Source: a virus
IMG/VR virus record: IMGVR_UViG_3300034198_007771
Span: 1 to 64,000 of that record
Strand: one strand, 5' to 3'
DNA: 64,000 nt
Part shown: piece after piece, positions 1-64,000 of the stretch
How the letters are laid out: every line of letters begins with the position of its first letter
How positions within the stretch are numbered: the first letter of the stretch is position 1
Notes under the pieces: model-generated
The model's input: the letters and a program-made list of their open reading frames with translations, nothing else
Database searches by the model: none
Told to the model about the DNA's origin: nothing
Program-made: the position numbers and the translations under genes

Positions 1-197
1 ACAACCTGGATGACCTCAGCTTTGTGTTGCTCGAAGTCAGATACGGAACTCTCGACGTAATTGCTGTAGAGGTGGCCTGCCTGCTCGACTGCAGGTATGC
101 CCTTCCACTTCTGCTTGTCACGCCAGAGCATCGGACGAGCATAAAGCCCGTCCGTAACCTCTGTGGTGAAACCGTCGTCGAGATGCTCTGGTATCAT
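1..197 (-). CDS. Partial late tail-region protein (C-terminus cut by window edge)
   Basis: Open frame of 65 codons starting at ATG 197, which overlaps the stop of the tail-tube-like gene (ATGA), and running off the left edge. It begins MIPEHLDDGFTTEV and is acidic and hydrophilic. I recognise no domain. Its place directly after the tail tube suggests a tail assembly protein, for example a chaperone-like gene before a tape measure, but that is position only. Confidence 0.75.
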   Translation of the reverse strand, partial: MIPEHLDDGFTTEVTDGLYARPMLWRDKQKWKGIPAVEQAGHLYSNYVESSVSDFEQHKAEVIQV

Positions 198-1057
198 CCG
201 CTGACCTTCACGATGTTAAACGCTGCCGTGCTTTCCTGACGATGTGCTTCCCATGTCATAGGGAGACGGACTTCCTCAAGAGCACCTTCGATCGATGGCG
301 ACTCTGGGTTGAGAATGCCCTTTGGAATGTTGATCGTGAAGCTGTCCCCACCATTCGTGATGACCAGTTCCTGCTGGACCCCGGCCGCTGTATCGCGGTT
401 GTCCCAGAAATAATCCTTCGTCCCACTGATGTACGGGGACGACACCGCGAGCAATACCTGAGCTGGACCCGGTCCTACGTCCGTGACAGTGTTGCTGGAG
501 TTCCACGACTGTACGAGCTTGTTGTCGATGACAAAGGCAAACCTGTCGAGGTCTACCGCGGTCGTGGCGATCTCGTACGTCGTGCCGGGGAATGGGAAGA
601 TATTGTCCACAGTCCCGTCGGTCCAAGTCGTACCGCTGTCCTCAATTTCATCTTCAGCAATCCATGTACACTCGGCAGAAATCGGCAGGGTTCCGACCTG
701 ACCACGAAGGATCATGCGTGCCATACGAGCGTTTGTGTACTTGTGAACGGCAGCAACCTTGTCAATGATGATCTCGGTCGTGGATACTGTCTGGTTGGCC
801 GTGTACGTACTGGACACCAGTGTTGTTCCGGCCAGAGGAAGCAGGTACTCCAGGATCGGCCGAGTCACATCGTGGAACGTGGTGAACTGGATCTTACGTC
901 GGCCCGCAGCGGTTCGCTTATCAAGCGGGTACCGATTACCGCAGATCGCGTCCGGGTTCTGCACACGTTCAAACGTGGACTGATCAAGGAACTTGGCGAA
1001 GCAGTACTTCGACCCGCCGAGCATCATACGAGCATTGATTGCGACTGAGATTGTCAT
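194..1057 (-). CDS. Putative tail tube / major tail protein
   Basis: 287 aa, rich in beta-forming residues, Thr and Ser, with no transmembrane segment, cysteine cluster or enzyme motif. Size, composition and position fit a major tail protein: it follows the connector and tail-completion genes and precedes the cut tail gene. The start at 1057 overlaps the upstream stop by ATGA. No diagnostic motif is visible, so this is inference from synteny; another virion protein is possible. Confidence 0.55.
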   Translation of the reverse strand: MTISVAINARMMLGGSKYCFAKFLDQSTFERVQNPDAICGNRYPLDKRTAAGRRKIQFTTFHDVTRPILEYLLPLAGTTLVSSTYTANQTVSTTEIIIDKVAAVHKYTNARMARMILRGQVGTLPISAECTWIAEDEIEDSGTTWTDGTVDNIFPFPGTTYEIATTAVDLDRFAFVIDNKLVQSWNSSNTVTDVGPGPAQVLLAVSSPYISGTKDYFWDNRDTAAGVQQELVITNGGDSFTINIPKGILNPESPSIEGALEEVRLPMTWEAHRQESTAAFNIVKVSG

Positions 1058-1584
1058 CTGTGGTTCCTGACCATGACTTGGAATGTGAACATTGCGACTT
1101 GCTGTTCATGCCTGATCAGACTCTGGGCCTCTGCTGGCACACGCTTTAACGGGTGGACTACGTATGGATCATACACCGCGGGGTCCGCATCCTGCAAGAA
1201 AGGATTCGGCACTGTGGTAAAAGCCAGCCGGGTGGCAATCATCCAGTCCGTGTACGTACGGATCGGCCCGTCTGTCTGGTACGGGCTGCTGTCCAGAAAC
1301 TGGATGGCGATACGGTGAACTTCATCATCCGCACAGTTCAGCCCGGCACCGATCGTGGACTCGACGGGGAGGATCGAGATACGAATACCGGGTAGGATCA
1401 GGTTCTGCAAGCCGTTCGACGCCCGGAGTTGGTTGCCGCCGTCTACGACTTTCCAGAGCCGAATTGCCTCGGGCTTTACTGGTCGGACTCGTTCTCCTTC
1501 GCTTGCTACGAACGTATTGTTAGCGGCCATCGTTTTCAAGATGGTCATCGTTCGGTTAGCGATGTTGAACTCAGGGCTTGCCAT
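1054..1584 (-). CDS. Putative tail completion / tail terminator protein
   Basis: 176 aa. The start at 1584 is fixed by a TGATG junction with the small gene upstream; an ATG 18 nt earlier would overlap that gene. The protein begins MASPEFNIANRTM and has an alternating hydrophobic pattern without helices of note. In the conserved order portal, connector, completion proteins, tail tube, this slot usually holds the tail terminator. Function is inferred from position; the coding call is strong. Confidence 0.6.
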   Translation of the reverse strand: MASPEFNIANRTMTILKTMAANNTFVASEGERVRPVKPEAIRLWKVVDGGNQLRASNGLQNLILPGIRISILPVESTIGAGLNCADDEVHRIAIQFLDSSPYQTDGPIRTYTDWMIATRLAFTTVPNPFLQDADPAVYDPYVVHPLKRVPAEAQSLIRHEQQVAMFTFQVMVRNHR

Positions 1585-1730
1585 CAGTTCATCACCCAGC
1601 ACTTATCGCCTGCTTCCATGCGGTGCGGGAATCTTACGACAACCTCATCCCCGGTGCGTTTGAGTCGCACAACAGTGATCAGGTTTTTGTCTTCGTTCAC
1701 CCATTTCTGAGAGACGACTACGGCTTCCAT
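1584..1730 (-). CDS. Small head-tail region protein, 48 aa
   Basis: 48 codons from ATG 1730, two bases after the upstream TAG, to a TGA that shares its A with the next ATG. The product begins MEAVVVSQKWVNEDKN and looks like a small beta-barrel with alternating Val/Arg strands. No family recognised. The tight spacing on both sides is the main evidence that it is real. Confidence 0.6.
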   Translation of the reverse strand: MEAVVVSQKWVNEDKNLITVVRLKRTGDEVVVRFPHRMEAGDKCWVMN

Positions 1731-1731
1731 T

Positions 1732-1959
1732 CTAGTCAGCATTCTCGATCTCCTTCTTCAGCATGACGGTCTTTGTGGTCTCGCACAGCCTGAGCCGATC
1801 CATCAGCGAGCCCTTCCAGTAGAACTCGTAGTTCGACCTCTTGGCGTCTCTGAACTTCTCACCACCAAACACGAACCTGTCGTATCTTCGGACAAGCTCA
1901 TCGATTAGCTGGTCTGTCTCGTAGATCTCAAGTTCCCGAGGCTGTGACGTACCCAACAT
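1732..1959 (-). CDS. Small protein, paralogue of the gene at 15449
   Basis: About 75 aa with start chosen at 1959, giving a 32-nt overlap with the connector gene. Longer in-frame starts reach 2151 but would lie inside that gene. The segment LEIYETDQLIDELVRR followed by NYEFYWKGS matches LEFITTAQMIDELERR and YNVEYRGS in the 80-aa product at 15449-15691, so the two are homologous. Function unknown. The start has a weak Shine-Dalgarno and is the least certain part. Confidence 0.6.
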   Translation of the reverse strand: MLGTSQPRELEIYETDQLIDELVRRYDRFVFGGEKFRDAKRSNYEFYWKGSLMDRLRLCETTKTVMLKKEIENAD

Positions 1960-3088
1960 CCCGGAGTCGTAGGCCGTACCACTGGGCGGCAGGCCCTTTA
2001 TTACGAACAAACCTTCCGTCTGACGCTTTCGCATCGTTGAACGCCTGAGCCAAACGGCTGTTAGACACAAGACGCTCAGTATGCCCGCCCACCAACCGAG
2101 TTCCGTACTCATCTTCACACAGCCTTTGCAAGAGCACTGCCATCGGCCCATCTGCTACGTCGATGTGCGACGAAGCTACGTACGCCACGTCGGTCACGGT
2201 AATCGTTGAATCACTCACCCGACACGTTGTTGAGGTCAAGCGTTCGAGGACACGTACTTCCTGACAGTCTCGGTTAAACTCCAGCGTAGTGCCGGGTACG
2301 TCACCGAAGTCGCCTGTCGGTTGGTACGTGTCCGTTGACGCTACGCGAAGTACGGCCCCGACGAACAGGGACGTAACCACAGCTTCTGAAAACGTCGCCA
2401 CGCCTCCGCTGAGCGTAACTGTTCCACGAGATTCTCTAACAAGGACATTGGTCGGTCTCCTGGCCACGTACATGTACTGAAGCGAGGTACGGCTGGTCTG
2501 CTCTGTCGGCAGCCACATGTTCCACCGCTGGGGGTTCGAACTGTCGGCCACAAGGGCGTAGCAGGTAGGCAATGCCGGTGACCAGGCAAAGCCCTCTTGA
2601 ATCTGGAATGCTTCGAGCAGGTTGAGCCGCTGAAGCTGCATGTTCTGTGTTCCCTCCAGGACCTGTACCACATCTCCCACGTCCTGCGGGAGAGGGTACA
2701 AGACCTGTTGGATCAGATAGGCTTCTTCCGAAAGATCGTCCTCCGGGTGTTTGCCCTCGAATAGCTCAATGACTGTACTGCTGATACGCCGATAGATTGG
2801 GTACCAATTGTGGTCGATACGGATGTGCTGAATCGTCGCATCGGTCGGCCACGTCGCGTCTGTCAGTGTAACCTGACGAGTATCGTAGTCAAAGTCGACT
2901 GTGCCTGTCTTCTGTCCTGCAAACGTGACGAGCGTGCCCATGCGGTGGAAGTACGCCCAGTCGTGCATGCCAAGCAGGCGTGACCAGGCGGACAACACCG
3001 CAGTGCGTACCTTGCCTTCGAGAAACCCACCGAGCGGTGAGTCAATCATAACGGCAATGTGGCTCATCATGTCGGAGACGGTGATCAT
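1928..3088 (-). CDS. Putative head-tail connector / adaptor protein
   Basis: 386 aa, starting at ATG 3088 in an ATGA overlap. The N-terminal third is helical, then comes HDWAYFHRMGTLVTF followed by beta strands and a hydrophobic region around residues 85-110, a layout I associate with phage connector (adaptor/stopper) proteins that sit under the portal. The genes around it (portal and two small proteins upstream, tail genes downstream) agree. No catalytic motif. Confidence 0.5.
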   Translation of the reverse strand: MITVSDMMSHIAVMIDSPLGGFLEGKVRTAVLSAWSRLLGMHDWAYFHRMGTLVTFAGQKTGTVDFDYDTRQVTLTDATWPTDATIQHIRIDHNWYPIYRRISSTVIELFEGKHPEDDLSEEAYLIQQVLYPLPQDVGDVVQVLEGTQNMQLQRLNLLEAFQIQEGFAWSPALPTCYALVADSSNPQRWNMWLPTEQTSRTSLQYMYVARRPTNVLVRESRGTVTLSGGVATFSEAVVTSLFVGAVLRVASTDTYQPTGDFGDVPGTTLEFNRDCQEVRVLERLTSTTCRVSDSTITVTDVAYVASSHIDVADGPMAVLLQRLCEDEYGTRLVGGHTERLVSNSRLAQAFNDAKASDGRFVRNKGPAAQWYGLRLRDVGYVTASGT

Positions 3089-3723
3089 TCGCCAAATACT
3101 TTCTTCGAAGCCTCTTCGATATTCTTGGCGGTAGACATCACGTCATCCGCGGTCACAACCTTGGTGTGCTTGTGCGTAATCTCTGCTTCCAAGTCTTTAT
3201 CTGTCGCCTTCTCGTACTCGGGCAGTTGACGATACTCTGCCTTGTATCGAGCCATGACGTTGTCATTGATCAGGACTTCCTGTGGCTTAGGCGGTGCCTG
3301 CACCGGATGCACTTCCCAGTCGCCCTCGACCTGCTCGTTACGGGCACGCATTGCCTTCTTCACGTCGGACAGCGTGTGCTTGTGCGTTACGATGCAATCA
3401 GGATCGCCAGGGTACTTGGCCAGACCACGATAGACCACCGCGTCTTCAGGCAGGTTCTCACCCGTCTTAGCCTTGTAGTTCTGGCGGTACAGGTTCAACA
3501 TGGCATCACACCCGCGGAACTGTTCAGTCACGCTTTTGCTGTTGGCCTGCACGGTACGATCGTCGATGCCTGTGCGAGGAGGACTCTGTGTCGCGAGCAT
3601 TGCTGCCATAGACACAGACTGTCCTTCCGCGAGCATCTTGTCGAACCGGGCCACAGCTTCAGGTCCTGACTCCTGAACTGCAGCCCATTCGAGGTTTTCA
3701 CGTCTGGTTGGAAACCGGCTCAT
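3085..3723 (-). CDS. Unknown virion-region protein, 212 aa
   Basis: Highly charged, mostly helical protein with two KHT-containing stretches (VTHKHTLSDVKKAMRARN and EITHKHTKVVTADDV) that look like a degenerate internal repeat of about 75 residues. Starts at 3723 in an ATGA junction and ends in an ATGA junction with the connector gene. No family recognised. Co-location with portal and connector suggests a head-neck or minor capsid role. Confidence 0.65.
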   Translation of the reverse strand: MSRFPTRRENLEWAAVQESGPEAVARFDKMLAEGQSVSMAAMLATQSPPRTGIDDRTVQANSKSVTEQFRGCDAMLNLYRQNYKAKTGENLPEDAVVYRGLAKYPGDPDCIVTHKHTLSDVKKAMRARNEQVEGDWEVHPVQAPPKPQEVLINDNVMARYKAEYRQLPEYEKATDKDLEAEITHKHTKVVTADDVMSTAKNIEEASKKVFGE

Positions 3724-3983
3724 GGTGAGGATTCCGTAACTTCCGCAGATGGTACCTGCTGGTTGAGCAGGTCAGCGAAAGATGGGATCGGCGTAGCTGG
3801 TGTCTGCACTACGTCCTTTTCAAGTACCGGGTGTGGCTCGTCGACTACAGGTGGTGCTGGTTCCGACAGTGATACCGGGCGTTGTCCGTTCAAGGTAACG
3901 CACACGCCAAGGTTGAACTCTAGGCTCTTGGCTAGGACTACATCGCCGGGTGATCCATCACTCTTCAGGTCCAATGTCAACAT
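3720..3983 (-). CDS. Small proline-rich protein with a scaffold-like PSFADL motif
   Basis: 87 aa. Start at 3983 is set by a TGATG junction with the portal stop. An N-terminal beta part is followed by an acidic Pro-rich segment and a C-terminal IPSFADLLNQQ. The same motif occurs at the N-terminus of the scaffold protein (LPSFADLQAAQ, gene 14245-15324), suggesting both bind one partner. Function otherwise unknown. Confidence 0.6.
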   Translation of the reverse strand: MLTLDLKSDGSPGDVVLAKSLEFNLGVCVTLNGQRPVSLSEPAPPVVDEPHPVLEKDVVQTPATPIPSFADLLNQQVPSAEVTESSP

Positions 3984-6163
3984 CACTTACCTCCACTGGC
4001 GGCTTTCTTCTTCGCCGCTTCAGCCTTGATTGTCTCCTGCTCCTGGAGATGAATCATGTTCTGCAGGTGAGCTTGTTCCTGCAGCATCAGCTTCTGCTGA
4101 TTGAATACTTCGTTCCACTGCAGCTTCTGGGATGCCGCGGGGGCAGCACCCTGCTGTTTGTACTGGGCATCGACAAGTCTTGCAACCGTCTTAGCCTTGA
4201 TCTCTTCTGTCTCGGCCTGAGTCTTCGCCGTCTCGATCGCCTGCAACTGCTGCTGCATTTGCTGCATAGCTGGATCGACAGGTGGAGTCCACTCACCAAC
4301 GAACAGATCCTCGACGTTCCGCATCTCCATCGCCTTGGCAAACTTAGCCACGAAGGCGTTTGCTGGCTCGGAGTTGCCGGACATCTTCCCGTATTCCTGC
4401 AGGTAGGGTAGCCAGAACGGGGCCAACCGTTCAAGGTCAGCCATGTCTTTCTCACGATTGGGACGACGCATGTCCGTGGCCTCGATCCACACCTCGACCT
4501 CTTTGGTCAGTGTGATGAAGTCCAGCGTACCGAACAATGTGTCCCAAGCCATGCTGCCCCAGTCGCCGAGCAGGTTACGCAGTTGTTCGCCTCGCTTGTA
4601 CAACGCACACAGCCACAATTCCTTTGTGCTGGTGTTGACAACGAATTGGTGAACGTCGGTAGCCATCTTGTCAGGACGTACGTTAGCCGCGGTCTGGCGG
4701 GCCGTCACATCTGATGTAACACGAGCCTGCTTCTGACTGATGCCGTAGTGAATGTCGTCGAGCCCTGTCGCCATCTGGAACTGGTTGTCCAGGTATTGAA
4801 TCCACTCCAGCAGATTACCTTGGACCTCCGGCCGTTGCACGAAGGCTACGATGTCGGTAATGCCCATGTTAGACGCAGCATTGATCTTAATGACTGCCGG
4901 GTTGTTCTCCCCCTTGATGGCGGACTCGACCTCTTCGGCGTACGCCCCGTTGACAGCTATGATGTCCCGCCGTCGGTCCCATGACATCTGCAGATGGCTG
5001 ACGAGCAGGATGTTCATCGCGAGCAGCGATCCGATGCCGGGGCCGAGCACGGCCATAGGCCAGCATGTGCCGACAACCGGATAGAAGTCCATCACCTCGA
5101 CCGGCCACTTACGGTCACGCCACAGTTCGAACACAGAGCCGAACTTGGACGTACGCCACTTCATGGCTTCGAGGATCTGCTCGGCACCGCCCATGTTGAC
5201 GAGGCCGGGCGGGAGGTTCAGCGGGTGTGGCAGGTTCCGCGTGATCGCGAGGTAGCAGTAGTCCCCCGTCAGTTGGTCGAGGGCTTGACCAAGCTGTGCC
5301 TGTACGCCAGTGACACGGGCTCCTACACCACCGATAGACCAGATCTCGTACCACTCGATTTGATCGAGGTACATGGTCTTGCCTTCGGGCTCGGCCGTGT
5401 TGTACCGGGCAACGAACTCGCTGGAGATGTGCGTGCCTCGGCCCTGCAGATACCCGGGCGGATATCCAAACCGTCGTTCAACTACCCACGCTGGCTCGAC
5501 GTGGCGTCTGCTGATCCATCGTACATCTCGCCATGCTGGGTCCTTAGCGTCTGGATCGACGAGGAGGTTATCGACAGGGTCGTAGAACGTCCCAACTTGA
5601 GGTTCTCCTGTGGAGCGGTCACTGTACGTCTCAGTCCATCCACAGCCTCTACCAGTGACAAGTGCGTCTTGTATAATGAGTTCATTGTCGGTCTTGATTC
5701 CTCCCGGATGGTTCTTGGCCAGAGATTCCAGCACGACCGTGGCGAGGCTGTTGCGTAGCTGACGCTCACCCCGCTTTGCCTGTTGGGCCTGGTCGATCTG
5801 CTGCAGCATCTGCTCGTCCATCACTCCAAGCATCTGAGCGATGCCTGTCTGGTCTGGCATGTCAGATGATCGTACCTCGCGGGACGGGTTTTGCCAATAC
5901 AGCGATGGCCCGATGATAGCCACGAGTTCGAACGCTTTGTTGAGCGATACCATGAACTGCGGCTGCGTGACCTGTGGGTAGAACTCCTTACGGAATGCGT
6001 CCTCCCACATAGCCTTCGCAGATGAACCAAGGAACTGACGACAGAGCTTGGCCATGACAGAGAATCGCTCTTTGCTTTTCTCTGCGGCGGCAATGCGTGC
6101 ATACCATTGGGACACCATAGGTCCGAGAAGGTATTGCTGTAATTGCTCTGTCGTTGGTTCCAT
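3983..6163 (-). CDS. Portal protein
   Basis: 726 aa, in the size range of large portals. The N-terminal half is helical with an aromatic-rich wing region; the last 110 residues are a Gln/Ala/Lys-rich helix starting near MQQMQQQLQAIETAKTQ, as in portals with an extended barrel. It follows the terminase in the usual terminase-portal order, separated only by a small gene. Portals form the dodecameric DNA channel at one capsid vertex. Shine-Dalgarno AAAGG upstream of ATG 6163. Confidence 0.8.
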   Translation of the reverse strand: MEPTTEQLQQYLLGPMVSQWYARIAAAEKSKERFSVMAKLCRQFLGSSAKAMWEDAFRKEFYPQVTQPQFMVSLNKAFELVAIIGPSLYWQNPSREVRSSDMPDQTGIAQMLGVMDEQMLQQIDQAQQAKRGERQLRNSLATVVLESLAKNHPGGIKTDNELIIQDALVTGRGCGWTETYSDRSTGEPQVGTFYDPVDNLLVDPDAKDPAWRDVRWISRRHVEPAWVVERRFGYPPGYLQGRGTHISSEFVARYNTAEPEGKTMYLDQIEWYEIWSIGGVGARVTGVQAQLGQALDQLTGDYCYLAITRNLPHPLNLPPGLVNMGGAEQILEAMKWRTSKFGSVFELWRDRKWPVEVMDFYPVVGTCWPMAVLGPGIGSLLAMNILLVSHLQMSWDRRRDIIAVNGAYAEEVESAIKGENNPAVIKINAASNMGITDIVAFVQRPEVQGNLLEWIQYLDNQFQMATGLDDIHYGISQKQARVTSDVTARQTAANVRPDKMATDVHQFVVNTSTKELWLCALYKRGEQLRNLLGDWGSMAWDTLFGTLDFITLTKEVEVWIEATDMRRPNREKDMADLERLAPFWLPYLQEYGKMSGNSEPANAFVAKFAKAMEMRNVEDLFVGEWTPPVDPAMQQMQQQLQAIETAKTQAETEEIKAKTVARLVDAQYKQQGAAPAASQKLQWNEVFNQQKLMLQEQAHLQNMIHLQEQETIKAEAAKKKAASGGK

Positions 6164-6165
6164 GA

Positions 6166-6468
6166 TCAGCCTTTAAGATTCAGGGCGGTCCAGAGACCTC
6201 GTGGTGACCAGCACCCTTTCTCACGGTAGTTCTTGTTGTCGAGCTTCGTGTCGCCGATAAGGCACACGCCTGACAAGTTGGTGAACTTCGCACCAATGTG
6301 GTTGATGTACGCCAGATTGACCATGTTGTCTTCGGCAAAGCTGACGATCACTGCCGGGGCGGGTACGTCCATCTGGGCCTGGTTGAACCACCACACTGGG
6401 TCGCCGATAGCGACCGTCACGTCGACACCGTCTATCTTGACGGTTCGCATGAGTTGTTTAGCTTCCAC
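6166..6468 (-). CDS. Small protein between terminase and portal, 100 aa
   Basis: GTG start at 6468 preceded by AGAGGAG; ends two bases before the portal ATG. The product has a beta-rich centre (DVTVAIGDPVWWFNQAQ, APAVIVSFAED) resembling small SH3-like folds. No family recognised. A TCTGGGGGTTAT motif (read on plus at 6479-6490) lies just upstream of the start, as it does before the putative small terminase and scaffold genes. Confidence 0.6.
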   Translation of the reverse strand: MEAKQLMRTVKIDGVDVTVAIGDPVWWFNQAQMDVPAPAVIVSFAEDNMVNLAYINHIGAKFTNLSGVCLIGDTKLDNKNYREKGCWSPRGLWTALNLKG

Positions 6469-6549
6469 TGGGAACTCCTCTGGGGGTTATGAGCCGGAAA
6501 ACGGCAGTGTAACATCCGGCGTTGTCAAGTCAAAGCCAGATTTTCTTGG

Positions 6550-9348
6550 CTACGGTAAGCCCAGTACGATAGGGCCTTTGTCGGTTTTCTTGTTCTGCTT
6601 GAAAATTCCGTCTAAGAATTTGCGGTCAGCGTCCCACATTGCCTGACCGGGGTCCAAGGCAGCAGGCCCGGGCGGTGGGGCGAGGAATGTGGGCTCGAAC
6701 CCCGCATAATATTCCATGCAGTTCCCCGCGACCATCGCCTTCAGATTCCTACGCACAATCAGAGTGGAGTTCGGTACTGTGGCACAATACACCTTCCCCT
6801 CGTATTGACTCGTAGTCACGATGGAATCCTTTGCTCCCGTTACCAAGGACGCTACGCCTTTCCGGAGTGTTGGCCAGTACTGGTCGCGAGACTGGCCTGT
6901 TCTACCTTCTATGCTCCAGTACTGGCACTTCTTCGTAAGGATGGTCGTGTGCCTTCCCAACCTGAAATACAACTCTTGGATGTCGGACGCCAGTGCAACA
7001 CTGGTCGTGGCACACCGATCGATACCCTGATTGACCCATCCGTCCCCGGCTAGGTACCCTTTCAAAAACGCGGTTATCACTTTCGCACTTGACGTTTTTA
7101 TCCACTGAGGGACAACCCGATTCCACGATCGGTCCCCTAGGTTCATGTCCTCCATCAAGTGCCATAGCTGCTTGCTCGAACAGATGTAGTTGTTCCCGTC
7201 TCTCAGGAAGTGCCAAGGTATCCTGTCCAACAGCGATACGAGTTTGATGACCCCTTCAGGCTTGACCTGGCTGATGCCGATGCGGTACCCAACGCCGGGC
7301 ATTCGTATAACCTTGTCACGGGAACCTTCTGCAACCCACCAACCCAGCAACTCTGCGTAGTCACAGGTGTCGATTGTTCGGGTGTAGTTCCTGCACTTCG
7401 GCGGGACCGGCAGGTCCATCGTGTCTGGCGACTCGACCGACCATGGGTTGTTCGGGCACAACTTCAACAAGTTCTGTTCGGGTACGTCCTCGGCGTTTAC
7501 GAAGTGCCATTTGTCACGGTTAAGCTGGCGGTACACCACCATACGATGGGTAGGTGTAACCGTACAGTCAACAGTCCGTGACTTGAACGTAATCATCGGG
7601 CCGCTGTAATCCTTCACGATCCAGCGTGACGGTGTCTGAAACTCCAGTTGGTCTTGCGAGTTTACCGTGGCGAGACGCTCGGTGTGGTCAAGGTCCGGCC
7701 ACAGTTTCCAGCCGCGGTCGGTAAGCACTTCCATCGAAGGGTGGAAGCAATCGAGCACGTCATGGGCCTGCCCTTTGGCGATCTTGTCCTGGATAGCGTC
7801 TCGTGAAACTTCCTTGAGCGTCTCTTCGAACTCTTTGACCAGTGCGGGGCACATGTGGGGGACGATACGGAGTCGTGGCCTACCGCAGTTCCGACCACGA
7901 AGGAGTGCTCTCAGCTTCAATGACCGTGTGATCCAAACGGTCTCACCGCGAAGGAATAGGTCTCCCGTGACTTGGCATCGCAAGCCATACGTTCGGAATG
8001 GCTTTGAGTATTCTTCAAACACTGTGTGTCCCGCCCCCATGCTCGTCTGGTTGCCCGCCTTCGAGTCGCCGATGAATCGAGCATATCGTCGGCCGGGGTC
8101 TGCAGCTACGACACGCTTCGCCATCTCTAAAGCGTTGAGCCGCGGCACAGCCATCTCGCGAAACACGATATGGTATGGTTCACCCTCGTCCCAAAACTCT
8201 TTTGGCGGTATCGCTACCCAAAGCATCGCCGGTCTCGTAGTACCTGGGTCGAGGATAAGATCGACGCACCAATCGCTCGGTACGTTCCAGTTCAGCTTCC
8301 GCATCGCCTCTGTGACCTTGTCGTTCAGCGGGCTGTTATCTCCGTAGTTGACAACGTGAAAGTTCTTGTCGAACTCTGGGTACGCCACGACAGAGCCGGT
8401 TGCAAACTCCCCGTAGTATCGAGCTTTGATTTCATCCTCGCTCCACCCCTCGAATCGCTTACGTCGTTCTTCATCATCCATGAACGGGTTCTTCATGGCG
8501 TTGAATACGAAGTTCTCCACGTCTTGGTGCGTGCGTACGCCACGGGACACTTCATCCCTTTGGTTGACCGCTCGCTTCCACATCTGCACGAGGGCCGCAC
8601 ATGTCATGTCTGGCCACGCTGTCCAGTACAACCGGCCCTTTCTGTCTGACAGTCGACTCTGCCATTCCGCCAAGTGACTGGAGTACTTGATATCCTCGTC
8701 CAGCCATATGAGATTTACGGGATCGCCCCTTTTCACGTCGCCACTGGACGCAAAGCCGTAGCACTTAGACCCGTCTTTCATCTCGATACTTGTGAACTCG
8801 TGAGCGGCTTTGTTCTGCCACACCTCAAGCGTTATCTCGGATGGCGGGATCAAAGGCGGTGCCGGAAACCTTTCGTCAACCGGAATTTTATCGTCGCCCT
8901 CGATACGGCCGGGTTGCCATGCCCGCCACAGACCGGTCTGCTTGTCACGTACCATGTCGAACGCACCCGGACGACACAGCAACCGGTATAGCGTCTGGCC
9001 GATATGAGCTAGGTTCATCCCGATCAGCCAAGCGGTTATCGGCCGCTTCTGCCAACCCGGTTCTCGCATGTCGTGCTTGGACCCGTCGGCAAAAGTAACT
9101 GGTTTGTTACGCAGGTACGAAGCTACCATCGCGGCAACAATTACGGACTTGCCCGATCGTGGAGCCCCTTGAACAAGTACCTCGGATGCCCTGCTAGTAA
9201 CAACTGCTTCCTGGTATATGGTCGGGCGGAAGATCTCCAGGGCGTCGAGCTTGGCCTTAGCCACCTTTGCCGCGGCGGCTACCCCTTGTTGGAGGTCCCG
9301 GCGAGACATGAGCGATTGACGGATCTTGTTCGCTAGTTCTTCTGACAT
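6550..9348 (-). CDS. terL: Terminase large subunit interrupted by an intein
   Basis: 932-aa precursor. Residues 61-68 (GAPRSGKS) are Walker A and 213-219 (LIWLDED) Walker B of the packaging ATPase. The nuclease domain shows LILDPGT (D367), FIGDSKAG (D428) and a third acidic motif split between AHDVLD (528-533) and CMEYYAG. Residues 534-876 are an intein, leaving about 589 aa after splicing, normal for TerL. The enzyme docks on the portal, pumps DNA and cuts concatemers. GGGAGGAG precedes ATG 9348. The start overlaps the 3' end of a GIY-YIG endonuclease gene by 16 nt. Confidence 0.93.
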   Translation of the reverse strand: MSEELANKIRQSLMSRRDLQQGVAAAAKVAKAKLDALEIFRPTIYQEAVVTSRASEVLVQGAPRSGKSVIVAAMVASYLRNKPVTFADGSKHDMREPGWQKRPITAWLIGMNLAHIGQTLYRLLCRPGAFDMVRDKQTGLWRAWQPGRIEGDDKIPVDERFPAPPLIPPSEITLEVWQNKAAHEFTSIEMKDGSKCYGFASSGDVKRGDPVNLIWLDEDIKYSSHLAEWQSRLSDRKGRLYWTAWPDMTCAALVQMWKRAVNQRDEVSRGVRTHQDVENFVFNAMKNPFMDDEERRKRFEGWSEDEIKARYYGEFATGSVVAYPEFDKNFHVVNYGDNSPLNDKVTEAMRKLNWNVPSDWCVDLILDPGTTRPAMLWVAIPPKEFWDEGEPYHIVFREMAVPRLNALEMAKRVVAADPGRRYARFIGDSKAGNQTSMGAGHTVFEEYSKPFRTYGLRCQVTGDLFLRGETVWITRSLKLRALLRGRNCGRPRLRIVPHMCPALVKEFEETLKEVSRDAIQDKIAKGQAHDVLDCFHPSMEVLTDRGWKLWPDLDHTERLATVNSQDQLEFQTPSRWIVKDYSGPMITFKSRTVDCTVTPTHRMVVYRQLNRDKWHFVNAEDVPEQNLLKLCPNNPWSVESPDTMDLPVPPKCRNYTRTIDTCDYAELLGWWVAEGSRDKVIRMPGVGYRIGISQVKPEGVIKLVSLLDRIPWHFLRDGNNYICSSKQLWHLMEDMNLGDRSWNRVVPQWIKTSSAKVITAFLKGYLAGDGWVNQGIDRCATTSVALASDIQELYFRLGRHTTILTKKCQYWSIEGRTGQSRDQYWPTLRKGVASLVTGAKDSIVTTSQYEGKVYCATVPNSTLIVRRNLKAMVAGNCMEYYAGFEPTFLAPPPGPAALDPGQAMWDADRKFLDGIFKQNKKTDKGPIVLGLP
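6721..7749 (-). mobile_element. Intein with LAGLIDADG-type homing endonuclease in terL
   Basis: 343 residues from Cys534 (CFHPSMEVLTDRGWK, splicing block A) to Asn876, followed by Cys877 as the +1 nucleophile. TPTHRM at 599-603 is block B with its conserved Thr and His. LLGWWVAEGS (667-676) and FLKGYLAGDGW (761-771) are the two dodecapeptide motifs of a LAGLIDADG endonuclease, with acidic residues present, so homing may be active. The end reads VYCATVP (block F) then MVAGN; the residue before Asn is Gly where many inteins have His, a variation I know from other phage inteins. The insertion lies between D533 and C877 of the nuclease motif. Confidence 0.92.
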
Positions 9349-10193
9349 TTTCTCTCCTCCCGGGCGAGTCTGCTCGCGTGTTGTTTCGCCCTGTATGCTG
9401 GGTCGGCCCAGCGGGCTTTAGCCTCAGCTTTGTAGTCCCTACGTGCCGCGGCTTCTTTCAGCTTAGCTATCGTTTCCGGCGATCTGACAGCCCCGGTATG
9501 CCTTGCGGATATCGCGGCCTTGTGCTCGGCGGACATGTTGCCCTTCTTCACTTCGGACAAGTGTCTTTTTGTTTCTTCAGAGTGCTTGAACCCCTTGCTC
9601 GCTTTAGAAATCCTAGCCTTCGTTTCGTCGCTGTGCTTCCGACCACGTTGGCCTGCGGACATCTTCTGACGAGTCTCCTCCGATATGGGTCCTCTACGTG
9701 CTGAGGCTTCCCGCATCTTCTGCCTTGTTTCCTCGCTGTTAGTCTTGGCTCTCAGCTTAGCAATCGTCTCCGGTTTGGCTTTCTTGCCGGTACGAGTCTG
9801 AGACATCTTGCGTCGGGTCTCCTCAGACGCTTTCTTCCCACGGTTTGCTTCTGCCAGTTTACGCTTTGCGGACTCGCTCAACTTCATGCCACGGTTAGAC
9901 TCCGCGATACTCCGCACGTTGAATCCCTTGTTGGGGTCGAAAGACTTGTAGTAGTCGAGGTACACCTGCTCTTGAGCAACACAATGCTCGGGCAGACAGA
10001 CTTCGGCTACTGAGAAAGAGAACGCTTCTTCTCCGTACAGGTTCCAAGCGGCTTGGATGTGCTGGTTCGGGTGACAACCTCTCCGTAGTTTTCGCAGGTG
10101 CTGGGTCCATCGTTTGGTGAGACTCACCGCCGCACTGCCTACGTACCGCTTTCCGTTTGCGGAGCAGAGTATGACGTATACGCCGGTATTCAC
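9333..10193 (-). CDS. GIY-YIG homing endonuclease with NUMOD3 repeats
   Basis: 286 aa. N-terminus MNTGVYVILCS...RYVGSA carries the GIY and YIG elements; the Arg in TKRWTQH and a Glu further on complete the usual catalytic set. From about residue 98 to 250 there are repeated SEETRxKMSxxxxGKK units typical of NUMOD3 DNA-binding modules. GTG start at 10193 with GGAGG upstream. It sits between the 489-aa virion gene and terL, overlapping both by a few bases, as expected of a free-standing homing gene. Confidence 0.9.
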   Translation of the reverse strand: MNTGVYVILCSANGKRYVGSAAVSLTKRWTQHLRKLRRGCHPNQHIQAAWNLYGEEAFSFSVAEVCLPEHCVAQEQVYLDYYKSFDPNKGFNVRSIAESNRGMKLSESAKRKLAEANRGKKASEETRRKMSQTRTGKKAKPETIAKLRAKTNSEETRQKMREASARRGPISEETRQKMSAGQRGRKHSDETKARISKASKGFKHSEETKRHLSEVKKGNMSAEHKAAISARHTGAVRSPETIAKLKEAAARRDYKAEAKARWADPAYRAKQHASRLAREERKCQKN

Positions 10194-11659
10194 AAAATAC
10201 CTCCGTACTGATTCTGCCGAGCCAAGGCGTTGTAGGCCGCACCGGCTGTGAGGGGCCTGAGAACGCCCGGTACAGCTTGTGGCCGCATCGGGTTCATCGT
10301 CGACACAAGCGGTGAGTCACCGGCTGATGCACGGAACGCTGGCTGCTCGACCTGTTGTACCAGCGTGGTTGGGTTGATCGGCACACGCTCGCCGTCGATG
10401 GCACGAATACGCATCTGGTCGATCAGGTCTTGGTCCCACAACACCCTATCGCCTGCGAAGCCTTTTATCGACGAAGGTGTCATGGCCCCTGGGTAGCCAG
10501 TAGCTTGTAAGTCTTCAATGCCTGCAAGCCTCGGGTCCACACCAAGCATCTGCTCGGCCGATCCTTGGGTTGTCCAGTCCGCAAGGGGCACGTTCGGCAT
10601 GTCTAGTTCGTACTGAACTGCATCTGGAAACCCCTGACGTTCGAGCAGACTCCGTACGTACTTCGGTGTACGTGGGTCGTCAGACACGTACATGGCTGGA
10701 CCATAGGTCTTACCGGTCTGCCCAGTGCCAACTTCATTCATGTCAAACATGCCGTACGGATGTTCTGGCGTAGCTGAAGCGGACCAGTCCCTGCCGACAT
10801 GCTGTACCCGTTCAAGTTCGGGAGTGTACCCAAGCAGTTTCGGACTTTGCTCAGCGACACTAGCCGTAGCCGGTGCAACCTCATCCGCCGTCGGACGGTA
10901 CACCCAGTTACTATCTACCTGCTCGTAACCCATGTGCTGCAGCTTCGCCGCAAAGTCCGGGCTGATCACTTCTTCCGCTACGATAGGCTTTCCGAACCCT
11001 CTGAGGTAGTTGTGCAGAGACCGATACGCACCACTGCCTGGCTGTCTCGCCTCAATACTCGCCACAGTTATCGCATCGTCGATCTTCTCTTTACCCAATT
11101 GTCGAGCACCGCGTCTCATGTAGAGACGATCGAACATGTCGTTCTCCGGTACATCGAACGACGTTCTGCCCCCGATGAGGTCCTCTGGTAACGGGCCGGA
11201 TAGTTTGGCGTCCAGCGTGGACCGTACCATGTCATCGAGGGGGTTCACCATCTCATCCGCCTGCCGTGCCAACACTCGCGGGTTGACGTAGCTGTACTTC
11301 CCGGCCTCGCGTAACGCATTCACAGCGTTGGCCTGTCGTGCTGCCTTACCACCTTTGATGGCACGCAGCACAGCCCCACCGCTGACGAAGTTCATCGGGT
11401 CCAGTGCTACCTCAGCACCGAAGCCAAGCACGTCCTTGACACCCTCCATCGGGTCGGACAGCCAGCCGGACATACCGGTCTCTTTGTTCGCACCGAGTAA
11501 TGGCCGTAACACGTCACGCCCGGACGCCCGGTTGTCGCCGGAGAACGGTGTCATCCACTGGTCGAACGGGTTCTGCCCCGTCAACAGGTCTCGTACAGAC
11601 GAGCCAGGCAGGTCGAGTAGGTTGCCAGCGTAGCCGAGGAGTTCAAGCGGGTTTACCAT
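10190..11659 (-). CDS. Putative virion protein sharing an N-terminal module with the 1573-aa protein
   Basis: 489 aa. Residues 14-88 (LLDLPGSSVRDLL, FDQWMTP, SGRD, ETGMSGWLSDP, GFGAE, LDP) closely match residues about 49-127 of the product of 51031-55752. The rest differs: a helical centre and a segment near residues 310-350 with YGPAMYVSDDP that faintly recalls ADP-ribosyltransferase-like folds, not enough to assign one. Lies between the putative small terminase and terL. ATG 11659 overlaps the upstream gene by 17 nt. A minor capsid or ejected protein is likely; this is inference. Confidence 0.7.
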   Translation of the reverse strand: MVNPLELLGYAGNLLDLPGSSVRDLLTGQNPFDQWMTPFSGDNRASGRDVLRPLLGANKETGMSGWLSDPMEGVKDVLGFGAEVALDPMNFVSGGAVLRAIKGGKAARQANAVNALREAGKYSYVNPRVLARQADEMVNPLDDMVRSTLDAKLSGPLPEDLIGGRTSFDVPENDMFDRLYMRRGARQLGKEKIDDAITVASIEARQPGSGAYRSLHNYLRGFGKPIVAEEVISPDFAAKLQHMGYEQVDSNWVYRPTADEVAPATASVAEQSPKLLGYTPELERVQHVGRDWSASATPEHPYGMFDMNEVGTGQTGKTYGPAMYVSDDPRTPKYVRSLLERQGFPDAVQYELDMPNVPLADWTTQGSAEQMLGVDPRLAGIEDLQATGYPGAMTPSSIKGFAGDRVLWDQDLIDQMRIRAIDGERVPINPTTLVQQVEQPAFRASAGDSPLVSTMNPMRPQAVPGVLRPLTAGAAYNALARQNQYGGIL

Positions 11660-12188
11660 CGATCAGCACCTCTACCTTTGGCTGGCTGTCAAGAATGTCC
11701 AACGCCTTACCTGCCGCTTCGACTACGGCCTGCGGGTCAAGCTGTACTATAAGGTCCAACATCCGTGTACGGAAGTCCTTGTCGACTTCCAACTGAATAG
11801 TTGCCGCTTGGCTGGCGATGGCCATGAGGTCTGCCTCTGACACACCGTCAAGCGGATCACCCGTTTCACCGACCAGACTGTCTCGATCTTTGGCGAGCTT
11901 GACCAGCGTGTCGTACAGGCCACGCAGGACTTTATAGTCCACATCATGGAACGCCCGCTGCTCTTCGTTGAGATGATCACCCCGGATTCGCTTCAGGTCA
12001 TCGACCATCATCTTGCCAAGCTGGTCTGCCCCACCAAGCTGTTCCATCGCAGCCTCGGCGATATCGAGCGTGAGCGGTCGACCGGCTTTGCGTACTTCGG
12101 CCAGTGCCTCCTTGAAGCCTCGCTGTGGCACCTTAGACGCGACGGTAGCGATCGTCGCAGCGGTTATGACTTCGTCTTCGCAACTCAT
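11643..12188 (-). CDS. Putative terminase small subunit
   Basis: 181 aa from ATG 12188 (MSCEDEVITAATIATVASK), with AGAGG upstream. A longer frame to 12332 crosses a strong terminator, so it is rejected. The protein is almost all helix and acidic, with a C-terminal DPQAVVEAAGKALDIL. Position upstream of terL and size suggest the small terminase that recognises packaging DNA, but no clear helix-turn-helix is visible. First gene after the terminator at 12272-12302. Confidence 0.5.
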   Translation of the reverse strand: MSCEDEVITAATIATVASKVPQRGFKEALAEVRKAGRPLTLDIAEAAMEQLGGADQLGKMMVDDLKRIRGDHLNEEQRAFHDVDYKVLRGLYDTLVKLAKDRDSLVGETGDPLDGVSEADLMAIASQAATIQLEVDKDFRTRMLDLIVQLDPQAVVEAAGKALDILDSQPKVEVLIDGKPA

Positions 12189-12197
12189 ACAGAAACC

Positions 12198-12209
12198 TCT
12201 GGGGGATAC
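12198..12209 (-). promoter_or_regulatory. Repeated TATCCCCCAGA-type motif upstream of late genes
   Basis: On the minus strand this reads GTATCCCCCAGA, ten bases before the start of the 12188 gene. The same 12-mer lies at 15340-15351 before the scaffold gene, and close variants at 6479-6490 and 47620-47631. It could belong to late transcription or translation signals. Four copies only; function is inference. Confidence 0.35.
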
Positions 12210-12271
12210 GTTCTGCGGGCTCGCAGGCAGGCCACACACGGCACAGATGACCTTGCCCGGAAAGACCAAAG

Positions 12272-12302
12272 AAAAAGGCAGGCAGTGTTGGCTGCCTGCC
12301 TT
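12272..12302 (-). terminator. Rho-independent terminator after the capsid genes
   Basis: Stem GGCAGGCAG / CTGCCTGCC with a six-base loop, followed on the minus strand by TTTTTC. Stops transcripts coming from the scaffold-capsid-decoration genes before the putative small terminase gene. Confidence 0.85.
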
Positions 12303-12328
12303 AGCGTCGTCACGGGTTGTCACGAGAA

Positions 12329-12442
12329 TCACTTCTGCGTGATGGGTGTGAGTGGTACGGCGATAGGGTTACCGCTGTGTACCGTTTGGACCGTCGAGCC
12401 GGAGTGGATACCGGCGGGAGGAGATGCTGGCTGCTGAACCAT
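12329..12442 (-). CDS. Tiny proline-rich ORF after the decoration gene, 37 aa
   Basis: 37 codons from ATG 12442 (MVQQPASPPAGIHSGST), with GGTGAT six bases upstream, to TGA 12329, about 25 bases before the terminator. It fills the gap between the decoration gene and the terminator in the same strand. No family known; it may be a very small virion protein or spurious. Confidence 0.4.
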   Translation of the reverse strand: MVQQPASPPAGIHSGSTVQTVHSGNPIAVPLTPITQK

Positions 12443-12487
12443 TTTAGGATCACCGCCTTTCACAGCCCGTCGCCGGGCAAAGAGACA

Positions 12488-13012
12488 TCAAGGCTTCACG
12501 GCTGCGAATGGCGACCGGAAGTAGACTCGTGCAAAATTGCCGGACGTGGCTGCTTCATTGGCTTTGCCGCAGTGACCGATCGGGTTCGTGCCCGCGGTAC
12601 CATCGACGAAGAGTCCGTTGGCTGCAGTCTGTACTTCGGCGTTCTGGGTGATGCCGCCAGCGGCTGCCTTGACTTCACAAGGACCCTGGATGATCAGCCA
12701 GAAGTACGCACCGTCTGGAATCGTGCCAGAGACCCAAGGGTCAGCGACACCGTCACAGATGGCGTTGGCACCGGACAGGGCTCCGACTTCTTTGCCGATC
12801 TTTGCGGTCTTATAGGTATAGCCGAGGCTGGGCGTTACGACTCCACCGAGACCGTTCTTCACGAGCACCGCGTAGACTGGCGTGCCAGACACGACGTAGG
12901 GTGCGTTCGGGTCCGTCCGATCCTGATCCTGGAAGCAAGCAATCTGCCCCAGTGCCCGATCGTCGGAGATTACGTTGTACTCGCCCAGAGGCTGTTGGAT
13001 GGTAATAGTCAT
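12488..13012 (-). CDS. Putative capsid decoration / stabilising protein
   Basis: 174 aa from ATG 13012 (MTITIQQPLGEYNV) preceded by GGAG. Beta-rich with Gly/Ala/Thr loops. Located directly after the major capsid gene, where many phages encode the trimeric head decoration protein. A hairpin at 13050-13067 separates the two. Function inferred from position and composition. Confidence 0.55.
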   Translation of the reverse strand: MTITIQQPLGEYNVISDDRALGQIACFQDQDRTDPNAPYVVSGTPVYAVLVKNGLGGVVTPSLGYTYKTAKIGKEVGALSGANAICDGVADPWVSGTIPDGAYFWLIIQGPCEVKAAAGGITQNAEVQTAANGLFVDGTAGTNPIGHCGKANEAATSGNFARVYFRSPFAAVKP

Positions 13013-13040
13013 CTGAAACTCCGTAGAGATTGAATTCGAA

Positions 13041-13067
13041 AGAAAGGAGGCCCGGCCGAAGCCGGGC
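13041..13067 (-). terminator. Leaky terminator hairpin between capsid and decoration genes
   Basis: On the minus strand GCCCGGC-TTCG-GCCGGGC, a stable UUCG-loop hairpin, followed by CTCCTTTCTTTC. The tail is pyrimidine-rich rather than pure U, so partial readthrough to the decoration gene is likely, or it protects the capsid mRNA 3' end. Confidence 0.65.
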
Positions 13068-13078
13068 GTCACTTATGA

Positions 13079-14224
13079 TCAGGCAGTCTCTGACACGAAG
13101 CGGCAGAGGTACTTTGGCAGGAACTTGAAGTTGCCGTAGGTGCTGATGTAGTACAGGTACCCAACGTGTGGGATGCTGTACTCAGGACCCATGACACCGT
13201 AGATGTCGTTGTGCAGGAAGAACGCTTCCACGTACTGCGGCAGGTACATGTAGGCTTCACCGACAGGGATGGCGTAGTCCATCATGTAGACCATACCGTC
13301 GACCTGGAGGGTCTCGCCAGGGAAGCCGAGGTCGCCGTCGCGGAACGGCATGATCTGTCGGTTGTTCTGGCGGAAGCTGTCCTTGAAGTCTGTGAACATT
13401 TCAGACGCCATGCAGACGTTCGGCTGAGCACCAACCATTGACTGACCACCGCGGTGCAGCATTGCTGTCTGAGCGTAGCTGGTTGCAGCGATGGCGTTCG
13501 TTGCCCAGTCGGTTGCACCAGTGCCCCAACCAGTTGCAGCGTAGTTGACGATCACTGGTGAGGTGCCATCGTACTCGCTTGAGCCCTGACCGAAAGGCCA
13601 GTCCTTTGCGAGGTTAGCGTTCGGCTTTGTGGTCATGCCGCTTGACCAGGTTCCACCGAGGTTACCCAGTACGCAGGACTGACCAGCGTAAGTGCCGTCC
13701 GGCTGAGCGATCAAGTCTGCAGCACCGCAAGTGCTTGCAGCGTATGACAGCGGGGTCTTGATACCCGCAAAGTCGTAGGCATTGGCCGCTACGTTGCCGT
13801 CTTTCCAGTAAGCGTTGCAGAGCCGCTCCTGCATCGCCTGAGCAAGTTCTTTGCTCTTGCGAGAGTAGCGGTCACTGATCTGCTCAGGAGCACCCTGAGC
13901 CTGCAGGAACTCCTGCTCTGGCAGGAAGTCCGACCCGCGGTAGCCTTTGATACCGATGTAGAACTGAATGTCCGTGTCGGTGTTCACGAACTCGATCGGC
14001 TGGTTGTCGACGCTTGGCAGCACCTGTGGTTGCTTGACACGAGCGTTCCAGACCTGGCTGTGAGACCGGGCGTTGAACGTCATCGAGCCGTACTTACGCA
14101 GGTTGTAGAAGGTCAGATAGTTTCGGACAGTGAGGTCCGATACTTCTTTCCAGTAACGTGGTGCCAAGTCGCGGACAGAGTTGATGTGCCCTGTGACTGA
14201 TGGCGGGACTAGACTTTGAGGCAT
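13079..14224 (-). CDS. Major capsid protein (HK97-like)
   Basis: 381 aa. Features fit an HK97-fold capsid protein without a delta domain: a short N-terminal arm, a long helix with RYSRKSKELAQAMQERL, and a C-terminal beta section with GETLQVDGMVYMMDYAIPVGEAYMY-type strands. Lies directly downstream of the scaffold gene and is followed by a stable hairpin, in keeping with high expression. GGAG six bases before ATG 14224. Forms the icosahedral shell. Confidence 0.85.
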   Translation of the reverse strand: MPQSLVPPSVTGHINSVRDLAPRYWKEVSDLTVRNYLTFYNLRKYGSMTFNARSHSQVWNARVKQPQVLPSVDNQPIEFVNTDTDIQFYIGIKGYRGSDFLPEQEFLQAQGAPEQISDRYSRKSKELAQAMQERLCNAYWKDGNVAANAYDFAGIKTPLSYAASTCGAADLIAQPDGTYAGQSCVLGNLGGTWSSGMTTKPNANLAKDWPFGQGSSEYDGTSPVIVNYAATGWGTGATDWATNAIAATSYAQTAMLHRGGQSMVGAQPNVCMASEMFTDFKDSFRQNNRQIMPFRDGDLGFPGETLQVDGMVYMMDYAIPVGEAYMYLPQYVEAFFLHNDIYGVMGPEYSIPHVGYLYYISTYGNFKFLPKYLCRFVSETA

Positions 14225-14244
14225 GTGCTACTCCGATTTGGTTG

Positions 14245-15324
14245 TCACTGCAGGCCGACGGCTTGCAGTCCCGCAAAAGTTGGGAACCCCTGGTTGTCCA
14301 GTGGCACTCCCCGCTGCTGCGGAGGTACTGAGTTATTGAGAACTGTACCCGCGGCGTTGAAGCTCGGGTCAGACACAGGAGGGCGTTGAAGGGCCTGCTG
14401 TAACCACGGCTGTGGGGGCTGAGGTGGTGCTGCAGGCTGTGTGCTCTGAAGATATGCCGAGGCTGCCATGCTGGCGATCTGATGGGCTGCTGTTGGGTCG
14501 GTCACTCCCGAGTTCGCTGCCAGGTCCCACGCATCGCGGTAGGCGGCTCCGGCTTGGGTAGGTACTCGTGTCCCAGCAGGATCTGTCGTCCACAGTTTGG
14601 CCTCGTGTTCTTTGATCCATGTTTCGTGTGGCTTCGGAGTCATCGCCGAGAGTTGCTGCTCAAGACGCTGGTTTCGCTCAAGCACCTGCTTCATCTGCTC
14701 CTGCAGAGGGCTCAGGGCCTGCTCGATTGTCTCTTTACCGTACTTCGAGATGAACGCTCTTGGGTCTGCGAGTTCAGCCTGGCGAGCTTGTGCTTCCAAA
14801 GCCTGGTTGTTCAACTGCTGTGCAACCTGTGTTGCCAGCGGGTTGGTCGCTATCCACTGTCCGTTCTGCAAAGCCAGCCAGTTGTTCTGCTGGAAGACCG
14901 TGGCCATCTTGGTCAGGTCGTCCGCAGGCACAGCCGGTGTTGCTGGCGTTGCCGGTTGAACAGGTGCCGCTGGTGCGACGGGTGGTCGTTGGCGGTACTG
15001 TTCGAGTTCTGTTGCAGTCTGCTCCAAGGCACCATACATGGCATCAAAGAGTTCTCGCTCTGACTTGAACTGGCCGACTGGGATTCGTCCCATCCGTTCA
15101 AGTTCGGCGATGCTGAACTGCTGTTGTGTTGGTTGAGCCGGAGGTTGTGCGGCTGGTACAGGTGTCGCAGGAGGAGTATTAAAACCCGACCCACCCGGCT
15201 GTGACACCGGGGTGGGTGGGTTCGTATCTCCCCCAGCGGAGCGTCCCTGGAAATTTGGTTGTGCTGGAGGGGGTGTCTGGGCCGCTTGCAGGTCTGCAAA
15301 CGACGGTAGTGCTGGGATGGTCAT
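14245..15324 (-). CDS. Capsid scaffolding protein
   Basis: 359 aa from ATG 15324 (MTIPALPSFADLQ), with GGAG upstream; an ATG four codons earlier has no such site. Pro/Gln/Ala-rich low-complexity N-terminal 120 residues, a central coiled coil (LQEQMKQVLERNQRLEQQL) and no cysteines, as in scaffolds that guide procapsid assembly. LPSFADLQAAQ near the N-terminus is echoed at the C-terminus (FPTFAGLQAVGLQ) and in the 87-aa protein after the portal. First gene of the late head unit. Confidence 0.8.
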   Translation of the reverse strand: MTIPALPSFADLQAAQTPPPAQPNFQGRSAGGDTNPPTPVSQPGGSGFNTPPATPVPAAQPPAQPTQQQFSIAELERMGRIPVGQFKSERELFDAMYGALEQTATELEQYRQRPPVAPAAPVQPATPATPAVPADDLTKMATVFQQNNWLALQNGQWIATNPLATQVAQQLNNQALEAQARQAELADPRAFISKYGKETIEQALSPLQEQMKQVLERNQRLEQQLSAMTPKPHETWIKEHEAKLWTTDPAGTRVPTQAGAAYRDAWDLAANSGVTDPTAAHQIASMAASAYLQSTQPAAPPQPPQPWLQQALQRPPVSDPSFNAAGTVLNNSVPPQQRGVPLDNQGFPTFAGLQAVGLQ

Positions 15325-15448
15325 TTGGTACTCCATTGATCTGGGGGATACACAGTCTCGATAATGAGAATATGTTCCGGCTGGACTTGCAAGACCAATG
15401 AATGTACAAATACGCCAGTTTCGGATTCTTCGGTTTTAGGAGGCAGTC
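15325..15448. promoter_or_regulatory. Divergent intergenic region with likely promoters
   Basis: 124 bases between the scaffold gene (minus) and a plus-strand gene. It holds the TCTGGGGGATAC motif (15340-15351) and AT-rich stretches near 15360-15375. On the minus strand a TTGCAA is followed by CATATT and TCATTAT, a weak sigma70-like arrangement with non-ideal spacing. Promoters are expected here from gene orientation; I cannot place the exact sites. Confidence 0.4.
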
Positions 15449-15691
15449 ATGGATTCAGAAGAGAACCCGCTGGAGTTCATCACAACCGCCCAGATGATTG
15501 ACGAGTTGGAGCGGCGTACGACAGGGCTACTCATTGCTTCGATGGGTGACCACGTTGAGGGGACAGACATCTACAACGTGGAGTACCGCGGGTCTATCGG
15601 GACCTGCATCGGGCTGGCTCGCATTGCTTCGCTAAGGCTTGAAGCGAAGTTCATGGACTGCGAGATCGAGGGTGATGAAGACGATGAGTGA
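15449..15691 (+). CDS. Small protein, paralogue of the gene at 1732-1959
   Basis: 80 aa, acidic. LEFITTAQMIDELERR and YNVEYRGS match the product of 1732-1959 on the other strand. Strong start: TAGGAGG 7 bases before ATG. The 16 bases at 15437-15452 recur identically at 24955-24970 before the serine protease gene. The next gene starts inside its last codons. Function unknown. Confidence 0.8.
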   Translation: MDSEENPLEFITTAQMIDELERRTTGLLIASMGDHVEGTDIYNVEYRGSIGTCIGLARIASLRLEAKFMDCEIEGDEDDE

Positions 15692-15908
15692 GAAGCCTTA
15701 CATGACGCCGAAGGAGGTCGTCGCGGCTTTACTCAGGCAGGGCATCGAGGTTACGGATGACACCGTGCGTAACTGGACGACGCTGGGGCTGCAAAACAAG
15801 AAAAGCCCTGGGCTTCGTTATCGGCTCAGGGCTATCCGTATTGGCGGGCGTATCCACGTGGAACGGGCGGACCTTGTCAGGTGGGTTCCGCTGTTGAGGG
15901 AGTGTTGA
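15684..15908 (+). CDS. Helix-turn-helix DNA-binding protein (MerR/excisionase-like)
   Basis: 74 aa from ATG 15684, overlapping the preceding gene by 8 nt. YMTPKEVVAALLRQGIEVTDDTVRNWTTLGL is arranged like the winged helix-turn-helix of excisionase or MerR-type helix-17 proteins: a recognition helix then a wing (RYRLRAIRIGGRIHVERAD). Next to a recombinase operon, so a recombination directionality factor or a repressor is possible. Its end overlaps the convergent gene by 32 nt. Confidence 0.7.
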   Translation: MSEKPYMTPKEVVAALLRQGIEVTDDTVRNWTTLGLQNKKSPGLRYRLRAIRIGGRIHVERADLVRWVPLLREC

Positions 15909-16104
15909 AGTGGGCAATACGTTCCCCTAGGATATCCGCGTACGTGCTCATGACGGACAGTTGGATTCTCAACCTCGACTGCTCCCCGTTGTCCAGCTTC
16001 TGGAAACTGTAGCACCCGAGGTAGTTCAGCAGAGCTTTGATTTTTTCATCAAGGTCTCGTTTCTCCTGTACGACCCTCTGCTGGTACGGCGGTAGATCAA
16101 TCAC
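15877..16104 (-). CDS. crAss001_48-related small phage protein
   Basis: 75 aa from GTG 16104 with AGGAGG upstream; GTGA overlap with the recombinase stop. The pattern PPYQQRVVQEKRDLDEKI ... FQKL...EQSRLRIQ...M..YADILGERIAHF is one I recognise from many phage genomes, usually annotated as crAss001_48-related. All-helical; molecular role unknown. Confidence 0.75.
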   Translation of the reverse strand: MIDLPPYQQRVVQEKRDLDEKIKALLNYLGCYSFQKLDNGEQSRLRIQLSVMSTYADILGERIAHFNTPSTAEPT

Positions 16105-17648
16105 GTACTTACCCTCCTCGCGAGATCTGTCATGCCCTGTGGCACCGCACAATGCGATGCAATCGTTGTCAGGGTTGACTTGTCACGCAGCCTGCCGGGC
16201 AGTGTCTTAGCCACGGCAAGGAATGCCTCCATACGACGCATCGTACGCACGATGGTCAGAATATTCATCGGATAGATCACGTCATGCTTGAAGTTCTTCA
16301 GCATGATAATCAACCTGAATCGTCGCTCGCTGAACTCGTCTTCCTGCATCTTCTTCAGCTTGGCCGCGTACATCTTCGCTGGCATGCCGAACTCGCCTGT
16401 CACAGGTGGCAGGCCCTTCAGCTTGAGCCACTTGTTCGAGATGACTCGCACAGCCGTTCGCTGGTCGCGGTAGTTCTTGCCCGTCATGTACAACTCAAGG
16501 TACATGTGCATCCGCTCCTCCGCGTTGAAGATCGCATGGAAAGCGTAGTGCTTGAGCCCATTGCTTCCGGGCGGACGCAAGAACTTCGGCATGAACTCAG
16601 CCCGGGCCTTCGCACTGACAGCACACGCTTGCATCTTTCCATGCTTGGTTGACCGGCCGATCTCTGCCGACTCAAGCTCAGCAAACATAGTCATCATCTG
16701 AACTAGGGTCTTGCCGAACGGGGTGTCCGTCCTGAACCCACCTTCGATAGCCATGATCGCTGCACCGATGTCGTCAATCTGTCGCACGACCCGAGCAGAG
16801 TCGTGCAGCGATCGGAACATACGGTCTGGACGCAGCGTGACGATCAAGTCCCCCGGCTGCAGATCCGCCATCAGCCTCGACCCGGCTTTACGTTTGGCCA
16901 GTGGTGTGGTAAAGGCCGATGCCCCCTCGTCGCGATACCACACCACTGGCTTGCCAGAAAACTCTGGCGGCATCATTCGCTCGATTGCAGCGACCTGGTT
17001 CTCGACAGTCTGATCGTTCGTGCTGACTCGCACGTACGCCCGGATCGTCTTGATCGAGTCAAGCTGTTTCTGCTCTCGACCTGCAGCGACCTGGCGGATG
17101 ATCTCGGCCATGTCTTTCGTGCTGCACTCCATGACCGGCCGCGGAATCACAGGCCGGGGCTTCTCGTTAGATACCTTCGACTTACTGATCGTCTTGGCCT
17201 CTTTGATCCGGGCACCCATCAGCTCGCTCTTTAGCTGGGCCATGATGCCCAGCATGTAGAGCATGGCTTTGCCGTTGGCCGTGTTAGTGTTTAGAGCCGG
17301 GTAGTCTGTGAAGATCACAGAGATGCCATGCTCGACCCACGTCTCAAGCGTTGTGACGATGTCTTTCATGCGACGGAACAGTCGGTGTGTGGCTGTGGCC
17401 ACGACAGTGTCGCCGGGCTTGAGAGCCCCGAGCATAGCCGCCCCACCCGGTCTGTTGCTCAGCGTCTTCTTGTACGCTGACTTACCGCCGTCGATGAATA
17501 CACCCGGCAGGTCACAGTTCGTCTCGCGGCCAAGCGGTAGCTGGTACCGCTGGCAGTATTCAAGACAGGCTTTTACCTGGGCGTCGACGGAGTAACCTGT
17601 GACGTACTGGTCGAGTGTGGACACGCGGGCGTAGATGAAGGTGCTCAT
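16101..17648 (-). CDS. Serine recombinase with two tandem catalytic domains
   Basis: 515 aa from ATG 17648 (ATGA junction with the gene upstream). Domain 1, residues 2-155: FIYARVSTLDQ with Ser10, HRLFRRMKD with Arg89 and Arg92, AQLKSELMGARIKEA. Domain 2, residues 203-345: IRAYVRVSTNDQ with Ser209, PDRMFRSLHD with Arg276 and Arg279, FAELESAEIGRSTKHGK. Both keep the serine and arginines of the resolvase/invertase active site. The last 165 residues are basic and helical, with no zinc ribbon or standard large-recombinase domain that I can see. A single-chain pseudo-dimer for site-specific recombination is my inference. Confidence 0.85.
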   Translation of the reverse strand: MSTFIYARVSTLDQYVTGYSVDAQVKACLEYCQRYQLPLGRETNCDLPGVFIDGGKSAYKKTLSNRPGGAAMLGALKPGDTVVATATHRLFRRMKDIVTTLETWVEHGISVIFTDYPALNTNTANGKAMLYMLGIMAQLKSELMGARIKEAKTISKSKVSNEKPRPVIPRPVMECSTKDMAEIIRQVAAGREQKQLDSIKTIRAYVRVSTNDQTVENQVAAIERMMPPEFSGKPVVWYRDEGASAFTTPLAKRKAGSRLMADLQPGDLIVTLRPDRMFRSLHDSARVVRQIDDIGAAIMAIEGGFRTDTPFGKTLVQMMTMFAELESAEIGRSTKHGKMQACAVSAKARAEFMPKFLRPPGSNGLKHYAFHAIFNAEERMHMYLELYMTGKNYRDQRTAVRVISNKWLKLKGLPPVTGEFGMPAKMYAAKLKKMQEDEFSERRFRLIIMLKNFKHDVIYPMNILTIVRTMRRMEAFLAVAKTLPGRLRDKSTLTTIASHCAVPQGMTDLARRVST

Positions 17649-17839
17649 CGTTGTCTCGCTTCCAGCATGGCGTCGGCCATCTTGTAGCACATCCTGGCGT
17701 CGTCTTCGTAGTATGTGTCTCGGCCAATCCAGCTCATGCTGGCTAGTGCTTTAGCGGCGAAGTAGTCCCGGAGGGTCATACCCCGCTGCCCGTTTACGTC
17801 TGCATCGTTAGAAACTGGAAACGCTCGTTCTTCGTTCAT
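17645..17839 (-). CDS. Small conserved phage protein, 64 aa
   Basis: GMTLRDYFAAKALASMSW followed by YKMADAMLEARQ is a pattern common in small phage and prophage proteins of unknown function. Overlaps the recombinase start (ATGA) and the stop of the gene upstream (ATGA), so it belongs to the same message. Confidence 0.75.
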   Translation of the reverse strand: MNEERAFPVSNDADVNGQRGMTLRDYFAAKALASMSWIGRDTYYEDDARMCYKMADAMLEARQR

Positions 17840-18021
17840 CGTACCAAACTTTCACAAAGGGTTTGAAACATCCCAGGTGCTTTCAGGCCAGAGTCGCTAC
17901 GCACGACAAAGCCGATCAGGCTGCTGTCCTCGCACCACGTTACGTGCAGGCCGGGGCCAACGTCGTCCCAGACGAACTCGACGTTTGCTGGTTTATTGTA
18001 GACGAAGCAGAAGGTGACCAT
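17836..18021 (-). CDS. Small unknown protein, 61 aa
   Basis: Starts at ATG 18021, which shares its first base with the stop of the 36-aa gene upstream (TGATG); begins MVTFCFVYNKPANVEF. Ends in an ATGA junction. Beta-rich, one Cys near each end. No family recognised. Confidence 0.6.
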   Translation of the reverse strand: MVTFCFVYNKPANVEFVWDDVGPGLHVTWCEDSSLIGFVVRSDSGLKAPGMFQTLCESLVR

Positions 18022-18131
18022 CAGAACCACAACTCGTTGTAGCCGTACTCAGGTATCGGACCTATGCCAAAGCACGCAAGAGCGGCCTGCACCACAGGAC
18101 GGGTTTTGTTCCAGTACAGTAGTTGAATCAT
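18021..18131 (-). CDS. Tiny unknown protein, 36 aa
   Basis: MIQLLYWNKTRPVVQAALAC is the start of a 36-aa product. It begins at ATG 18131 in an ATGA junction and ends in a TGATG junction. The perfect coupling on both sides is the reason to accept it. Possibly amphipathic; function unknown. Confidence 0.55.
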   Translation of the reverse strand: MIQLLYWNKTRPVVQAALACFGIGPIPEYGYNELWF

Positions 18132-18319
18132 TGGTCAACCCTCACAAGTTCCCAGTCAGAACTTCCTGCTGCGTCAGTGACACGTTCTCTCGTCCAGATC
18201 TGCCCGCAGTACTGGCAGAACTTAAACCCGCTGTGGACAGCTTGCTTGGTCTGTCCGCGGTATGCCTTCAAGTCCTGCGGCTGGCAGCACTCGCGTTCTT
18301 CGGTGACTTTGATTTTCAT
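18128..18319 (-). CDS. Small zinc-ribbon-like protein, 63 aa
   Basis: Begins MKIKVTEERECCQPQD and contains FCQYCGQIW, so CC and CxxC could bind one zinc. GGGAGG precedes the start by 8 bases. Four bases separate it from the gene upstream. Role unknown. Confidence 0.65.
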   Translation of the reverse strand: MKIKVTEERECCQPQDLKAYRGQTKQAVHSGFKFCQYCGQIWTRERVTDAAGSSDWELVRVDQ

Positions 18320-18322
18320 CTC

Positions 18323-18517
18323 TCAGTCCTCCCAGCTAAGTCGGATACGTTTTGCTTCACACCGAAGTTCTACGGCCCGGCAGTGGTGGAACTTCGCGCT
18401 GTCGTACAGGCCCATCGTCCCGGCCAAGTCCTCCTTGTGCTCGTGCCACTCGGCTAGTGCGTCAAGAATGTCTGGCGTGTCCTCACACACGTCTTGTTCT
18501 ATGTCGGTCAGCTTCAT
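18323..18517 (-). CDS. Small acidic helical protein, 64 aa
   Basis: MKLTDIEQDVCEDTPDILDALAEWHEHK... with a second helix SAKFHHCRAVELRCEAKRI, resembling a two-helix hairpin common in small phage proteins. AGGAGAGG before ATG 18517. Overlaps the primase-helicase stop (ATGA), so it is translated from the same message. Confidence 0.65.
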   Translation of the reverse strand: MKLTDIEQDVCEDTPDILDALAEWHEHKEDLAGTMGLYDSAKFHHCRAVELRCEAKRIRLSWED

Positions 18518-20751
18518 TCTACCTCTCCTAAAAATTTGTACCGCTCGACTTTCTGTGTCTCGCTCGGCGGCAATTGTACGATATGGCCTTCCCGGAGGAA
18601 CAGGTCGACCTCCTGCCGAGCCTCGACTTTCTTCAGCCTGAGAATGGTGTAGTAGTCACGCAGCGTCCATTCCTCAGTCACACGCTCGACACGACGGCGA
18701 CGTTCCTTCAGGTAATCGTCCATCTTCTTCGTGACAGACTCCTCCCGCTTCAGCATGTCCCCACTGACCGATGCAAAGGCTGCCTCGACAATGTGGTCGA
18801 CGTACTTCTGCTTCTTCAGCCAGCCCCACTCCATCAGGTCGATCGAGCCCTGTAGAATGTGTGGCGGTATCCAGCCGTGCTGCTGAGTCGGTATGCTGTT
18901 TGCCATCCAGAACGCCGGGTCACAGGCACACCACAGCATGTTCAATCCCTGGGCGAACTTCAAAGCGATCTCTGCATGACGCACGACATCGGCCCGATGT
19001 GGGTGGTCCTCTGGCCATTGAGCCATAACGATCGGTGACTTCTTCGTCTCAGCGTACCCTTTCCACAAATGCCTTGCCTGATCGTCCAGCGTGAGCGTCA
19101 GAGGTAGCTCGACCTGACCGGTGGCACTAATCAACTGGGATAGACTCGGTGACCCGATCGTGGGCTTGATCTCACCCAGTCGTTGACAGATCTCATACCA
19201 CGTCTTCAGGAACTCGTTGTGAGCGGCGAGGGCCTCCTCGCTCTCGCGTCTGGGTACTTCACCGATAGGGTAAATGAACATTCGTTGGAGCAGTCCGTCC
19301 AGACAGTCGTTCATCGGCATCTGGTTTAGGTTGACCTGCTGGATCGCTGCACTCACCACGAGGTGTGGGTTCCGTACAACGGTTCTGCCTTTCTGCAGGA
19401 CCCGCACGACAGTGTCTCCTGAGAAACACTTGTGGTAGAGACTGTTGTCGCTCTGCCCTGTTGTGTTGTACTTGTTGAACATCTTGAAGAAGTCTTTGCC
19501 CTCGGTGAACTGAAGCAGGACTCCTCTTGGGTACTTGGCCAGCAGCGAGACCAACGCCTCGGGGCTGCTGTCCGTGGCCATAGCGTCGGAGTGGGAGGTC
19601 GGACCAAGCAAGACCTTCATGGTCTTGCTCTTCCCCGATCCGGAACCTCCCACTCCAAACGTGTATAGCTGCCCGCCGAGCGTGTCGTGGTTCACGCTCG
19701 CTCGTACTCGCACCGATTGTCCCATCTGGAACATCGCTGTCGTCAGGATCGTCATCAGCCACAGGTTACGTGGGTACCCTGCCAGCTTCGCCTGTTGACT
19801 CGCTTCCTCAATCAGCGGTGGGAAGATGTGACTTGGTATCTCCGGGCAGTCGCCCGTGGCTGCCACGTACTGGAGTTTGCCAACGGCCTCGTGGGCTGCC
19901 TCAGCCACGACCTGCATATCAACAGCAGCGATGAGTTCTCGCCCGTGGTTGACAGGCCGACGGAGGTTGTTGAACAGGTTCTTGACTTCGGTCTCACCAC
20001 GATCGGGGTCGGAGTACGTACCGACTCGCTGGGCCATGTATCGGCTAAGCTCGACGCAGTCCTCTGTCGGCAACTGCCAGTCGCAGTAGAGGCTCTTGCT
20101 CCATGCCAGCAGGAACTCGTGTCGGTTACCAACCTGCGGCAAGTACCCGTCTTCTTCGAGCCCTACCTCAACCTCTTTGGCGTCTTGTCCTTTGGGCCTG
20201 ACGTTCGCCAGGAACCACTGGATGATGACCTCCGGCATTGGCGCCGGGCCGACTTCCCAAGGGGCACAGCCGGGGAGCCATTCGTAATGTTCACCTGTGT
20301 CCGGGTGGAGCGATGGTGGGCAGATCGAGTAGAAGTCTTTGTCCGATGAAGCGAGGCGGCATTCAAGGCCCTTGGCTTTCGGGTTGTTCTTGTTGAGCGG
20401 GGCGAGGCGGTCTGTCCACTGGAAGATACGGTGGACACCACGGCGGGATTTGTAGGCAAGGGTCCGGCAGTTGGCCTCGGCCATGAGCCCTTCGATAACG
20501 GCTGTGCCCTCATCGGTGTCTGGCTCTACGTCGCAGATGCCCGATGTAGGGCCGAAGGTCATGGCTACGTTGAACGGGCCTGCAGGAACTTTCTTCACGA
20601 ACTCGTTGATGTCGTTCGTGGCGTTCTCTGTCCAGTAGCCCACTGGCTTCTTCGAGCCGTACTCGGCTACGAAGATCTTAATTCCGTGGCGGCACAGATA
20701 CGCCGCTGTCAGTACCGCGGCTTTGCGATACTGCTGCTCATCAAAGGACAT
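18514..20751 (-). CDS. Primase-polymerase / DUF3987 helicase-like replication protein
   Basis: 745 aa. Residues about 10-165 form a bifunctional primase-polymerase (Prim-Pol) domain: GICDVEPDTDEG supplies the acidic metal ligands and KSRRGVHRIF the conserved His. Residues about 300-640 match the DUF3987 P-loop region, with Walker A GVGGSGSGKS at 366-375. Such fusions start and unwind phage DNA. The stretch CFSGDTVVRV around residue 465 resembles an intein start but lacks the other blocks. GGAG upstream of ATG 20751, preceded by a CGGGGG/CCCCCG hairpin. Confidence 0.85.
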   Translation of the reverse strand: MSFDEQQYRKAAVLTAAYLCRHGIKIFVAEYGSKKPVGYWTENATNDINEFVKKVPAGPFNVAMTFGPTSGICDVEPDTDEGTAVIEGLMAEANCRTLAYKSRRGVHRIFQWTDRLAPLNKNNPKAKGLECRLASSDKDFYSICPPSLHPDTGEHYEWLPGCAPWEVGPAPMPEVIIQWFLANVRPKGQDAKEVEVGLEEDGYLPQVGNRHEFLLAWSKSLYCDWQLPTEDCVELSRYMAQRVGTYSDPDRGETEVKNLFNNLRRPVNHGRELIAAVDMQVVAEAAHEAVGKLQYVAATGDCPEIPSHIFPPLIEEASQQAKLAGYPRNLWLMTILTTAMFQMGQSVRVRASVNHDTLGGQLYTFGVGGSGSGKSKTMKVLLGPTSHSDAMATDSSPEALVSLLAKYPRGVLLQFTEGKDFFKMFNKYNTTGQSDNSLYHKCFSGDTVVRVLQKGRTVVRNPHLVVSAAIQQVNLNQMPMNDCLDGLLQRMFIYPIGEVPRRESEEALAAHNEFLKTWYEICQRLGEIKPTIGSPSLSQLISATGQVELPLTLTLDDQARHLWKGYAETKKSPIVMAQWPEDHPHRADVVRHAEIALKFAQGLNMLWCACDPAFWMANSIPTQQHGWIPPHILQGSIDLMEWGWLKKQKYVDHIVEAAFASVSGDMLKREESVTKKMDDYLKERRRRVERVTEEWTLRDYYTILRLKKVEARQEVDLFLREGHIVQLPPSETQKVERYKFLGEVE

Positions 20752-20808
20752 GTTTGAGTCTCCGGGGGAAGTCGGACCCCCGAAGTCTCGCGTCGATAGG
20801 TGAGCGTG

Positions 20809-21066
20809 TCAATGGTTGGTTAGGCGATTCTCGATCTCGCTGATCTGACGCTCAACAACCTCTACCGCTTCATCAGAGGCTTTCTTGTACCCTTCGGCGT
20901 AGCCCTTGCCGTACCATTCTTTCTGGCCTCGGCGGTACCCATCCATGAATTCACGGGTGTCGTTTCTCGTCAGCCCTCCAATCGCGGCACATACCAGGAT
21001 CGCTACCACCCAGAACAGACAGGCGTAGAACCAGCCGTTTCGTTTGTCCAAATTCCCGTATGGCAT
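20809..21066 (-). CDS. Small membrane protein, 85 aa
   Basis: Starts at ATG 21066, one base after the upstream stop. One transmembrane helix at residues 11-32, then a Tyr/Gly-rich stretch (GYRRGQKEWYGKGYAEGYKK) and an acidic coiled coil near the end. Topology with a short N-terminus and long charged tail is likely. Function unknown. Confidence 0.7.
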   Translation of the reverse strand: MPYGNLDKRNGWFYACLFWVVAILVCAAIGGLTRNDTREFMDGYRRGQKEWYGKGYAEGYKKASDEAVEVVERQISEIENRLTNH

Positions 21067-21067
21067 C

Positions 21068-21448
21068 TCAACTTGCCCTCTCGTAGACAATGACTCTCAC
21101 TTCACATGCGGCCGTATTGGCCTTCAGATAGATCGTAGCGTTTGGCTTCAGGTATCCAACCGCCGGGATGCCTGTGTCCGTTGGGTACAGGTACTGACCG
21201 TATACTCCGGTCGAGTAGCCCATCTCGACAAAGTTGGTCGCATCCATGTTTGCGATCCAGAATATACCCTCTGTGTTGATATCGCCAAAGGCTGGACCGA
21301 CGGACTCCTCCGTCGTGCCAATGGTGAGAACGACATCGTAGACTCGCTTACCAAGCGTTGCGACCTGCTTCAGCGTTTGCTCGACGGTATGCTTCAATTC
21401 GCCCTTGGTGAATTTCAACGCTGCACGAAATTCGATTTGGTCTGCCAT
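21068..21448 (-). CDS. Unknown beta-rich protein, 126 aa, first gene of the minus operon
   Basis: ATG 21448 is preceded by GGACGGG; a GTG three codons earlier is less likely. N-terminal amphipathic helix (ELKHTVEQTLKQVATLGKR) then beta strands with TGVYGQYLYPTDTGIPAVG. It looks like a small virion structural protein, for example a fibre tip or decoration, although it heads the recombinase-primase operon. No family assigned. Confidence 0.6.
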   Translation of the reverse strand: MADQIEFRAALKFTKGELKHTVEQTLKQVATLGKRVYDVVLTIGTTEESVGPAFGDINTEGIFWIANMDATNFVEMGYSTGVYGQYLYPTDTGIPAVGYLKPNATIYLKANTAACEVRVIVYERAS

Positions 21449-21606
21449 AGTGTACACCCGTCCTGTTTGCGTACATGTATTACTGGTCTTGCTGGTATGG
21501 CCTGCTAGGCTTTACTTCCTGTCAGGCCCTTCTCTATCCGGGCCGGTCTCGTCGGCCCGAAGGTTTATTTGATTGGTTGAGTTCCCGACATGAATCCGGC
21601 CATTGA

Positions 21607-21652
21607 CCTATCCTACGTCTAACTCTGCATCGCAGAGTAAGACTAGGATAGG
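21607..21652. repeat. Long near-perfect inverted repeat
   Basis: Arms start CCTATCCTA and end TAGGATAGG; 20 base pairs with a single bulged C, one A-A mismatch and a three-base loop (ATC). No U-tract follows on either strand, so it is not a simple terminator. Options are an origin structure, a protein-binding cruciform or an RNase III substrate. Confidence 0.85.
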
Positions 21653-21704
21653 GGCACTGTCAAGAGTCAGGCAGGGTATCAATCCAGATAAATTAAAAAT
21701 ATCG

Positions 21705-21725
21705 GCCAGGCGATACACGCCTGGC
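21705..21725 (-). terminator. Terminator-like hairpin facing the minus strand
   Basis: GCCAGGCG-TGTAT-CGCCTGGC followed on the minus strand by CGATATTTTTAATTT. No protein gene precedes it on that strand, so it may end a short RNA started in 21760-21990 or block antisense transcription. Confidence 0.55.
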
Positions 21726-21813
21726 TGGCGAAGAGATAGACGCGAAGCCGAGGTCTAACATGTCATTCGTGTAAGGCATGCTATACAGGTAGTATTTGCG
21801 AAATGAACAGCCG

Positions 21814-21928
21814 TTCAGTGCTGAAAACAGGTGGTGCTGACAGCCATTCAGCACTTCAGCACTGTACCGGTGTCAACTGCTGAAGGAGTTTCAGCGGTGT
21901 GTAAGGAAATTTACATCTCAGCGGTGAG
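21814..21928. repeat. Cluster of short direct and inverted TTCAGCAC repeats
   Basis: TTCAGTGCTGAA at 21814-21825 is an interrupted palindrome; TTCAGCAC is repeated head to tail at 21847-21862; CTGCTGAA and TTTCAGCGG face each other at 21877-21896; CTCAGCGGTGAG (21917-21928) is another dyad. The spacing suggests several operator half-sites or iterons just upstream of the plus-strand early block. Confidence 0.7.
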
Positions 21929-21993
21929 AATGTTTTTCGGCAGGGATTGACGGGGTCGACCGTCAGTGAGATCATCGGGGCAGGAGGTGACTT

Positions 21994-22179
21994 ATGGTGA
22001 AATCGTGGAAGGTCGACGATATCATCCGCTTGCGGGCGGACGGCGGCTCTTGGCGAGTCTGGCGTGTTACGGGGGTGTTCCTCGGTGCGGTCAATCAGGA
22101 AGACGTGATTGAGCTGGAAACGCTGGACCGCGACGTAAACACCGAGGGGGCGTATGTTAGTACCTCGGGAGTTGCTTAA
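21994..22179 (+). CDS. Small SH3-like protein, 61 aa, first early gene
   Basis: MVKSWKVDDIIRLRADGGSW... is a compact beta-barrel-like sequence. Strong AGGAGGTGA 7 bases before ATG. The 29 bases ending in this ATG recur with two mismatches before the gene at 25757. Function unknown; its place next to the control region suggests early expression. Confidence 0.7.
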   Translation: MVKSWKVDDIIRLRADGGSWRVWRVTGVFLGAVNQEDVIELETLDRDVNTEGAYVSTSGVA

Positions 22180-22216
22180 CTGGGCGACAGGTGAGAATCT
22201 ACACTAGGAGATTATT

Positions 22217-22570
22217 ATGGAAGACCTAATCGAGAAGATTAAACAGTGGGGCCACGATCGTGGCATTATTAAGAACAGCACCCCGTTGGCCCAAAGCCGG
22301 AAGACGATCGAGGAGGTGCATGAGTTGATCACGGCTTGTGCGAAGTTGAGAACATTCGTAGAACTTGTGGACGACGATGTGGATTGCCTTTTTGCTTCGC
22401 ATGAAGCCGAACTCGCTGATGCCATCGGCGATGTCTTTGTCACGTTGGTTATGGTCGCTGGCTGTGCCGGGTTGGACGTACGGATGTGTATCTCCTCGGC
22501 GTACGAAGAGATCAAGGACAGGACCGGCTACCTGCGGCCTGACGGTGTGTTTGTGAAGGAGAGCACATGA
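22217..22570 (+). CDS. MazG-like nucleotide pyrophosphohydrolase
   Basis: 117 aa, all-helical. IEEVHEL (31-37) and ELADAIGDVFVTL (66-78) supply the EExxE and ExxD metal ligands of the MazG/all-alpha NTP-PPase fold, and the C-terminus AYEEIKDRTGYLRPDGVFVKE is typical. It hydrolyses nucleoside triphosphates to monophosphate and pyrophosphate. Ends in an ATGA junction. Confidence 0.85.
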   Translation: MEDLIEKIKQWGHDRGIIKNSTPLAQSRKTIEEVHELITACAKLRTFVELVDDDVDCLFASHEAELADAIGDVFVTLVMVAGCAGLDVRMCISSAYEEIKDRTGYLRPDGVFVKEST

Positions 22571-22803
22571 GACTTGACCAGATCGATGTACTACCAGACG
22601 GGCGTATCGTGCTCGTTCTGCACGAGGGTGCTTTGCCTCGAGGCATGTCGACCCACGAGGCCAAACAGTTCGGGCATGACCGGACGTTCGGGGCTTTGCT
22701 TGACGAACTGAAGCAGATCCAGAAAGACGACTGTCCGGACAAGGCGTATCTTCTTAATCTTGCCGTACGATCAGTACGAGCTTCACTGGAGGTGTTGGGA
22801 TGA
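22567..22803 (+). CDS. Unknown small protein, 78 aa
   Basis: Starts with a beta hairpin (MRLDQIDVLPDGRIVLVLHEG) followed by helices. ATGA overlaps at both ends, so it is translated with the MazG-like and DUF5664 genes. No family recognised. Confidence 0.7.
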   Translation: MRLDQIDVLPDGRIVLVLHEGALPRGMSTHEAKQFGHDRTFGALLDELKQIQKDDCPDKAYLLNLAVRSVRASLEVLG

Positions 22804-23423
22804 GTAACCCGTTTAAGGTTGGTGACGACTTTGTGTTCAAAGGCCCCGCCATGCCCTACCACAAAACGTGGGGGGTGACTGTAGGCAAGGCATACAGAGT
22901 TTTCCGCGTCTATAATACTGACCCGGCAACCGTGGAGATTCAGGACGATCTGGGCAATCTAAGTACGTTCGACGTAGCGTGGAGCGTTTCTCAAGAGGCC
23001 CCAGCAGTCAAACCCTCGAACCCCAAAGACGTGATCGGATCAACCAAGCCGCCGCTTCACAACGTCCCGTGCGGCCCTCTCTATCAGATCGGTGCTGCGA
23101 TGCTCAGCGGTGCGTGTAAGTACGGCAGCCACAACTGGCGATCCATCGGCGTACGCTCTGATGTGTACTACGACGCGGTGCAGAGGCACATCATGTCCTG
23201 GTGGGAAGGTGAGACTCTCGATCCTGAGAGTGGAGCACCACATCTGGCCCACGTCGCTGCCTGCTGTATCATACTGCTTGACGCAGAGGCTGCAGGTAAG
23301 CTGACAGACAACCGCCCACCTGTCGTGGGTAACCCTTCACAAGCTGTGCAGGAGCTTGTCACGTCGATCCTGCAGAAGTACCCAAACCCGGTTGAGCCTT
23401 TTACGGAGAAGAACAATGCTTGA
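22800..23423 (+). CDS. DUF5664 dATP/dGTP diphosphohydrolase-like protein
   Basis: 207 aa. Residues 1-65 form an SH3-like module (FKVGDDFVFKG). Residues about 75-165 match DUF5664: NPKDVIGSTKPPLH, GAAMLSGACKYGSHNWR, DAVQRHIMSWWEGE, SGAPHLAHVAACCIIL, an all-alpha NTP-PPase with acidic and His ligands. Members include MazZ, which makes dGMP/dAMP for 2-aminoadenine phages, but the family is wider. Clustered with MazG-like and nucleotidase genes. Confidence 0.85.
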   Translation: MSNPFKVGDDFVFKGPAMPYHKTWGVTVGKAYRVFRVYNTDPATVEIQDDLGNLSTFDVAWSVSQEAPAVKPSNPKDVIGSTKPPLHNVPCGPLYQIGAAMLSGACKYGSHNWRSIGVRSDVYYDAVQRHIMSWWEGETLDPESGAPHLAHVAACCIILLDAEAAGKLTDNRPPVVGNPSQAVQELVTSILQKYPNPVEPFTEKNNA

Positions 23424-23916
23424 GTGGAAACGTGGTGGACTGACGCAGGAGATTCTGGACAAACACCTTGTATTGGCTGGGGGCACGGGTGATGTACCAG
23501 TGTTCGCAGGTTGGTACAATCTCAAGGAAGACGATCTGGATGATCCATGTCTGGGCGATTGGGAAGACAACGAATGGTACTGCGTCCTGCCTGAGATCAC
23601 TGTGCATGACCCCGGTATGGACTGGGTTGACCTGCCGCAGGACCATGTCTTTCGGAAGGGTGACGAATATTACGATCGTCATTACGACGATTGGCAGCCT
23701 GCTATGGGCGTGATCGGGAAGAAAGTCGAAGAAACCTCGTCCAGGAAAGGCCGGTGCCGTCGCAAGGACTTGCCTCCGCAGAAGCGGAAGATCGTGCTCA
23801 AGAAATGGTTGATTCGGTGGGAGGATCACTACGTCGTTGAGTGGAACACCGCTGAGCCTGATTACGGTGATTCCGTGGTAGAAATAGGTTCGGAAGAAGT
23901 CGAGGTGGACGCATGA
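23416..23916 (+). CDS. Unknown acidic protein, 166 aa
   Basis: Begins MLEWKRGGLTQEILDKHL at ATG 23416, with GGAG upstream and an 8-nt overlap with the DUF5664 gene. Rich in Trp and Asp; a basic Arg/Lys segment at residues 110-135. No motif recognised. Ends in an ATGA junction. Confidence 0.7.
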   Translation: MLEWKRGGLTQEILDKHLVLAGGTGDVPVFAGWYNLKEDDLDDPCLGDWEDNEWYCVLPEITVHDPGMDWVDLPQDHVFRKGDEYYDRHYDDWQPAMGVIGKKVEETSSRKGRCRRKDLPPQKRKIVLKKWLIRWEDHYVVEWNTAEPDYGDSVVEIGSEEVEVDA

Positions 23917-24146
23917 AAAGCCCTATGCCGTACATCAAGAACTCAATGTGGTTCATGCTCGGGGTCAACACAGTTTTGCTGCTGGTAGACCTTCGGGAAG
24001 GCAATTTCGGCTTGTGTTTCATCAACGTCTCAGCTATGGTTTTGGCGGTTTATGCTTTATCACAAGCCGGAGAAGACCATGTTCGAGGTGCAGAAGGGTG
24101 TCAGTCCGAACGTCCTGAAGGTCAAACTGGACTGCAAGAAAAGTAA
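23913..24146 (+). CDS. Small two-helix membrane protein, 77 aa
   Basis: Two hydrophobic segments at residues 12-27 and 32-50 form a hairpin, then a hydrophilic tail. Starts in an ATGA overlap. Its last 68 bases overlap the metallophosphoesterase start. It may be an inner-membrane protein; function unknown. Confidence 0.65.
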   Translation: MKSPMPYIKNSMWFMLGVNTVLLLVDLREGNFGLCFINVSAMVLAVYALSQAGEDHVRGAEGCQSERPEGQTGLQEK

Positions 24147-24957
24147 GGAGCACTGGTTTCTCCTTCGCTCCGACGCCCACCACGACAACCCGCACGCCTC
24201 CTGGGACCTCGAAAAGAAACATCTCGACGAGGCCCTTGAGCGTGACGCGGGTATTCTGGACTGCGGAGACTTGTTCTGTGCTATGCAGGGCAAGTTCGAC
24301 AAGCGGTCAAACAAGTCAACTCTCCGGCCTGAGCACCAGAACGGAGAGTACTTCGATGCTCTCGTTAAGACCGCGGCTGACTTCTACCAGCCGTACGCGA
24401 AGAATTGGATCTCCTTCGGGCTCGGTAATCATGAGACAAGTATTCTCAGTCGTCATGAGACGAACCTGACGGAGAGACTTGCTCAGACGCTTCGAGACCG
24501 CACGGGAGCCCCGTGTTTCGTCACTGGGTACACGGGCTGGATCAGGTTTCAGTTCCAACTGGGCAGTTCCACGATGACGGCTCGTACGCTGTGGCATATG
24601 CACGGGTACGGCGGTGGTGGTCCAGTCACTGCGGACAATATCCAGGCCCAGCGTCAGAACGCCTATATCGAGGGTGCTGACATCATGTGGTCAGGCCACG
24701 TTCACGAACGCTGGGCACGAGAGTTCATCAAGGTCGGTATTGACCAGGAGGGCGAGGTCAAGCATCGATCAAGCTGGTACATCAAGAGCCCGACTTACAA
24801 AGATGAATACGGCACTGGCTCTGGCGGTTGGCACATCGAAACAGGTAAGCCGCCGAAGCCCCTCGGGGCTTGGTGGCTGAAGATGACATTCAGTCGGCGT
24901 AGCGTGTCGAAGGTTACTCGGTCGGATGTGGTGATTGAAGTTATTCCAGCAAGCTAG
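24079..24957 (+). CDS. Calcineurin-like metallophosphoesterase
   Basis: 292 aa from ATG 24079 (GGAG upstream). Motifs in order: SDAHHD (31-36, DxH), CGDLF (62-66), GNHE (about 129-132), HGYGGGG and SGHVHE. These are the metal ligands of the two-metal phosphoesterase fold. Substrate unknown; phage members act on nucleic acid ends, cyclic nucleotides or phosphoproteins. Confidence 0.85.
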   Translation: MFEVQKGVSPNVLKVKLDCKKSKEHWFLLRSDAHHDNPHASWDLEKKHLDEALERDAGILDCGDLFCAMQGKFDKRSNKSTLRPEHQNGEYFDALVKTAADFYQPYAKNWISFGLGNHETSILSRHETNLTERLAQTLRDRTGAPCFVTGYTGWIRFQFQLGSSTMTARTLWHMHGYGGGGPVTADNIQAQRQNAYIEGADIMWSGHVHERWAREFIKVGIDQEGEVKHRSSWYIKSPTYKDEYGTGSGGWHIETGKPPKPLGAWWLKMTFSRRSVSKVTRSDVVIEVIPAS

Positions 24958-24966
24958 GAGGCAGTC

Positions 24967-25578
24967 ATGGGCGATACAAGGTACCTGAAGTTCCTGTTCA
25001 GACTCTACTGGACAGTCGTGGCGTTGGCTCATGCCAACATCGTCTTCGGCCAGGAGGTCAGCCTTGATGGCGTGGCCAGACTCACCTGGACCGACGGGAA
25101 AGAGTCGGTCGAGTGGTCCGGAGTGGCCATCTCGGAAGACCGGGTTCTGACCTGTGAGCACCACGACAAGACTGGTGACGTACGGATCGAGTTCGCTGCT
25201 AAGGGCAAGGCCCGGGTCAGCGTTCCCGGCCGGATCATCAAGGTCAACGACTCGATGGACCTGTCTCTAATATCGTACGAGGCCCCTAGCTGGGCCTCAG
25301 TGCGTTTCTATGGGATAGACGACATTCCAGCCAACGGAGAGATCCGAGGCTATCTACGGGGCTCTGCGGTGGTCAGCCGGGCCGTCCGCGGCCGGGAAGG
25401 CATTACCTTCGGCGGCAGGCCGATGGTGGAGGTACTGGCGGTGACTGAGTCCGGCATGTCCGGCTCACCGCTGCTGATTGAAGGGAGTGTTTGCGGGATT
25501 CTGCTGGGTGGTGCGGATGACGGGGTAAGTCATTGCGTTAGCCCGGCGACGATCAGGGACTTTTTGAAGGGGGAGTGA
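24967..25578 (+). CDS. Trypsin-like serine protease with signal peptide
   Basis: 203 aa. Residues 5-29 (RYLKFLFRLYWTVVALAHAN) are a positively charged then hydrophobic signal sequence ending near FGQ. The fold is a chymotrypsin-like beta barrel: LTCEHHD with His65, DSMDLSLI with Asp98, ESGMSGSPLL with Ser165. Export to periplasm or surface is predicted. The 16 bases at its start (24955-24970) duplicate those at 15437-15452. Unusual in a phage early region. Confidence 0.85.
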   Translation: MGDTRYLKFLFRLYWTVVALAHANIVFGQEVSLDGVARLTWTDGKESVEWSGVAISEDRVLTCEHHDKTGDVRIEFAAKGKARVSVPGRIIKVNDSMDLSLISYEAPSWASVRFYGIDDIPANGEIRGYLRGSAVVSRAVRGREGITFGGRPMVEVLAVTESGMSGSPLLIEGSVCGILLGGADDGVSHCVSPATIRDFLKGE

Positions 25579-25580
25579 CG

Positions 25581-25691
25581 ATGGTGTTCTTTGACGGCTG
25601 CTACCCCGGTCAAACTCGGGTTTGGTACGATTCGGAGTACCGCTTTGGGTATATTGCCAAGCTAAGCACCCCGCTGATGTTCCAGTCCTGA
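25581..25691 (+). CDS. Tiny unknown ORF, 36 aa
   Basis: ATG 25581 follows the protease stop by two bases, with GGGGGAG upstream; product MVFFDGCYPGQTRVWYDSEY is the N-terminal part. Ends right at the base of a hairpin. Size and spacing fit a real small gene; no family known. Confidence 0.5.
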   Translation: MVFFDGCYPGQTRVWYDSEYRFGYIAKLSTPLMFQS

Positions 25692-25728
25692 GAATCAATT
25701 CAGCCGGGCTTGCCACCCGGCTGATTCT
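25692..25728 (+). terminator. Hairpin after the protease genes
   Basis: CAGCCGGG-CTTGCCA-CCCGGCTG with partly paired GAATCA/TGATTC flanks. No run of T follows, so it may be a weak terminator or an mRNA-stabilising end. The next gene has its own duplicated leader at 25731-25759. Confidence 0.55.
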
Positions 25729-25756
25729 GCGAGATGATCGTGGCAGGAGGTGACTT

Positions 25757-25936
25757 ATGCGGGAGTTTTGGCTGAACTGCTTTAGGTCAATAGCGGTGCG
25801 GATGGGTCACAAGCTGACCCCGGAGATCGAGGATCTGTGTCAGGAGAATGCCTATTTCGTGACACACGGGTTGTGGTTTATCGGTCTTGCTGGCCTAGCG
25901 GGTTTCATTCATTTTCTGATCTGGGGGTCACCGTGA
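25757..25936 (+). CDS. Small membrane protein, 59 aa
   Basis: MREFWLNCFRSIAVRMGHKL then an acidic helix and a C-terminal transmembrane segment (about residues 38-56). AGGAGGTGA 7 bases before ATG. Ends in a GTGA overlap with the nucleotidase gene. Function unknown. Confidence 0.65.
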   Translation: MREFWLNCFRSIAVRMGHKLTPEIEDLCQENAYFVTHGLWFIGLAGLAGFIHFLIWGSP

Positions 25937-26454
25937 CCAAACCAACATTCTATCTGGACCTTGACGGGGTCCTGTTCGACTTCGTATCAGCGTCGATCGA
26001 GACGTGCGATCTGCCGATCACGCACGATGATGTCAAGACGTGGAACTACTTCGAGCCGTACATGTCTGCTCGGGAGTTCTGGAAACGTATTCACGAGCAG
26101 CAGTACTTCTGGGAAGATCTGCCGGTTTATCCCTGGGCAGGTGATCTGATTGACATGCTTGAGAAGTACGGCGACGTGGTGTTCTGCACTGACCCATCGC
26201 ACGATGATGAGTCTGCCACTGGTAAGCTCAAGGCTTTGAAGCGGCACGGGTTCCTCGCCCCAGGCGGTACGAACTACGTGCTGTGCAAAGACAAGTGGCG
26301 ACTGGCGAAAGAGGGCACTTGGCTGATCGACGACAGTCCTGACAACTGCCGGAAGTTTGACGACCACTTCGGCAGTACGGTTGTGTTTCCTCAGCCGTGG
26401 AACAGCGGTGTTTTGTCTGACAAAGTTTGGTGGATCGAGGAGATCGTCCGATGA
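25933..26454 (+). CDS. HAD-family 5'(3')-nucleotidase
   Basis: 173 aa from GTG 25933 (GTGA overlap). FYLDLDGVLFDF holds the nucleophile Asp9 and the acid Asp11; the later WLIDDSPDN carries the final acidic pair. The layout FWKRIHEQQYFWEDLPVYPWA matches deoxyribonucleotidases that remove phosphate from dNMPs. Near MazG and DUF5664, so it may reshape nucleotide pools. Confidence 0.85.
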   Translation: MTKPTFYLDLDGVLFDFVSASIETCDLPITHDDVKTWNYFEPYMSAREFWKRIHEQQYFWEDLPVYPWAGDLIDMLEKYGDVVFCTDPSHDDESATGKLKALKRHGFLAPGGTNYVLCKDKWRLAKEGTWLIDDSPDNCRKFDDHFGSTVVFPQPWNSGVLSDKVWWIEEIVR

Positions 26455-26885
26455 CATTCGAAAACGTACCACCAAACACCGGGTTCCCCTCGCTGGAGCA
26501 TCTGAGACAGCTTGTTGAGATTACTGACAAGTTCAAGGCCCCACCGAGGGCGTACCTCGTCGTGGACCCACAGACGTACGACTATCTGAACATGCGAGTC
26601 CTTACCGAAGAGACGTGGGACTTGCCGGATGACAAAGACAAGCCGTTCAAGTTCACGCCGCGGTTCGACTACGGCATTCCGATCATCCGAAACCCTATCC
26701 TCACAACGGGGGTTGTTCCCGAGGAGGAATGGCCAGTGCCAGTAGAGCCGTGGAAACCCTCGGCCTTCCTTACGGCCGATGCCCCACCGAAGTACACTCA
26801 AGAGGTCGTGAGTGATACATGGACCGGGGCTGTTGTGCTGGGTGTGATATCACTACTGATTCTTTTGCTTGGAGCGGCGGTATGA
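26451..26885 (+). CDS. Tail-anchored membrane protein, 144 aa
   Basis: Soluble N-terminal 120 residues with Pro-rich segments (MTFENVPPNTGFPSLEHL) and one C-terminal hydrophobic helix (AVVLGVISLLILLLGAAV). Start at 26451 in an ATGA junction. This tail-anchor layout places the protein on the cytoplasmic face. Role unknown. Confidence 0.7.
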   Translation: MTFENVPPNTGFPSLEHLRQLVEITDKFKAPPRAYLVVDPQTYDYLNMRVLTEETWDLPDDKDKPFKFTPRFDYGIPIIRNPILTTGVVPEEEWPVPVEPWKPSAFLTADAPPKYTQEVVSDTWTGAVVLGVISLLILLLGAAV

Positions 26886-27223
26886 CACAGTTGAAACGGT
26901 ACATCCGATTTCGGGAGTACTTCGACCAAGAGAATAACTCGCACGTAGTCGAGGGCGAACTCGGGCTCACTGCAAAGGCCATCGTCAGCGAGGCTCTCAT
27001 GTTCTACTCAAGAGACAAGAAGGAGCCTATGCTGAGGGCCAAGGACGAGATAGTCCGAAGCATCGTCGCCGGTATTTACGGCCCGGTCGTGCAGATCCTG
27101 GACGAGGCCCTCGACGAAGTGAATACGGCTGACGTGTGGAAGCGTAACGATCCGTACTTCAACGCTCGTCTGGCCGTGGAAGACCTGCTACTGAGAATTC
27201 TTAGTAAAGTGAGGGACCTATGA
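26882..27223 (+). CDS. Unknown helical protein, 113 aa
   Basis: Starts at ATG 26882 (ATGA junction), MTQLKRYIRFREYFDQE. Two long amphipathic helices with alternating charges. No domain recognised. Co-transcribed with the membrane protein and the HExxH gene. Confidence 0.7.
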   Translation: MTQLKRYIRFREYFDQENNSHVVEGELGLTAKAIVSEALMFYSRDKKEPMLRAKDEIVRSIVAGIYGPVVQILDEALDEVNTADVWKRNDPYFNARLAVEDLLLRILSKVRDL

Positions 27224-27498
27224 CCCCACGTTCAATCAATATCCTCGGACGGGAGTACCTCGTCCGACGCAAGCGAATGAAGGACTACGGCTCCTGCGAC
27301 TTCGGGTCAGGCACGATCTGGCTTCGCTTGGGGCTCAAAGCCGAAGAGGCCGAGGCAACTCTGCTTCACGAGGCTATCCATGCAATCCTGCACGAGGCTG
27401 GGCTGCATTACAACTGGACTACGGATTTCAGCGAGTCAGTTGTCCGTGCATTGGAGCACGGGCTGTGGCGAGCAGGGTTTAGACTGGAGGGTAAGTAA
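27220..27498 (+). CDS. HExxH metalloprotease-like protein (minimal ImmA/IrrE or SprT type)
   Basis: 92 aa. TLLHEAIHAILHEAG holds the zinc site HEAIH at residues 50-54; upstream strands DFGSGTIWLRL fit the minimal gluzincin fold. A third ligand is not obvious, and so much of the domain is missing that activity is uncertain. Overlaps neighbours (ATGA, shared base). Confidence 0.75.
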   Translation: MTPRSINILGREYLVRRKRMKDYGSCDFGSGTIWLRLGLKAEEAEATLLHEAIHAILHEAGLHYNWTTDFSESVVRALEHGLWRAGFRLEGK

Positions 27499-27986
27499 TG
27501 TTCAAAGTGGGTGATAAGGTAGTGCGGAAAGCCGAGCAGCGGAACGGCCTGTGGGGTCTTGGGGATAAAGTGCTGACGGTACGGGAGGTTATCAACACAA
27601 ACCTCCACTTTTGGGGTATGGATGGTACTTGGGATGACTGGCGGTTTGAGCTTGTCGAAGAACCGGCTAAGCCAGCCGTGCCGGGTATTCCGGATGGGTA
27701 CCGGCTGGTGCGGGTTGGTACGCCAGTGAAGGGTGAGTACGTTTTGACCAGCGACGGCGGGCCTTACAAGACTATAGCCGAGTGTTTCGCCAAAAACTAC
27801 GTCATCGTAGAGCCAGTCGAACCGCTGGCTCCGAAGACGAAGAAGATTAAGATGCGGCAGTACGCGGTAAAGATGAAAAATGCTTGGTTCATGTCTACGC
27901 ACGGCGAAGAGGCCCCAGACAAGTCCATGTTGTGGACCGAAGTTCCGGGCTCAGAGATCGAAGTGGAGGTGCCAGATGATGTTTGA
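27498..27986 (+). CDS. Unknown protein with SH3-like N-terminus, 162 aa
   Basis: MFKVGDKVVRKAEQRNG resembles the N-terminal module of the DUF5664 protein (FKVGDDFVF). A Pro-rich linker leads to a second beta domain near residues 70-160 with many Lys. Last gene before the strong terminator at 28035-28074. Confidence 0.65.
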   Translation: MFKVGDKVVRKAEQRNGLWGLGDKVLTVREVINTNLHFWGMDGTWDDWRFELVEEPAKPAVPGIPDGYRLVRVGTPVKGEYVLTSDGGPYKTIAECFAKNYVIVEPVEPLAPKTKKIKMRQYAVKMKNAWFMSTHGEEAPDKSMLWTEVPGSEIEVEVPDDV

Positions 27987-28018
27987 TTATCCAATAGACA
28001 ACGGAGGGTAGTTCAGAC

Positions 28019-28426
28019 CTACTCTCTGTCAGAGGGCTCGGTGAGGCAGGCAATAGCTTCACCGAGCCTTTTTCGTTTCAACCGGCGAAATAGCTTGTCG
28101 ACGAGACGGAACGGCCTCTTACGGCCGTCCGGATAGAACTCGATGGTTTGATGACAGCCTTTGCAGACAGGCTCCAGCCATTCGAGAGTGATGCCCAGCA
28201 GCGTATCCTTGGTGTACTTGCGGTGGTGCATCTCTTCAGCCCTGCAAGGGCACAGGACGCAGCCAGAGCCCTTCAGACGAAAAGCCCGGGTTCTGATGGT
28301 CTTCCACAGCGAAGAGGCCAGATAGTCCCAATATGAAGCGTAGCCGAGGCTTTTGAGCAGTCTGTCCCTTGGATTGGATGGCGGTTTGCTGTGCTTGGCC
28401 TTTGGCTTGCTTGATCTGCGTTTCAC
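28019..28426 (-). CDS. HNH endonuclease
   Basis: 135 aa from GTG 28426, with AAGGAGG upstream. Basic N-terminus, then C56xxC59, EMHHRKY (His67, His68), LEWLEPVCKGCH (C88xxC91H92) and an Ile-Glu-rich end: zinc-stabilised HNH fold. The last bases overlap the convergent terminator. A homing or packaging nuclease are both possible. Confidence 0.8.
   Translation of the reverse strand: MKRRSSKPKAKHSKPPSNPRDRLLKSLGYASYWDYLASSLWKTIRTRAFRLKGSGCVLCPCRAEEMHHRKYTKDTLLGITLEWLEPVCKGCHQTIEFYPDGRKRPFRLVDKLFRRLKRKRLGEAIACLTEPSDRE
28035..28074 (+). terminator. Strong rho-independent terminator ending the plus early block
   Basis: GGCTCGGTGA / TCACCGAGCC, ten paired bases, followed by TTTTTCG. It lies inside the 3' end of the HNH gene on the other strand. 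Confidence 0.9.
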
Positions 28427-29314
28427 CGGTAGTACCTCCTTGAGACCAGCTTAGCCGGTTAGGCCGAGCTTGACCAGTGAGACTGCACTTTCCAGTAAAG
28501 CCGTGTTTTCCTTTGCAGGAAATTGTGTGACCTTTGGAAACCAGACAACGCACGAAATATTGTTCGTGAACCGCATTTCAGGTATTACCAGGCACATCGC
28601 CGCTTTATCCCGTCCTCAGGAGGCTGGGCAATGCCAGGCAATACCTGAATGACGATCGGATTCGGCTGGTGGCACAAGTACGCTTACAGTGACCGGAGCC
28701 TCGGGACGGTCCAGGTTGTCAGCTTAGACATTGCCTGGCATTTACGGCTCTGCAGTGTGTCGCATTTATTCGGCTGGCGAGGCCGACCCATCTACTTGTT
28801 CACATCACCTTTGCCACTAAACACAAACAGCAGGTACCCGTGAAGGCCCTGCTGTTTGCGTGGAATTGTGGCGGTGACATGCCAGTAGAGGATTAAAGGG
28901 TCCTCCGGCCCATCTTCAGTTTAGGGAGTCAGGTATGTCACCGCTAGTCAGTTTCCACACAGACCAGCTTTTCTCATTGTTGAGAGTGCGGCTCTGTCTG
29001 TCAAGTGTAGTTCAGGTAAAACTTGCGGAACATCGGCTGGAGGTGCGAAACCGGTATTACCTGTACGCGGGGATAGTATGGCGGTCTTACCGGGTAAAAC
29101 CTTACCAAATGGTAAATATCTGGATTTGGAAATACGTGGAAATTCCGGGTGAGGACCCAAAGACCATATTGACACTTTCGTGGTCCAGCTACTCCCCCTA
29201 CCAATTCCGGCATAACTTCCCTACCTTGCCGCTGGAAATGCCGGTCGAGCCGTTCCACCAGTGTTTTGGGATTGGTCTAGGGATTGGCTCGGCGATGTCG
29301 CCTGAAAATTTCCA
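28427..29314. other. Low-coding, palindrome-rich region
   Basis: About 890 bases with lower GC than the surroundings and only uncertain frames. Contains inverted copies TTTCAGGTATTACC (28574-28588) and GCAATACCTGAA (28638-28649), a 13-base inverted repeat AATGCCAGGCAAT / ATTGCCTGGCATT (28630-28642 and 28730-28742), and dyads TTACC(G)GGTAA and TTACC(AAAT)GGTAA near 29087-29114. Could be a recombination or origin region, or genes under decay. Confidence 0.5.
28649..28843 (+). CDS. Doubtful ORF, 64 aa
   Basis: MTIGFGWWHKYAYSDRSL... with a beta-strand-like middle (GTVQVVSLDIAWHLRLC). No Shine-Dalgarno at proper spacing; AGGAGG lies 26 bases upstream, beyond a stem. Some beta-rich hypothetical proteins look similar, but this is weak. 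Confidence 0.3.
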   Translation: MTIGFGWWHKYAYSDRSLGTVQVVSLDIAWHLRLCSVSHLFGWRGRPIYLFTSPLPLNTNSRYP

Positions 29315-29414
29315 TTATAGTGGAAATTCCGTGCAATATATTGGAGAACAGCACAGCCAGTCATACCCCGTGATGCCCTGTTCTGCACGCTTTTCCTCAC
29401 CCGCGTACAGGTAA
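28935..29414 (+). CDS. Possible protein, 159 aa
   Basis: Open frame with AGGGAG 8 bases before ATG and G/C-biased third positions for most of its length. Residues 40-90 (YYLYAGIVWRSYRVKPYQ) look like a beta domain rich in Tyr and Trp. It overlaps the palindromes and, at its end, the frame of the split gene on the other strand, so one of the two is probably not real in full. Confidence 0.4.
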   Translation: MSPLVSFHTDQLFSLLRVRLCLSSVVQVKLAEHRLEVRNRYYLYAGIVWRSYRVKPYQMVNIWIWKYVEIPGEDPKTILTLSWSSYSPYQFRHNFPTLPLEMPVEPFHQCFGIGLGIGSAMSPENFHYSGNSVQYIGEQHSQSYPVMPCSARFSSPAYR

Positions 29415-29605
29415 TGCTTGCTAAGCTCGCTACACCCTGCCTCATCAAAGCCGTGCACGGTGTGACCATCGGCCAAACGCGGTCAGATCTCACGTTGTAC
29501 TGTGCCGAACATGGTCAGGAAGTCTGACCAATCGCACAGAGGAACTAGGTCTATGCCATCGTCGAACCAGACAATACCGTCGATAAAGATCAGATCGTCG
29601 AACAT
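29315..29605 (-). pseudogene. Protein gene with an in-frame UGA (split or readthrough)
   Basis: ATG 29605 with GAGAGGTGA upstream starts MFDDLIFIDGIVWFDDG; TGA at 29483-29485 ends a 40-codon frame. The same frame stays open for 56 further codons, giving HTVHGFDEAGCSELSKHY and YLYAGEEKRAEQG, well-formed protein sequence, up to TAA at 29315. Options: a nonsense mutation, readthrough of UGA, a sequencing error, or two separate small genes. Confidence 0.55.
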
Positions 29606-29671
29606 GGTTTCACCTCTCAGCTAGGGTTATTCGGCCTGACTCGCCATTCTGGTTAGTCATGTCTACCAATG

Positions 29672-29703
29672 AAAAAACCCCGCATAGCGTAGGCTATGCG
29701 GGG
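29672..29703 (-). terminator. Strong terminator after the 176-aa gene
   Basis: CCCCGCATAGC-GTAG-GCTATGCGGGG, eleven pairs, followed by TTTTTT on the minus strand. Separates the gene at 29733 from the split gene downstream. Confidence 0.92.
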
Positions 29704-29732
29704 TCGATCCGAAGTCTAGTTGTCTGTCAGTC

Positions 29733-30263
29733 TTAGGCTTTGGCTGTCTGACGCGTGGTAATCTTGCCATCCTTCGCGGCTTGGTCTTTCTCTGCCGCGT
29801 ATGCCTTCAATGCGTCTTCACTACCGATCGATTCGAGTACCTGCATTGCCTGGTCGGGACCAAGAGCCTTGAACGCCTTGAGAAGCCCTGAACAATCAAG
29901 TTGGCCGACATAACTAGGTTTATGATCCTTCACGAATATCCACAACTTCGGAGGGTATAGCACGTCTGCTCCCGTCCTACTGTCTTTCCCTAGGCTTGCG
30001 GGCTGAACCGCTACGCCGTTCTCAAGAGCCTTGCAACCTTTGCGGTATGGCATTGTGTCACCTGGCTTCATCCCTGCGATCTTGTATCCGAGGAAGTCCA
30101 TCACTCCAGCCGATGCCATTGCTTTGGCTCGTTCTTCGTTCTGAATCTCGTTTACTTTGGCCTGGAATGCCAGCATGTCGTTTGCTGCGATGCGTGCGGC
30201 CAAGTCGGCAGGAACGCCAAGCGTAGTCAATTCTGTGATACGTGCCTGAATGTCGTATGTCAT
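29733..30263 (-). CDS. Unknown protein, 176 aa
   Basis: Helical N-terminus (LTTLGVPADLAARIAANDM, like a UBA/three-helix motif), then a central beta part with PPKLWIFVKDHKPSYVGQLDC and an acidic Lys-rich end. AAAGGG precedes ATG 30263. Followed by a strong terminator. Upstream lies a copy of the GATAGCAGG box. No family recognised. Confidence 0.75.
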   Translation of the reverse strand: MTYDIQARITELTTLGVPADLAARIAANDMLAFQAKVNEIQNEERAKAMASAGVMDFLGYKIAGMKPGDTMPYRKGCKALENGVAVQPASLGKDSRTGADVLYPPKLWIFVKDHKPSYVGQLDCSGLLKAFKALGPDQAMQVLESIGSEDALKAYAAEKDQAAKDGKITTRQTAKA

Positions 30264-30311
30264 TGTAAAACCCTTTCAATCGTCGTGTGAAATGTGAAAC
30301 CAAAAGTCTAA

Positions 30312-30330
30312 CGGTCGAAACCTGCTATCC
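30312..30330 (-). promoter_or_regulatory. GATAGCAGGTTTCGACC leader box
   Basis: On the minus strand the sequence right after the stop of the gene upstream reads GATAGCAGGTTTCGACC, about 50 bases before the 30263 start. It matches the box found at 30963, 31048, 31766, 32468, 33095 and 35355. No obvious following hairpin here. Confidence 0.5.
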
Positions 30331-30869
30331 TACTGCCATCGTACTGTGAGGACTGGCACAGGCTTGACCTGTTCAGCCTGTTTCGCGTTCTCTGCTCGCA
30401 TGTGCTGGAGATACGCTGCCTCACGTTCTGCGGCTCTAGCTTCGTCTCTGAGGGCCTTTGCTGCTTTTGCGGCATCATCTGAGGCGTAGGCTACTGTCTG
30501 CATTCCTGAGCGACGGGAGATGATTCTGCGAAGCTCTTTCGTCAGCCATCGTTCGGGGTTTGGCAGACGTTTGCCCTGCTGCTCGCATGAAACAGCGTAT
30601 TGCCAGTTTCGGAGAGTCAACTCCTGCCGAATGTCCTCGCGGTCGTGGGCGGGGATGTCTGCCATGAGTTCACGGGCTTCATCCTGCCAGAGTAACCATA
30701 GACAAAGCTCCGCATACCCCTCGCAGCGTACTGGCAGGGCGGAGCGTGCTGGCATTGGGACTGCCTCGATTTGCGGCGGGTCGTCTCGTTCGGGAGTTCG
30801 TTCGCCGATCCATACTGCCGACACAAAACAGCACTGGAAGTCTCTGTAGTCGAGTTCCACGTCTAACAT
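30330..30869 (-). CDS. Unknown protein, 179 aa
   Basis: ATG 30869 (MLDVELDYRDFQCCFVSAVW), AAAGG upstream; a TTG two codons earlier is less likely. Central region with PNPERWLTKELRRIISRRS and a C-terminal helix of Ala, Glu and Arg (residues 125-165). A DNA- or RNA-binding role is plausible from the basic patch but not shown. First gene of the minus unit divergent from 31114. Confidence 0.7.
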   Translation of the reverse strand: MLDVELDYRDFQCCFVSAVWIGERTPERDDPPQIEAVPMPARSALPVRCEGYAELCLWLLWQDEARELMADIPAHDREDIRQELTLRNWQYAVSCEQQGKRLPNPERWLTKELRRIISRRSGMQTVAYASDDAAKAAKALRDEARAAEREAAYLQHMRAENAKQAEQVKPVPVLTVRWQ

Positions 30870-31113
30870 GTTCAATCCTTTCGAAGAGTGTTTGCGGCTT
30901 GCGACGTTGCAAGCCCGCCATGAGTATAAACGGAAAAACTCCTGCGATGTTACAATCTTTTCGGTTCGAACCTGCTATCTTATATTGGATTCCCGACCTA
31001 TTTCGGGCCGCGGCTTCCCGCTCGACCTAATAGATAAGAAGGCGGATGATAGCAGGGCAGAACCGTCTGGTTTTGCAAGCCGGTCGTGGTGATCGGCGGA
31101 AGGAGAAAGCGGG
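30870..31113. promoter_or_regulatory. Divergent promoter region with outward-facing leader boxes
   Basis: 244 bases. On the minus strand GATAGCAGGTTCGAACC (30963-30979) is followed by a GGCTTGC/GCAAGCC hairpin (30896-30915). On the plus strand GATAGCAGG (31048-31056) is followed at once by GCAGAACC-GTCT-GGTTTTGC (31057-31076) and a second hairpin (31079-31097). Both lead to Shine-Dalgarno sites. AT-rich stretches between them (TATAAG, TAATAGATAA) are candidates for -10 elements. Confidence 0.6.
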
Positions 31114-31251
31114 ATGGACAGACAATGTTCAGAATGCCAAGCCGCGGCCATAGTATTCATGGTCTGGGGCCAGCCTGTGTGTCTGTGCGGCGGGTGTAAC
31201 GCCGCACGGACTGAGCGTGTCAAGGTACTTCTTTTGGAGTTGCTGAAATGA
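31114..31251 (+). CDS. Small zinc-ribbon protein, 45 aa
   Basis: MDRQCSECQAAAIVFMVWGQ then CLCGGCN: C5xxC8 and C23, C25, C28 can bind one zinc. AGGAG 8 bases before ATG. First gene of the plus block; ATGA overlap with the next gene. Function unknown. Confidence 0.7.
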   Translation: MDRQCSECQAAAIVFMVWGQPVCLCGGCNAARTERVKVLLLELLK

Positions 31252-31436
31252 AACATCAGTACAACCTGCGGATCGACATACCAATCGAGGCAGAAACGGC
31301 GGAAGAAGCTGTACGTACTTTGGTCCAATGGATGAGAGACAGAGAAGATCTGTTCCAGCCCGTGGTTGAGATCAACCCTGGTGAATACACTGAGCCATGT
31401 TTGATAGACACGTACGACTTCGAGGATGAAGAATGA
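31248..31436 (+). CDS. Small acidic protein, 62 aa
   Basis: MKHQYNLRIDIPIEAETAEEA resembles the start of small beta-alpha proteins. Starts in an ATGA junction and ends in another. No family assigned. Confidence 0.7.
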   Translation: MKHQYNLRIDIPIEAETAEEAVRTLVQWMRDREDLFQPVVEINPGEYTEPCLIDTYDFEDEE

Positions 31437-31528
31437 AGTACAGTGCTAAGCTGTGGGCCACGGCTCGCAGAAACCGGAACCCCGTAGATTTCCTCGGGGC
31501 GGTGATCTTCTTTGTGTTTGGGAGGTGA
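31433..31528 (+). CDS. Tiny hydrophobic-tailed protein, 31 aa
   Basis: MKYSAKLWATARRNRNPVDF followed by a hydrophobic LGAVIFFVFG end. ATGA start junction; its end supplies the GGGAGG ribosome site of the next gene. May be spurious. Confidence 0.4.
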   Translation: MKYSAKLWATARRNRNPVDFLGAVIFFVFGR

Positions 31529-31532
31529 TACT

Positions 31533-31769
31533 GTGGCAAAGCGAATTGCATTCCTGATCACGGAGAACGGCGTAGATGGCCGTGCTCCAACAGTCATCGT
31601 TGCAGCATTCTGGGACGAAGAGGCCCGTGACAAGGCATTTGATGCCGACAAGAACAAAGCGTACTACGGGAAAGACGATAGGATCGTGGACATACCGAAA
31701 CAACGTGAGAAGGCGATGGCCCGGCTGGACCCGATCGATATGATGGTCTTGGGGCTCACAAGAGGATAG
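31533..31769 (+). CDS. Small unknown protein, 78 aa
   Basis: GTG 31533 with GGGAGG upstream; begins MAKRIAFLITENGVDG. Beta-alpha-beta pattern then a helix-rich C-terminus (IPKQREKAMARLDPIDMM). Its TAG stop is the first copy of the TAGCAGG box used as a leader element. Confidence 0.7.
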   Translation: MAKRIAFLITENGVDGRAPTVIVAAFWDEEARDKAFDADKNKAYYGKDDRIVDIPKQREKAMARLDPIDMMVLGLTRG

Positions 31770-31846
31770 CAGGTCCGGCCCGTGATTGTCCGACAGAGGC
31801 CCACTGCGGTGGGCTTCATTCAGGCAATTCCGCCGTTGGAGGATTG
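31765..31846 (+). promoter_or_regulatory. Leader element A: box plus hairpin before the 71-aa gene
   Basis: GATAGCAGGTCCGGCCC begins at the stop of the gene upstream. Then GAGGCCCAC-TGCG-GTGGGCTTC (31796-31817), nine pairs including one G-T, and GGAGG before ATG 31850. No TCGTGT box. Confidence 0.75.
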
Positions 31847-31849
31847 ACT

Positions 31850-32065
31850 ATGGACAGACCAGAATACGACCGGTGCGACGATCGTCTGAAAGCGGCGATC
31901 GATGAGGTCGCGAACATCATGCTTCGTAACATCTGGGTCGAAGTGTTTCATGAACTGGACCGTACCGATCTTCGGTACATGCTGTCAGGCGATGACGCGG
32001 GGTCTTTGGCCTCGAAATGCGTTGAAGCGATTGAGTACGAACTTCGTGAATGTCTTGCAAAGTGA
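31850..32065 (+). CDS. Small unknown protein, 71 aa
   Basis: Starts at ATG 31850 (GGAGG upstream), MDRPEYDRCDDRLKAAIDEV. Helical, acidic, with C-terminal CVEAIEYELRECL. Preceded by leader element A. The next gene follows after 7 bases. Confidence 0.7.
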   Translation: MDRPEYDRCDDRLKAAIDEVANIMLRNIWVEVFHELDRTDLRYMLSGDDAGSLASKCVEAIEYELRECLAK

Positions 32066-32072
32066 GGTGACT

Positions 32073-32471
32073 ATGAAAAACATCTGCGGTGTGGATGTCA
32101 TTGAGTCTATCGATGACTTTCTGCATGACGACGACACTGCCAACAGGTTCTACGAATGGCAGTGTCAGAAGGCGAATGACTTTATCAACGAGCCGGAGCG
32201 GGCTGCACGTTGCCATGACGCTGCGGCGGATGGTTGTGATGGGTCATACCATTGGGAAGTCATTGATGACTTTCGTGAGTTCGGTAGTGAACTACTACAG
32301 GAATCGTGGGGCCTGATTGTCCACGAGTTGGAGGATCAGGAGCAACCAGCGACGATATGGCGTGGTGCCGAAGTTGGCCACGATGGGTGCGTTGAGGCGT
32401 TTAACAAATGTTGTGACGATCTCGAAGAATGGCATCGGCAGAACGGGACATACGAAGAACAGTGCGGATAG
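32073..32471 (+). CDS. Unknown acidic protein, 132 aa
   Basis: ATG 32073 with GAGGTGA upstream. Rich in Asp, Glu, His and Cys (seven Cys), for example KCCDDLEEWHRQ near the C-terminus. The TAG stop begins leader element B. Function unknown. Confidence 0.75.
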   Translation: MKNICGVDVIESIDDFLHDDDTANRFYEWQCQKANDFINEPERAARCHDAAADGCDGSYHWEVIDDFREFGSELLQESWGLIVHELEDQEQPATIWRGAEVGHDGCVEAFNKCCDDLEEWHRQNGTYEEQCG

Positions 32472-32558
32472 CAGGTCCGGCCCAGTAGAAGTGCTGGATG
32501 GGCAGTCACTGCGGTGACCGCCTTTCGTGTACTTCACTTTTAACTTTGGAGGACTGGT
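32467..32558 (+). promoter_or_regulatory. Leader element B: box, hairpin and TCGTGT motif
   Basis: GATAGCAGGTCCGGCCC starts at the stop codon; hairpin GGCAGTCAC-TGCG-GTGACCGCC (32501-32522) has eight pairs and one A-C mismatch; then TTTCGTGTACTTC and GGAGG before ATG 32559. Confidence 0.8.
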
Positions 32559-33098
32559 ATGAAAACAGACCCGGGAATTGATTACGGACTCGGTTTGTCC
32601 AACGTCGATGAGAAGACAGGCATTCGATACGGTGTCATTGCGTTGAGTAACCTGATGCCTGAAGCGGCTGACGATATCTTCACGCATGGTGATGACGTTG
32701 GTTACGCTGCTGCGATCGATGAGATCAAAGACAGTCTTGAAAAGGGATTTCGGCATGTCATGGAAAGCGTCGGCCTGAAGCCTGACGATGACGACCTGTC
32801 AGACATTGCCGACCAGATCATGCAGGATCAGGACTGGAACTATGAATCGTCCGGCCCATACGAGTATGAAGGCGAAGGACTTTCCCTTCGTACCATGTCG
32901 GACAATACCGAACTGTTCGTGCTGAAGTCACCGTACTACACACACTGCCAGTTCTGCTCGCCTTGTGCTCCTGGTGCAGGGTACTTGATGAATCCATGCC
33001 CAGACGGGCCGAAGACGTACTGCCTTGGTCATGACTGGTTTGAAGACAACAAGGCACCTTACCCGGTTTACTCAGTTGAGACTGGTGAACTGGTATAG
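32559..33098 (+). CDS. Widespread phage/plasmid protein of unknown function, 179 aa
   Basis: GIDYGLGLSNVDEKTGIRYGVI at residues 6-27 and FVLKSPYYTHCQFCSPCAPGAGYL...CPDGPKTYCLGHDWF near the C-terminus are features I recognise from a family spread over phages and plasmids; the CxxCxxC and GYL region may bind metal. No function known. The first 13 residues resemble the start of the 34549 gene. TAG stop opens leader element C. Confidence 0.8.
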   Translation: MKTDPGIDYGLGLSNVDEKTGIRYGVIALSNLMPEAADDIFTHGDDVGYAAAIDEIKDSLEKGFRHVMESVGLKPDDDDLSDIADQIMQDQDWNYESSGPYEYEGEGLSLRTMSDNTELFVLKSPYYTHCQFCSPCAPGAGYLMNPCPDGPKTYCLGHDWFEDNKAPYPVYSVETGELV

Positions 33099-33180
33099 CA
33101 GGTCCAGCCCGATAGAGTGTTCGACCGAGGGGCTTTGCGAAGCCTCTCACTCGTGTACTCTGTTTGTTTTTGGAGGGATA
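33096..33180 (+). promoter_or_regulatory. Leader element C: box, hairpin and TCGTGT motif
   Basis: TATAGCAGGTCCAGCCC at the stop codon; GAGGGGCTT-TGCG-AAGCCTCTC (33127-33148), nine pairs; then ACTCGTGTACTCTG, TTTTTGGAGG and ATG 33183. Confidence 0.8.
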
Positions 33181-33182
33181 AC

Positions 33183-33929
33183 ATGCGAGAAGAAGTGATC
33201 AAGGTCTACAAGTTCAACGAGCTTGACGACCGGGCCAAACAGAAGGCCAGAGAGTGGTACACTGGTTGCGACTATCCACATGACGATTGGTGGGACTGGA
33301 CGTATGAGGATTTCGGGATCATCTGTGGAATCATTGGTATCGAACTAGCGACAACGCCGGTCAAACTGATGGGCGGTGGTGTTCGTCACAAGCCCGACAT
33401 CAACTTTTCTGGCTTCTATTCGCAAGGCGATGGTGCCTGTTTCTCCGGGACGTACCGTGGAGAGCCTGACGCTTTGAAGTTCTGGGACAACCTGTACCCG
33501 ATCAAGCAGGACCTGCTGCAGCACCGTGTGTGCTTGAGCTGCCATACTATGCAGAATGAGATCCAGTCTTATGCAATCAAGCTGACTCAGGCGGCTGAGC
33601 AGCGGATGTACCGGCAGCAGATCGCCAAGTGGCTGCTGGATTCACGCTCGGGATCTACGGACGGTTCAACGGCGAGGCTTATGGTGTTGCGCAGCAAGGA
33701 TCTCCCGAAACCGCAGTGGGAGTATATGAAGCACAACTGGATGGTCAATGTTGGGGGTTACTCACGTTACAAGGTCAGGGAGTGGGTCAACACGATTATG
33801 GCCAATCCCGGCGCCCACACGCCTCCGAGCATGGGCTGTGCCCAGTCGCTAGATGAGTTCTTGAAGAAGAACTTTGATCTGAAGAATGATGATGTGGTGA
33901 TGATCGATGACACGAAGGAGGGTACATGA
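33183..33929 (+). CDS. Phage protein of the FNELDDRAKQKAREWY family, 248 aa
   Basis: MREEVIKVYKFNELDDRAKQ and FSGFYSQGDGACFSGTY are hallmarks of a family often annotated in phages as an antitoxin of a stability system, without proof. The last 70 residues (NWMVNVGGYSRYKVREWVN, SLDEFLKKNFDL) match the stand-alone 82-aa product of 34291-34539. Start fixed by GGAGG. Next gene overlaps by ATGA. Confidence 0.75.
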   Translation: MREEVIKVYKFNELDDRAKQKAREWYTGCDYPHDDWWDWTYEDFGIICGIIGIELATTPVKLMGGGVRHKPDINFSGFYSQGDGACFSGTYRGEPDALKFWDNLYPIKQDLLQHRVCLSCHTMQNEIQSYAIKLTQAAEQRMYRQQIAKWLLDSRSGSTDGSTARLMVLRSKDLPKPQWEYMKHNWMVNVGGYSRYKVREWVNTIMANPGAHTPPSMGCAQSLDEFLKKNFDLKNDDVVMIDDTKEGT

Positions 33930-34291
33930 CTTACGAAGAGGTGCTGAGGAAGCACGCGGAAGATCAAGGGTGGAACGAGACAACGTCACAGAAGCTGTTG
34001 CTGCGTTTCATGCAGGAAACCACTGAACCCACGGTGGAGAAGTTTGAGGCCTATTTGCAGGAGCGTATTGCAGGGAAGGAAAGCCCTGAACTCGTTACAG
34101 CTGTGGTTGAGATGATGAAAGCCAAGCTGCAGTTGTGGGATGCTTCGGTAACGGTGGAACAGCTCATTGGGTTTGACGTCGAGACCAATGGTGGGAAGCT
34201 GGATGCCATCTGTGGCTGTATTGATTCGCAGGACGACGTTACTGACGATGACGCCCTGTTGTTGATTGCTGATCTGAGAGAGGAGCAGTAA
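33926..34291 (+). CDS. Unknown acidic protein, 121 aa
   Basis: MTYEEVLRKHAEDQGWNETT is helical; the C-terminal 60 residues are very acidic (CIDSQDDVTDDDALLL). Shares its last base with the next start codon. No family recognised. Confidence 0.7.
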   Translation: MTYEEVLRKHAEDQGWNETTSQKLLLRFMQETTEPTVEKFEAYLQERIAGKESPELVTAVVEMMKAKLQLWDASVTVEQLIGFDVETNGGKLDAICGCIDSQDDVTDDDALLLIADLREEQ

Positions 34292-34539
34292 TGCACCAGA
34301 TGACTGTGGTTAGCTGCCACGAACTGCCGTTGCGGATCTTTCAGTGGTTGATGGCCAACAACTGGATTGAGACGGCCGGGTACAGGGAATACCAACTGGG
34401 CTGGTTGCTGAATGAGATCAGACAGAGCCCGGATGGGTATAGCCAACTGGATCTGGAGATTGTGACTGAACTGGATGAGTTCCTCGGCAGACAGCTGGGG
34501 ATTGAACACGGGACTGTGATCCTGCTGAAACAAGCCTAA
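34291..34539 (+). CDS. Stand-alone version of the C-terminal domain of the 33183 gene, 82 aa
   Basis: LMANNWIETAGYREYQLGWLLN and LDEFLGRQLGIEHGTVILLK align with YMKHNWMVNVGGYSRYKVRE and LDEFLKKNFDLKNDDVVMID of the 33183 gene, suggesting duplication within the block. Begins at the overlapping TAATG of the upstream gene. Function unknown. Confidence 0.7.
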   Translation: MHQMTVVSCHELPLRIFQWLMANNWIETAGYREYQLGWLLNEIRQSPDGYSQLDLEIVTELDEFLGRQLGIEHGTVILLKQA

Positions 34540-34548
34540 GGAGAAGTG

Positions 34549-35358
34549 ATGAGGAAGACGAAAGGCATTGATTACGGGGTTAGCCCCAAGACGTCAACGA
34601 TGAGCAAGAATATCCAATCGTGGCGTGACACGATGCTGCACAGGCTGGGACCACATAAGTGGCCGGGCTCACCGGCTGTCTCCAAGATGACAGTGGAGGA
34701 GCGACAGGAGTATGGAAGGGCCACAGGGTACTGGGCTGGCTACCAACAGGCGAAGGAAGGCAACGTCTGCCCTGAGCTGATGAAGGAGAGGCCGGACCTG
34801 GGACCATACACCCAAGCTTACATCAGTGGGTGGAACTTGGTCGTGTTGAGGCTTCGTGGTGATGTTCCGCCCGCAGCAAAGCTTCGAGCCGAACAGACAG
34901 CACTGGTCCAGCCAATGCTGGACCACATCGTTGAAGAATGTACCTTCATCGATTGCGACGAGGTCTTTGACCAGATGCTTGACGAGATCTACGACTTCAA
35001 AGCAGTCGGAGGGCCTTTCGCCGACATGCTGCCGAGCCGTGTGCTGCGGGAGATTGACCCGATCGCGTACCGCTGCGGCATAAATGACTACATCGACTCG
35101 CTGGACACGTACGAAATTGAAGGCGATACGTACTACATCCATGACGTGACCAAAGCACAGGAGGAGTACATCGACGGACTTGAGTCAGAGTTGTCTGACT
35201 TGGAAGACCAATTGAGCGAACTTGAAAACGAAGGTCCTGTCGATACCGGTGATCTGGCGTTTGATGAGTCTGTCCACGAAGAAGAGATGGACAAAGTACG
35301 TGCTGACATCGAGCGGCTGACCGAACGTATCGAAGCCTGCAAGACATACCAGTTCTAG
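34549..35358 (+). CDS. Unknown protein with coiled coil, 269 aa
   Basis: ATG 34549 (GGAG upstream). N-terminus MRKTKGIDYGVSPKTS resembles the start of the 32559 gene; middle domain with VEERQEYGRATGYWAGYQQAK; residues 200-230 form a coiled coil (DGLESELSDLEDQLSELE). The TAG stop opens leader element D. Confidence 0.7.
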   Translation: MRKTKGIDYGVSPKTSTMSKNIQSWRDTMLHRLGPHKWPGSPAVSKMTVEERQEYGRATGYWAGYQQAKEGNVCPELMKERPDLGPYTQAYISGWNLVVLRLRGDVPPAAKLRAEQTALVQPMLDHIVEECTFIDCDEVFDQMLDEIYDFKAVGGPFADMLPSRVLREIDPIAYRCGINDYIDSLDTYEIEGDTYYIHDVTKAQEEYIDGLESELSDLEDQLSELENEGPVDTGDLAFDESVHEEEMDKVRADIERLTERIEACKTYQF

Positions 35359-35440
35359 CAGGTCTGGCCCGTGAAGAATGTGACCGACGATCACTGCGGT
35401 GGTCGTCACTCGTGTGCTTCACAAAACTTTTGGAGATAAC
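35356..35440 (+). promoter_or_regulatory. Leader element D: box, hairpin and TCGTGT motif
   Basis: TCTAGCAGGTCTGGCCC at the stop; GACGATCAC-TGCG-GTGGTCGTC (35386-35407), nine pairs with one T-G; ACTCGTGTGCTTCAC, then TTTTGGAG and ATG 35443. Confidence 0.8.
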
Positions 35441-35442
35441 CA

Positions 35443-35835
35443 ATGACTGACCCGAAATGCGAAGACCTGATCGACGCCCGGCTTGAGGACAGACTCGAAT
35501 GCCTCAAGATCTCAGACATGACTGAAGACGAGGCTCGTGCCGCTGCCGAAGACCTCGGTATCGACACGGACGACAAGGACGTTTACGAACTTCAGTCTGA
35601 CCTGCGTGATGCCGAGATGGAAGACGTACTATCCATCGAGAAGAAGACGCTGATCACTGTCCTGCTCTCATTCGGCGGGCCATCCGACGGCTTTGACTTC
35701 GTGTTCGACAGTGACGGCGAGCTTGACTCATGCCAGTACTGGTACAAAGACTGGTTCGACGGGGCACGACGTGACGTGCCTATGGACCAGGCCCAACAGC
35801 TTGTCGACCTGTACTGCATCGATCCGAAGGCGTGA
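35443..35835 (+). CDS. Conserved phage/plasmid protein, 130 aa
   Basis: FGGPSDGFDFVFDSDGELDS followed by CQYWYKDWFDGARRDV fits a family I know from phages and mobile elements without function. Acidic N-terminal half (DAEMEDVLSIEKK). Preceded by leader element D and followed by a hairpin. Confidence 0.75.
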   Translation: MTDPKCEDLIDARLEDRLECLKISDMTEDEARAAAEDLGIDTDDKDVYELQSDLRDAEMEDVLSIEKKTLITVLLSFGGPSDGFDFVFDSDGELDSCQYWYKDWFDGARRDVPMDQAQQLVDLYCIDPKA

Positions 35836-35837
35836 TG

Positions 35838-35893
35838 GACAGGCCCCGCGGGGCCTGTCTTTCGTGTGTTCTGATATGTTTTGCAAAGGAGAC
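35838..35893 (+). promoter_or_regulatory. Leader element F: hairpin and TCGTGT motif without box
   Basis: GACAGGCCC-CGCG-GGGCCTGTC (35838-35859), nine pairs, then TTTCGTGTGTTCTG and GGAGA before ATG 35899. Lacks the TAGCAGG box. It could also act as a terminator (short T run). Confidence 0.7.
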
Positions 35894-35898
35894 CAACA

Positions 35899-36141
35899 AT
35901 GAAAACCTTGAACTGCCGCTACTGCGGAGGTGTACGGCCTGTCCATGAAGAAACAGGTCAATGCCACGGCTGTGCGATGGACGTGGCTGAAGCCTCGACC
36001 AACGTCGTCAAGCCCGGCGAGAAGCGACCGTGCCCGATCTGTATGTCGGACATGGTTCACTGGTGTGAAGGATTTTCCCGGCTGAAGTGCATCCCATGTG
36101 GGACTGTATTTCGGCCAGAAGACGGAAGGGTGGTGCGGTAG
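35899..36141 (+). CDS. Small double zinc-ribbon protein, 80 aa
   Basis: Begins MKTLNCRYCGG (C6, C9), followed by CHGC, CPIC and CIPC, four CxxC pairs that would bind two zinc ions. Start set by AAGGAGA. Its TAG overlaps the next GTG. Possible nucleic-acid or protein adaptor. Confidence 0.75.
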   Translation: MKTLNCRYCGGVRPVHEETGQCHGCAMDVAEASTNVVKPGEKRPCPICMSDMVHWCEGFSRLKCIPCGTVFRPEDGRVVR

Positions 36142-36335
36142 TGCTCCTACTGACTGACCCAGCAGCCCGGCCGATCGTGGTCGGGCTGGCTTTGTTTTGC
36201 CTGATCGTCATCGGTATCTGGGCCGTCGTCGATCGATGGCTCATCCGGCTTGACAAGAACGACAGGGACTACATCGCTATCGAACTCAAACGTGCCCGAG
36301 AGGAGATGAAGAATGGCAAGTCGACTAGCGGCTGA
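36141..36335 (+). CDS. Small membrane protein, 64 aa
   Basis: GTG 36141, overlapping the preceding stop (TAGTG). One transmembrane helix (about residues 12-30, IVVGLALFCLIVIGIWAV), then a charged cytoplasmic tail. No family recognised. Confidence 0.7.
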   Translation: MLLLTDPAARPIVVGLALFCLIVIGIWAVVDRWLIRLDKNDRDYIAIELKRAREEMKNGKSTSG

Positions 36336-36639
36336 CCCCCGCAGATGGACCAACTTCTGGTCAACCATTGCAGCGGACGGGACACGCTACCGTCACCAGG
36401 TTAAACTGCACCGTCGGCTGCAAGTGTGGGAGGTCCGCACCGAGGTATGGCCGGACGATCAGGACCAGCCGTACTACACCCGGGACGTGCAAGTACCGGA
36501 AGACCACGGCAAACACTTGTTCGAACTCCGTAAGACCTGGACCAACGTTGATCCAGAAGACGGACCGATGTACCCGCCCGGCTACGAAGTGACGGGCTTT
36601 CTACGACTGAAAGGATCTGAACATGGACCAACCCCTTGA
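36313..36639 (+). CDS. Unknown protein, 108 aa
   Basis: Overlaps the previous gene by 23 nt; GAGGAG before ATG 36313. Trp-rich beta pattern (MASRLAADPRRWTNFWSTIA). The next gene starts 17 nt before its stop. Function unknown. Confidence 0.7.
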   Translation: MASRLAADPRRWTNFWSTIAADGTRYRHQVKLHRRLQVWEVRTEVWPDDQDQPYYTRDVQVPEDHGKHLFELRKTWTNVDPEDGPMYPPGYEVTGFLRLKGSEHGPTP

Positions 36640-36856
36640 CGACACAGGCTTCTGCCCGGCCCGATCGTGGCGGACCCGCATGGCTTCGGTCATGCGACAA
36701 TTCGAACGCTTGGTGCAAGAGCCAGTCATGCGTGACGATCTGCCGGTCAACGTGATCGGCATCCAGTACTTCAACGGCAAGACACGTCTGACGGTATCAC
36801 CTGTCGATGACTTCAAAGACGTGTTTGCCACGGACCTTGAGGAGGTATCGCCGTGA
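36623..36856 (+). CDS. Small unknown protein, 77 aa
   Basis: MDQPLDDTGFCPARSWRTR, then a helix and a beta hairpin (IGIQYFNGKTRLTVSPVDDF). Overlaps neighbours at both ends. No family recognised. Confidence 0.65.
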   Translation: MDQPLDDTGFCPARSWRTRMASVMRQFERLVQEPVMRDDLPVNVIGIQYFNGKTRLTVSPVDDFKDVFATDLEEVSP

Positions 36857-37074
36857 TCCTCCAACTCAACCCGGCCCTACACGTCATGACTCCGAAGGGT
36901 GAAGCCTTTGCCCGACTGGTCATTGACTACGGGCCTGACGTGAACCCTGTGTTCGTTTGCGATCTATTCCATGACCGGTCCTGCATCAACGTCGACAGCA
37001 ACGAGATCCGCTTCGGTGGTAACGCCATGTACGACCTGCAGGACCCTGCCCCTTTCGAAGTGAGGATGATATGA
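36853..37074 (+). CDS. Small unknown protein, 73 aa
   Basis: GTG 36853 in a GTGA junction; begins MILQLNPALHVMTPKGEA. Beta-rich with DRSCINVDSNEIRFGG. Ends in an ATGA junction. Possibly an SH3-like accessory protein. Confidence 0.65.
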   Translation: MILQLNPALHVMTPKGEAFARLVIDYGPDVNPVFVCDLFHDRSCINVDSNEIRFGGNAMYDLQDPAPFEVRMI

Positions 37075-37367
37075 AGAACCGTTGTGTGGAGGCGATGACC
37101 CGGTGCAACGTCGGGCCATGTGCCGTGCGAGTATGGACTGACCAGGGTAGTACCGAGGCACCACTGATCGAACTTGTCGGGCCGGATCAGAACGTGCTTC
37201 GACGGCTCAAAGAGGTAGATGACACTTGGCAGACTGATGCCGAGCTTGACATCGGCGACGTGATGGAACTGATTCGTAATGCGTTGGAGTCACTGTCGAA
37301 CGTGGCCGCGTACGAAATTCTTTCAGCACAGCAGCATGGCGTTGTTGTGTATCCGGATTGGAAGTGA
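37071..37367 (+). CDS. Unknown protein, 98 aa, end of plus block
   Basis: MKNRCVEAMTRCNVGPCAVR, then IELVGPDQNVLRRLKEV and a long helix. Last gene before the terminator at 37376. No domain recognised. Confidence 0.7.
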   Translation: MKNRCVEAMTRCNVGPCAVRVWTDQGSTEAPLIELVGPDQNVLRRLKEVDDTWQTDAELDIGDVMELIRNALESLSNVAAYEILSAQQHGVVVYPDWK

Positions 37368-37375
37368 TCCGAAGT

Positions 37376-37408
37376 CCCGCCCGGCTTTCCGACCGGGCGG
37401 GTTTTCTT
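37376..37408 (+). terminator. Strong terminator ending the 31-37 kb block
   Basis: CCCGCCCGG-CTTTCCGA-CCGGGCGGG then TTTTCTTTT. Some readthrough is expected, as another gene with a good ribosome site follows. Confidence 0.9.
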
Positions 37409-37421
37409 TTGGAGGTGTGAG

Positions 37422-37583
37422 ATGAACGATGGCAAGACAACATTTTACGTTCGGATAACGCCGAATAGTAAAAGCTGGATCAAAATCTTTGCTGTGGACG
37501 AGGCTTCTGCCCGTCGTGAGTGCCGAGAGAGTGGCTGGACTGTTCACGAGATCCGCACGGATAAGCCATCACTTCTTCCCTAA
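37422..37583 (+). CDS. Small unknown protein, 53 aa
   Basis: ATG 37422 with TTTTGGAGG upstream; MNDGKTTFYVRITPNSKSW... is a compact alpha-beta sequence (IKIFAVDEASARRECRESGW). Its end overlaps the convergent helicase gene by 15 nt. Confidence 0.6.
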   Translation: MNDGKTTFYVRITPNSKSWIKIFAVDEASARRECRESGWTVHEIRTDKPSLLP

Positions 37584-39017
37584 CTTCTGCCGGGCATAGT
37601 CCCGCAGAACATCCAGAAGTTTAGTCTGCACGTCGTCCATGTCATCGAGGCGTGCCCAGACAATCTCGTCGATCGTATCACGGCAGCACAGTTCGTGGAT
37701 CGTGACAGCGGAGCCAACGCCCTGCCGGTGAATACGGGCGTTGAACTGGATGAAGATGTCCAGTGAATCCGTCGGGCCATACCAGGCAATGTCACGCCCC
37801 GGGCCGTGCTGCATGTTGATACCATAGCTCAGGGCCTGCGGCTGCACGGCCAAGTGCGTGCCCTCCAGAGTCCCGTCGTTCCACTGGTCAACGATACGGC
37901 TAACGTCTGACTCTTTCATCCCGCCCTTGATGAACTGCAGGCCTGGGATAGCTTTCCTCAGCCGCTCAAGGTCATGCCCGAACTGGTAAGCAATCAGCAG
38001 CGGCTTGCCCTGCAGACTCTCGATCAGTTCCTGAATGGCATCGGTCTTTGCTTCATGCAGTTCATGCGACTGGTGCTGCTGGTCATAGATCCCACCGTTG
38101 CTGATCTGTCGGCAGTAGTTGTACTTGGCGCCAGCGTTGACAGCCTCGCGACCATCGCCGTTAGCCAAGGCCACGAACATCTGCTTCTCCATATCTTCGT
38201 ACTCTGCCCGAGCTTTAGAAGGCAGTTCGCAGTAGACTCGGTTGTGCGTCACCTCTGGTATGGATAAGTAGTCTTTGGCATCAAGACGCAGAGCCAGATG
38301 GGCGATATCATTGTGGACCGTGTCAGACATCTCTGACCTGACCACGAAGTTGTTCTGCTCCCGCTGCCCGACCTGTATGCAGTACTTCTCCCTGAACCGG
38401 GTGATGTTGTCGCCAAGGGCCTTGCCTTCGTCGAGCAGCCATACCTGTGGGAACAGGTCAGCTAAGTTCTTCGGGGCTGGAGTACCCGTCAGGATCACAC
38501 GGTATGGAATGCGGGAGATCAACTTCCGTACTGCCTTTGACCGGGCACTGGACCATGTCTTGAAGCTGGTGCTCTCATCGATGATGATACCCTGCCAAGG
38601 CAGGTGCTTCCGTCCTTCGCACTGTTTAGCCAGCCAGACCATTGCATCACGGTTAATGATGTGCAGGTTGGTCTGCATGGCCAAGGCTTTACGTCGCTTC
38701 TCTGGCGAACCGTGGGCGATGCTGTAGCTGATGCCGCGGAAGTTCTGCCAGCCAGCGATTTCGTACGGCCATACCTGGTAGACCACACGCAGCGGGGCCA
38801 CGACCAGAAAGCGGTTGGCGAGGCCGAAGTCCTTCATCTGCTTGACCCACTCAAGGGAAATGCTACTTTTTCCGAGGCCAGGGTCCAAAAATAGTGCGGC
38901 ACCGCCCCGTCCTTCCGGGTTCAAGCTCGTGCGTTCATGTAGGAACTGCACTGCCGAAGTCTGGTACGTGTGCGGAGTCCATATCTTTGGTGCCCGGATG
39001 TCAGCCCCGTGTCGCAT
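37569..39017 (-). CDS. SNF2-like superfamily 2 helicase/ATPase
   Basis: 482 aa from ATG 39017. Walker A DPGLGKSS (45-52), DExx box IIIDEST (144-150), motif III LTGTPAPKNL, and C-terminal ALSYGINMQHG and NARIHRQG (motifs V and VI) as in SNF2/DEAD-type enzymes found in phage replication modules. It likely remodels or unwinds DNA in replication or recombination. Overlaps the VRR-NUC gene by 17 nt. Confidence 0.85.
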   Translation of the reverse strand: MRHGADIRAPKIWTPHTYQTSAVQFLHERTSLNPEGRGGAALFLDPGLGKSSISLEWVKQMKDFGLANRFLVVAPLRVVYQVWPYEIAGWQNFRGISYSIAHGSPEKRRKALAMQTNLHIINRDAMVWLAKQCEGRKHLPWQGIIIDESTSFKTWSSARSKAVRKLISRIPYRVILTGTPAPKNLADLFPQVWLLDEGKALGDNITRFREKYCIQVGQREQNNFVVRSEMSDTVHNDIAHLALRLDAKDYLSIPEVTHNRVYCELPSKARAEYEDMEKQMFVALANGDGREAVNAGAKYNYCRQISNGGIYDQQHQSHELHEAKTDAIQELIESLQGKPLLIAYQFGHDLERLRKAIPGLQFIKGGMKESDVSRIVDQWNDGTLEGTHLAVQPQALSYGINMQHGPGRDIAWYGPTDSLDIFIQFNARIHRQGVGSAVTIHELCCRDTIDEIVWARLDDMDDVQTKLLDVLRDYARQKLGKK

Positions 39018-39297
39018 CAATCAACCCCTTGATAAACTCTTTCGCCTCGTTCGCATCGCTTGTCACAAGGACCGGCACGTCAAGCCTTCGCAGTGCAGCG
39101 ATACGCTGGTCCTGCACGGGTGAGGTCTTGCCCTTGTCGGACTTGAACTCCACGCATGCCAGCCTCCCACCAGGTAGGATAACAGTCCTGTCCGGGAAAC
39201 CAGCCACGGCAAGGGCCGACAGCTTCAGACAGAACAGCCCGCTCTCCCGGCACCACTTGGCGAAGTTATTTTCTACTCGGGTTTCAGGTCTGGCCAT
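39001..39297 (-). CDS. VRR-NUC domain nuclease
   Basis: 98 aa. E8 (ETRVENNFAKW), GFPDRTVI with D36, and CVEFKSDKG with E50 and K52 form the PD-(D/E)xK site of the virus-type replication-repair nuclease; SPVQDQRIAALRRL is the usual Q motif. Shares its start with the polymerase stop. Paired with the helicase, as is common in phages. Confidence 0.85.
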   Translation of the reverse strand: MARPETRVENNFAKWCRESGLFCLKLSALAVAGFPDRTVILPGGRLACVEFKSDKGKTSPVQDQRIAALRRLDVPVLVTSDANEAKEFIKGLIDATRG

Positions 39298-41426
39298 TAC
39301 TTCCCGTACCTCCTCGACTTGCCACTCTCACACTCGACCGGCAGGTCCGATGCCCATGCCGGTCTTGCCTTCATCAGTTCGTGGAACCGGTCCAGCGAAC
39401 TGCCCTCTGGTGCCATCGCGACCGCCTCATCGTGGATCGATAGCAGCACAGGATAACCTGCTGCTTCGAGTCTGTGAAGGGCTGCCTGTAGAAGGCAGGC
39501 TGCCACACCTTGGCAGATCGACTCCACGAGGGACCCGCCATACGTCGAACGCCTGCACCACTGCTTAGTCTTACTATCGATTCCCATGTATGAGATTTCA
39601 AGCCGGGTCTTACCTTCACGCCAGCGGTCAGCCACTCGCCCAACCTTTGGTTCACGCATCCAGATCGGCCGACCGCTGGGTAGTATGATCCAGCCCCATT
39701 CACCGTTGCACCCAAAGACAACCTTGCCGACACGGATCTGGGTCTTGCCTTGGATAGCATCGTTGAACGCCTTCTCACATTCGGACCAGAACTTCGGTAC
39801 CTCTGGGTATGTCTCTCGGTACAGCTTAACGATCTCTTTCGAACGGTCTGGGTCCAGCGTGATGTTGTAGGGTGGGGCTCCTGCCGTGTCGGTAAACTTC
39901 GCATGGCCCATGCCGTAGCCCAGCCCGAGTACAGCCACCTTACCTAGCTGTCTCTCCTGAGATCCTTTAGCGATCGTGTCCGGCCGTACGTTGTACACAC
40001 GACTGGCGAACTGGCGGTACGGGCATGACCCAGTACTGAATGCTTCGTTAAGCAAGCGGCAGTTTGCCACCCAGGCAAGGATACGAGTCTCGATGTTCGA
40101 GAAGTCCGAGATGTAGAGTTCATGCCCGGGGTCAGCCACGATGAAGGAACGCAGGGCAGAACTCACCACGTCGGGGATGGACACGCCGCCAACGTCTTTG
40201 CCTGCGTCGAATCGTGCCGACATATCGGCAAACGACTCGCCGTTCTTCAACCCAACCACGTACCTCGCACGAACCTGCTCGAAGGGCTCCGGCATTCGTA
40301 GTAACCCGTGGAACTCTTCAGCCTCTTCCGCGTCCATGCAGTCCCGCGGGAAGTTCTGGGGCTGCATGCCACGCCCGGCTTTGCGGCCTGTCGCCGCACC
40401 ATGCCAAGCCAAGCTGTCCCGGATACGACCATCGGCGTCAGTCAGGCACAGCATCGTGTCGAGCTTGCCGAGGCTGGACTTACCTGCTTCCTGCACGATG
40501 GTGAGTACCTCACGGACAGGACCCGGTAGACTGGTCGACTCCAGTGCATCGGCTACTGACTCCTTGTTCGTGCTGGCCATTGTCCAGCCAGCCAGTTCAC
40601 ACCAGTCGAGGATCTTCTTACGCTGACTGACCGCTGTGACCATGCCGCCCGGGAAAGCGGGGGTCTTGGTGATGTCTCTCAGCCGCTGGTTGAACTCGGC
40701 GAGGCTCTGCTCGACAACTTGGTTGGCTGTGAACAGGGCAGGCCAGTCGACAGGTACACCGCGGTCATTGACCATCTCGTCGAACCGCCACTCAGCATCA
40801 CGCTCTGGGGGCAACGGGCCTAGCTTCAGGAACACCTGCTCTTGGACAGTCAAGTCCTGCTCGCAGTACACGTACACCCGGGTCAGACGTTCTTCGTCCT
40901 CGTACCACAGGGCTGGCATATCAGCCGGGTCTTTGCCGTCCTTGACCCACTTGGCGATCTCCGCTTTGCGTGGCTTACGAGGCTTGCTGCACTGCAGCAT
41001 GACCCGGTTACCTGCCATGTCCTTCTGTGCGTCGAGGCCCAACGCCTTGGCCGCTTCGACCAGCCGTGCAGGTATGGCGTAGTACCGACAGATCGCTGCT
41101 GTGTCGACCCACTGAGGGTCCGGTATCTCCGGCCAACCCCACCGCTCGACGCAGATGTGCTTGTACATCCGCTTCTCGAACGACAGGTTGTGGACCACGA
41201 TCGGTAACTTGTTCTCGATGGCGTGCATGAGTTCTATCGGCCGAACTGACCCGTCAAGCGTGGGTCTGCCCTTCAATGGCCGGGCTGTAACGGCCGGGCC
41301 GTCGTCGAACTTCAGGCCGATACAAAGTATGTCGGTCGATGGGTGCGAAGCGTAGTGCGTCGTGCTGTATGTCTTCAGACAGACTTCACTACGAGACTCC
41401 AGATCGAGGGTGAGGAACTTAGGCAT
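39297..41426 (-). CDS. Family A DNA polymerase with 3'-5' exonuclease
   Basis: 709 aa. Exo motifs: DLE at 8-10, HNLSFE at 79-84 and YCEQD at 187-191. Polymerase motifs: A, SDFSNIETR (440-448); B, RQLGKVAVLGLGYGMG (492-507); C, SIHDEAVA (663-670). These give a proofreading replicative enzyme of the PolI type. A terminator lies just upstream, and GGAG precedes ATG 41426. DpoZ of Z-DNA phages is also family A, but nothing here identifies that subtype. Confidence 0.92.
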   Translation of the reverse strand: MPKFLTLDLESRSEVCLKTYSTTHYASHPSTDILCIGLKFDDGPAVTARPLKGRPTLDGSVRPIELMHAIENKLPIVVHNLSFEKRMYKHICVERWGWPEIPDPQWVDTAAICRYYAIPARLVEAAKALGLDAQKDMAGNRVMLQCSKPRKPRKAEIAKWVKDGKDPADMPALWYEDEERLTRVYVYCEQDLTVQEQVFLKLGPLPPERDAEWRFDEMVNDRGVPVDWPALFTANQVVEQSLAEFNQRLRDITKTPAFPGGMVTAVSQRKKILDWCELAGWTMASTNKESVADALESTSLPGPVREVLTIVQEAGKSSLGKLDTMLCLTDADGRIRDSLAWHGAATGRKAGRGMQPQNFPRDCMDAEEAEEFHGLLRMPEPFEQVRARYVVGLKNGESFADMSARFDAGKDVGGVSIPDVVSSALRSFIVADPGHELYISDFSNIETRILAWVANCRLLNEAFSTGSCPYRQFASRVYNVRPDTIAKGSQERQLGKVAVLGLGYGMGHAKFTDTAGAPPYNITLDPDRSKEIVKLYRETYPEVPKFWSECEKAFNDAIQGKTQIRVGKVVFGCNGEWGWIILPSGRPIWMREPKVGRVADRWREGKTRLEISYMGIDSKTKQWCRRSTYGGSLVESICQGVAACLLQAALHRLEAAGYPVLLSIHDEAVAMAPEGSSLDRFHELMKARPAWASDLPVECESGKSRRYGK

Positions 41427-41439
41427 GTCTTACTCCATG

Positions 41440-41468
41440 AAAATGGCCGGGGCTGTTCGGCCCCGGCC
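41440..41468 (-). terminator. Terminator between ssDNA-binding protein and polymerase genes
   Basis: GGCCGGGGC / GCCCCGGCC with a six-base loop, followed by ATTTTC on the minus strand, directly before the polymerase ribosome site. Confidence 0.75.
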
Positions 41469-41582
41469 AAGCGTCCATTTAGTGTCGCACTCAGATACCG
41501 GCACTCGCTGTGGGCGTTCCGGCTTTCTGTTTCGGCTGGTCCACGACTTCTGACACCTACCGACGCTAGGAAGTGGTTCAAA

Positions 41583-42410
41583 CTACTGCTGTGGATACCC
41601 CGGCATCGGAGGCATCGCGTAGCCCTGTGGCGGTGCAACGTGCTGCTGGACATACCCCGGATGCGGTGTCGTTGGGAAACCCTGTTGTCCCGGGATACCG
41701 AAGTGCTGCTGTGGCGGTGCCGCGTACTGCTGCTGCGGTGGTATAGCGAAGCCCGGCTGGGCCGGTGGTGCGAACACAGCCGGGGTCTGGGGCAGTGACG
41801 CCAGTACCTCAGCGAAGTCGTCGGCACCACTGCGTACAGGGGCCAGACGCTCACCGTCTGCAGACTTGAGCACTGAGTTCAGGTAGAACTTGACGCCACG
41901 GTTACCGCCCTTGTCGTACGTTCCGCAGTTGATGCTTACATACACGATCGCTCCTGCGTAGAACGATTCGGGGTCCATGCACGGCTGCGGTGGGTTGCCG
42001 ACCAGCACCTTCGGTGGTCGTTCAGCACTGCTGCTGGCCTTGAAGAAGAAGCCCGGCTCTTTCGAGTCGTTCTTCTCTGCCAAGCTACGAATCGGAGACC
42101 GAGACAGCTTCTCGATCGGAAGCCGGAACACCGACATGGCTACCGTGTTGGCCACGGTGTACAGCTTCTGATAGATCGCCTGCATGGCCGGGTTTGACTG
42201 GTACACAAGGAACTCAGCACTGTACTCAAGCGGGTTAGTCTTGTCCCCCATCTTGTGCTGCGGTGTGAACAGCTTTGGGTACGACAACACGCACGGCCCG
42301 ACCACTACGCGAGTGTCCTGCTGTGGGGTGTCCTGTGGTGCCGGTGCTGGAGAATGACTCTGCACTGGCAATGCTCCGGTAACGCCTGGTGGCGGTCCAA
42401 AATTACTCAT
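41583..42410 (-). CDS. DUF2815 ssDNA-binding protein
   Basis: 275 aa from ATG 42410. GPCVLSYPKLFTPQHKMGDK..., PLEYSAEFLV, DPESFYAGAIVYVSINC and GVKFYLNSVLKSADGERL are the pattern of DUF2815, the OB-fold ssDNA-binding proteins of phages. The C-terminus is a long Pro/Gln/Gly-rich tail (about residues 195-275). Next to polymerase and DUF2800 nuclease. The start overlaps the DUF2800 stop. Confidence 0.85.
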   Translation of the reverse strand: MSNFGPPPGVTGALPVQSHSPAPAPQDTPQQDTRVVVGPCVLSYPKLFTPQHKMGDKTNPLEYSAEFLVYQSNPAMQAIYQKLYTVANTVAMSVFRLPIEKLSRSPIRSLAEKNDSKEPGFFFKASSSAERPPKVLVGNPPQPCMDPESFYAGAIVYVSINCGTYDKGGNRGVKFYLNSVLKSADGERLAPVRSGADDFAEVLASLPQTPAVFAPPAQPGFAIPPQQQYAAPPQQHFGIPGQQGFPTTPHPGYVQQHVAPPQGYAMPPMPGYPQQ

Positions 42411-43623
42411 CTGAATGGTCCTCCAAAGTCTTGATAAATTCCGCTGCGGCATCAGGCAGGATCTCCTGACCGCGTGCCCTCTCACTCACCAGCTTAACCC
42501 CTGTTACCACGCTGGTAACGAGCTTGTCAAACTGATCCTTCACATCGTTGTAGTTGCCACGCTCTTTCAGGATCGCTTCGACCTGAGCAGGCGAGACCAA
42601 CTTCTTGACGTAGATATCCTTAGCTGACAGGCCCAGCTTAGCCCGAGGCAGCTTTTTGGCGAGCTTCTCCTCGTCAGTCTCGATGAACTTACGATTACCG
42701 AACTTAGCGACCAGCTTACGACCGGGGATCTTCTCCCCGTACATCGCCCGTGTTGACAGGGCTTTTGTCACGTCCTTCATGAACTCGCTGATCACATCGA
42801 ACCGCTCAACCCAGTAGACCAGTTGGTCCGTTGGGATGTCTGCCACAGGACTAGCGATGACTTGCTTGTCCGGTCCTGTAAACGTAGCAACCTCGGCGAA
42901 CTCTGACACCATCGCAAGCCGGGCTGTACACCCTTCACGACGGCGGCAGTACTTACACCACTCGCCCGCTTTCAAGGCGTCCGGTTTCGGTACCGTCATG
43001 TCCGGGTTCTGCTTGATGAACGCGGCCACGGTACACACGTCGTTCCAAACCTTGTTCAGTTCTTCACTACCGGGCTCGTGCCGGTCCACGCTCGGGTTAC
43101 ACCGTGGCTGGACAATGACCTGCACAATGCGTTTGAAGTTCCGCATGAGCATGCCAAGGGCCAGCAGAGAGTACGCTGTCAACTGTGGCGAGTTAGCATA
43201 GACGGCCCGATGCCCGAACTTGAGGTCCATGACAATGAGCGTGTCTTCCCCGGCGATGATGCAGTCCGATGTACCGCCAAACAGTTCGTCTGGGAAACTG
43301 TTATGAACAAGGTACTGTTCAGATTGGACTGCCGTTGCGGGTATGTTGAACTCAGCACACAGTTGACGAGTCGTGTCCATAAACAGTTCCACTCCCTCGA
43401 CCATCTCGATCGTGATAGGGAACTGCTCGCTAAACGCGGTACTGCCGAGATGGTTCCTCGGATCGTCCCCGAACTTCAGGCACCACTCCAGCAGGGCATG
43501 ACACGTCGTGCCCTCTGCTGCAGCGGCTGACCCTTCGTCTGGAACGTACGGCCCGTAGAGCGAGCCCACGCAGTTGGAGATACGGTTGAGAGACGATGGT
43601 GAGATGATGTGGTGTTTACCCAT
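42403..43623 (-). CDS. DUF2800 PD-(D/E)xK nuclease
   Basis: 406 aa from ATG 43623. SPSSLNRISNCVGS at the N-terminus, a GGTSDCII...VMDLKFG core with Asp and Lys of the PD-(D/E)xK site, and CKYCRRREGC near residue 220, a Cys cluster as in RecB/Cas4-type nucleases that may hold Fe-S. DUF2800 enzymes accompany DUF2815 SSBs in phage recombination modules. Confidence 0.85.
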   Translation of the reverse strand: MGKHHIISPSSLNRISNCVGSLYGPYVPDEGSAAAAEGTTCHALLEWCLKFGDDPRNHLGSTAFSEQFPITIEMVEGVELFMDTTRQLCAEFNIPATAVQSEQYLVHNSFPDELFGGTSDCIIAGEDTLIVMDLKFGHRAVYANSPQLTAYSLLALGMLMRNFKRIVQVIVQPRCNPSVDRHEPGSEELNKVWNDVCTVAAFIKQNPDMTVPKPDALKAGEWCKYCRRREGCTARLAMVSEFAEVATFTGPDKQVIASPVADIPTDQLVYWVERFDVISEFMKDVTKALSTRAMYGEKIPGRKLVAKFGNRKFIETDEEKLAKKLPRAKLGLSAKDIYVKKLVSPAQVEAILKERGNYNDVKDQFDKLVTSVVTGVKLVSERARGQEILPDAAAEFIKTLEDHSDE

Positions 43624-44273
43624 CACGCACCTCCCAGTTCTCGCAATGCCTGGTAGAACGTACCGGCATTGGCGTCTGACAGGTTCGGCATAGAGCCTAC
43701 GCCTGACTTAGCCAAGGCCGCATTGACGATCGCCTGGCCCTGCCCGTCCGGACGGTTGTACGCACGAATGGCTGCAGCCTGGGCCACTGCCTTATTCGCG
43801 TCAGGTACGATCTGCTGAACGATCGGGCCTTGCGTCACGACGGGTGTGACATTCACCGGCGTGTTGCTGAACTGGGGAATGTTCGGCACGTTCGACGGCG
43901 GTGCGATTGGTACTGGTCGGCCGGTCGTTACGTCAACAGCAGAGTTCATCTGTGTTGGATGGCCCATGTCAGGCCGGAACAATTGCGTGTTACCGACGAT
44001 CTGGGGCTGCTTCGTTTGAACTGGTGGGGCGGGTTGAGCAGTTACGGGTACAGCCTGTGTTGTTACCGTGCCATCTGCCGCAGTTGTCGTGAACGACCCG
44101 GTTGGTAGTTGTTGCGGTACGGAGTACGGTCCCGGCACAACGGTAACCGGGGGCTGCTGCACAACCTGCGTAGGCGTACTGACTGGTAGATTCAATGCCG
44201 ATTGAATCTTCTGCCGCGTCTCAAGCGGCAGTGAGCCAAGCTCCTCCAGTCCCAGAGAGATAGTGATCTGCAT
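43623..44273 (-). CDS. Unknown Pro/Gln/Val-rich protein, 216 aa
   Basis: ATG 44273 with AGGAGG upstream. A short folded start (MQITISLGLEELGSLPLETR) is followed by about 130 residues of low-complexity Pro/Thr/Val/Gln, then a helical end (IRAYNRPDGQGQAIVNAAL). Starts the replication unit; role unknown, perhaps a linker or DNA-binding factor. Confidence 0.7.
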   Translation of the reverse strand: MQITISLGLEELGSLPLETRQKIQSALNLPVSTPTQVVQQPPVTVVPGPYSVPQQLPTGSFTTTAADGTVTTQAVPVTAQPAPPVQTKQPQIVGNTQLFRPDMGHPTQMNSAVDVTTGRPVPIAPPSNVPNIPQFSNTPVNVTPVVTQGPIVQQIVPDANKAVAQAAAIRAYNRPDGQGQAIVNAALAKSGVGSMPNLSDANAGTFYQALRELGGA

Positions 44274-44349
44274 AAGCACCTCCTGCTTAAAGGGACGGAG
44301 GTACTTTAACCGGCGTGTAAATCCAGTCAACAGGGCTCTGTAAGTTTTC

Positions 44350-46164
44350 TCACACGCGAGCAACCCAGGTCACGGCCTGCTTTGTCAGGGCCTTTTCGGC
44401 ACCGTCCCACTTCAGCACAAGCTGCATCTGTGCCACACCGGGTGCTGCCCGGCGAGACTGAGACGGTGGGATCTCGACTTTCAGATAGCCCTCTGGCGAC
44501 GCAGTGACCCAAGTCACAGTGGCCTTGACACGCCCGACCTGTCCGTCCTGGGCGATAGTCAGTTCTGGGGCGAAATCCGGGTCCGTCACGTCGTGAGTAC
44601 CGACGGCCGTGATCGGATCGTCATTGCTGTCGCGTAGGAATATGCGGATATCCGCCGACATGTCGTCCGTGTAACTGTCTCCGATGTTGAGCGTGGACGG
44701 GAAGCCGACGATGGTTGTAGCCGACGCATCGGTAGCTGCCGAGATGGACGAGATGTAGTTCGTGATTAAGTCCTCAACATCTTCAAGACCGACGGTGACT
44801 GAGTCCACGCTTGCTTGCGTTGCCGCCCGGCCTGACTCAGGCAGTTTCGCCAGCACTGGAGTTAGATCAACTCCAACAGATGCGAGATCATTTGCAGACG
44901 CAACTCCATTTGTTTCGTAAGCTGCCAGAGCTGCGTTACATCCGGTCTGTACTTGCGATTGAGTCAGCACAGCCGTTCCGACGGTCGCATCGACTGGGAC
45001 GCCAGCAGCAACGGAACCTGCTCCGGGAACGGCACACGTACCCGTGAGCGTGCTGAAGTGGTAGACGGTTCCAGACCGTACGTTGGAGATTGCTGGCGGA
45101 TCGCCGACAGAAGTAGAGGGAACGAGCGTTATGTTCGTCGATTCCGTTGGCGAAATGATTTGCGAATCGGTACGCATGCACCATCCAGCACCGAGCAACG
45201 GCATTCGGCCACTGACGGAATTCGGGGCAAGTTTATCGAGCACGAATTTGGAACCGCCTGCGGTAGCAGTCAACATCTGCGACGTGTTAAGCGGGTTCGA
45301 TCCGTAGATTGTACCGCGATGCCGAAATGTGCCGTTTGCAGAAGTATTGGACCACTGAACAGTAGCAGAAGTTGGCTGCTCAACGTCTCCGCGATATTCA
45401 AAGGATTGTGCGAACGTTGAGTTCATGACGATATGCTGAGTCGTCCACGTCGTGGGAAACAGGAATACCGTTGGAGATTGACGAATCAAGACCAGCGAGG
45501 TCGAACCGACGGAGATTTTTATACCATTCGTCGTCGTGGCTCCGACACAAGTTTCGGACGTGATTGTCCACGTACCGACGGTGGCACCGAACGTGATCGT
45601 CGTCCCTGCGAATCCGTGTTGTATTGCTCCTGTGATCGTGATTGATGGCGTTCCTGAGATATCGATTGCTGGAGCCGTACCAACAGACGCCGAGCAAATT
45701 GCATCGAGGTTGCCTGAGATCGTACTTGCTCCGCCGATGATGAAGGCTGACGCTTGAGCACCGCCAACGCCATTTTTCGCTTGGCATCCGGATTCGAATA
45801 CAATAGGCGATGAACCGGACATATTGACCGTGCGAATCGATGTCGTACTACTGCCTTGAAAGACGGTACCAGTTCCCCATGTCACTCCTGCTGTACCGCT
45901 GAGGCTTATGACTGTGGACGTGCCCGCAAGTATCTCACGAAGCCGAATACGATACGTACCAGATGACCATGAAAGATTTCCGCCAGCAGTCCCACCACTG
46001 CGTTGTGTGGTTCGCAGATCAGCGGTCGGCAGATCGATGTTTTGATCGAGTGTGATCGTGCGATTGTCGAGGTAGATAACGTCGCCATCGACTGGAAGAG
46101 TCCCGCCGTTCCAGTTTGCCGCAGTCGACCAGTTTCCATTCGCCAGGGGCCATTTGTCCGCCAT
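44350..46164 (-). CDS. Putative tail fibre / receptor-binding protein
   Basis: 604 aa. The N-terminus WPLANGNWSTAANWNGGTLP and long runs of Gly/Thr/Ser beta repeats (GTSTVISLSGTAGVTWGTGT) indicate a beta-helical fibre; a coiled-coil part (DLASVGVDLTPVLAKLPESG) and a C-terminal beta domain follow. Same domain style as surface proteins of planctomycete phages, which is a weak host hint. GGAGG before ATG 46164. Base use is more A/T-rich than neighbours. Confidence 0.65.
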   Translation of the reverse strand: MADKWPLANGNWSTAANWNGGTLPVDGDVIYLDNRTITLDQNIDLPTADLRTTQRSGGTAGGNLSWSSGTYRIRLREILAGTSTVISLSGTAGVTWGTGTVFQGSSTTSIRTVNMSGSSPIVFESGCQAKNGVGGAQASAFIIGGASTISGNLDAICSASVGTAPAIDISGTPSITITGAIQHGFAGTTITFGATVGTWTITSETCVGATTTNGIKISVGSTSLVLIRQSPTVFLFPTTWTTQHIVMNSTFAQSFEYRGDVEQPTSATVQWSNTSANGTFRHRGTIYGSNPLNTSQMLTATAGGSKFVLDKLAPNSVSGRMPLLGAGWCMRTDSQIISPTESTNITLVPSTSVGDPPAISNVRSGTVYHFSTLTGTCAVPGAGSVAAGVPVDATVGTAVLTQSQVQTGCNAALAAYETNGVASANDLASVGVDLTPVLAKLPESGRAATQASVDSVTVGLEDVEDLITNYISSISAATDASATTIVGFPSTLNIGDSYTDDMSADIRIFLRDSNDDPITAVGTHDVTDPDFAPELTIAQDGQVGRVKATVTWVTASPEGYLKVEIPPSQSRRAAPGVAQMQLVLKWDGAEKALTKQAVTWVARV

Positions 46165-46166
46165 GA

Positions 46167-46718
46167 TTACCAGCCTCCGAATGCGATGAGATGCGAGCGA
46201 ATAGCCTCGACAGCGGCGAGGAGATCCGCTGAGCCGTCGACGATCGCCGCAGCGTCAATCGACTCGATCGAGGCTACGCGAGCCGATTGAGTCGCCGCAG
46301 TCTGCAGTGCAACATCTTCCGCGATTGCATTTTCCCACGCGACTTGACATTGCTCTGCCGTGAGACCTGGAAACAACAGCGGAGACGATAGTTCGATAAG
46401 AGCGTCAACGCCCGCAACGGTGAGCACTGATCCTTGCTTTGATCTCAGATAAGGCACCGTCAGAGGATGGCCCCAGGCAACGCCCTCCGCCGCCATCTTC
46501 GTTAGCAAAAACCTTCCAACGGCATCGCCGTCGATCAGCACCATGACAGCGGCCCAGTTGACACCGACGGCGGCAAGAGCCCCGGCCGTTTCAACACTGC
46601 TGCAGGTCCGCAGCTCCGCCCGCAGTCCCAGCGACTTCGCCGCCGTCGCGACAGCCGACCAGTCGGCACCAATTGCAGCCGCCAGAGCGTGTTGCCTGAT
46701 GAGTTCGATGAGTCTCAT
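46167..46718 (-). CDS. Helical protein upstream of the fibre, 183 aa
   Basis: Ala-rich helices (LIRQHALAAAIGADWSAVATAAKS) throughout with a C-terminal helix of the same kind. GGAGG 10 bases before ATG 46718; ends two bases before the fibre ATG. A fibre-assembly chaperone would fit position; there is no sequence proof. Confidence 0.5.
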   Translation of the reverse strand: MRLIELIRQHALAAAIGADWSAVATAAKSLGLRAELRTCSSVETAGALAAVGVNWAAVMVLIDGDAVGRFLLTKMAAEGVAWGHPLTVPYLRSKQGSVLTVAGVDALIELSSPLLFPGLTAEQCQVAWENAIAEDVALQTAATQSARVASIESIDAAAIVDGSADLLAAVEAIRSHLIAFGGW

Positions 46719-46800
46719 GATTCGGTTCCTCCGGTCTGAGTGACCGGTGTCAGGTTTCAGAAGTCGGTCAGGGGGCCTAGTAACCGCAGATGGTCTGGTG

Positions 46801-47052
46801 TCATCGCTCTGCTACCTTGTTCGACAGGATCAACTCAACCACGCGGTCAAGCTCCCGCTCGTGGCTGGCCTCTTGCTTCTCATACCCCGACTGGATCATC
46901 TTGATATGAACCGGCACGGCCACGTCAAGCGTGTACTTCACTCCGGCTCCGATCGATACCAAGATGGCCAGCAGCAGTACGTTGTTGAACGACTGACCGG
47001 TCAACCAGTCAGCAAATACGCGGAGGTACCCTTTTGCGTCATCAGAAGTCAT
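46801..47052 (-). CDS. Holin-like small membrane protein, 83 aa
   Basis: Residues 23-42 (NNVLLLAILVSIGAGVKYTL) form a transmembrane helix, followed by a charged coiled-coil tail (SHERELDRVVELILSNKV). The size and layout fit a class of phage holins or membrane accessory proteins. Close to the lysis-like cassette, but a structural role is possible. Confidence 0.55.
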   Translation of the reverse strand: MTSDDAKGYLRVFADWLTGQSFNNVLLLAILVSIGAGVKYTLDVAVPVHIKMIQSGYEKQEASHERELDRVVELILSNKVAER

Positions 47053-47073
47053 GCCCCAACCCTTTCGAAGAGA

Positions 47074-47095
47074 CTGGCCGGTGTTACCCGGCCAG
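47074..47095 (-). terminator. Hairpin between small structural genes
   Basis: CTGGCCGG-TGTTAC-CCGGCCAG, eight pairs, followed on the minus strand by TCTCTTCG, a weak tail. May stop transcripts from the gene at 47576 or stabilise them. Confidence 0.5.
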
Positions 47096-47108
47096 GCAGG
47101 TCGTACTA

Positions 47109-47576
47109 TCAGACAAGTGTGTACCGAATGGTGATATTTCCAGAACCAGTCGTCATCGCACCGGACAGGATAATCGCCACCCGGTCACCAGCAGCCAATG
47201 TGAGGTCAGCCGCTGTCGACGTGAGAGTGAGGGTCTGCACGGTGTAGGCCGTGCCGTTGAGGTTGATAGTGCCGCTGTGCAACGGGGTCGTACCCGCCGC
47301 TGGTGTGGCTGTACCTGTCGCCTTACTCACTGTTGCTGTTAGAGCAGAGCCTTGGGCTACGTCCGGCACGTACTGGATACCAGTGATGGTCAAGGCTTCC
47401 GGGGCGATGAATACTCCGTATACAACCTTGCTGGCGTGGGCAGGAATAGACGCGGCGAGCATCTTACCCTGGTACAGTTCGGTGAAGTTGGCATCACACT
47501 TCGTGAGTGCCTGGCGAATCTTTGCCTGAGTTCCAAACATCTGCTTGGAACCTGATACGAGGGTCTGTTGGGCCAT
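47109..47576 (-). CDS. Putative virion/fibre structural protein, 155 aa
   Basis: N-terminal helices (QAKIRQALTKCDANFTELY) then a beta sandwich rich in Ala and Thr (LTATVSKATGTATPAAG). The pattern fits a small fibre or tail-associated protein. AGGAAAG before ATG 47576. No family assigned. Confidence 0.5.
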   Translation of the reverse strand: MAQQTLVSGSKQMFGTQAKIRQALTKCDANFTELYQGKMLAASIPAHASKVVYGVFIAPEALTITGIQYVPDVAQGSALTATVSKATGTATPAAGTTPLHSGTINLNGTAYTVQTLTLTSTAADLTLAAGDRVAIILSGAMTTGSGNITIRYTLV

Positions 47577-47632
47577 GATAGTCTTTCCTATCGAAAACCA
47601 AAGGGCGTAAGGCTATCCGTCTGGGGGTTTGA

Positions 47633-47908
47633 TTACTTGCTGTACCGATTCCAAAGCCAGACCACGACCTGTTTGATGAGCAGCCGAATTGCTGCCCACA
47701 TCAGGTATGTCGCGATCGGTCCCAGACCTGCGGTCCATTCGTCTTCGACCAACTTCCGCATCTGATATGGGCTTTCAGCCCGGCCGAGATTGTCGAGGAA
47801 GTACTGGTGAATCCGGTCTATCTTCTTTCGTTTGGCGTCAGCCGATCTGCCCGAGCAGAGTTCCGGATGGACACCAAACTCTTTGTACAATTCGTCTTGA
47901 ACACTCAC
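47633..47908 (-). CDS. Membrane-anchored small protein, 91 aa
   Basis: GTG 47908 in a GTGA overlap with the lipoprotein gene; begins MSVQDELYKEFGVHP. Charged helices followed by a C-terminal hydrophobic helix (about residues 60-87, GPIATYLMWAAIRLL). Looks like part of the lysis-like cassette. Confidence 0.65.
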   Translation of the reverse strand: MSVQDELYKEFGVHPELCSGRSADAKRKKIDRIHQYFLDNLGRAESPYQMRKLVEDEWTAGLGPIATYLMWAAIRLLIKQVVVWLWNRYSK

Positions 47909-48591
47909 AGTTCGACTCCGTGATCTCGGCGAAGGTGTGTGGCCAGATCGCCTTCCCAACTCCAGCTACCACCGCCGTGTAGCTCGTTGTGAAGCTGGAC
48001 CAGGTCCGAGTGTTTGTACGTTGGGGCCGACATGGTTTGGTTGATACCGAACCGCTGCTTCAGGTCCCTCAGGATGTTCTTGTCGTACCCGCGGTTCTTA
48101 CCCTTGTCATCCGTGAAGTACATCCACTTACCGTCTTCCTTCCATCGAATGACTGGAAAGCCTTGTGTCCAGGTATCGTCCTCGGTAGGTACGATGTTGA
48201 AGTCGCTGAACTTCCCGGCCTCGATATCCTTATCGAGCTTGATGCACGGGGCACAGAACTTGATGGTACTGACATACAGAGTTGGCTTGACCGTCTCGTC
48301 CTGACTGGGAGGTGCTGGCGGGACCGGCTGCGACGGAGAGGAGGGCGGCTCCGGAGACTCAGTCCCGCCAGCGGGAGGGTTCTCAACCAACGCCTTGATC
48401 TGCAGCAGCACGGCCGTCTGCTCTGACAGTTTGACACCGATCTCGTCAGTCTTCGACTTGATCTCATTTGAACTAGTCGTAACAGTCTTCACGAGATCGA
48501 CGTACTGCATTTCCACCTTCGGTGCTTCAACCTTTGGCGGTTCGGGGGCACACCCGAGCATCGGTACTACCAGCAGAAAAATGTATCTCAT
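47905..48591 (-). CDS. Lipoprotein with thioredoxin-like domain
   Basis: 228 aa from ATG 48591. MRYIFLLVVPMLGCAPEPPK is a lipoprotein signal with the lipobox Cys14. Residues 71-100 are Pro/Ser-rich, then a thioredoxin-type site FCAPC (113-116) and a C-terminal GGGSWSWEGDLATHLRR module. It would sit in the outer or inner membrane with the redox domain in the periplasm. It may act on disulphides of envelope proteins or of the neighbouring protease. Confidence 0.75.
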   Translation of the reverse strand: MRYIFLLVVPMLGCAPEPPKVEAPKVEMQYVDLVKTVTTSSNEIKSKTDEIGVKLSEQTAVLLQIKALVENPPAGGTESPEPPSSPSQPVPPAPPSQDETVKPTLYVSTIKFCAPCIKLDKDIEAGKFSDFNIVPTEDDTWTQGFPVIRWKEDGKWMYFTDDKGKNRGYDKNILRDLKQRFGINQTMSAPTYKHSDLVQLHNELHGGGSWSWEGDLATHLRRDHGVEL

Positions 48592-49415
48592 GGGCTCACC
48601 CACCATTTCACTTGTTTCTTAACGTCTTCCAAAGTCCACTCGCGTGGCTTTACGGTTGGCATTTCGGACAGGCCGACGAATGAAGTGTATCGATGCTGCA
48701 GCATCTGTTTAACAGCAGTAGGACTCCATTCCTGCCAGCCCGGGTACTCACGACTACCAAACGACTCGGACCAACTATTCGCTATCCAGGAGTAAGGCTC
48801 CCCAGCACGGTCTTTTCGCTCAGATAGACAGAGGGCAGCAACGGAATGTCCTCCACTGCCGGGCGTAAACGCCTCGATCACAGCCTTGTTCATGGAACTG
48901 CCCCATGAAATGCCGGTGTGGATTCCACCCTGCCCTGACCCGAGCCATGTACGCCACTGCTCCCATGTCGTGATACGTGAGGCACGGGCAACGCGGTGGT
49001 TCAGGGCATCTTCTTTCCAGCCATTGCTCGGCTTCTGTCGTGTGTACGATTGCGGGTACGGCCACAGCGATTCTACCGGAAGACCGATGTTTAGGGCTAC
49101 CTTAGTGCCGCCAGCGATAGTACTGCCTGCGTCCGTCCGAATACCATCTTCGTCTTGTGCCAGGATATAAGCCGCCATACGGGATAGCTGTATGACCTTA
49201 CCTCCAGACGACAGGCAATATATCCATTCAAGGTTCGATGATAGGGAGTGTCCGGCACAGCTTCCCATATTTTTCTGGTTCTCGATCCGAATGAGCTTCC
49301 TCGGATCGAGCGATACCTCCTGATATGACCCGACAAGGTTCATGACCTCGCCGCTGTCTCCCAGTGATAGAAGAAACCCTAAGTCCTCCTTGATCGGATC
49401 GTACCCAGTAGTCAT
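48588..49415 (-). CDS. Papain-like C1A cysteine protease
   Basis: 275 aa from ATG 49415 (GGGAGAG upstream). Q47 and C53 in IENQKNMGSCAGHSL (oxyanion Gln and nucleophile), H190 in GGHSVAALCL, N213 in WIANSWSESFG: the C1A triad in order. No signal peptide or pro-domain is clear. It lies in a cassette of small membrane proteins and a thioredoxin lipoprotein, so a role in breaking the host envelope is a candidate. Confidence 0.85.
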   Translation of the reverse strand: MTTGYDPIKEDLGFLLSLGDSGEVMNLVGSYQEVSLDPRKLIRIENQKNMGSCAGHSLSSNLEWIYCLSSGGKVIQLSRMAAYILAQDEDGIRTDAGSTIAGGTKVALNIGLPVESLWPYPQSYTRQKPSNGWKEDALNHRVARASRITTWEQWRTWLGSGQGGIHTGISWGSSMNKAVIEAFTPGSGGHSVAALCLSERKDRAGEPYSWIANSWSESFGSREYPGWQEWSPTAVKQMLQHRYTSFVGLSEMPTVKPREWTLEDVKKQVKWWVSP

Positions 49416-50032
49416 GATTCTCTCCCAAACACAGCGTCCTTGTCTGACCAACCAAGGGACACTCTTTTGTATATCGTTTTATCACTGGCGGCTTCTGGAT
49501 GCTCCGACCATTCTACCGCGGTCTTGGTAACTCCGTCTATGGTAAGCAGCACGTTGTTTCGTTTGTTGCGAGCCTGCTCTGTCGGGGTCGCCCAACGACA
49601 GTTATCCTTGCAGTACCCAACAGAGTTGTCCTTACGCTCGATAGACATTCCCTCGGGGCGGGGACCCATATCTTCCAGGAATTTATCGAAGCTATCCCAT
49701 TCAGGACACACGGAGATTCCACGAGCACCATACCTGTGAAACTCAATGTGGCTGGTAGCGTTGCACCGTCCACGCATGCAAAGCCAAGAGGTATATGTGC
49801 CCCTATTGTAGTAGGCTGACGTGCGGCGGTAGGTGTTACCTGTCAATACGTTTCGGGCTGACTCTCTTGCAAAACATCCACAGGATTGTGTACCTTTTTC
49901 GGATCTGCACTGCATGACAAACCGCGTACCGCAGGAACACTCATACACCGCATGGTTGCGGGTGTATTTCCAGCCGTGCTTATCTACGCCAGATGCGACA
50001 CGAAACGGCTCACCAACCCTAGTCACCGGCAT
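49412..50032 (-). CDS. HNH-type homing endonuclease-like protein
   Basis: 206 aa from ATG 50032. CSCGTRFVM and GTQSCGC in the N-terminal half resemble zinc motifs; YGARGISVCPEWDSF, KFLEDMGPRP and GYCKDNCRWATPTEQ match a common phage HNH homing protein. Start overlaps the upstream gene (TGATG); ends in an ATGA junction with the protease, indicating insertion into an operon. Confidence 0.8.
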   Translation of the reverse strand: MPVTRVGEPFRVASGVDKHGWKYTRNHAVYECSCGTRFVMQCRSEKGTQSCGCFARESARNVLTGNTYRRTSAYYNRGTYTSWLCMRGRCNATSHIEFHRYGARGISVCPEWDSFDKFLEDMGPRPEGMSIERKDNSVGYCKDNCRWATPTEQARNKRNNVLLTIDGVTKTAVEWSEHPEAASDKTIYKRVSLGWSDKDAVFGRES

Positions 50033-50349
50033 CACTCTTTCTCCCACTGATTGGCGAGGTCGAGTTCCTTGCCGTTGAAGATGGCTGTACTGACCGCGTT
50101 GCCAACCTCGTCGTAGTTCTTGGCGAACGCCGCCTTATCCAATTCGACCCAAGCCTTGGACTTTTCCTCGACAGACTTACCGACCATACCGCCGACCTGT
50201 CGTAGGTTCGAAATGCGGTCGGCCTTGTCAGCCGCGTACGTCTTGTCTAACAGGCCAGCCGGGGCAGGGCTGTTGCCGTTCGAGAACAGCAGGATCGTAC
50301 CAAGGCAACACCCGCCAAGCAGCATCATTGTCGCGGCGATGTATCTCAT
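50032..50349 (-). CDS. Small secreted/membrane protein, 105 aa
   Basis: Begins MRYIAATMMLLGGCCLGTIL, a signal sequence or lipoprotein start with Cys14/Cys15; the rest is a helical domain with KSVEEKSKAWVELDKAA. Same opening residues as the thioredoxin lipoprotein (MRYI). Probably envelope-located. Confidence 0.65.
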   Translation of the reverse strand: MRYIAATMMLLGGCCLGTILLFSNGNSPAPAGLLDKTYAADKADRISNLRQVGGMVGKSVEEKSKAWVELDKAAFAKNYDEVGNAVSTAIFNGKELDLANQWEKE

Positions 50350-50648
50350 GGCTTGACTCCCCGCTTGACTTCAGCCCGGAGAACCTGTGCCTCAGTGAGG
50401 GCTTGCTTTGCGTAAGCCCACCGTTGCTCAGACGTGGCAGACGGGCTTGCCATCTCGACGGTCTGGAGGTATGCCTCGATGCCTTCAGGTGCTGGTTTGT
50501 CGCTCGACACAACTTCGCCTGTCACAGTTGACGTACGTCGAAACTGACGCACGAACCGCCACAGCGGTGGTACGGCGAGGATCAACACGCCACCACCGAG
50601 CAGTACGACCGTGGCTACGACAAGGGCGAGGAAGACAGTCGGGCTCAT
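50346..50648 (-). CDS. Small membrane protein, 100 aa
   Basis: A transmembrane helix at residues 5-29 (FLALVVATVVLLGGGVLIL), then a basic loop and a helical domain. ATGA junctions at both ends. Spanin- or holin-like topology is possible, but there is no sequence match. Confidence 0.6.
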   Translation of the reverse strand: MSPTVFLALVVATVVLLGGGVLILAVPPLWRFVRQFRRTSTVTGEVVSSDKPAPEGIEAYLQTVEMASPSATSEQRWAYAKQALTEAQVLRAEVKRGVKP

Positions 50649-50992
50649 GACAGTACGCCTTTCGGAGCAGCGTTGCCCTTGAGAGCCCAGTCGAACACAC
50701 CGTCGATCACGAACCGGATCAGGCGTTCTTCGACAAACTCTGGCGTGCCTGGCAGGTCAACGAACTTGTTGATCTCAGCGACGGCGATGTCCTTGTGGAC
50801 ACTCAGTTCCTCTGCAGTCAGACCATCCACGGCACTAGCCATGAAAGCCACGACCCATGCGGGGATAGCCGGAGTCACCTTGTCGACCAGCCACTGAATG
50901 GCCGCACCTTCTCGGGCTTCATTCAGGAATGGGATGTCGGTCTGCTCATTCAGTTTCTTGACGAGATCTGCGGTTACGGCTGTGCTTAACAT
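50645..50992 (-). CDS. Small amphipathic protein, 115 aa
   Basis: MLSTAVTADLVKKLNEQTDI then WVVAFMASAVDGLTA and a helical tail. GGAGG before ATG 50992. Part of the same message as the membrane proteins; could be a lysis or membrane-associated factor. No family recognised. Confidence 0.55.
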   Translation of the reverse strand: MLSTAVTADLVKKLNEQTDIPFLNEAREGAAIQWLVDKVTPAIPAWVVAFMASAVDGLTAEELSVHKDIAVAEINKFVDLPGTPEFVEERLIRFVIDGVFDWALKGNAAPKGVLS

Positions 50993-51030
50993 GTCAACCT
51001 CCAGTTTGAATTCTTGAAAACGGGAAAATG

Positions 51031-54000
51031 TTACTGAGCTTGTCTCAGCATGTCAACGACAGTACGAGAATTCGCTGGCTTATCCTCTGCGGCCACGGCT
51101 CGACGCTGTGCTGCAAGGGCCTTATTGATCCGTTCCAGCACCGCTGCTGTTTCTGGTTGGCCTGTGGCTTTCAGGTGTTCTACCAGCTTTTCTGAGCCAG
51201 ACACGATGGTCAACGGCCGGGCACCACTGGCAATCTGGATCGCGTTCAACCGGTCACGCAGGTCTCGCGTGATCTGTTCAGGCGTTACGTTCTCGATACG
51301 TACGCCGGACAGCAAACGCAGTACTTTCTCCCCGGCACCGGTTCGGGTGTCAGACGCAATTTTAGCCATGCTCAGCAGACGAGAGGCTGGGCCTGCTGCA
51401 GCCAGTGACTCAAGCGTTGGGCTTCCGAACGGTGTTGCCCGACCAGATGCTTCGGCGTCCTGCAGGCCGAGGTTGGTCAGCAGTCGGCCGATGCTTGGGT
51501 CAAGATCGTCCAGCCGTCTACCACCCATCGGACCCTGGCTGAACAAACTGGTGTTCGTGCTGTGCTCGATGAACCACTTCATGGCTGGGTTCGACGAGGC
51601 AGCAGCCTGCTGCATCAGGCCACGCAGGTCCATCTGCAAAGCATTACCGGCGTACTTCACTGCGTCTTCGTGCATGAGCCCGAATGATGTGAGGTACTTG
51701 ATATTACCGTCGTCTGTCTTGCCGAGCGGGATAGCCGCACTGTCTTGGTACTGGTACGGCACGTAGCCCTTCTCGTCACCCTGGCCGAGGCGTGTTGCCC
51801 GAATCAGGTTCCCGAGTTTACCACCTGGGTTGGCCATCAACTCGGTCATGTACATTGGAATCGTCTGACGCATGAACGAGTAGAACGGGAAGAACGTCTT
51901 CATGTACTGATGCTCGAACCGCGTGAAGTTCTGCGGATCAGCATTCAGCAGGAACTTGTCAGACGCTTCGAACGCATCGGCCAGAGACTTCGTCTTGTCC
52001 AGCCGGTCCATCACAAACACGGCTCGGTTGAGGTTGTCGATCTTGCTTCGCAGGCCATTCATCGCGGCCACGATCGGGCCGGACGTTGACTTCTGAACCC
52101 ATCGACCAAGGTCGTCCTTGACGTACGTACCCGCTGGCAGGATGGCTTCCTTGGCCTTGCCCAGTACGCCCGGTGCCTGCACTGTACGCTGCAGCCCACC
52201 AAGGAACTCCTGCTTGATTGACGTGTTGCCTGGCTGGTTGCCAAGCACCGATAGTGGCGAATCGCTCTCGGCCATACGCATCGCGTCAGCAGTGACCACG
52301 TTCGGGTGTATCGACCCAGACATGTGATGAGCATTCCAAAAGTTCTGGAAGGCTTCACCACGAGAGCGAGGCGTACTTGGGATGCTGCGTGACGCGAGGT
52401 ACTGCTCGATCTCGGCCACGCCTTCGGGAATGTCAAGCGGTACCGCCCCGTTACTGAATGACCATGCCGACTTGGCCTTCTTCATGTACGCGAGCGGGCT
52501 CATGTCGCCCATAACGACAGCGTTGACCGCTGACGACAGACCATCGCGGATCGCAGTAGCCGGGCTGTACGACAGGTAGCCTGACTTTGTGAGTGACATC
52601 AGGGAAGACATCATCTTTTTCGGTGTGTCAAGTTCGGGCAGATCAAACATGGTCACACCCTCGTTCAGGGTCTTCATCTGTGACCAGGTGTCTGCCGGTG
52701 CCCGCAAGGACATGATCTCTTTGATCTGCTTAGCGATCTCTTTCGGGTCATCGACTGACTTGAAGAAGCCTTGCCCGATCCAGTGCTGTCGCATGTTCTC
52801 AAGGAATGTGTTCTTGTTCACGGCTCCGCTGAAGAACCCTGCGTCGAGTGCTTCCTCGAACGACATGCCCATCTTGGCCTTGAGGTCAAGCGTGGTCTGT
52901 ACGTTGTTCGGCGACACACCTGTGCCGAACATGTCGGGAAACTTATCGCGTCCTTGCCGAAGGTTTGTCAGGTTGTCCCGCAGTGCCTCGAAGTACGCGA
53001 CCTTTGACCCAGCCTTGGCGAGGTAGTCGTGACCGGACTTCGGAGCCCACGATTCGTATAGCTTCGAGTATCGCTTCTCGACATGGTCCGCTGTCTCAAT
53101 AGCCAGGGCTCGGTGCCGATCCTCAATACCGATGGTCATATCCTGTGCGATACCGGCTTTGGTACGCATCCCAGCGATCTGCTCGCGTACCGCTGGTGGG
53201 AACAGCAACGCTTCCAGACTTTCGTCGGACAGGCGTAGCAGCGATCGTTGTGGCTTTGTGAGGTTCTTGCCTTCATCGATCCTATTCTGGATATTTCCGT
53301 CCAGAATTGTCTTGTGCCACCCTTGAACGGTTTCCGCATGCACGTCGTCAGCGACCTGCCCTACTGCGACGGCATTGCCACGATCGTCCAGCGTGGGCAT
53401 CCACTGGTCAACCTTGTCTTTGTAGTTTCGGGTGATGCCCTGGTGCAATTCGTCGTGGATGACCTCCTTCGCGGTGAGGGGGTTGTCGTCGATCATCTGG
53501 TCAACAGTGCTGAGCTTCTTTGTAGCCTGCTCAACAACCTTGCTCCGCTGTGTCGGTGTTACCATCACGAACTCAGCAGGTCTGCCTTTCGTGGCGGGTC
53601 TCCACCCGAGATGGACTTCCTTGCCAGAGTCCAGTGCTGCTCGTGCAACGTCGTAGTCCGTGATGTTCCGGAACCCACCGGTCTGTCGCAGTGCGTCAAG
53701 CGTAGGCAGATCCACCTTGGCCAGTTGAGTCTTGCTCAGGTCAAGGTTCAGCACACGCTCGGAACCGTCAGCGTTAGGCCGCAGTTCCGTCCACGACTTC
53801 CACCATCCTCGGCCCGGCTGGTAGCCCTGCTTGGCTCCGGTCGCAATGTCGTTCTGTTCGGCAGCGATGATCTCCTGCAGACGTGTTTTGAACTGCTCTT
53901 TCGTTACGTGCGTCGGCATGGAGTACTTCGGGTCTGTGCCCGGCTGCATCGCGTTGATCTTCTTCGTCCAGGTCTCAGTGCCGCTGCCTCCTGTACCGAC

Positions 54001-55752
54001 ATAGCCCCGCTTCTTCAGTACGTCCCCGATCTCCGGGGCTGCATACATGCGGATCGAAGCCGTACCTTTGCCCGCAAGGTCCCGTTCTATGAAGTGCAGA
54101 GCGTCGTCGAACGAACCGTCCGCGATAGCCGCTGGGTCTATGCTTGGTAGCAGATCTGCGGTATCGTTAGCCGTGACGACGTTGACTGTGCCCTTCTGGG
54201 TCATACCCTGCCCAACAACGTGATACAGCCCTTCCTGCGGAGCGTAGGCGAACGTGCCGGTCTTGCTGACAGGCTGTGCCAACCACATCTCCTCCCATAG
54301 TTGATCAGGCGTACGGTCGAACACCTGGGCGATATCATCGATGTGGCTCTTGCCAACATACCCCGGCAGGATCTTTAGACCGTTAACGTCAGGCACCGCG
54401 TCGGCATCAATACGGTCGATGATTGACTTCCACGTCGGGTTATTCAACAGTTCGTTGACAGCGGGCGTGCCTTCCTTGAACGCACGGTACACCATGTCTC
54501 GACCACCGCTCGTGTTAAGCGTACGGATGAGGCTCTGGTGATTGCTGCGTGCCCATGATGGCGTGTTGAGCCCGCCGATCTGTTCGAGCCTGCGAAGCTC
54601 GTCAGACTTGCGTCGGTGGAAGTAGTCGATGTACGGATCGACCATGTCGCTTTCACCAGCACCGAATGACTTCAGCTTCTGGTTCCACGAATCCTTCAGG
54701 GACCGCATCTGCTGAATCAAAGCGAGGTGTGGCTCTGGGATTGTCTCTCGCATCTGCTGGTACAGCGGCTCAAGCTGCATGTCGTCATACAGATTGTCAT
54801 CGCCGACCAGCTTGACCTTTGTTCCGTTTGGCGACCGGTCGATACGCTCGATCTGGTACGTCTTGTTGTTCATCGACACAACGTCGTTCGGCAGCAGACC
54901 ACCTTCATCTGGGTTGTAGATGCCCTCGAAGGCACGACGCTCGGCGTCCATGCGGGCACGTACCCGAACAGGCGAATCATCACGCATAATGTTCGTTGGG
55001 TCAGTCATGTCGAGGTCTGGGTTCTCGATCAAGTTAAACTTGTTGACACGGGCACTGTTGGCCAGTTCTGTGACGTGCAGATTCGCCGTCTCGCGGTATG
55101 CCTTCGCTGCGGTGCGTGCCTGCTCAGCCATAGGCATGACAAACGGGTCTGTGATACCAGCCGACGGGGCGTTGAACAGAGACTTCACGCCTCGCGTGGC
55201 CTTACCCGCTTGCTTCAGTATGTTTGAAGCGATGTTCTCAGGCAGCGTATCGAATGCGTACTTCGCGGCACCGCCCAACTTTCGCACTAGTGGGTGGGCA
55301 CGTCCAGCCGTGCTTGTCAGTGCCCGGCCTGCTGCGGTAGCACCCATGAATGACTTCGTTGCCGGGCCGAATGGGTCGAGAACCATCTCAGCACCGAAAC
55401 CTGCGAGGTCTCGTAGCCCTTCGCCGGGGTCGGACAGCCAGCCCATCATGCCGGTCTCACGGTTCTTCCGCATGCCGTACGCCTCAAGCAGATCACGCCC
55501 CGAGGTACGGTTCTTGCTGGACAGCGGTGTCATCCACTGGTCGAACGACCCGGCCAGACCTTTGCCAGCCAACAGGTCACGCACGGATGAACCCGGCAAG
55601 TCGAGGAAGTTCCCGACGGAAGCAACGGCCCCGAGACCAGCACCGCCGACGCTGGACAGCGTGTCCATCAGGTCGGTTGACTCAGGCTGGTTAAGAGATC
55701 GGGCCGCTGGAATTGCGGCTCGTGCGGATAGTAGTTCGGCTACGCTTGGCAT
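51031..55752 (-). CDS. Very large putative virion protein (1573 aa) with shared N-terminal module
   Basis: Start at ATG 55752 (TGATG junction with the 463-aa gene). Residues about 49-127 (FLDLPGSSVRDLL, FDQWMTP, ETGMMGWLSDP, GFGAE) match the 489-aa product of 10190-11659. The central and C-terminal parts are helical; residues around 1280-1360 contain KTFFPFYSFMRQTIPMYM, a segment I know from large phage internal or polyvalent virion proteins. No lysozyme or protease motif found. Probably an ejected internal protein. Confidence 0.75.
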   Translation of the reverse strand: MPSVAELLSARAAIPAARSLNQPESTDLMDTLSSVGGAGLGAVASVGNFLDLPGSSVRDLLAGKGLAGSFDQWMTPLSSKNRTSGRDLLEAYGMRKNRETGMMGWLSDPGEGLRDLAGFGAEMVLDPFGPATKSFMGATAAGRALTSTAGRAHPLVRKLGGAAKYAFDTLPENIASNILKQAGKATRGVKSLFNAPSAGITDPFVMPMAEQARTAAKAYRETANLHVTELANSARVNKFNLIENPDLDMTDPTNIMRDDSPVRVRARMDAERRAFEGIYNPDEGGLLPNDVVSMNNKTYQIERIDRSPNGTKVKLVGDDNLYDDMQLEPLYQQMRETIPEPHLALIQQMRSLKDSWNQKLKSFGAGESDMVDPYIDYFHRRKSDELRRLEQIGGLNTPSWARSNHQSLIRTLNTSGGRDMVYRAFKEGTPAVNELLNNPTWKSIIDRIDADAVPDVNGLKILPGYVGKSHIDDIAQVFDRTPDQLWEEMWLAQPVSKTGTFAYAPQEGLYHVVGQGMTQKGTVNVVTANDTADLLPSIDPAAIADGSFDDALHFIERDLAGKGTASIRMYAAPEIGDVLKKRGYVGTGGSGTETWTKKINAMQPGTDPKYSMPTHVTKEQFKTRLQEIIAAEQNDIATGAKQGYQPGRGWWKSWTELRPNADGSERVLNLDLSKTQLAKVDLPTLDALRQTGGFRNITDYDVARAALDSGKEVHLGWRPATKGRPAEFVMVTPTQRSKVVEQATKKLSTVDQMIDDNPLTAKEVIHDELHQGITRNYKDKVDQWMPTLDDRGNAVAVGQVADDVHAETVQGWHKTILDGNIQNRIDEGKNLTKPQRSLLRLSDESLEALLFPPAVREQIAGMRTKAGIAQDMTIGIEDRHRALAIETADHVEKRYSKLYESWAPKSGHDYLAKAGSKVAYFEALRDNLTNLRQGRDKFPDMFGTGVSPNNVQTTLDLKAKMGMSFEEALDAGFFSGAVNKNTFLENMRQHWIGQGFFKSVDDPKEIAKQIKEIMSLRAPADTWSQMKTLNEGVTMFDLPELDTPKKMMSSLMSLTKSGYLSYSPATAIRDGLSSAVNAVVMGDMSPLAYMKKAKSAWSFSNGAVPLDIPEGVAEIEQYLASRSIPSTPRSRGEAFQNFWNAHHMSGSIHPNVVTADAMRMAESDSPLSVLGNQPGNTSIKQEFLGGLQRTVQAPGVLGKAKEAILPAGTYVKDDLGRWVQKSTSGPIVAAMNGLRSKIDNLNRAVFVMDRLDKTKSLADAFEASDKFLLNADPQNFTRFEHQYMKTFFPFYSFMRQTIPMYMTELMANPGGKLGNLIRATRLGQGDEKGYVPYQYQDSAAIPLGKTDDGNIKYLTSFGLMHEDAVKYAGNALQMDLRGLMQQAAASSNPAMKWFIEHSTNTSLFSQGPMGGRRLDDLDPSIGRLLTNLGLQDAEASGRATPFGSPTLESLAAAGPASRLLSMAKIASDTRTGAGEKVLRLLSGVRIENVTPEQITRDLRDRLNAIQIASGARPLTIVSGSEKLVEHLKATGQPETAAVLERINKALAAQRRAVAAEDKPANSRTVVDMLRQAQ

Positions 55753-57143
55753 CACTTACCGCCGTACTTAGATCTAACGATAGCTTTGTACCTGTCGTAC
55801 CACTCCGAGAGCTTGGCGTCCGGGGCGTTATCTGGGATGTCGTGGAGTTCTTTCCACAACGGGCCGAAGTCGGACGTTTGTGCGGGAGATGTTGAGTTCC
55901 ACACGCTGTGGAAGACGAATGGGTCTTCGTCTCCCGGCTTCTTCTTCGCCGTGCGAGCCACCTCCTGCAGTTTACGAATATCCGCCGGGGGTATGTCTAC
56001 GGACCCTGCCTGTGTCGCAGCGAACAGTCCTGCCTGTGCTGCCGTAGGTGACATGTCGTCAGGTGTCAAGCCGATAGTCTGGGTGAGGAAAGGGTCCGGC
56101 TGATACCCGGGATGTACATCAGACGCTGGTACCCCAGACACTCGTAGAGTCAAAGCATCCTGAGCAGCTTGGAAGTTTTCCGCGGTACGTGGCTTATCAA
56201 TGGCCATCGGGTTTTGCATCGTGGAGGCTTCGGACTTCTTGCCCATGTTCTGCTGAAACGACTTGTACGCCTCTGGGTGCAAAGCTGCAGCTTCGGGAGA
56301 CATCGGGTTCATCCCACGCATAACGTCACGCTTGAACCTGGCCTGCTCTCGCTTGCTTTGCCGAGACTGAATGCCGAACTGGCGGGCACTCATACCTCCA
56401 TGCTCGTCCTTGAACTTCTGAACCCTGTTGGCCGTCATCGCAGCCTTGTCCGCACGCTGTCCCTGGTCTGCTTGATACGCTGCGTACAGGTTCGGATTTT
56501 CTGCCTGCAACTTTTCCAATGCCTGTGACCGCTTCATCGGGTTACGCAGACCGGGGTATATCCCTTCGACGGCACCCGCCTTGTTCGTGTACGCCATGCC
56601 GCCGTCCGCTGTTCGCTTCGCGTAGGCACCGCTCTGAGCGGTCGGATCAATCGTCTGCCCACTGGCGAGCTTGCCAGCCAGCAAAGCATCAGACGCCTGC
56701 GTACGGGCCATACGAGCGTTTGCATCGAGCGAAGCCTGTGATACGGCCGGAGCCCCGCCGAAGCGTGCTGCGAGATTTGTAGGGTCGAACACGGTAGGAC
56801 CTTGTGCCCCGGGTCGGCCGGGTGCTGCAGCTTGGCCGTACTGCCCGACATATCCGTTGACCATGCTTGCTTGGAAAGGGTTGTACATGGTCATACTGCC
56901 AGCCCGCTGCGTTGCGTCCAGAGATGATGTTCCGTACCCCGGGTTGGCCTGCATGAACTGAGCGTTGGCCCGGGCTTCTACGGCAGCCGGAGCGATCGGG
57001 TTCGGCATGGACGGTCTACGTGTAGAGGTCTGCAGGTTTGGCTGTGGACTACCCGCCGGGTAGAACATGCTTGTCAGGCCCATCTGCTGACCTGATGGCT
57101 TGCGGTACGACTGGCGAGGGTTGAACATGTTGCCTTGGATCAC
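55752..57143 (-). CDS. Putative internal virion protein, 463 aa
   Basis: GTG 57143 with AGGAGA upstream. Low-complexity Gln/Ala/Asn/Gly-rich, for example YGQAAAPGRPGAQGPT, with a helical basic middle (QSKREQARFKRDVMRG). It ends at the start of the 1573-aa gene. Such pairs of large proteins are common in the injection apparatus. No domain recognised. Confidence 0.6.
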   Translation of the reverse strand: MIQGNMFNPRQSYRKPSGQQMGLTSMFYPAGSPQPNLQTSTRRPSMPNPIAPAAVEARANAQFMQANPGYGTSSLDATQRAGSMTMYNPFQASMVNGYVGQYGQAAAPGRPGAQGPTVFDPTNLAARFGGAPAVSQASLDANARMARTQASDALLAGKLASGQTIDPTAQSGAYAKRTADGGMAYTNKAGAVEGIYPGLRNPMKRSQALEKLQAENPNLYAAYQADQGQRADKAAMTANRVQKFKDEHGGMSARQFGIQSRQSKREQARFKRDVMRGMNPMSPEAAALHPEAYKSFQQNMGKKSEASTMQNPMAIDKPRTAENFQAAQDALTLRVSGVPASDVHPGYQPDPFLTQTIGLTPDDMSPTAAQAGLFAATQAGSVDIPPADIRKLQEVARTAKKKPGDEDPFVFHSVWNSTSPAQTSDFGPLWKELHDIPDNAPDAKLSEWYDRYKAIVRSKYGGK

Positions 57144-57216
57144 GGTTCTCTCCTGTAGGAAATTCGAGCTTTACAGGATACCAGCCTTGACAAACCCTGT
57201 CCAGTACAAACGCAGC

Positions 57217-57242
57217 GAGCCCGGCCAGTAAAGGCCGGGCTC
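57217..57242 (-). terminator. Hairpin between the GT-FkbM gene and the internal virion genes
   Basis: GAGCCCGGCC-AGTAAA-GGCCGGGCTC, ten pairs, stable, but without a T run on the minus strand (GCTGCG follows). May be a weak terminator or mRNA end. Confidence 0.55.
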
Positions 57243-57267
57243 TCCCAAAGCTGCGTTGCATTCCTGA

Positions 57268-59421
57268 CTATTTATCCGTCAGGGTCGTGCCGTAACTATG
57301 GTTTCGTGCCCAGAACAGACCGTGATCCGAGGAGTACGCTTTCACCCGGTAGACCTCGAACCCTTGTGATTCCAGGTAGGACTTGAGCCCGTCTATCGTC
57401 CACGGTCTACCGCCACTGATGTCGAGAACTTGTGACCTCTGGGCTCCGTGGTGGTACTCACCGAGGATGTGCTCACAGCGGTGAAGTTCCTTCGATGTGT
57501 AGAGTATCGGGTACTCACTGCCCTCACAATCCAACTTCAGGATGTGGATTAACCCGTACCTCCGGAGTACGTTATCAAGCGATATGGTAGGGGCAGTCAC
57601 TTGGCCTTTGGAAACACCGAGTACCGCGGACAGCGATCCGCTGTGGTGCTCCCTGTGGTGGAAGTCCAAGGGCAGTGTCGTGTCTGGTATGTCTGACCGC
57701 CACACCGCGTTCCCAAAGACCTCTGATCGCATGCCGAACTCTGCCAAGTTATTTCGGGCAAGCCTAGCGACCGGTCCCGGTTCAAACCCGACGGCCTTAC
57801 CGGCACCTCGCCGCAGGCAGGCGTAGCTGAACGCTCCACTGTTGGCACCGATGTCAATGACTGTCGCATTGCTGTCGATCGATGGCCCGAGTAGATACTC
57901 ATTCGCTGCAAGTACGTCCATCCAGGTGACGACGCCGATCCTGTCGTCGATCTCAAAATGGTCCTCGGGTCGCATGGCTTTCAGAGCGTCATCGACAGAC
58001 CCATCGAGGAATTCCAGAGGTGACTTGAACTTCGCTGCTTCTTCGAGGTACTGGTTGCTTGCCCGATCAAGGTTCTGGATGTGGTGCCCGTTGTTGATAT
58101 GGCCCTTCCTGTGGCAAGCATGCTGAAACAGCTTTTCCCCGCCCGGTGCTAGGTGCTCGTAGAACCCACCGGGGTTCCACCTATTCCACTTTTCTACTCG
58201 GTACGGTGTCTTCGTCAGGAAGAAGCCCATGTGGAAGTCTGTCTTGTCGCCGTACCACACACCGCGTTCGCCGCCGTTGTACCCGCCCCAGTAGTCGGCA
58301 TGGTCAGCCAGATGTTTCACGACATACAAAGCTCGTGCGGCCCGTACCTTGTCGATGAACATCTGCCCGGCTTCAATGTCCGGGATCTTGTCACGGCGGG
58401 TCTCACCCATGCGGTTCCACAGATCTGCGTAGACGTACCCGTGGAAGTCATTCACGTCCGGGTTGTCCCGCCAGAACAGAGCGGCGTGTTCTGCAAACTC
58501 TGGTGAGTCGAACATGAACTCCGGGTTCTGCACCGGTAGACAGTCTGCATCCAGATGGAGGACCTCATCATACTCGCTCTGAAGAATCGCGTTGATCTTG
58601 ACTTGCCAACCGTGGACACATCGCATCTGTGTCGTGTCAATCACATGACACGTCGCCGCAACGCGGCGGGCGTAAAGTTCGCAGTGTTCAATCTCCTCCA
58701 TTTCACCGGGCAGGAACCAAAACTGGATCGGTAGTCGACAGCCTCTGGACCGCAGGTTCCATGCTACAGCGAAGGCTCCCCAGAAATAAAACTGTGGTGC
58801 CTTCTTGTCGTAGATCGTGCAACGGCCTCCGGCTGGGATAAGGATGGCTCGGCTTGCGTCCGGCTTTCGATCCGACAGTGGTATCTTCGCGGCCTCGTCA
58901 ATCGCCTGCCTCAGCAGGTCCCTATGGTACTCAACGACGTTCGGCCAGTTCCTCCAGCCCTTCGGCCACTTATCTGCCGGAGACTGCAGCCGGATAGAAA
59001 GTTCGGACTGAGACGTACCTTGGTGTGGTGCATTTTCCGCCATGTCTATAGCCTCGTTCACTAAACTCCGGAGTTGACGTCTACCCTCCAGCCTACCAAT
59101 AACCGGTACCTTCAGGGCCATCCGTATGACGCTGGATACGTTACTGTTCGTGCTGGCCTCCTCGAACAGGTGGTCTACGATCTCGCCGATATGCTTGCGG
59201 CACCCCTCGACACCCCAAGCGTTCATCTTGTTGATCCACTCTTGGCATTTACACGCGGCCACGCGAACTTCGTACCTAGACTTCAGAAGATCGCTAAGAC
59301 AGTTTCCTGGGGTACCAGAAGATACGCCACCTCCCCTGGGCATCGTTTTACCCTGTTGGGTTATCGACCTAGCCCATTCAAGGCGTTGCTCAGGGGTCAT
59401 GTCTGACGGTTTCAACCGCAT
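57268..59421 (-). CDS. Glycosyltransferase-FkbM methyltransferase fusion
   Basis: 717 aa from ATG 59421 (GAGGAG upstream). Residues 57-75 carry a Cys cluster (CKCQEWINKMNAWGVEGC). Residues about 190-420 form a glycosyltransferase with DEVLHLDADCLPVQNP, the DxD metal motif at 291-293, similar to MNN-type mannosyltransferases. From about 500 an FkbM-type SAM methyltransferase: VIDIGANSGAF (521-531) and LDCEGSEYP (630-638). It probably decorates a tail protein or a surface glycan. Substrate unknown. Confidence 0.85.
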   Translation of the reverse strand: MRLKPSDMTPEQRLEWARSITQQGKTMPRGGGVSSGTPGNCLSDLLKSRYEVRVAACKCQEWINKMNAWGVEGCRKHIGEIVDHLFEEASTNSNVSSVIRMALKVPVIGRLEGRRQLRSLVNEAIDMAENAPHQGTSQSELSIRLQSPADKWPKGWRNWPNVVEYHRDLLRQAIDEAAKIPLSDRKPDASRAILIPAGGRCTIYDKKAPQFYFWGAFAVAWNLRSRGCRLPIQFWFLPGEMEEIEHCELYARRVAATCHVIDTTQMRCVHGWQVKINAILQSEYDEVLHLDADCLPVQNPEFMFDSPEFAEHAALFWRDNPDVNDFHGYVYADLWNRMGETRRDKIPDIEAGQMFIDKVRAARALYVVKHLADHADYWGGYNGGERGVWYGDKTDFHMGFFLTKTPYRVEKWNRWNPGGFYEHLAPGGEKLFQHACHRKGHINNGHHIQNLDRASNQYLEEAAKFKSPLEFLDGSVDDALKAMRPEDHFEIDDRIGVVTWMDVLAANEYLLGPSIDSNATVIDIGANSGAFSYACLRRGAGKAVGFEPGPVARLARNNLAEFGMRSEVFGNAVWRSDIPDTTLPLDFHHREHHSGSLSAVLGVSKGQVTAPTISLDNVLRRYGLIHILKLDCEGSEYPILYTSKELHRCEHILGEYHHGAQRSQVLDISGGRPWTIDGLKSYLESQGFEVYRVKAYSSDHGLFWARNHSYGTTLTDK

Positions 59422-59581
59422 ATCTTTCGCTCCTCTGCCTCGCTCTAGCCGATTCAGTACGTAAATCGTACTCAGCCTTTGCCGCCTCAACCCTCTCAAA
59501 AACCGCTACCGTCGCCGGTCTCGACACTGCCAGAGTTATTGACACCCCGATAATGAGTAGTACCGTCTGTACTTCTTGCAT
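59390..59581 (-). CDS. Small membrane protein, 63 aa
   Basis: Residues 4-20 (VQTVLLIIGVSITLAVS) form a transmembrane helix, then a charged helix with many Arg. Starts four bases after the preceding gene and overlaps the GT-FkbM start by 32 nt. Function unknown. Confidence 0.55.
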   Translation of the reverse strand: MQEVQTVLLIIGVSITLAVSRPATVAVFERVEAAKAEYDLRTESARARQRSERYAVETVRHDP

Positions 59582-59585
59582 GTGG

Positions 59586-60002
59586 TCATCCCGTAGTTAT
59601 CACGACTTGAATAGAAGTGGAGTCGCATCCGTCGTAGCACGGGATGTCATACACCAGTATCAACCCCGCCTCGCTAGGTGGGCAGGACAAAGCCGTCATT
59701 ATCGCAGCCCCGAATATGCCGTCACATATACACCCACCCTCGTAGAAGATCGATATCGCGGCGGCACATTCCTCGAACTGACACTGAAACGACGTGTTGC
59801 GGCCGTTTTCATCCGGGTAGTCCCCTTCCACCCGATACAAGAACACTTCCTCCCCGTCCTCCCCTGGGTCTAATTGGTTGGCAGCTTGGACAGTTATGCC
59901 CAGCGACGGGAACGTAACATCGACCAGCCAGGGGTATATCGTACCCGGAGGGCAAGGCGAACACTCGTCAGATACCTCACAACAACACTCGTTGACAGCC
60001 AT
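59586..60002 (-). CDS. Cys-rich small structural protein, 138 aa
   Basis: ATG 60002, AGGGAG upstream. Thirteen cysteines, with CCCEVSDECSPCPPG at the N-terminus and FEGG-like CIC later; beta-rich otherwise. Disulphide-stabilised or metal-binding; lies in the distal tail cluster. No family recognised. Confidence 0.65.
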   Translation of the reverse strand: MAVNECCCEVSDECSPCPPGTIYPWLVDVTFPSLGITVQAANQLDPGEDGEEVFLYRVEGDYPDENGRNTSFQCQFEECAAAISIFYEGGCICDGIFGAAIMTALSCPPSEAGLILVYDIPCYDGCDSTSIQVVITTG

Positions 60003-60004
60003 GC

Positions 60005-60952
60005 TTAGCTCCCTGACCCACTCCCGGTCGGACACGGATCTGCGTATGTGTCAATCTCATCCCCAAAGTACCAGATACGTTTGTACTCAGTGAACCTGAG
60101 CCCCGTCTCTGGGCAGCATTCAATCTGCGTAGGTACCTTCAACGCACACCTCAGTCGCCTACCGATGATAACTGTCCACCCGGCCCAGTCAGGCCCGCTG
60201 CCTGACCCGCTCCCAGATCCTGACCCAGAACCGCAGTCCCCCGTCGGCATCTTCACCAGCCCGACAGGGCCTGCCTTATACCCAGCAGGAACCAAGGCCC
60301 TGACAGTCTGCCCACCTGATCCGCTACCAGACCCTGAACCTGAAGTGTTACACAGGTCCAACGTCATGTGGAGGAACGAACATGTACCTCCAGACCCGCT
60401 ACCAGACCCTGAGCCACCACTGCCAGACCCGGTGTCGCATCCACAGGTGTCGGACTCGAACTCTGCCTCCGAGGCGTAGTCGTACAGGGTTATACTCTGG
60501 AACGAATCGTCCTTGCCGGAGTCCTCGTCCAGGTACCCCCAGCTTACGTCCAGCGAAGCCCCGCCACCACCGATCTGGACTACAACGCCAACACCGTCGA
60601 CAGCTTGGTGAAGCACACGCCAGCCGGTACCGCTGGTCGACATGTACCACTCACCGGACACAGGCCCCACCTCGTCGCCGACCGTTGGATCACCGTCGAT
60701 CAGTACCTGCCGTGGTCGGTCCCATACGAACGACTCGCCATGCTTCGTTGGTACGATCGGTACAGGCCCGTTGACAAAGAACAGCCCGACGGTGTCGTTC
60801 GGCTTGTCTGCCTGGCTCGACCCCGACGTGTAGTTCGCTCTCAGTTGAACAACCCCGAAAGCTGGTACATCTTCGGACGCTACGTTCTTCCAAGGTATCG
60901 CCCGAGCCAGGTTGTAGTCTGCTCGGTTAGGCCCTCTGTTTCTCTCAGTCAT
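60005..60952 (-). CDS. Gly-Ser-linker-rich tail protein, 315 aa
   Basis: A folded N-terminal domain (residues 1-155) followed by repeats of GSGSG: short tracts separate DTC, CSFLHMTLDLC and PDWAGW units, ending in TGSGSGS. The tracts look like flexible linkers between small Cys-containing modules. Ends 3 bases from the next start. Likely a distal tail or host-contact protein. Confidence 0.65.
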   Translation of the reverse strand: MTERNRGPNRADYNLARAIPWKNVASEDVPAFGVVQLRANYTSGSSQADKPNDTVGLFFVNGPVPIVPTKHGESFVWDRPRQVLIDGDPTVGDEVGPVSGEWYMSTSGTGWRVLHQAVDGVGVVVQIGGGGASLDVSWGYLDEDSGKDDSFQSITLYDYASEAEFESDTCGCDTGSGSGGSGSGSGSGGTCSFLHMTLDLCNTSGSGSGSGSGGQTVRALVPAGYKAGPVGLVKMPTGDCGSGSGSGSGSGSGPDWAGWTVIIGRRLRCALKVPTQIECCPETGLRFTEYKRIWYFGDEIDTYADPCPTGSGSGS

Positions 60953-62600
60953 CTGTATTCCTCACACGAGCCGTCCGCACCCGCTCCATCCGGGATGATG
61001 CCCCGGCCTGCATAGCCCTCAAGTGTGCCACACGCTGAGCCCGGCTCGGGACACCGCGGTCGAACTCATAGTTGCGACTTGCAGATGTTCGGTTTACCGC
61101 GTGCCCGTGTTCGCCGCAGGTCAGAACGTGCTGCACTTGCAGGATAGCCCCGTCACACCGTAATGTCAACTTAGGTTTGTTGTATGCTACGAACTGGCTG
61201 GCTGACGTAACGAACATACCGGCTGCAGCTACTGCAGCGGCATCACCAATGTCATCCAGGGCGGACTGATTCGTAGTCGTACCGGTGACAACGTGAGACG
61301 TGTTATACTGCACGATCGTCGTGGCGTACTGCTCGTGTTTTATCTTGTGGTACCCAACTCCTGCTGCGTCCACGCTCACGTCGTACACGTAGTTGTTGTA
61401 CTGGTTCGTCGTGCTGTTTCGGACAGCAATGACACACTCAAGATAGAGTTCGGCTGGCTTGAAAACTGGCGTACCTGCTGTGTCGATCCAGTAGACCGGT
61501 TCCTCGAAAATGAGAACTCCGTTCTCACCGTCGAGATGGTACTGCCTGCCGACAACCGGATCACCGATGGCTGTTGTCTCGCTACCGGGCACGACCGGGT
61601 TGGCCAGTTCACGTTCGGACTTTCGGTACTTACCGTAGACGCGGTACGGAATATAGCTGTTGTCCGACCGCAGGTCCTCCGTCTCAAGCAGTCTTGACTG
61701 GAGCGGCAGGATGTCCTTCAGGCCGGACACAGTTCCCGAGCCGTCTGGCGGGTCCCACGTACCGTCAGCAAATCCCATGACGCGGTATGCAGAACGGACG
61801 TACGCCTTCGCTGCGGCAGCCTCGTCATCCGTCAGTGCGTCAGCAGCATCGCCGAGGGACACCGGTACCGTATTCTCCCACGTACCACTCGGTGCGAATG
61901 ACAGACTGTTGATCGGCTTCCACGATCCGTCTGTGTCGAGCCCTACCGCTTCCAGCTTCAGACGTACCTGAGCCAGTGACGTGGCGAAACAGTTTCGCAC
62001 GTACCGCGGGATGAGCTTCGGGTCGATGGTGTCCGAACCAACAAACCGATCCGTCGTTGAAAGGGTCGCTCCGGTGCCGAGCCGAACAATCGTAACAGCC
62101 TCGGAGCCAAACCCGAGAGCGACCGTGTATCCATACTCTGACAGCAATGCGTCGGCTGCCTCTACAATATCTTCGCATTGCCACGACACTGGTGGGTAGA
62201 TGTCTGTCGGCAAAGCTGACACGTCAGCCGTGGCTTCACCGAGAGCTACCATGAGCAGCGAGCCAAGCTGTCTCAACGTCTTCGTCCGTGTGACAACCCC
62301 AGCCCGAAGGATGTTGTACTCGCCAGAGATACCGGCGTTGTTCCGCCACAGTTCTCTGCGGTCCAGAACCTTCAGCAACATGTACCGCCCGTCGTCCGTC
62401 AGGCGTAGCGTACCGAGGTCAACAACGCAGTTCGGGAGCGTGATGGTCACACCGTCCCAGTACATCGAGATTGTGCCGGACGTAGCGATGCTTGCAGACT
62501 GGGGATTGAACCGCAGCATCGCTACGTCCGGAGTCCAGCCCACGCTCTGCGTGTACGTCAATTCGACCGGGCTGGAGATGCTGCTGAACGACCAGGTCAT
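60945..62600 (-). CDS. Putative distal tail / baseplate protein, 551 aa
   Basis: Beta-rich with repeated strands (TISMYWDGVTITLPN), and an Ala-rich helical part near residues 440-470. The C-terminus is basic (RVAHLRAMQAGASSRMERVR). Position between the 254-aa tail protein and the GS-rich protein suggests a hub or tip protein. No diagnostic motif. Confidence 0.55.
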   Translation of the reverse strand: MTWSFSSISSPVELTYTQSVGWTPDVAMLRFNPQSASIATSGTISMYWDGVTITLPNCVVDLGTLRLTDDGRYMLLKVLDRRELWRNNAGISGEYNILRAGVVTRTKTLRQLGSLLMVALGEATADVSALPTDIYPPVSWQCEDIVEAADALLSEYGYTVALGFGSEAVTIVRLGTGATLSTTDRFVGSDTIDPKLIPRYVRNCFATSLAQVRLKLEAVGLDTDGSWKPINSLSFAPSGTWENTVPVSLGDAADALTDDEAAAAKAYVRSAYRVMGFADGTWDPPDGSGTVSGLKDILPLQSRLLETEDLRSDNSYIPYRVYGKYRKSERELANPVVPGSETTAIGDPVVGRQYHLDGENGVLIFEEPVYWIDTAGTPVFKPAELYLECVIAVRNSTTNQYNNYVYDVSVDAAGVGYHKIKHEQYATTIVQYNTSHVVTGTTTNQSALDDIGDAAAVAAAGMFVTSASQFVAYNKPKLTLRCDGAILQVQHVLTCGEHGHAVNRTSASRNYEFDRGVPSRAQRVAHLRAMQAGASSRMERVRTARVRNTDD

Positions 62601-62602
62601 TG

Positions 62603-63367
62603 TCAGAACTCCGATACGCTAGGTAGATCGAAGGCTGAAAATCCAAAATCATTTGTGGCTTCCATGAAGTACTTCCACGACGTAGCAAACATCTCGTTGC
62701 CGCCCACGACTTTGTCTCGTGCTGTCTCGAACGTACGGACTCGCATCTCGCCATGCTCGATACCCGGGAACAGCGGTTCCGCTGGTGGGTACCAGTCTTG
62801 CCGTCCGATGTTCTCGCCTTCCTGCACGTACCAGAAGCTGGTAGCCGTCTGAAGGATCTGCAGTTCCGGGGTCCCGACTTCGCGTGGGCTGTACCGCCAC
62901 TTCGGACCACCGGTGCCGCGGATCGTTACTCGCTCACTCCAGTCGTACAGCCCGTCGCCTACACGGATCTCTGCCCGGAGTACGATGTAGTACGTTCGTC
63001 GGTCAACGTACTCGACTCGGCCAGTCCAGGGTCCATTCATGAACGACGGCGGGACTTCTACCTTGGTGCCGCCGAATGTCTCTGCGTTGGTGACGATGTG
63101 CCGGGTAGGCGTTGTGCCATCGTCGTGGTACAGACCGAAGTCCTGGTAGTCCACGTTGTACGCATCGGTCAGTGCCTGCAGAGCCGTGGTTAAGTTGGCC
63201 TTCGTCGTCTCATCGTCGGTATCGAACGGGACAATCTTCACGCCGATGATCGTGTACTCAATCATGTCGCCCATACGGCGGTTGAACTTGTCGAAGATCC
63301 CTTGAACTGAGGTGCGTACCATCACCTCGTCTTGGTCGTGGGTGTAACTGCCGTACTTGAATATCAT
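62603..63367 (-). CDS. Putative tail protein, 254 aa
   Basis: ATG 63367 (ATGA overlap; AGGTGG upstream), beginning MIFKYGSYTHDQDEVMVRTS. Many Trp, Tyr and charged residues; QILQTATSFWYVQEGE-type segments resemble distal tail proteins. Function inferred from cluster position only. Confidence 0.5.
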   Translation of the reverse strand: MIFKYGSYTHDQDEVMVRTSVQGIFDKFNRRMGDMIEYTIIGVKIVPFDTDDETTKANLTTALQALTDAYNVDYQDFGLYHDDGTTPTRHIVTNAETFGGTKVEVPPSFMNGPWTGRVEYVDRRTYYIVLRAEIRVGDGLYDWSERVTIRGTGGPKWRYSPREVGTPELQILQTATSFWYVQEGENIGRQDWYPPAEPLFPGIEHGEMRVRTFETARDKVVGGNEMFATSWKYFMEATNDFGFSAFDLPSVSEF

Positions 63368-64000
63368 AGTGACCACCTATCGAGGTCTGACGAGTTTCCT
63401 TCGAACTGCTGGTACGACCGGGCGACAAATGCTTCGGACGATTCCAGTTGCAGGTCTGCAAGATCAGCTTTGATTTCCCGCGTGGGTACTCTCCGCTTCC
63501 GAGGTGGTAATTCTAACTGCTCGTCGACCGCTGTGAATAGATCTCTGTACGACTCTTGGAAAGCTGGCGGTACTGTGATCGTCACGTTCGACCGTGGTGA
63601 GGGACTTGCCACGGCCACGACAGTGTCTTTGTTTCGTACGCTCGCTGGTAGTCCTGCGATAGTGTCGAGCATTCTCGGTGTGGCTACCCGGGCCATGAAA
63701 GTTTCGGGTGCCATGACCTTGGCGTCACCGACGGCGAATGGTTGCGTTGGGGACGGCACGGCTTCGCGGCCGGGCTGACGCTCGGCGGGTCTGAGTCCTG
63801 CCGGGGCTCCCTGCTGCGGCTCTACGGGCCTCGGTGCTGCTGGTCGCTGAACTACAGTCTCGCCGGGACGAACGGCTGCGGGAGGTCCTTCTGTGGCTTC
63901 TGATGGCGAGACCCCGGCTGGCTTGCCGAACTCTTTGGCTGGTGTTACAGGTGAAGCAGCGGCACCAGTGTCACGGCTAGGCGTTGTGATGTTGACCGGC
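63364..64000 (-). CDS. Partial distal tail protein, N-terminus cut by window edge
   Basis: Open frame of 211 codons to the stop at 63364, continuing past the right edge. The visible N-terminal 80 residues are a Pro/Ala/Glu-rich linker, followed by a folded part (MLDTIAGLPASVRNKDTVVA) and RWSL at the end. Ends in an ATGA junction. It could be the C-terminus of a tape measure or distal tail protein. Confidence 0.6.
   Translation of the reverse strand, partial: PVNITTPSRDTGAAASPVTPAKEFGKPAGVSPSEATEGPPAAVRPGETVVQRPAAPRPVEPQQGAPAGLRPAERQPGREAVPSPTQPFAVGDAKVMAPETFMARVATPRMLDTIAGLPASVRNKDTVVAVASPSPRSNVTITVPPAFQESYRDLFTAVDEQLELPPRKRRVPTREIKADLADLQLESSEAFVARSYQQFEGNSSDLDRWSL

Follow-up and report, generated by a model that had tools for sequence, protein, structure and literature searches.

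A phage serine recombinase with two diverged catalytic domains in a single chain

Can a single polypeptide carry two serine-recombinase catalytic domains, and how would such a protein recombine DNA? To our knowledge, all well-studied serine recombinases act as four one-domain subunits, with strand exchange by rotation of one pair against the other. The question was raised by a gene within positions 1 to 64,000 of the IMG/VR virus record IMGVR_UViG_3300034198_007771 (the window, 64,000 nucleotides), for which a reading made from the letters alone (the sequence-only reading) had claimed two full catalytic domains in one protein, a C-terminus without a recognised domain, and a single-chain pseudo-dimer. 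A covalent tie between two non-identical catalytic domains, if natural, would break the four-subunit symmetry, allow each position of the synapse to be mutated separately, test whether free rotation is needed, and give genome engineering a basis for recombinases whose subunit order is fixed.

The presence of two PF00239 catalytic domains in a single 515-aa open reading frame was confirmed and is far beyond chance. The family matched two stretches of the uninterrupted chain (E 1.3e-54, 184.7 bits for the whole protein), and the separate matches, at 17193-17639 (E 1.5e-28) and 16626-17039 (E 1.8e-28), each scored ~95 bits, above the curated cut-off of 23.3. The first catalytic domain starts at residue 3, with no N-terminal MerR-like HTH of the kind found in IS607-type serine transposases, and a long, variable linker of ~45 residues separates the two domains. 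The features of the locus are listed in Table 1.

Table 1 Features of the tandem recombinase locus in the window.
Feature	Position	Strand	Basis
Small convergent winged-helix gene, 68 aa	15702..15908	+	Conserved at the corresponding position in each lineage tested
Tandem serine recombinase gene, 515 aa + stop	16101..17648	-	Intact ORF; PF00239 twice; conserved in eight lineages
C-terminal basic helical domain, residues 345-515, candidate DNA-binding	16104..16616	-	Helical; net charge +17
Second catalytic domain, residues ~200-344, long helix E 310-344	16617..17051	-	PF00239; 2rsl match
Pro/Lys-rich variable linker, residues ~155-199, predicted short helix 180-191	17052..17186	-	Low conservation; pLDDT mostly <50
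N-terminal catalytic domain, residues ~1-154, long helix E 124-154	17187..17648	-	PF00239; AF2; 3bvp match
Small ORF between primase and recombinase	17836..18030	-	Same position in lineages B, C and D, 37-69% identity
Prim-Pol/DUF3987 primase-helicase gene, upstream conserved neighbour	18514..20751	-	Pfam PF09250, PF13148; synteny

The same two-domain architecture was found in eight lineages comprising 19 contigs from IMG/VR, with full-length identities of 38-53%. Relatives recovered with protein and capsid probes were 50-53% identical to the window protein, and an outgroup recovered by a capsid-profile scan was 38-39% identical. PF00239 was detected in 19 of the 24 virus records checked, and all 19 carried both copies in a single open frame. 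The five records without it (those behind L058, L071, L085, L088 and L094) are represented by contigs that extend little or not at all beyond the capsid gene on its upstream side, as judged by the start of the capsid match; on L085, the first conserved gene seen was the convergent small gene. An artefact joining two genes by assembly, frameshift or read-through, the first two of which the sequence-only reading had named as grounds for refutation, did not occur: in 19 independent contigs from many samples the two domains share a single open frame at the same position, which rules out a frameshift or assembly join and leaves the artefact reading vanishingly improbable. Terminal repeats were present in the window's own record (87 bp) and in two relatives (967 and 127 bp), and a third relative had a near-terminal repeat of 181 bp; these four records could be circular in the cell. 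Because of these repeats, we place the recombinase gene in seemingly complete phage genomes (64.8-68.0 kb) and not in host flanks.

Sequences from the eight lineages were aligned, and residue counts and the AF2 model were based on ten tandem sequences; the lineages are related by descent, so a count of 10/10 does not represent ten independent events. AF2 gave a pLDDT of 39 without an alignment and a mean pLDDT of 68 with the ten-sequence tandem alignment, with the catalytic domains mostly at 70-90, the linker disordered and long E helices in both halves. In VIA-align comparisons of this model, the N half matched the catalytic domain of TP901-1 integrase (3bvp) with Z 17.3 and rmsd 2.1 over 133 residues. 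For the C half the match was gamma-delta resolvase (2rsl; Z 16.0, rmsd 2.2, 114 residues), to which it was also matched by profile (1zr2; E 2.7e-13). Each half is thus predicted to have the serine-recombinase catalytic fold with a long helix E, and the outcome that would have refuted the sequence-only reading, one half without a resolvase fold, did not occur when tested with AF2 and VIA-align. Since its pTM was 0.36, the model speaks for the fold of each half and not for the mutual arrangement of the domains. Among viral proteins, Foldseek returned a 328-aa resolvase of Pithovirus LCPAC104 (352 alignment columns).

The active-site residues, numbered by their Tn3/gamma-delta equivalents, are retained in both halves. 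Y6, R8, S10, Q14, Q19, D36, R45, R68 and R71 are invariant in all ten N and all ten C halves, so that the nucleophile Ser10 and Arg8, Arg45, Arg68 and Arg71 are present in 20/20 half-domains. R8 and R68 touch the scissile phosphate, and R71 has been proposed to do so (PMC4499144). The claim that both halves are full domains with catalytic Ser and Arg therefore stands for the core residues and needs correction at position 67, where the N half is not fully canonical because His88 (in ATHRLFR) replaces the usual Asp. Asp occupies this position in all ten C halves (Asp275 in the window protein); the N halves have His (8/10) or Thr (2/10). The acid is not strictly required, because Ser is found there in five of 21 single-catalytic-domain enzymes, the other 16 having Asp. 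Purifying selection is strong on both catalytic domains: within lineage B, dN/dS ranged from 0.02 to 0.03 in the N domain and from 0.03 to 0.05 in the C domain, both below the linker in every pair. The linker had the highest value of the protein in most pairs, and the N domain the lowest in two of the three lineage-B pairs.

Helix E provides contacts within the dimer and, once the tetramer is active, within the rotating pair (PMC4058570). In the tandem protein its usual charges are divided between N and C. At position 118, Glu is found in 21/21 single-domain enzymes and in all C halves, and Lys or Arg in all N halves. Conversely, position 125 is Arg in 21/21 single-domain enzymes and in all N halves, and Ser, Leu, Ala or Met in the C halves. 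Position 124, Glu in 17/21 single-domain enzymes, is Ala or Ser in N and Arg in C; position 119, Arg in 17/21, is Ser in both. Pairing of N with C would be expected to leave such a division of charges, and the complementary helix-E surfaces suggest that the two halves of the protein pair with each other. The halves are consistently non-equivalent, both at position 67 and along helix E, and for this reason a pseudo-heterodimer is a better description than a plain pseudo-dimer. The single-chain pseudo-dimer idea thus survived the tests in a refined form, with dimerisation itself something that we infer. The stronger version is an obligate single-chain pseudo-heterodimer in which the helix-E interfaces are complementary and cannot be interchanged and the active-site acids differ. 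Two such chains would assemble into a synaptic tetramer whose subunit order is built in and whose rotation is limited; we consider the case for this version evenly balanced.

Two other readings of the paired domains were weighed against this one. The halves might not pair within the chain at all, with like halves homodimerising across chains and the fusion representing two recombinases of different site preference, comparable to CcrA plus CcrB. The long and variable linker is compatible with such an arrangement, as is the distance in sequence between N and C, each of which resembles a different kind of single enzyme, and two-recombinase systems are established in the form of separate genes (CcrAB). 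It is nevertheless improbable, given that helix-E charges are lost in a complementary fashion, as heterotypic pairing would predict, and that a single C-terminal domain serves both halves. Alternatively, the C catalytic domain alone might cut DNA, with the N domain a catalytically reduced partner, regulatory or structural, through which the assembly of dimers or tetramers is controlled. Lower catalytic activity of the N half is another possible meaning of its position-67 and helix-E changes: His or Thr takes the place of Asp67 in the N half in all lineages, with Asp in 10/10 C halves, E118 and E124 of helix E are altered as well, and no DNA-binding domain lies directly behind this half. Yet the nucleophile and the full set of core Arg and Gln residues are present in the N half of every lineage, its dN/dS is the lowest in most of the lineage-B pairs, and single-domain relatives with Ser at position 67 do without the acid, so that we regard an N domain that only regulates or supports as rather unlikely.

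The C-terminal 165-170 residues matched no Pfam, NCBIfam or PHROG family and no HTH or DNA-binding family by sequence, consistent with the sequence-only reading. The region (residues 345-515) has a net charge of +17 and is helical in the AF2 model (pLDDT ~67-84 over residues 370-460). PF07508 and zinc-ribbon matches were absent from all ten members, and the C-terminus of the window protein has no CxxC pairs. The ISNKWLKLKGLPP motif hinted at a large-integrase recombinase domain, which was rejected with profile comparison probabilities of at most 3.3%, and falcilysin matches (E 0.013) were judged to be chance. Foldseek and VIA-align found nothing convincing for this region, assessed as part of the large full-length model only. 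Its basic, helical character makes the C-terminus a candidate DNA-binding domain.

In all lineages covering the locus, the gene order was the same: primase-helicase, recombinase, convergent winged-helix gene, scaffold-like gene and capsid. The winged-helix gene was present in 12/12 of the records first checked and in the outgroup. Its product gave a weak match to an excisionase PHROG (E 0.0014; excisionase matches overall had E 0.001-0.04) and weak matches to HTH_17, HTH_33 and DUF1580, and it is a candidate recombination directionality factor or regulator. A hairpin lies inside this gene in the window (15795-15842) and in L013 (9916-9949), L002 (7643-7676) and L063 (2629-2658); in the window, read on the recombinase strand, it is followed by a T-rich tract. 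The terminator of the recombinase operon may therefore lie inside the antisense coding sequence of the winged-helix gene. In the outgroup, an inverted repeat with 13-bp arms and paired changes was seen just upstream of the recombinase start (L089 2162-2193, L090 5996-6027), for which we offer the reading of a terminator or operator. A small ORF with a match to crAss001_48 (15877-16152, minus strand; PF21825, E 9.8e-17) overlaps the end of the recombinase gene; no counterpart was detected in the related loci under comparison.

Three further observations were made elsewhere in the window. A probable terminase ORF (6550-9348, minus strand) has a LAGLIDADG domain in a long insert, which is therefore probably an intein. 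DNA repeats at 11451-11568 and 55427-55547 suggest that the N-termini of a 489-aa and a 1574-aa protein are related. A trypsin-like serine protease gene (24967-25578, plus strand; PF13365, E 2.7e-06) is also carried by the phage.

In the tree of catalytic domains, the N domains formed one clade and the C domains another, with nearly matching branching. From this near-identity of branching it follows that the fusion is older than the phage group and was inherited as a unit; the tandem architecture is ancient and has been kept vertically within the group. The N and C clades were sisters (94/86) with one long branch left out, and an alternative tree that placed N with Oscillatoria plasmid enzymes was not rejected (p-AU 0.21). 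Internal duplication is accordingly favoured but not shown as the origin, the alternative being a fusion between integrase and resolvase domains. Outside the group, no tandem homologue with at least 80% of the window protein covered in one place was found in 50,697 phage or 72,556 plasmid records, nor did the outgroup protein have one by the same criterion among the phage records. A full-length profile found no homologue in bacterial genome contigs, in which a domain scan detected five ordinary single-domain enzymes, and a sample of ~790 genomes from two phyla gave no tandem match at 1e-25, in a search that had no positive control. Nothing relevant on two-domain serine recombinases was found in the open-access literature, which does not show that none exist.

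No att, res or inversion sites were identified, candidates of a length suitable for inversion being absent, and no conserved att-like site was seen in the window or its relatives. The gene contains a single strong inverted repeat (16897-16950), which was considered as an att site and rejected because relatives lack it. It is one of two unusually long perfect inverted repeats in coding sequence, the other at 62476-62531, with arms of 15 and 17 bp and 54-56 bp overall; the longest in five shuffles was 12. No integrated copy of the phage was found, and no host; the DUF1580-like matches of the winged-helix protein allow no more than a guess at Planctomycetota.

Taken as a whole, the protein is probably a phage site-specific serine recombinase with two diverged catalytic domains, a flexible linker of ~45 residues and a shared C-terminal DNA-binding domain, working by a pseudo-heterodimer mechanism. 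We infer that the N and C domains of one chain would pair through helix E and that the four active sites of a synaptic tetramer would come from two chains, both sites of each chain being active. DNA would be cut and rejoined through the Ser-phosphodiester chemistry and subunit rotation typical of serine recombinases. Were the linked halves the rotating pair, the long linker would tolerate rotation; were they the cutting pair, it would limit rotation to ~180 degrees. The basic C-terminus would bind DNA, and the small winged-helix protein would set direction or act as a repressor. The likely task would be phage integration and excision, or multimer handling of the phage genome. A rival view of the task, which leaves the architecture untouched, is that the protein acts on the phage genome as a Tn3-like resolvase or Hin-like invertase instead of an integrase. 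The C half most closely resembles resolvases and invertases, the gene lies beside replication genes and not in a recognisable lysogeny module, and the four repeat-bearing records could be circular in the cell. We hold it to be a somewhat unlikely account, in that no long inverted or direct repeat pair flanks a segment within the window and the conserved excisionase-like neighbour suits integration and excision better.

Compared with known systems, the protein shares its catalytic fold with the large serine integrases (TP901-1, Bxb1, phiC31 and BL3), of which TP901-1 is structurally closest to the N half; the best phage matches of this half are mostly annotated as integrases, and here too the gene is phage-borne, with a small neighbour that is possibly a directionality factor. 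It differs from them in having two catalytic domains, no Recombinase (PF07508) or zinc-ribbon domain and no place in a recognisable lysogeny module. With the resolvases and invertases (gamma-delta, Tn3, Gin and Hin) it has in common the core active-site residues and the match of its C half to gamma-delta resolvase. In classic members of that group, however, a single catalytic domain is accompanied by a small HTH, whereas the tandem protein has two catalytic domains, followed by a ~170-residue C-terminus without a recognised HTH, and its helix E is altered at positions 118, 119, 124 and 125. IS607-type serine transposases differ in placing their MerR-like HTH before a single catalytic domain.

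CcrA and CcrB of SCCmec, a two-recombinase system encoded by separate genes, likewise use two different serine-recombinase catalytic domains for one element, and both halves of the tandem protein gave weak Ccr profile matches; in contrast, each Ccr protein is a large serine recombinase in its own right, with a single catalytic domain. In single-chain LAGLIDADG homing endonucleases, a homodimeric DNA cutter became a single-chain pseudo-dimer by duplication or fusion. Their fold and chemistry are unrelated to those of the tandem recombinase, to which they provide an analogy only.
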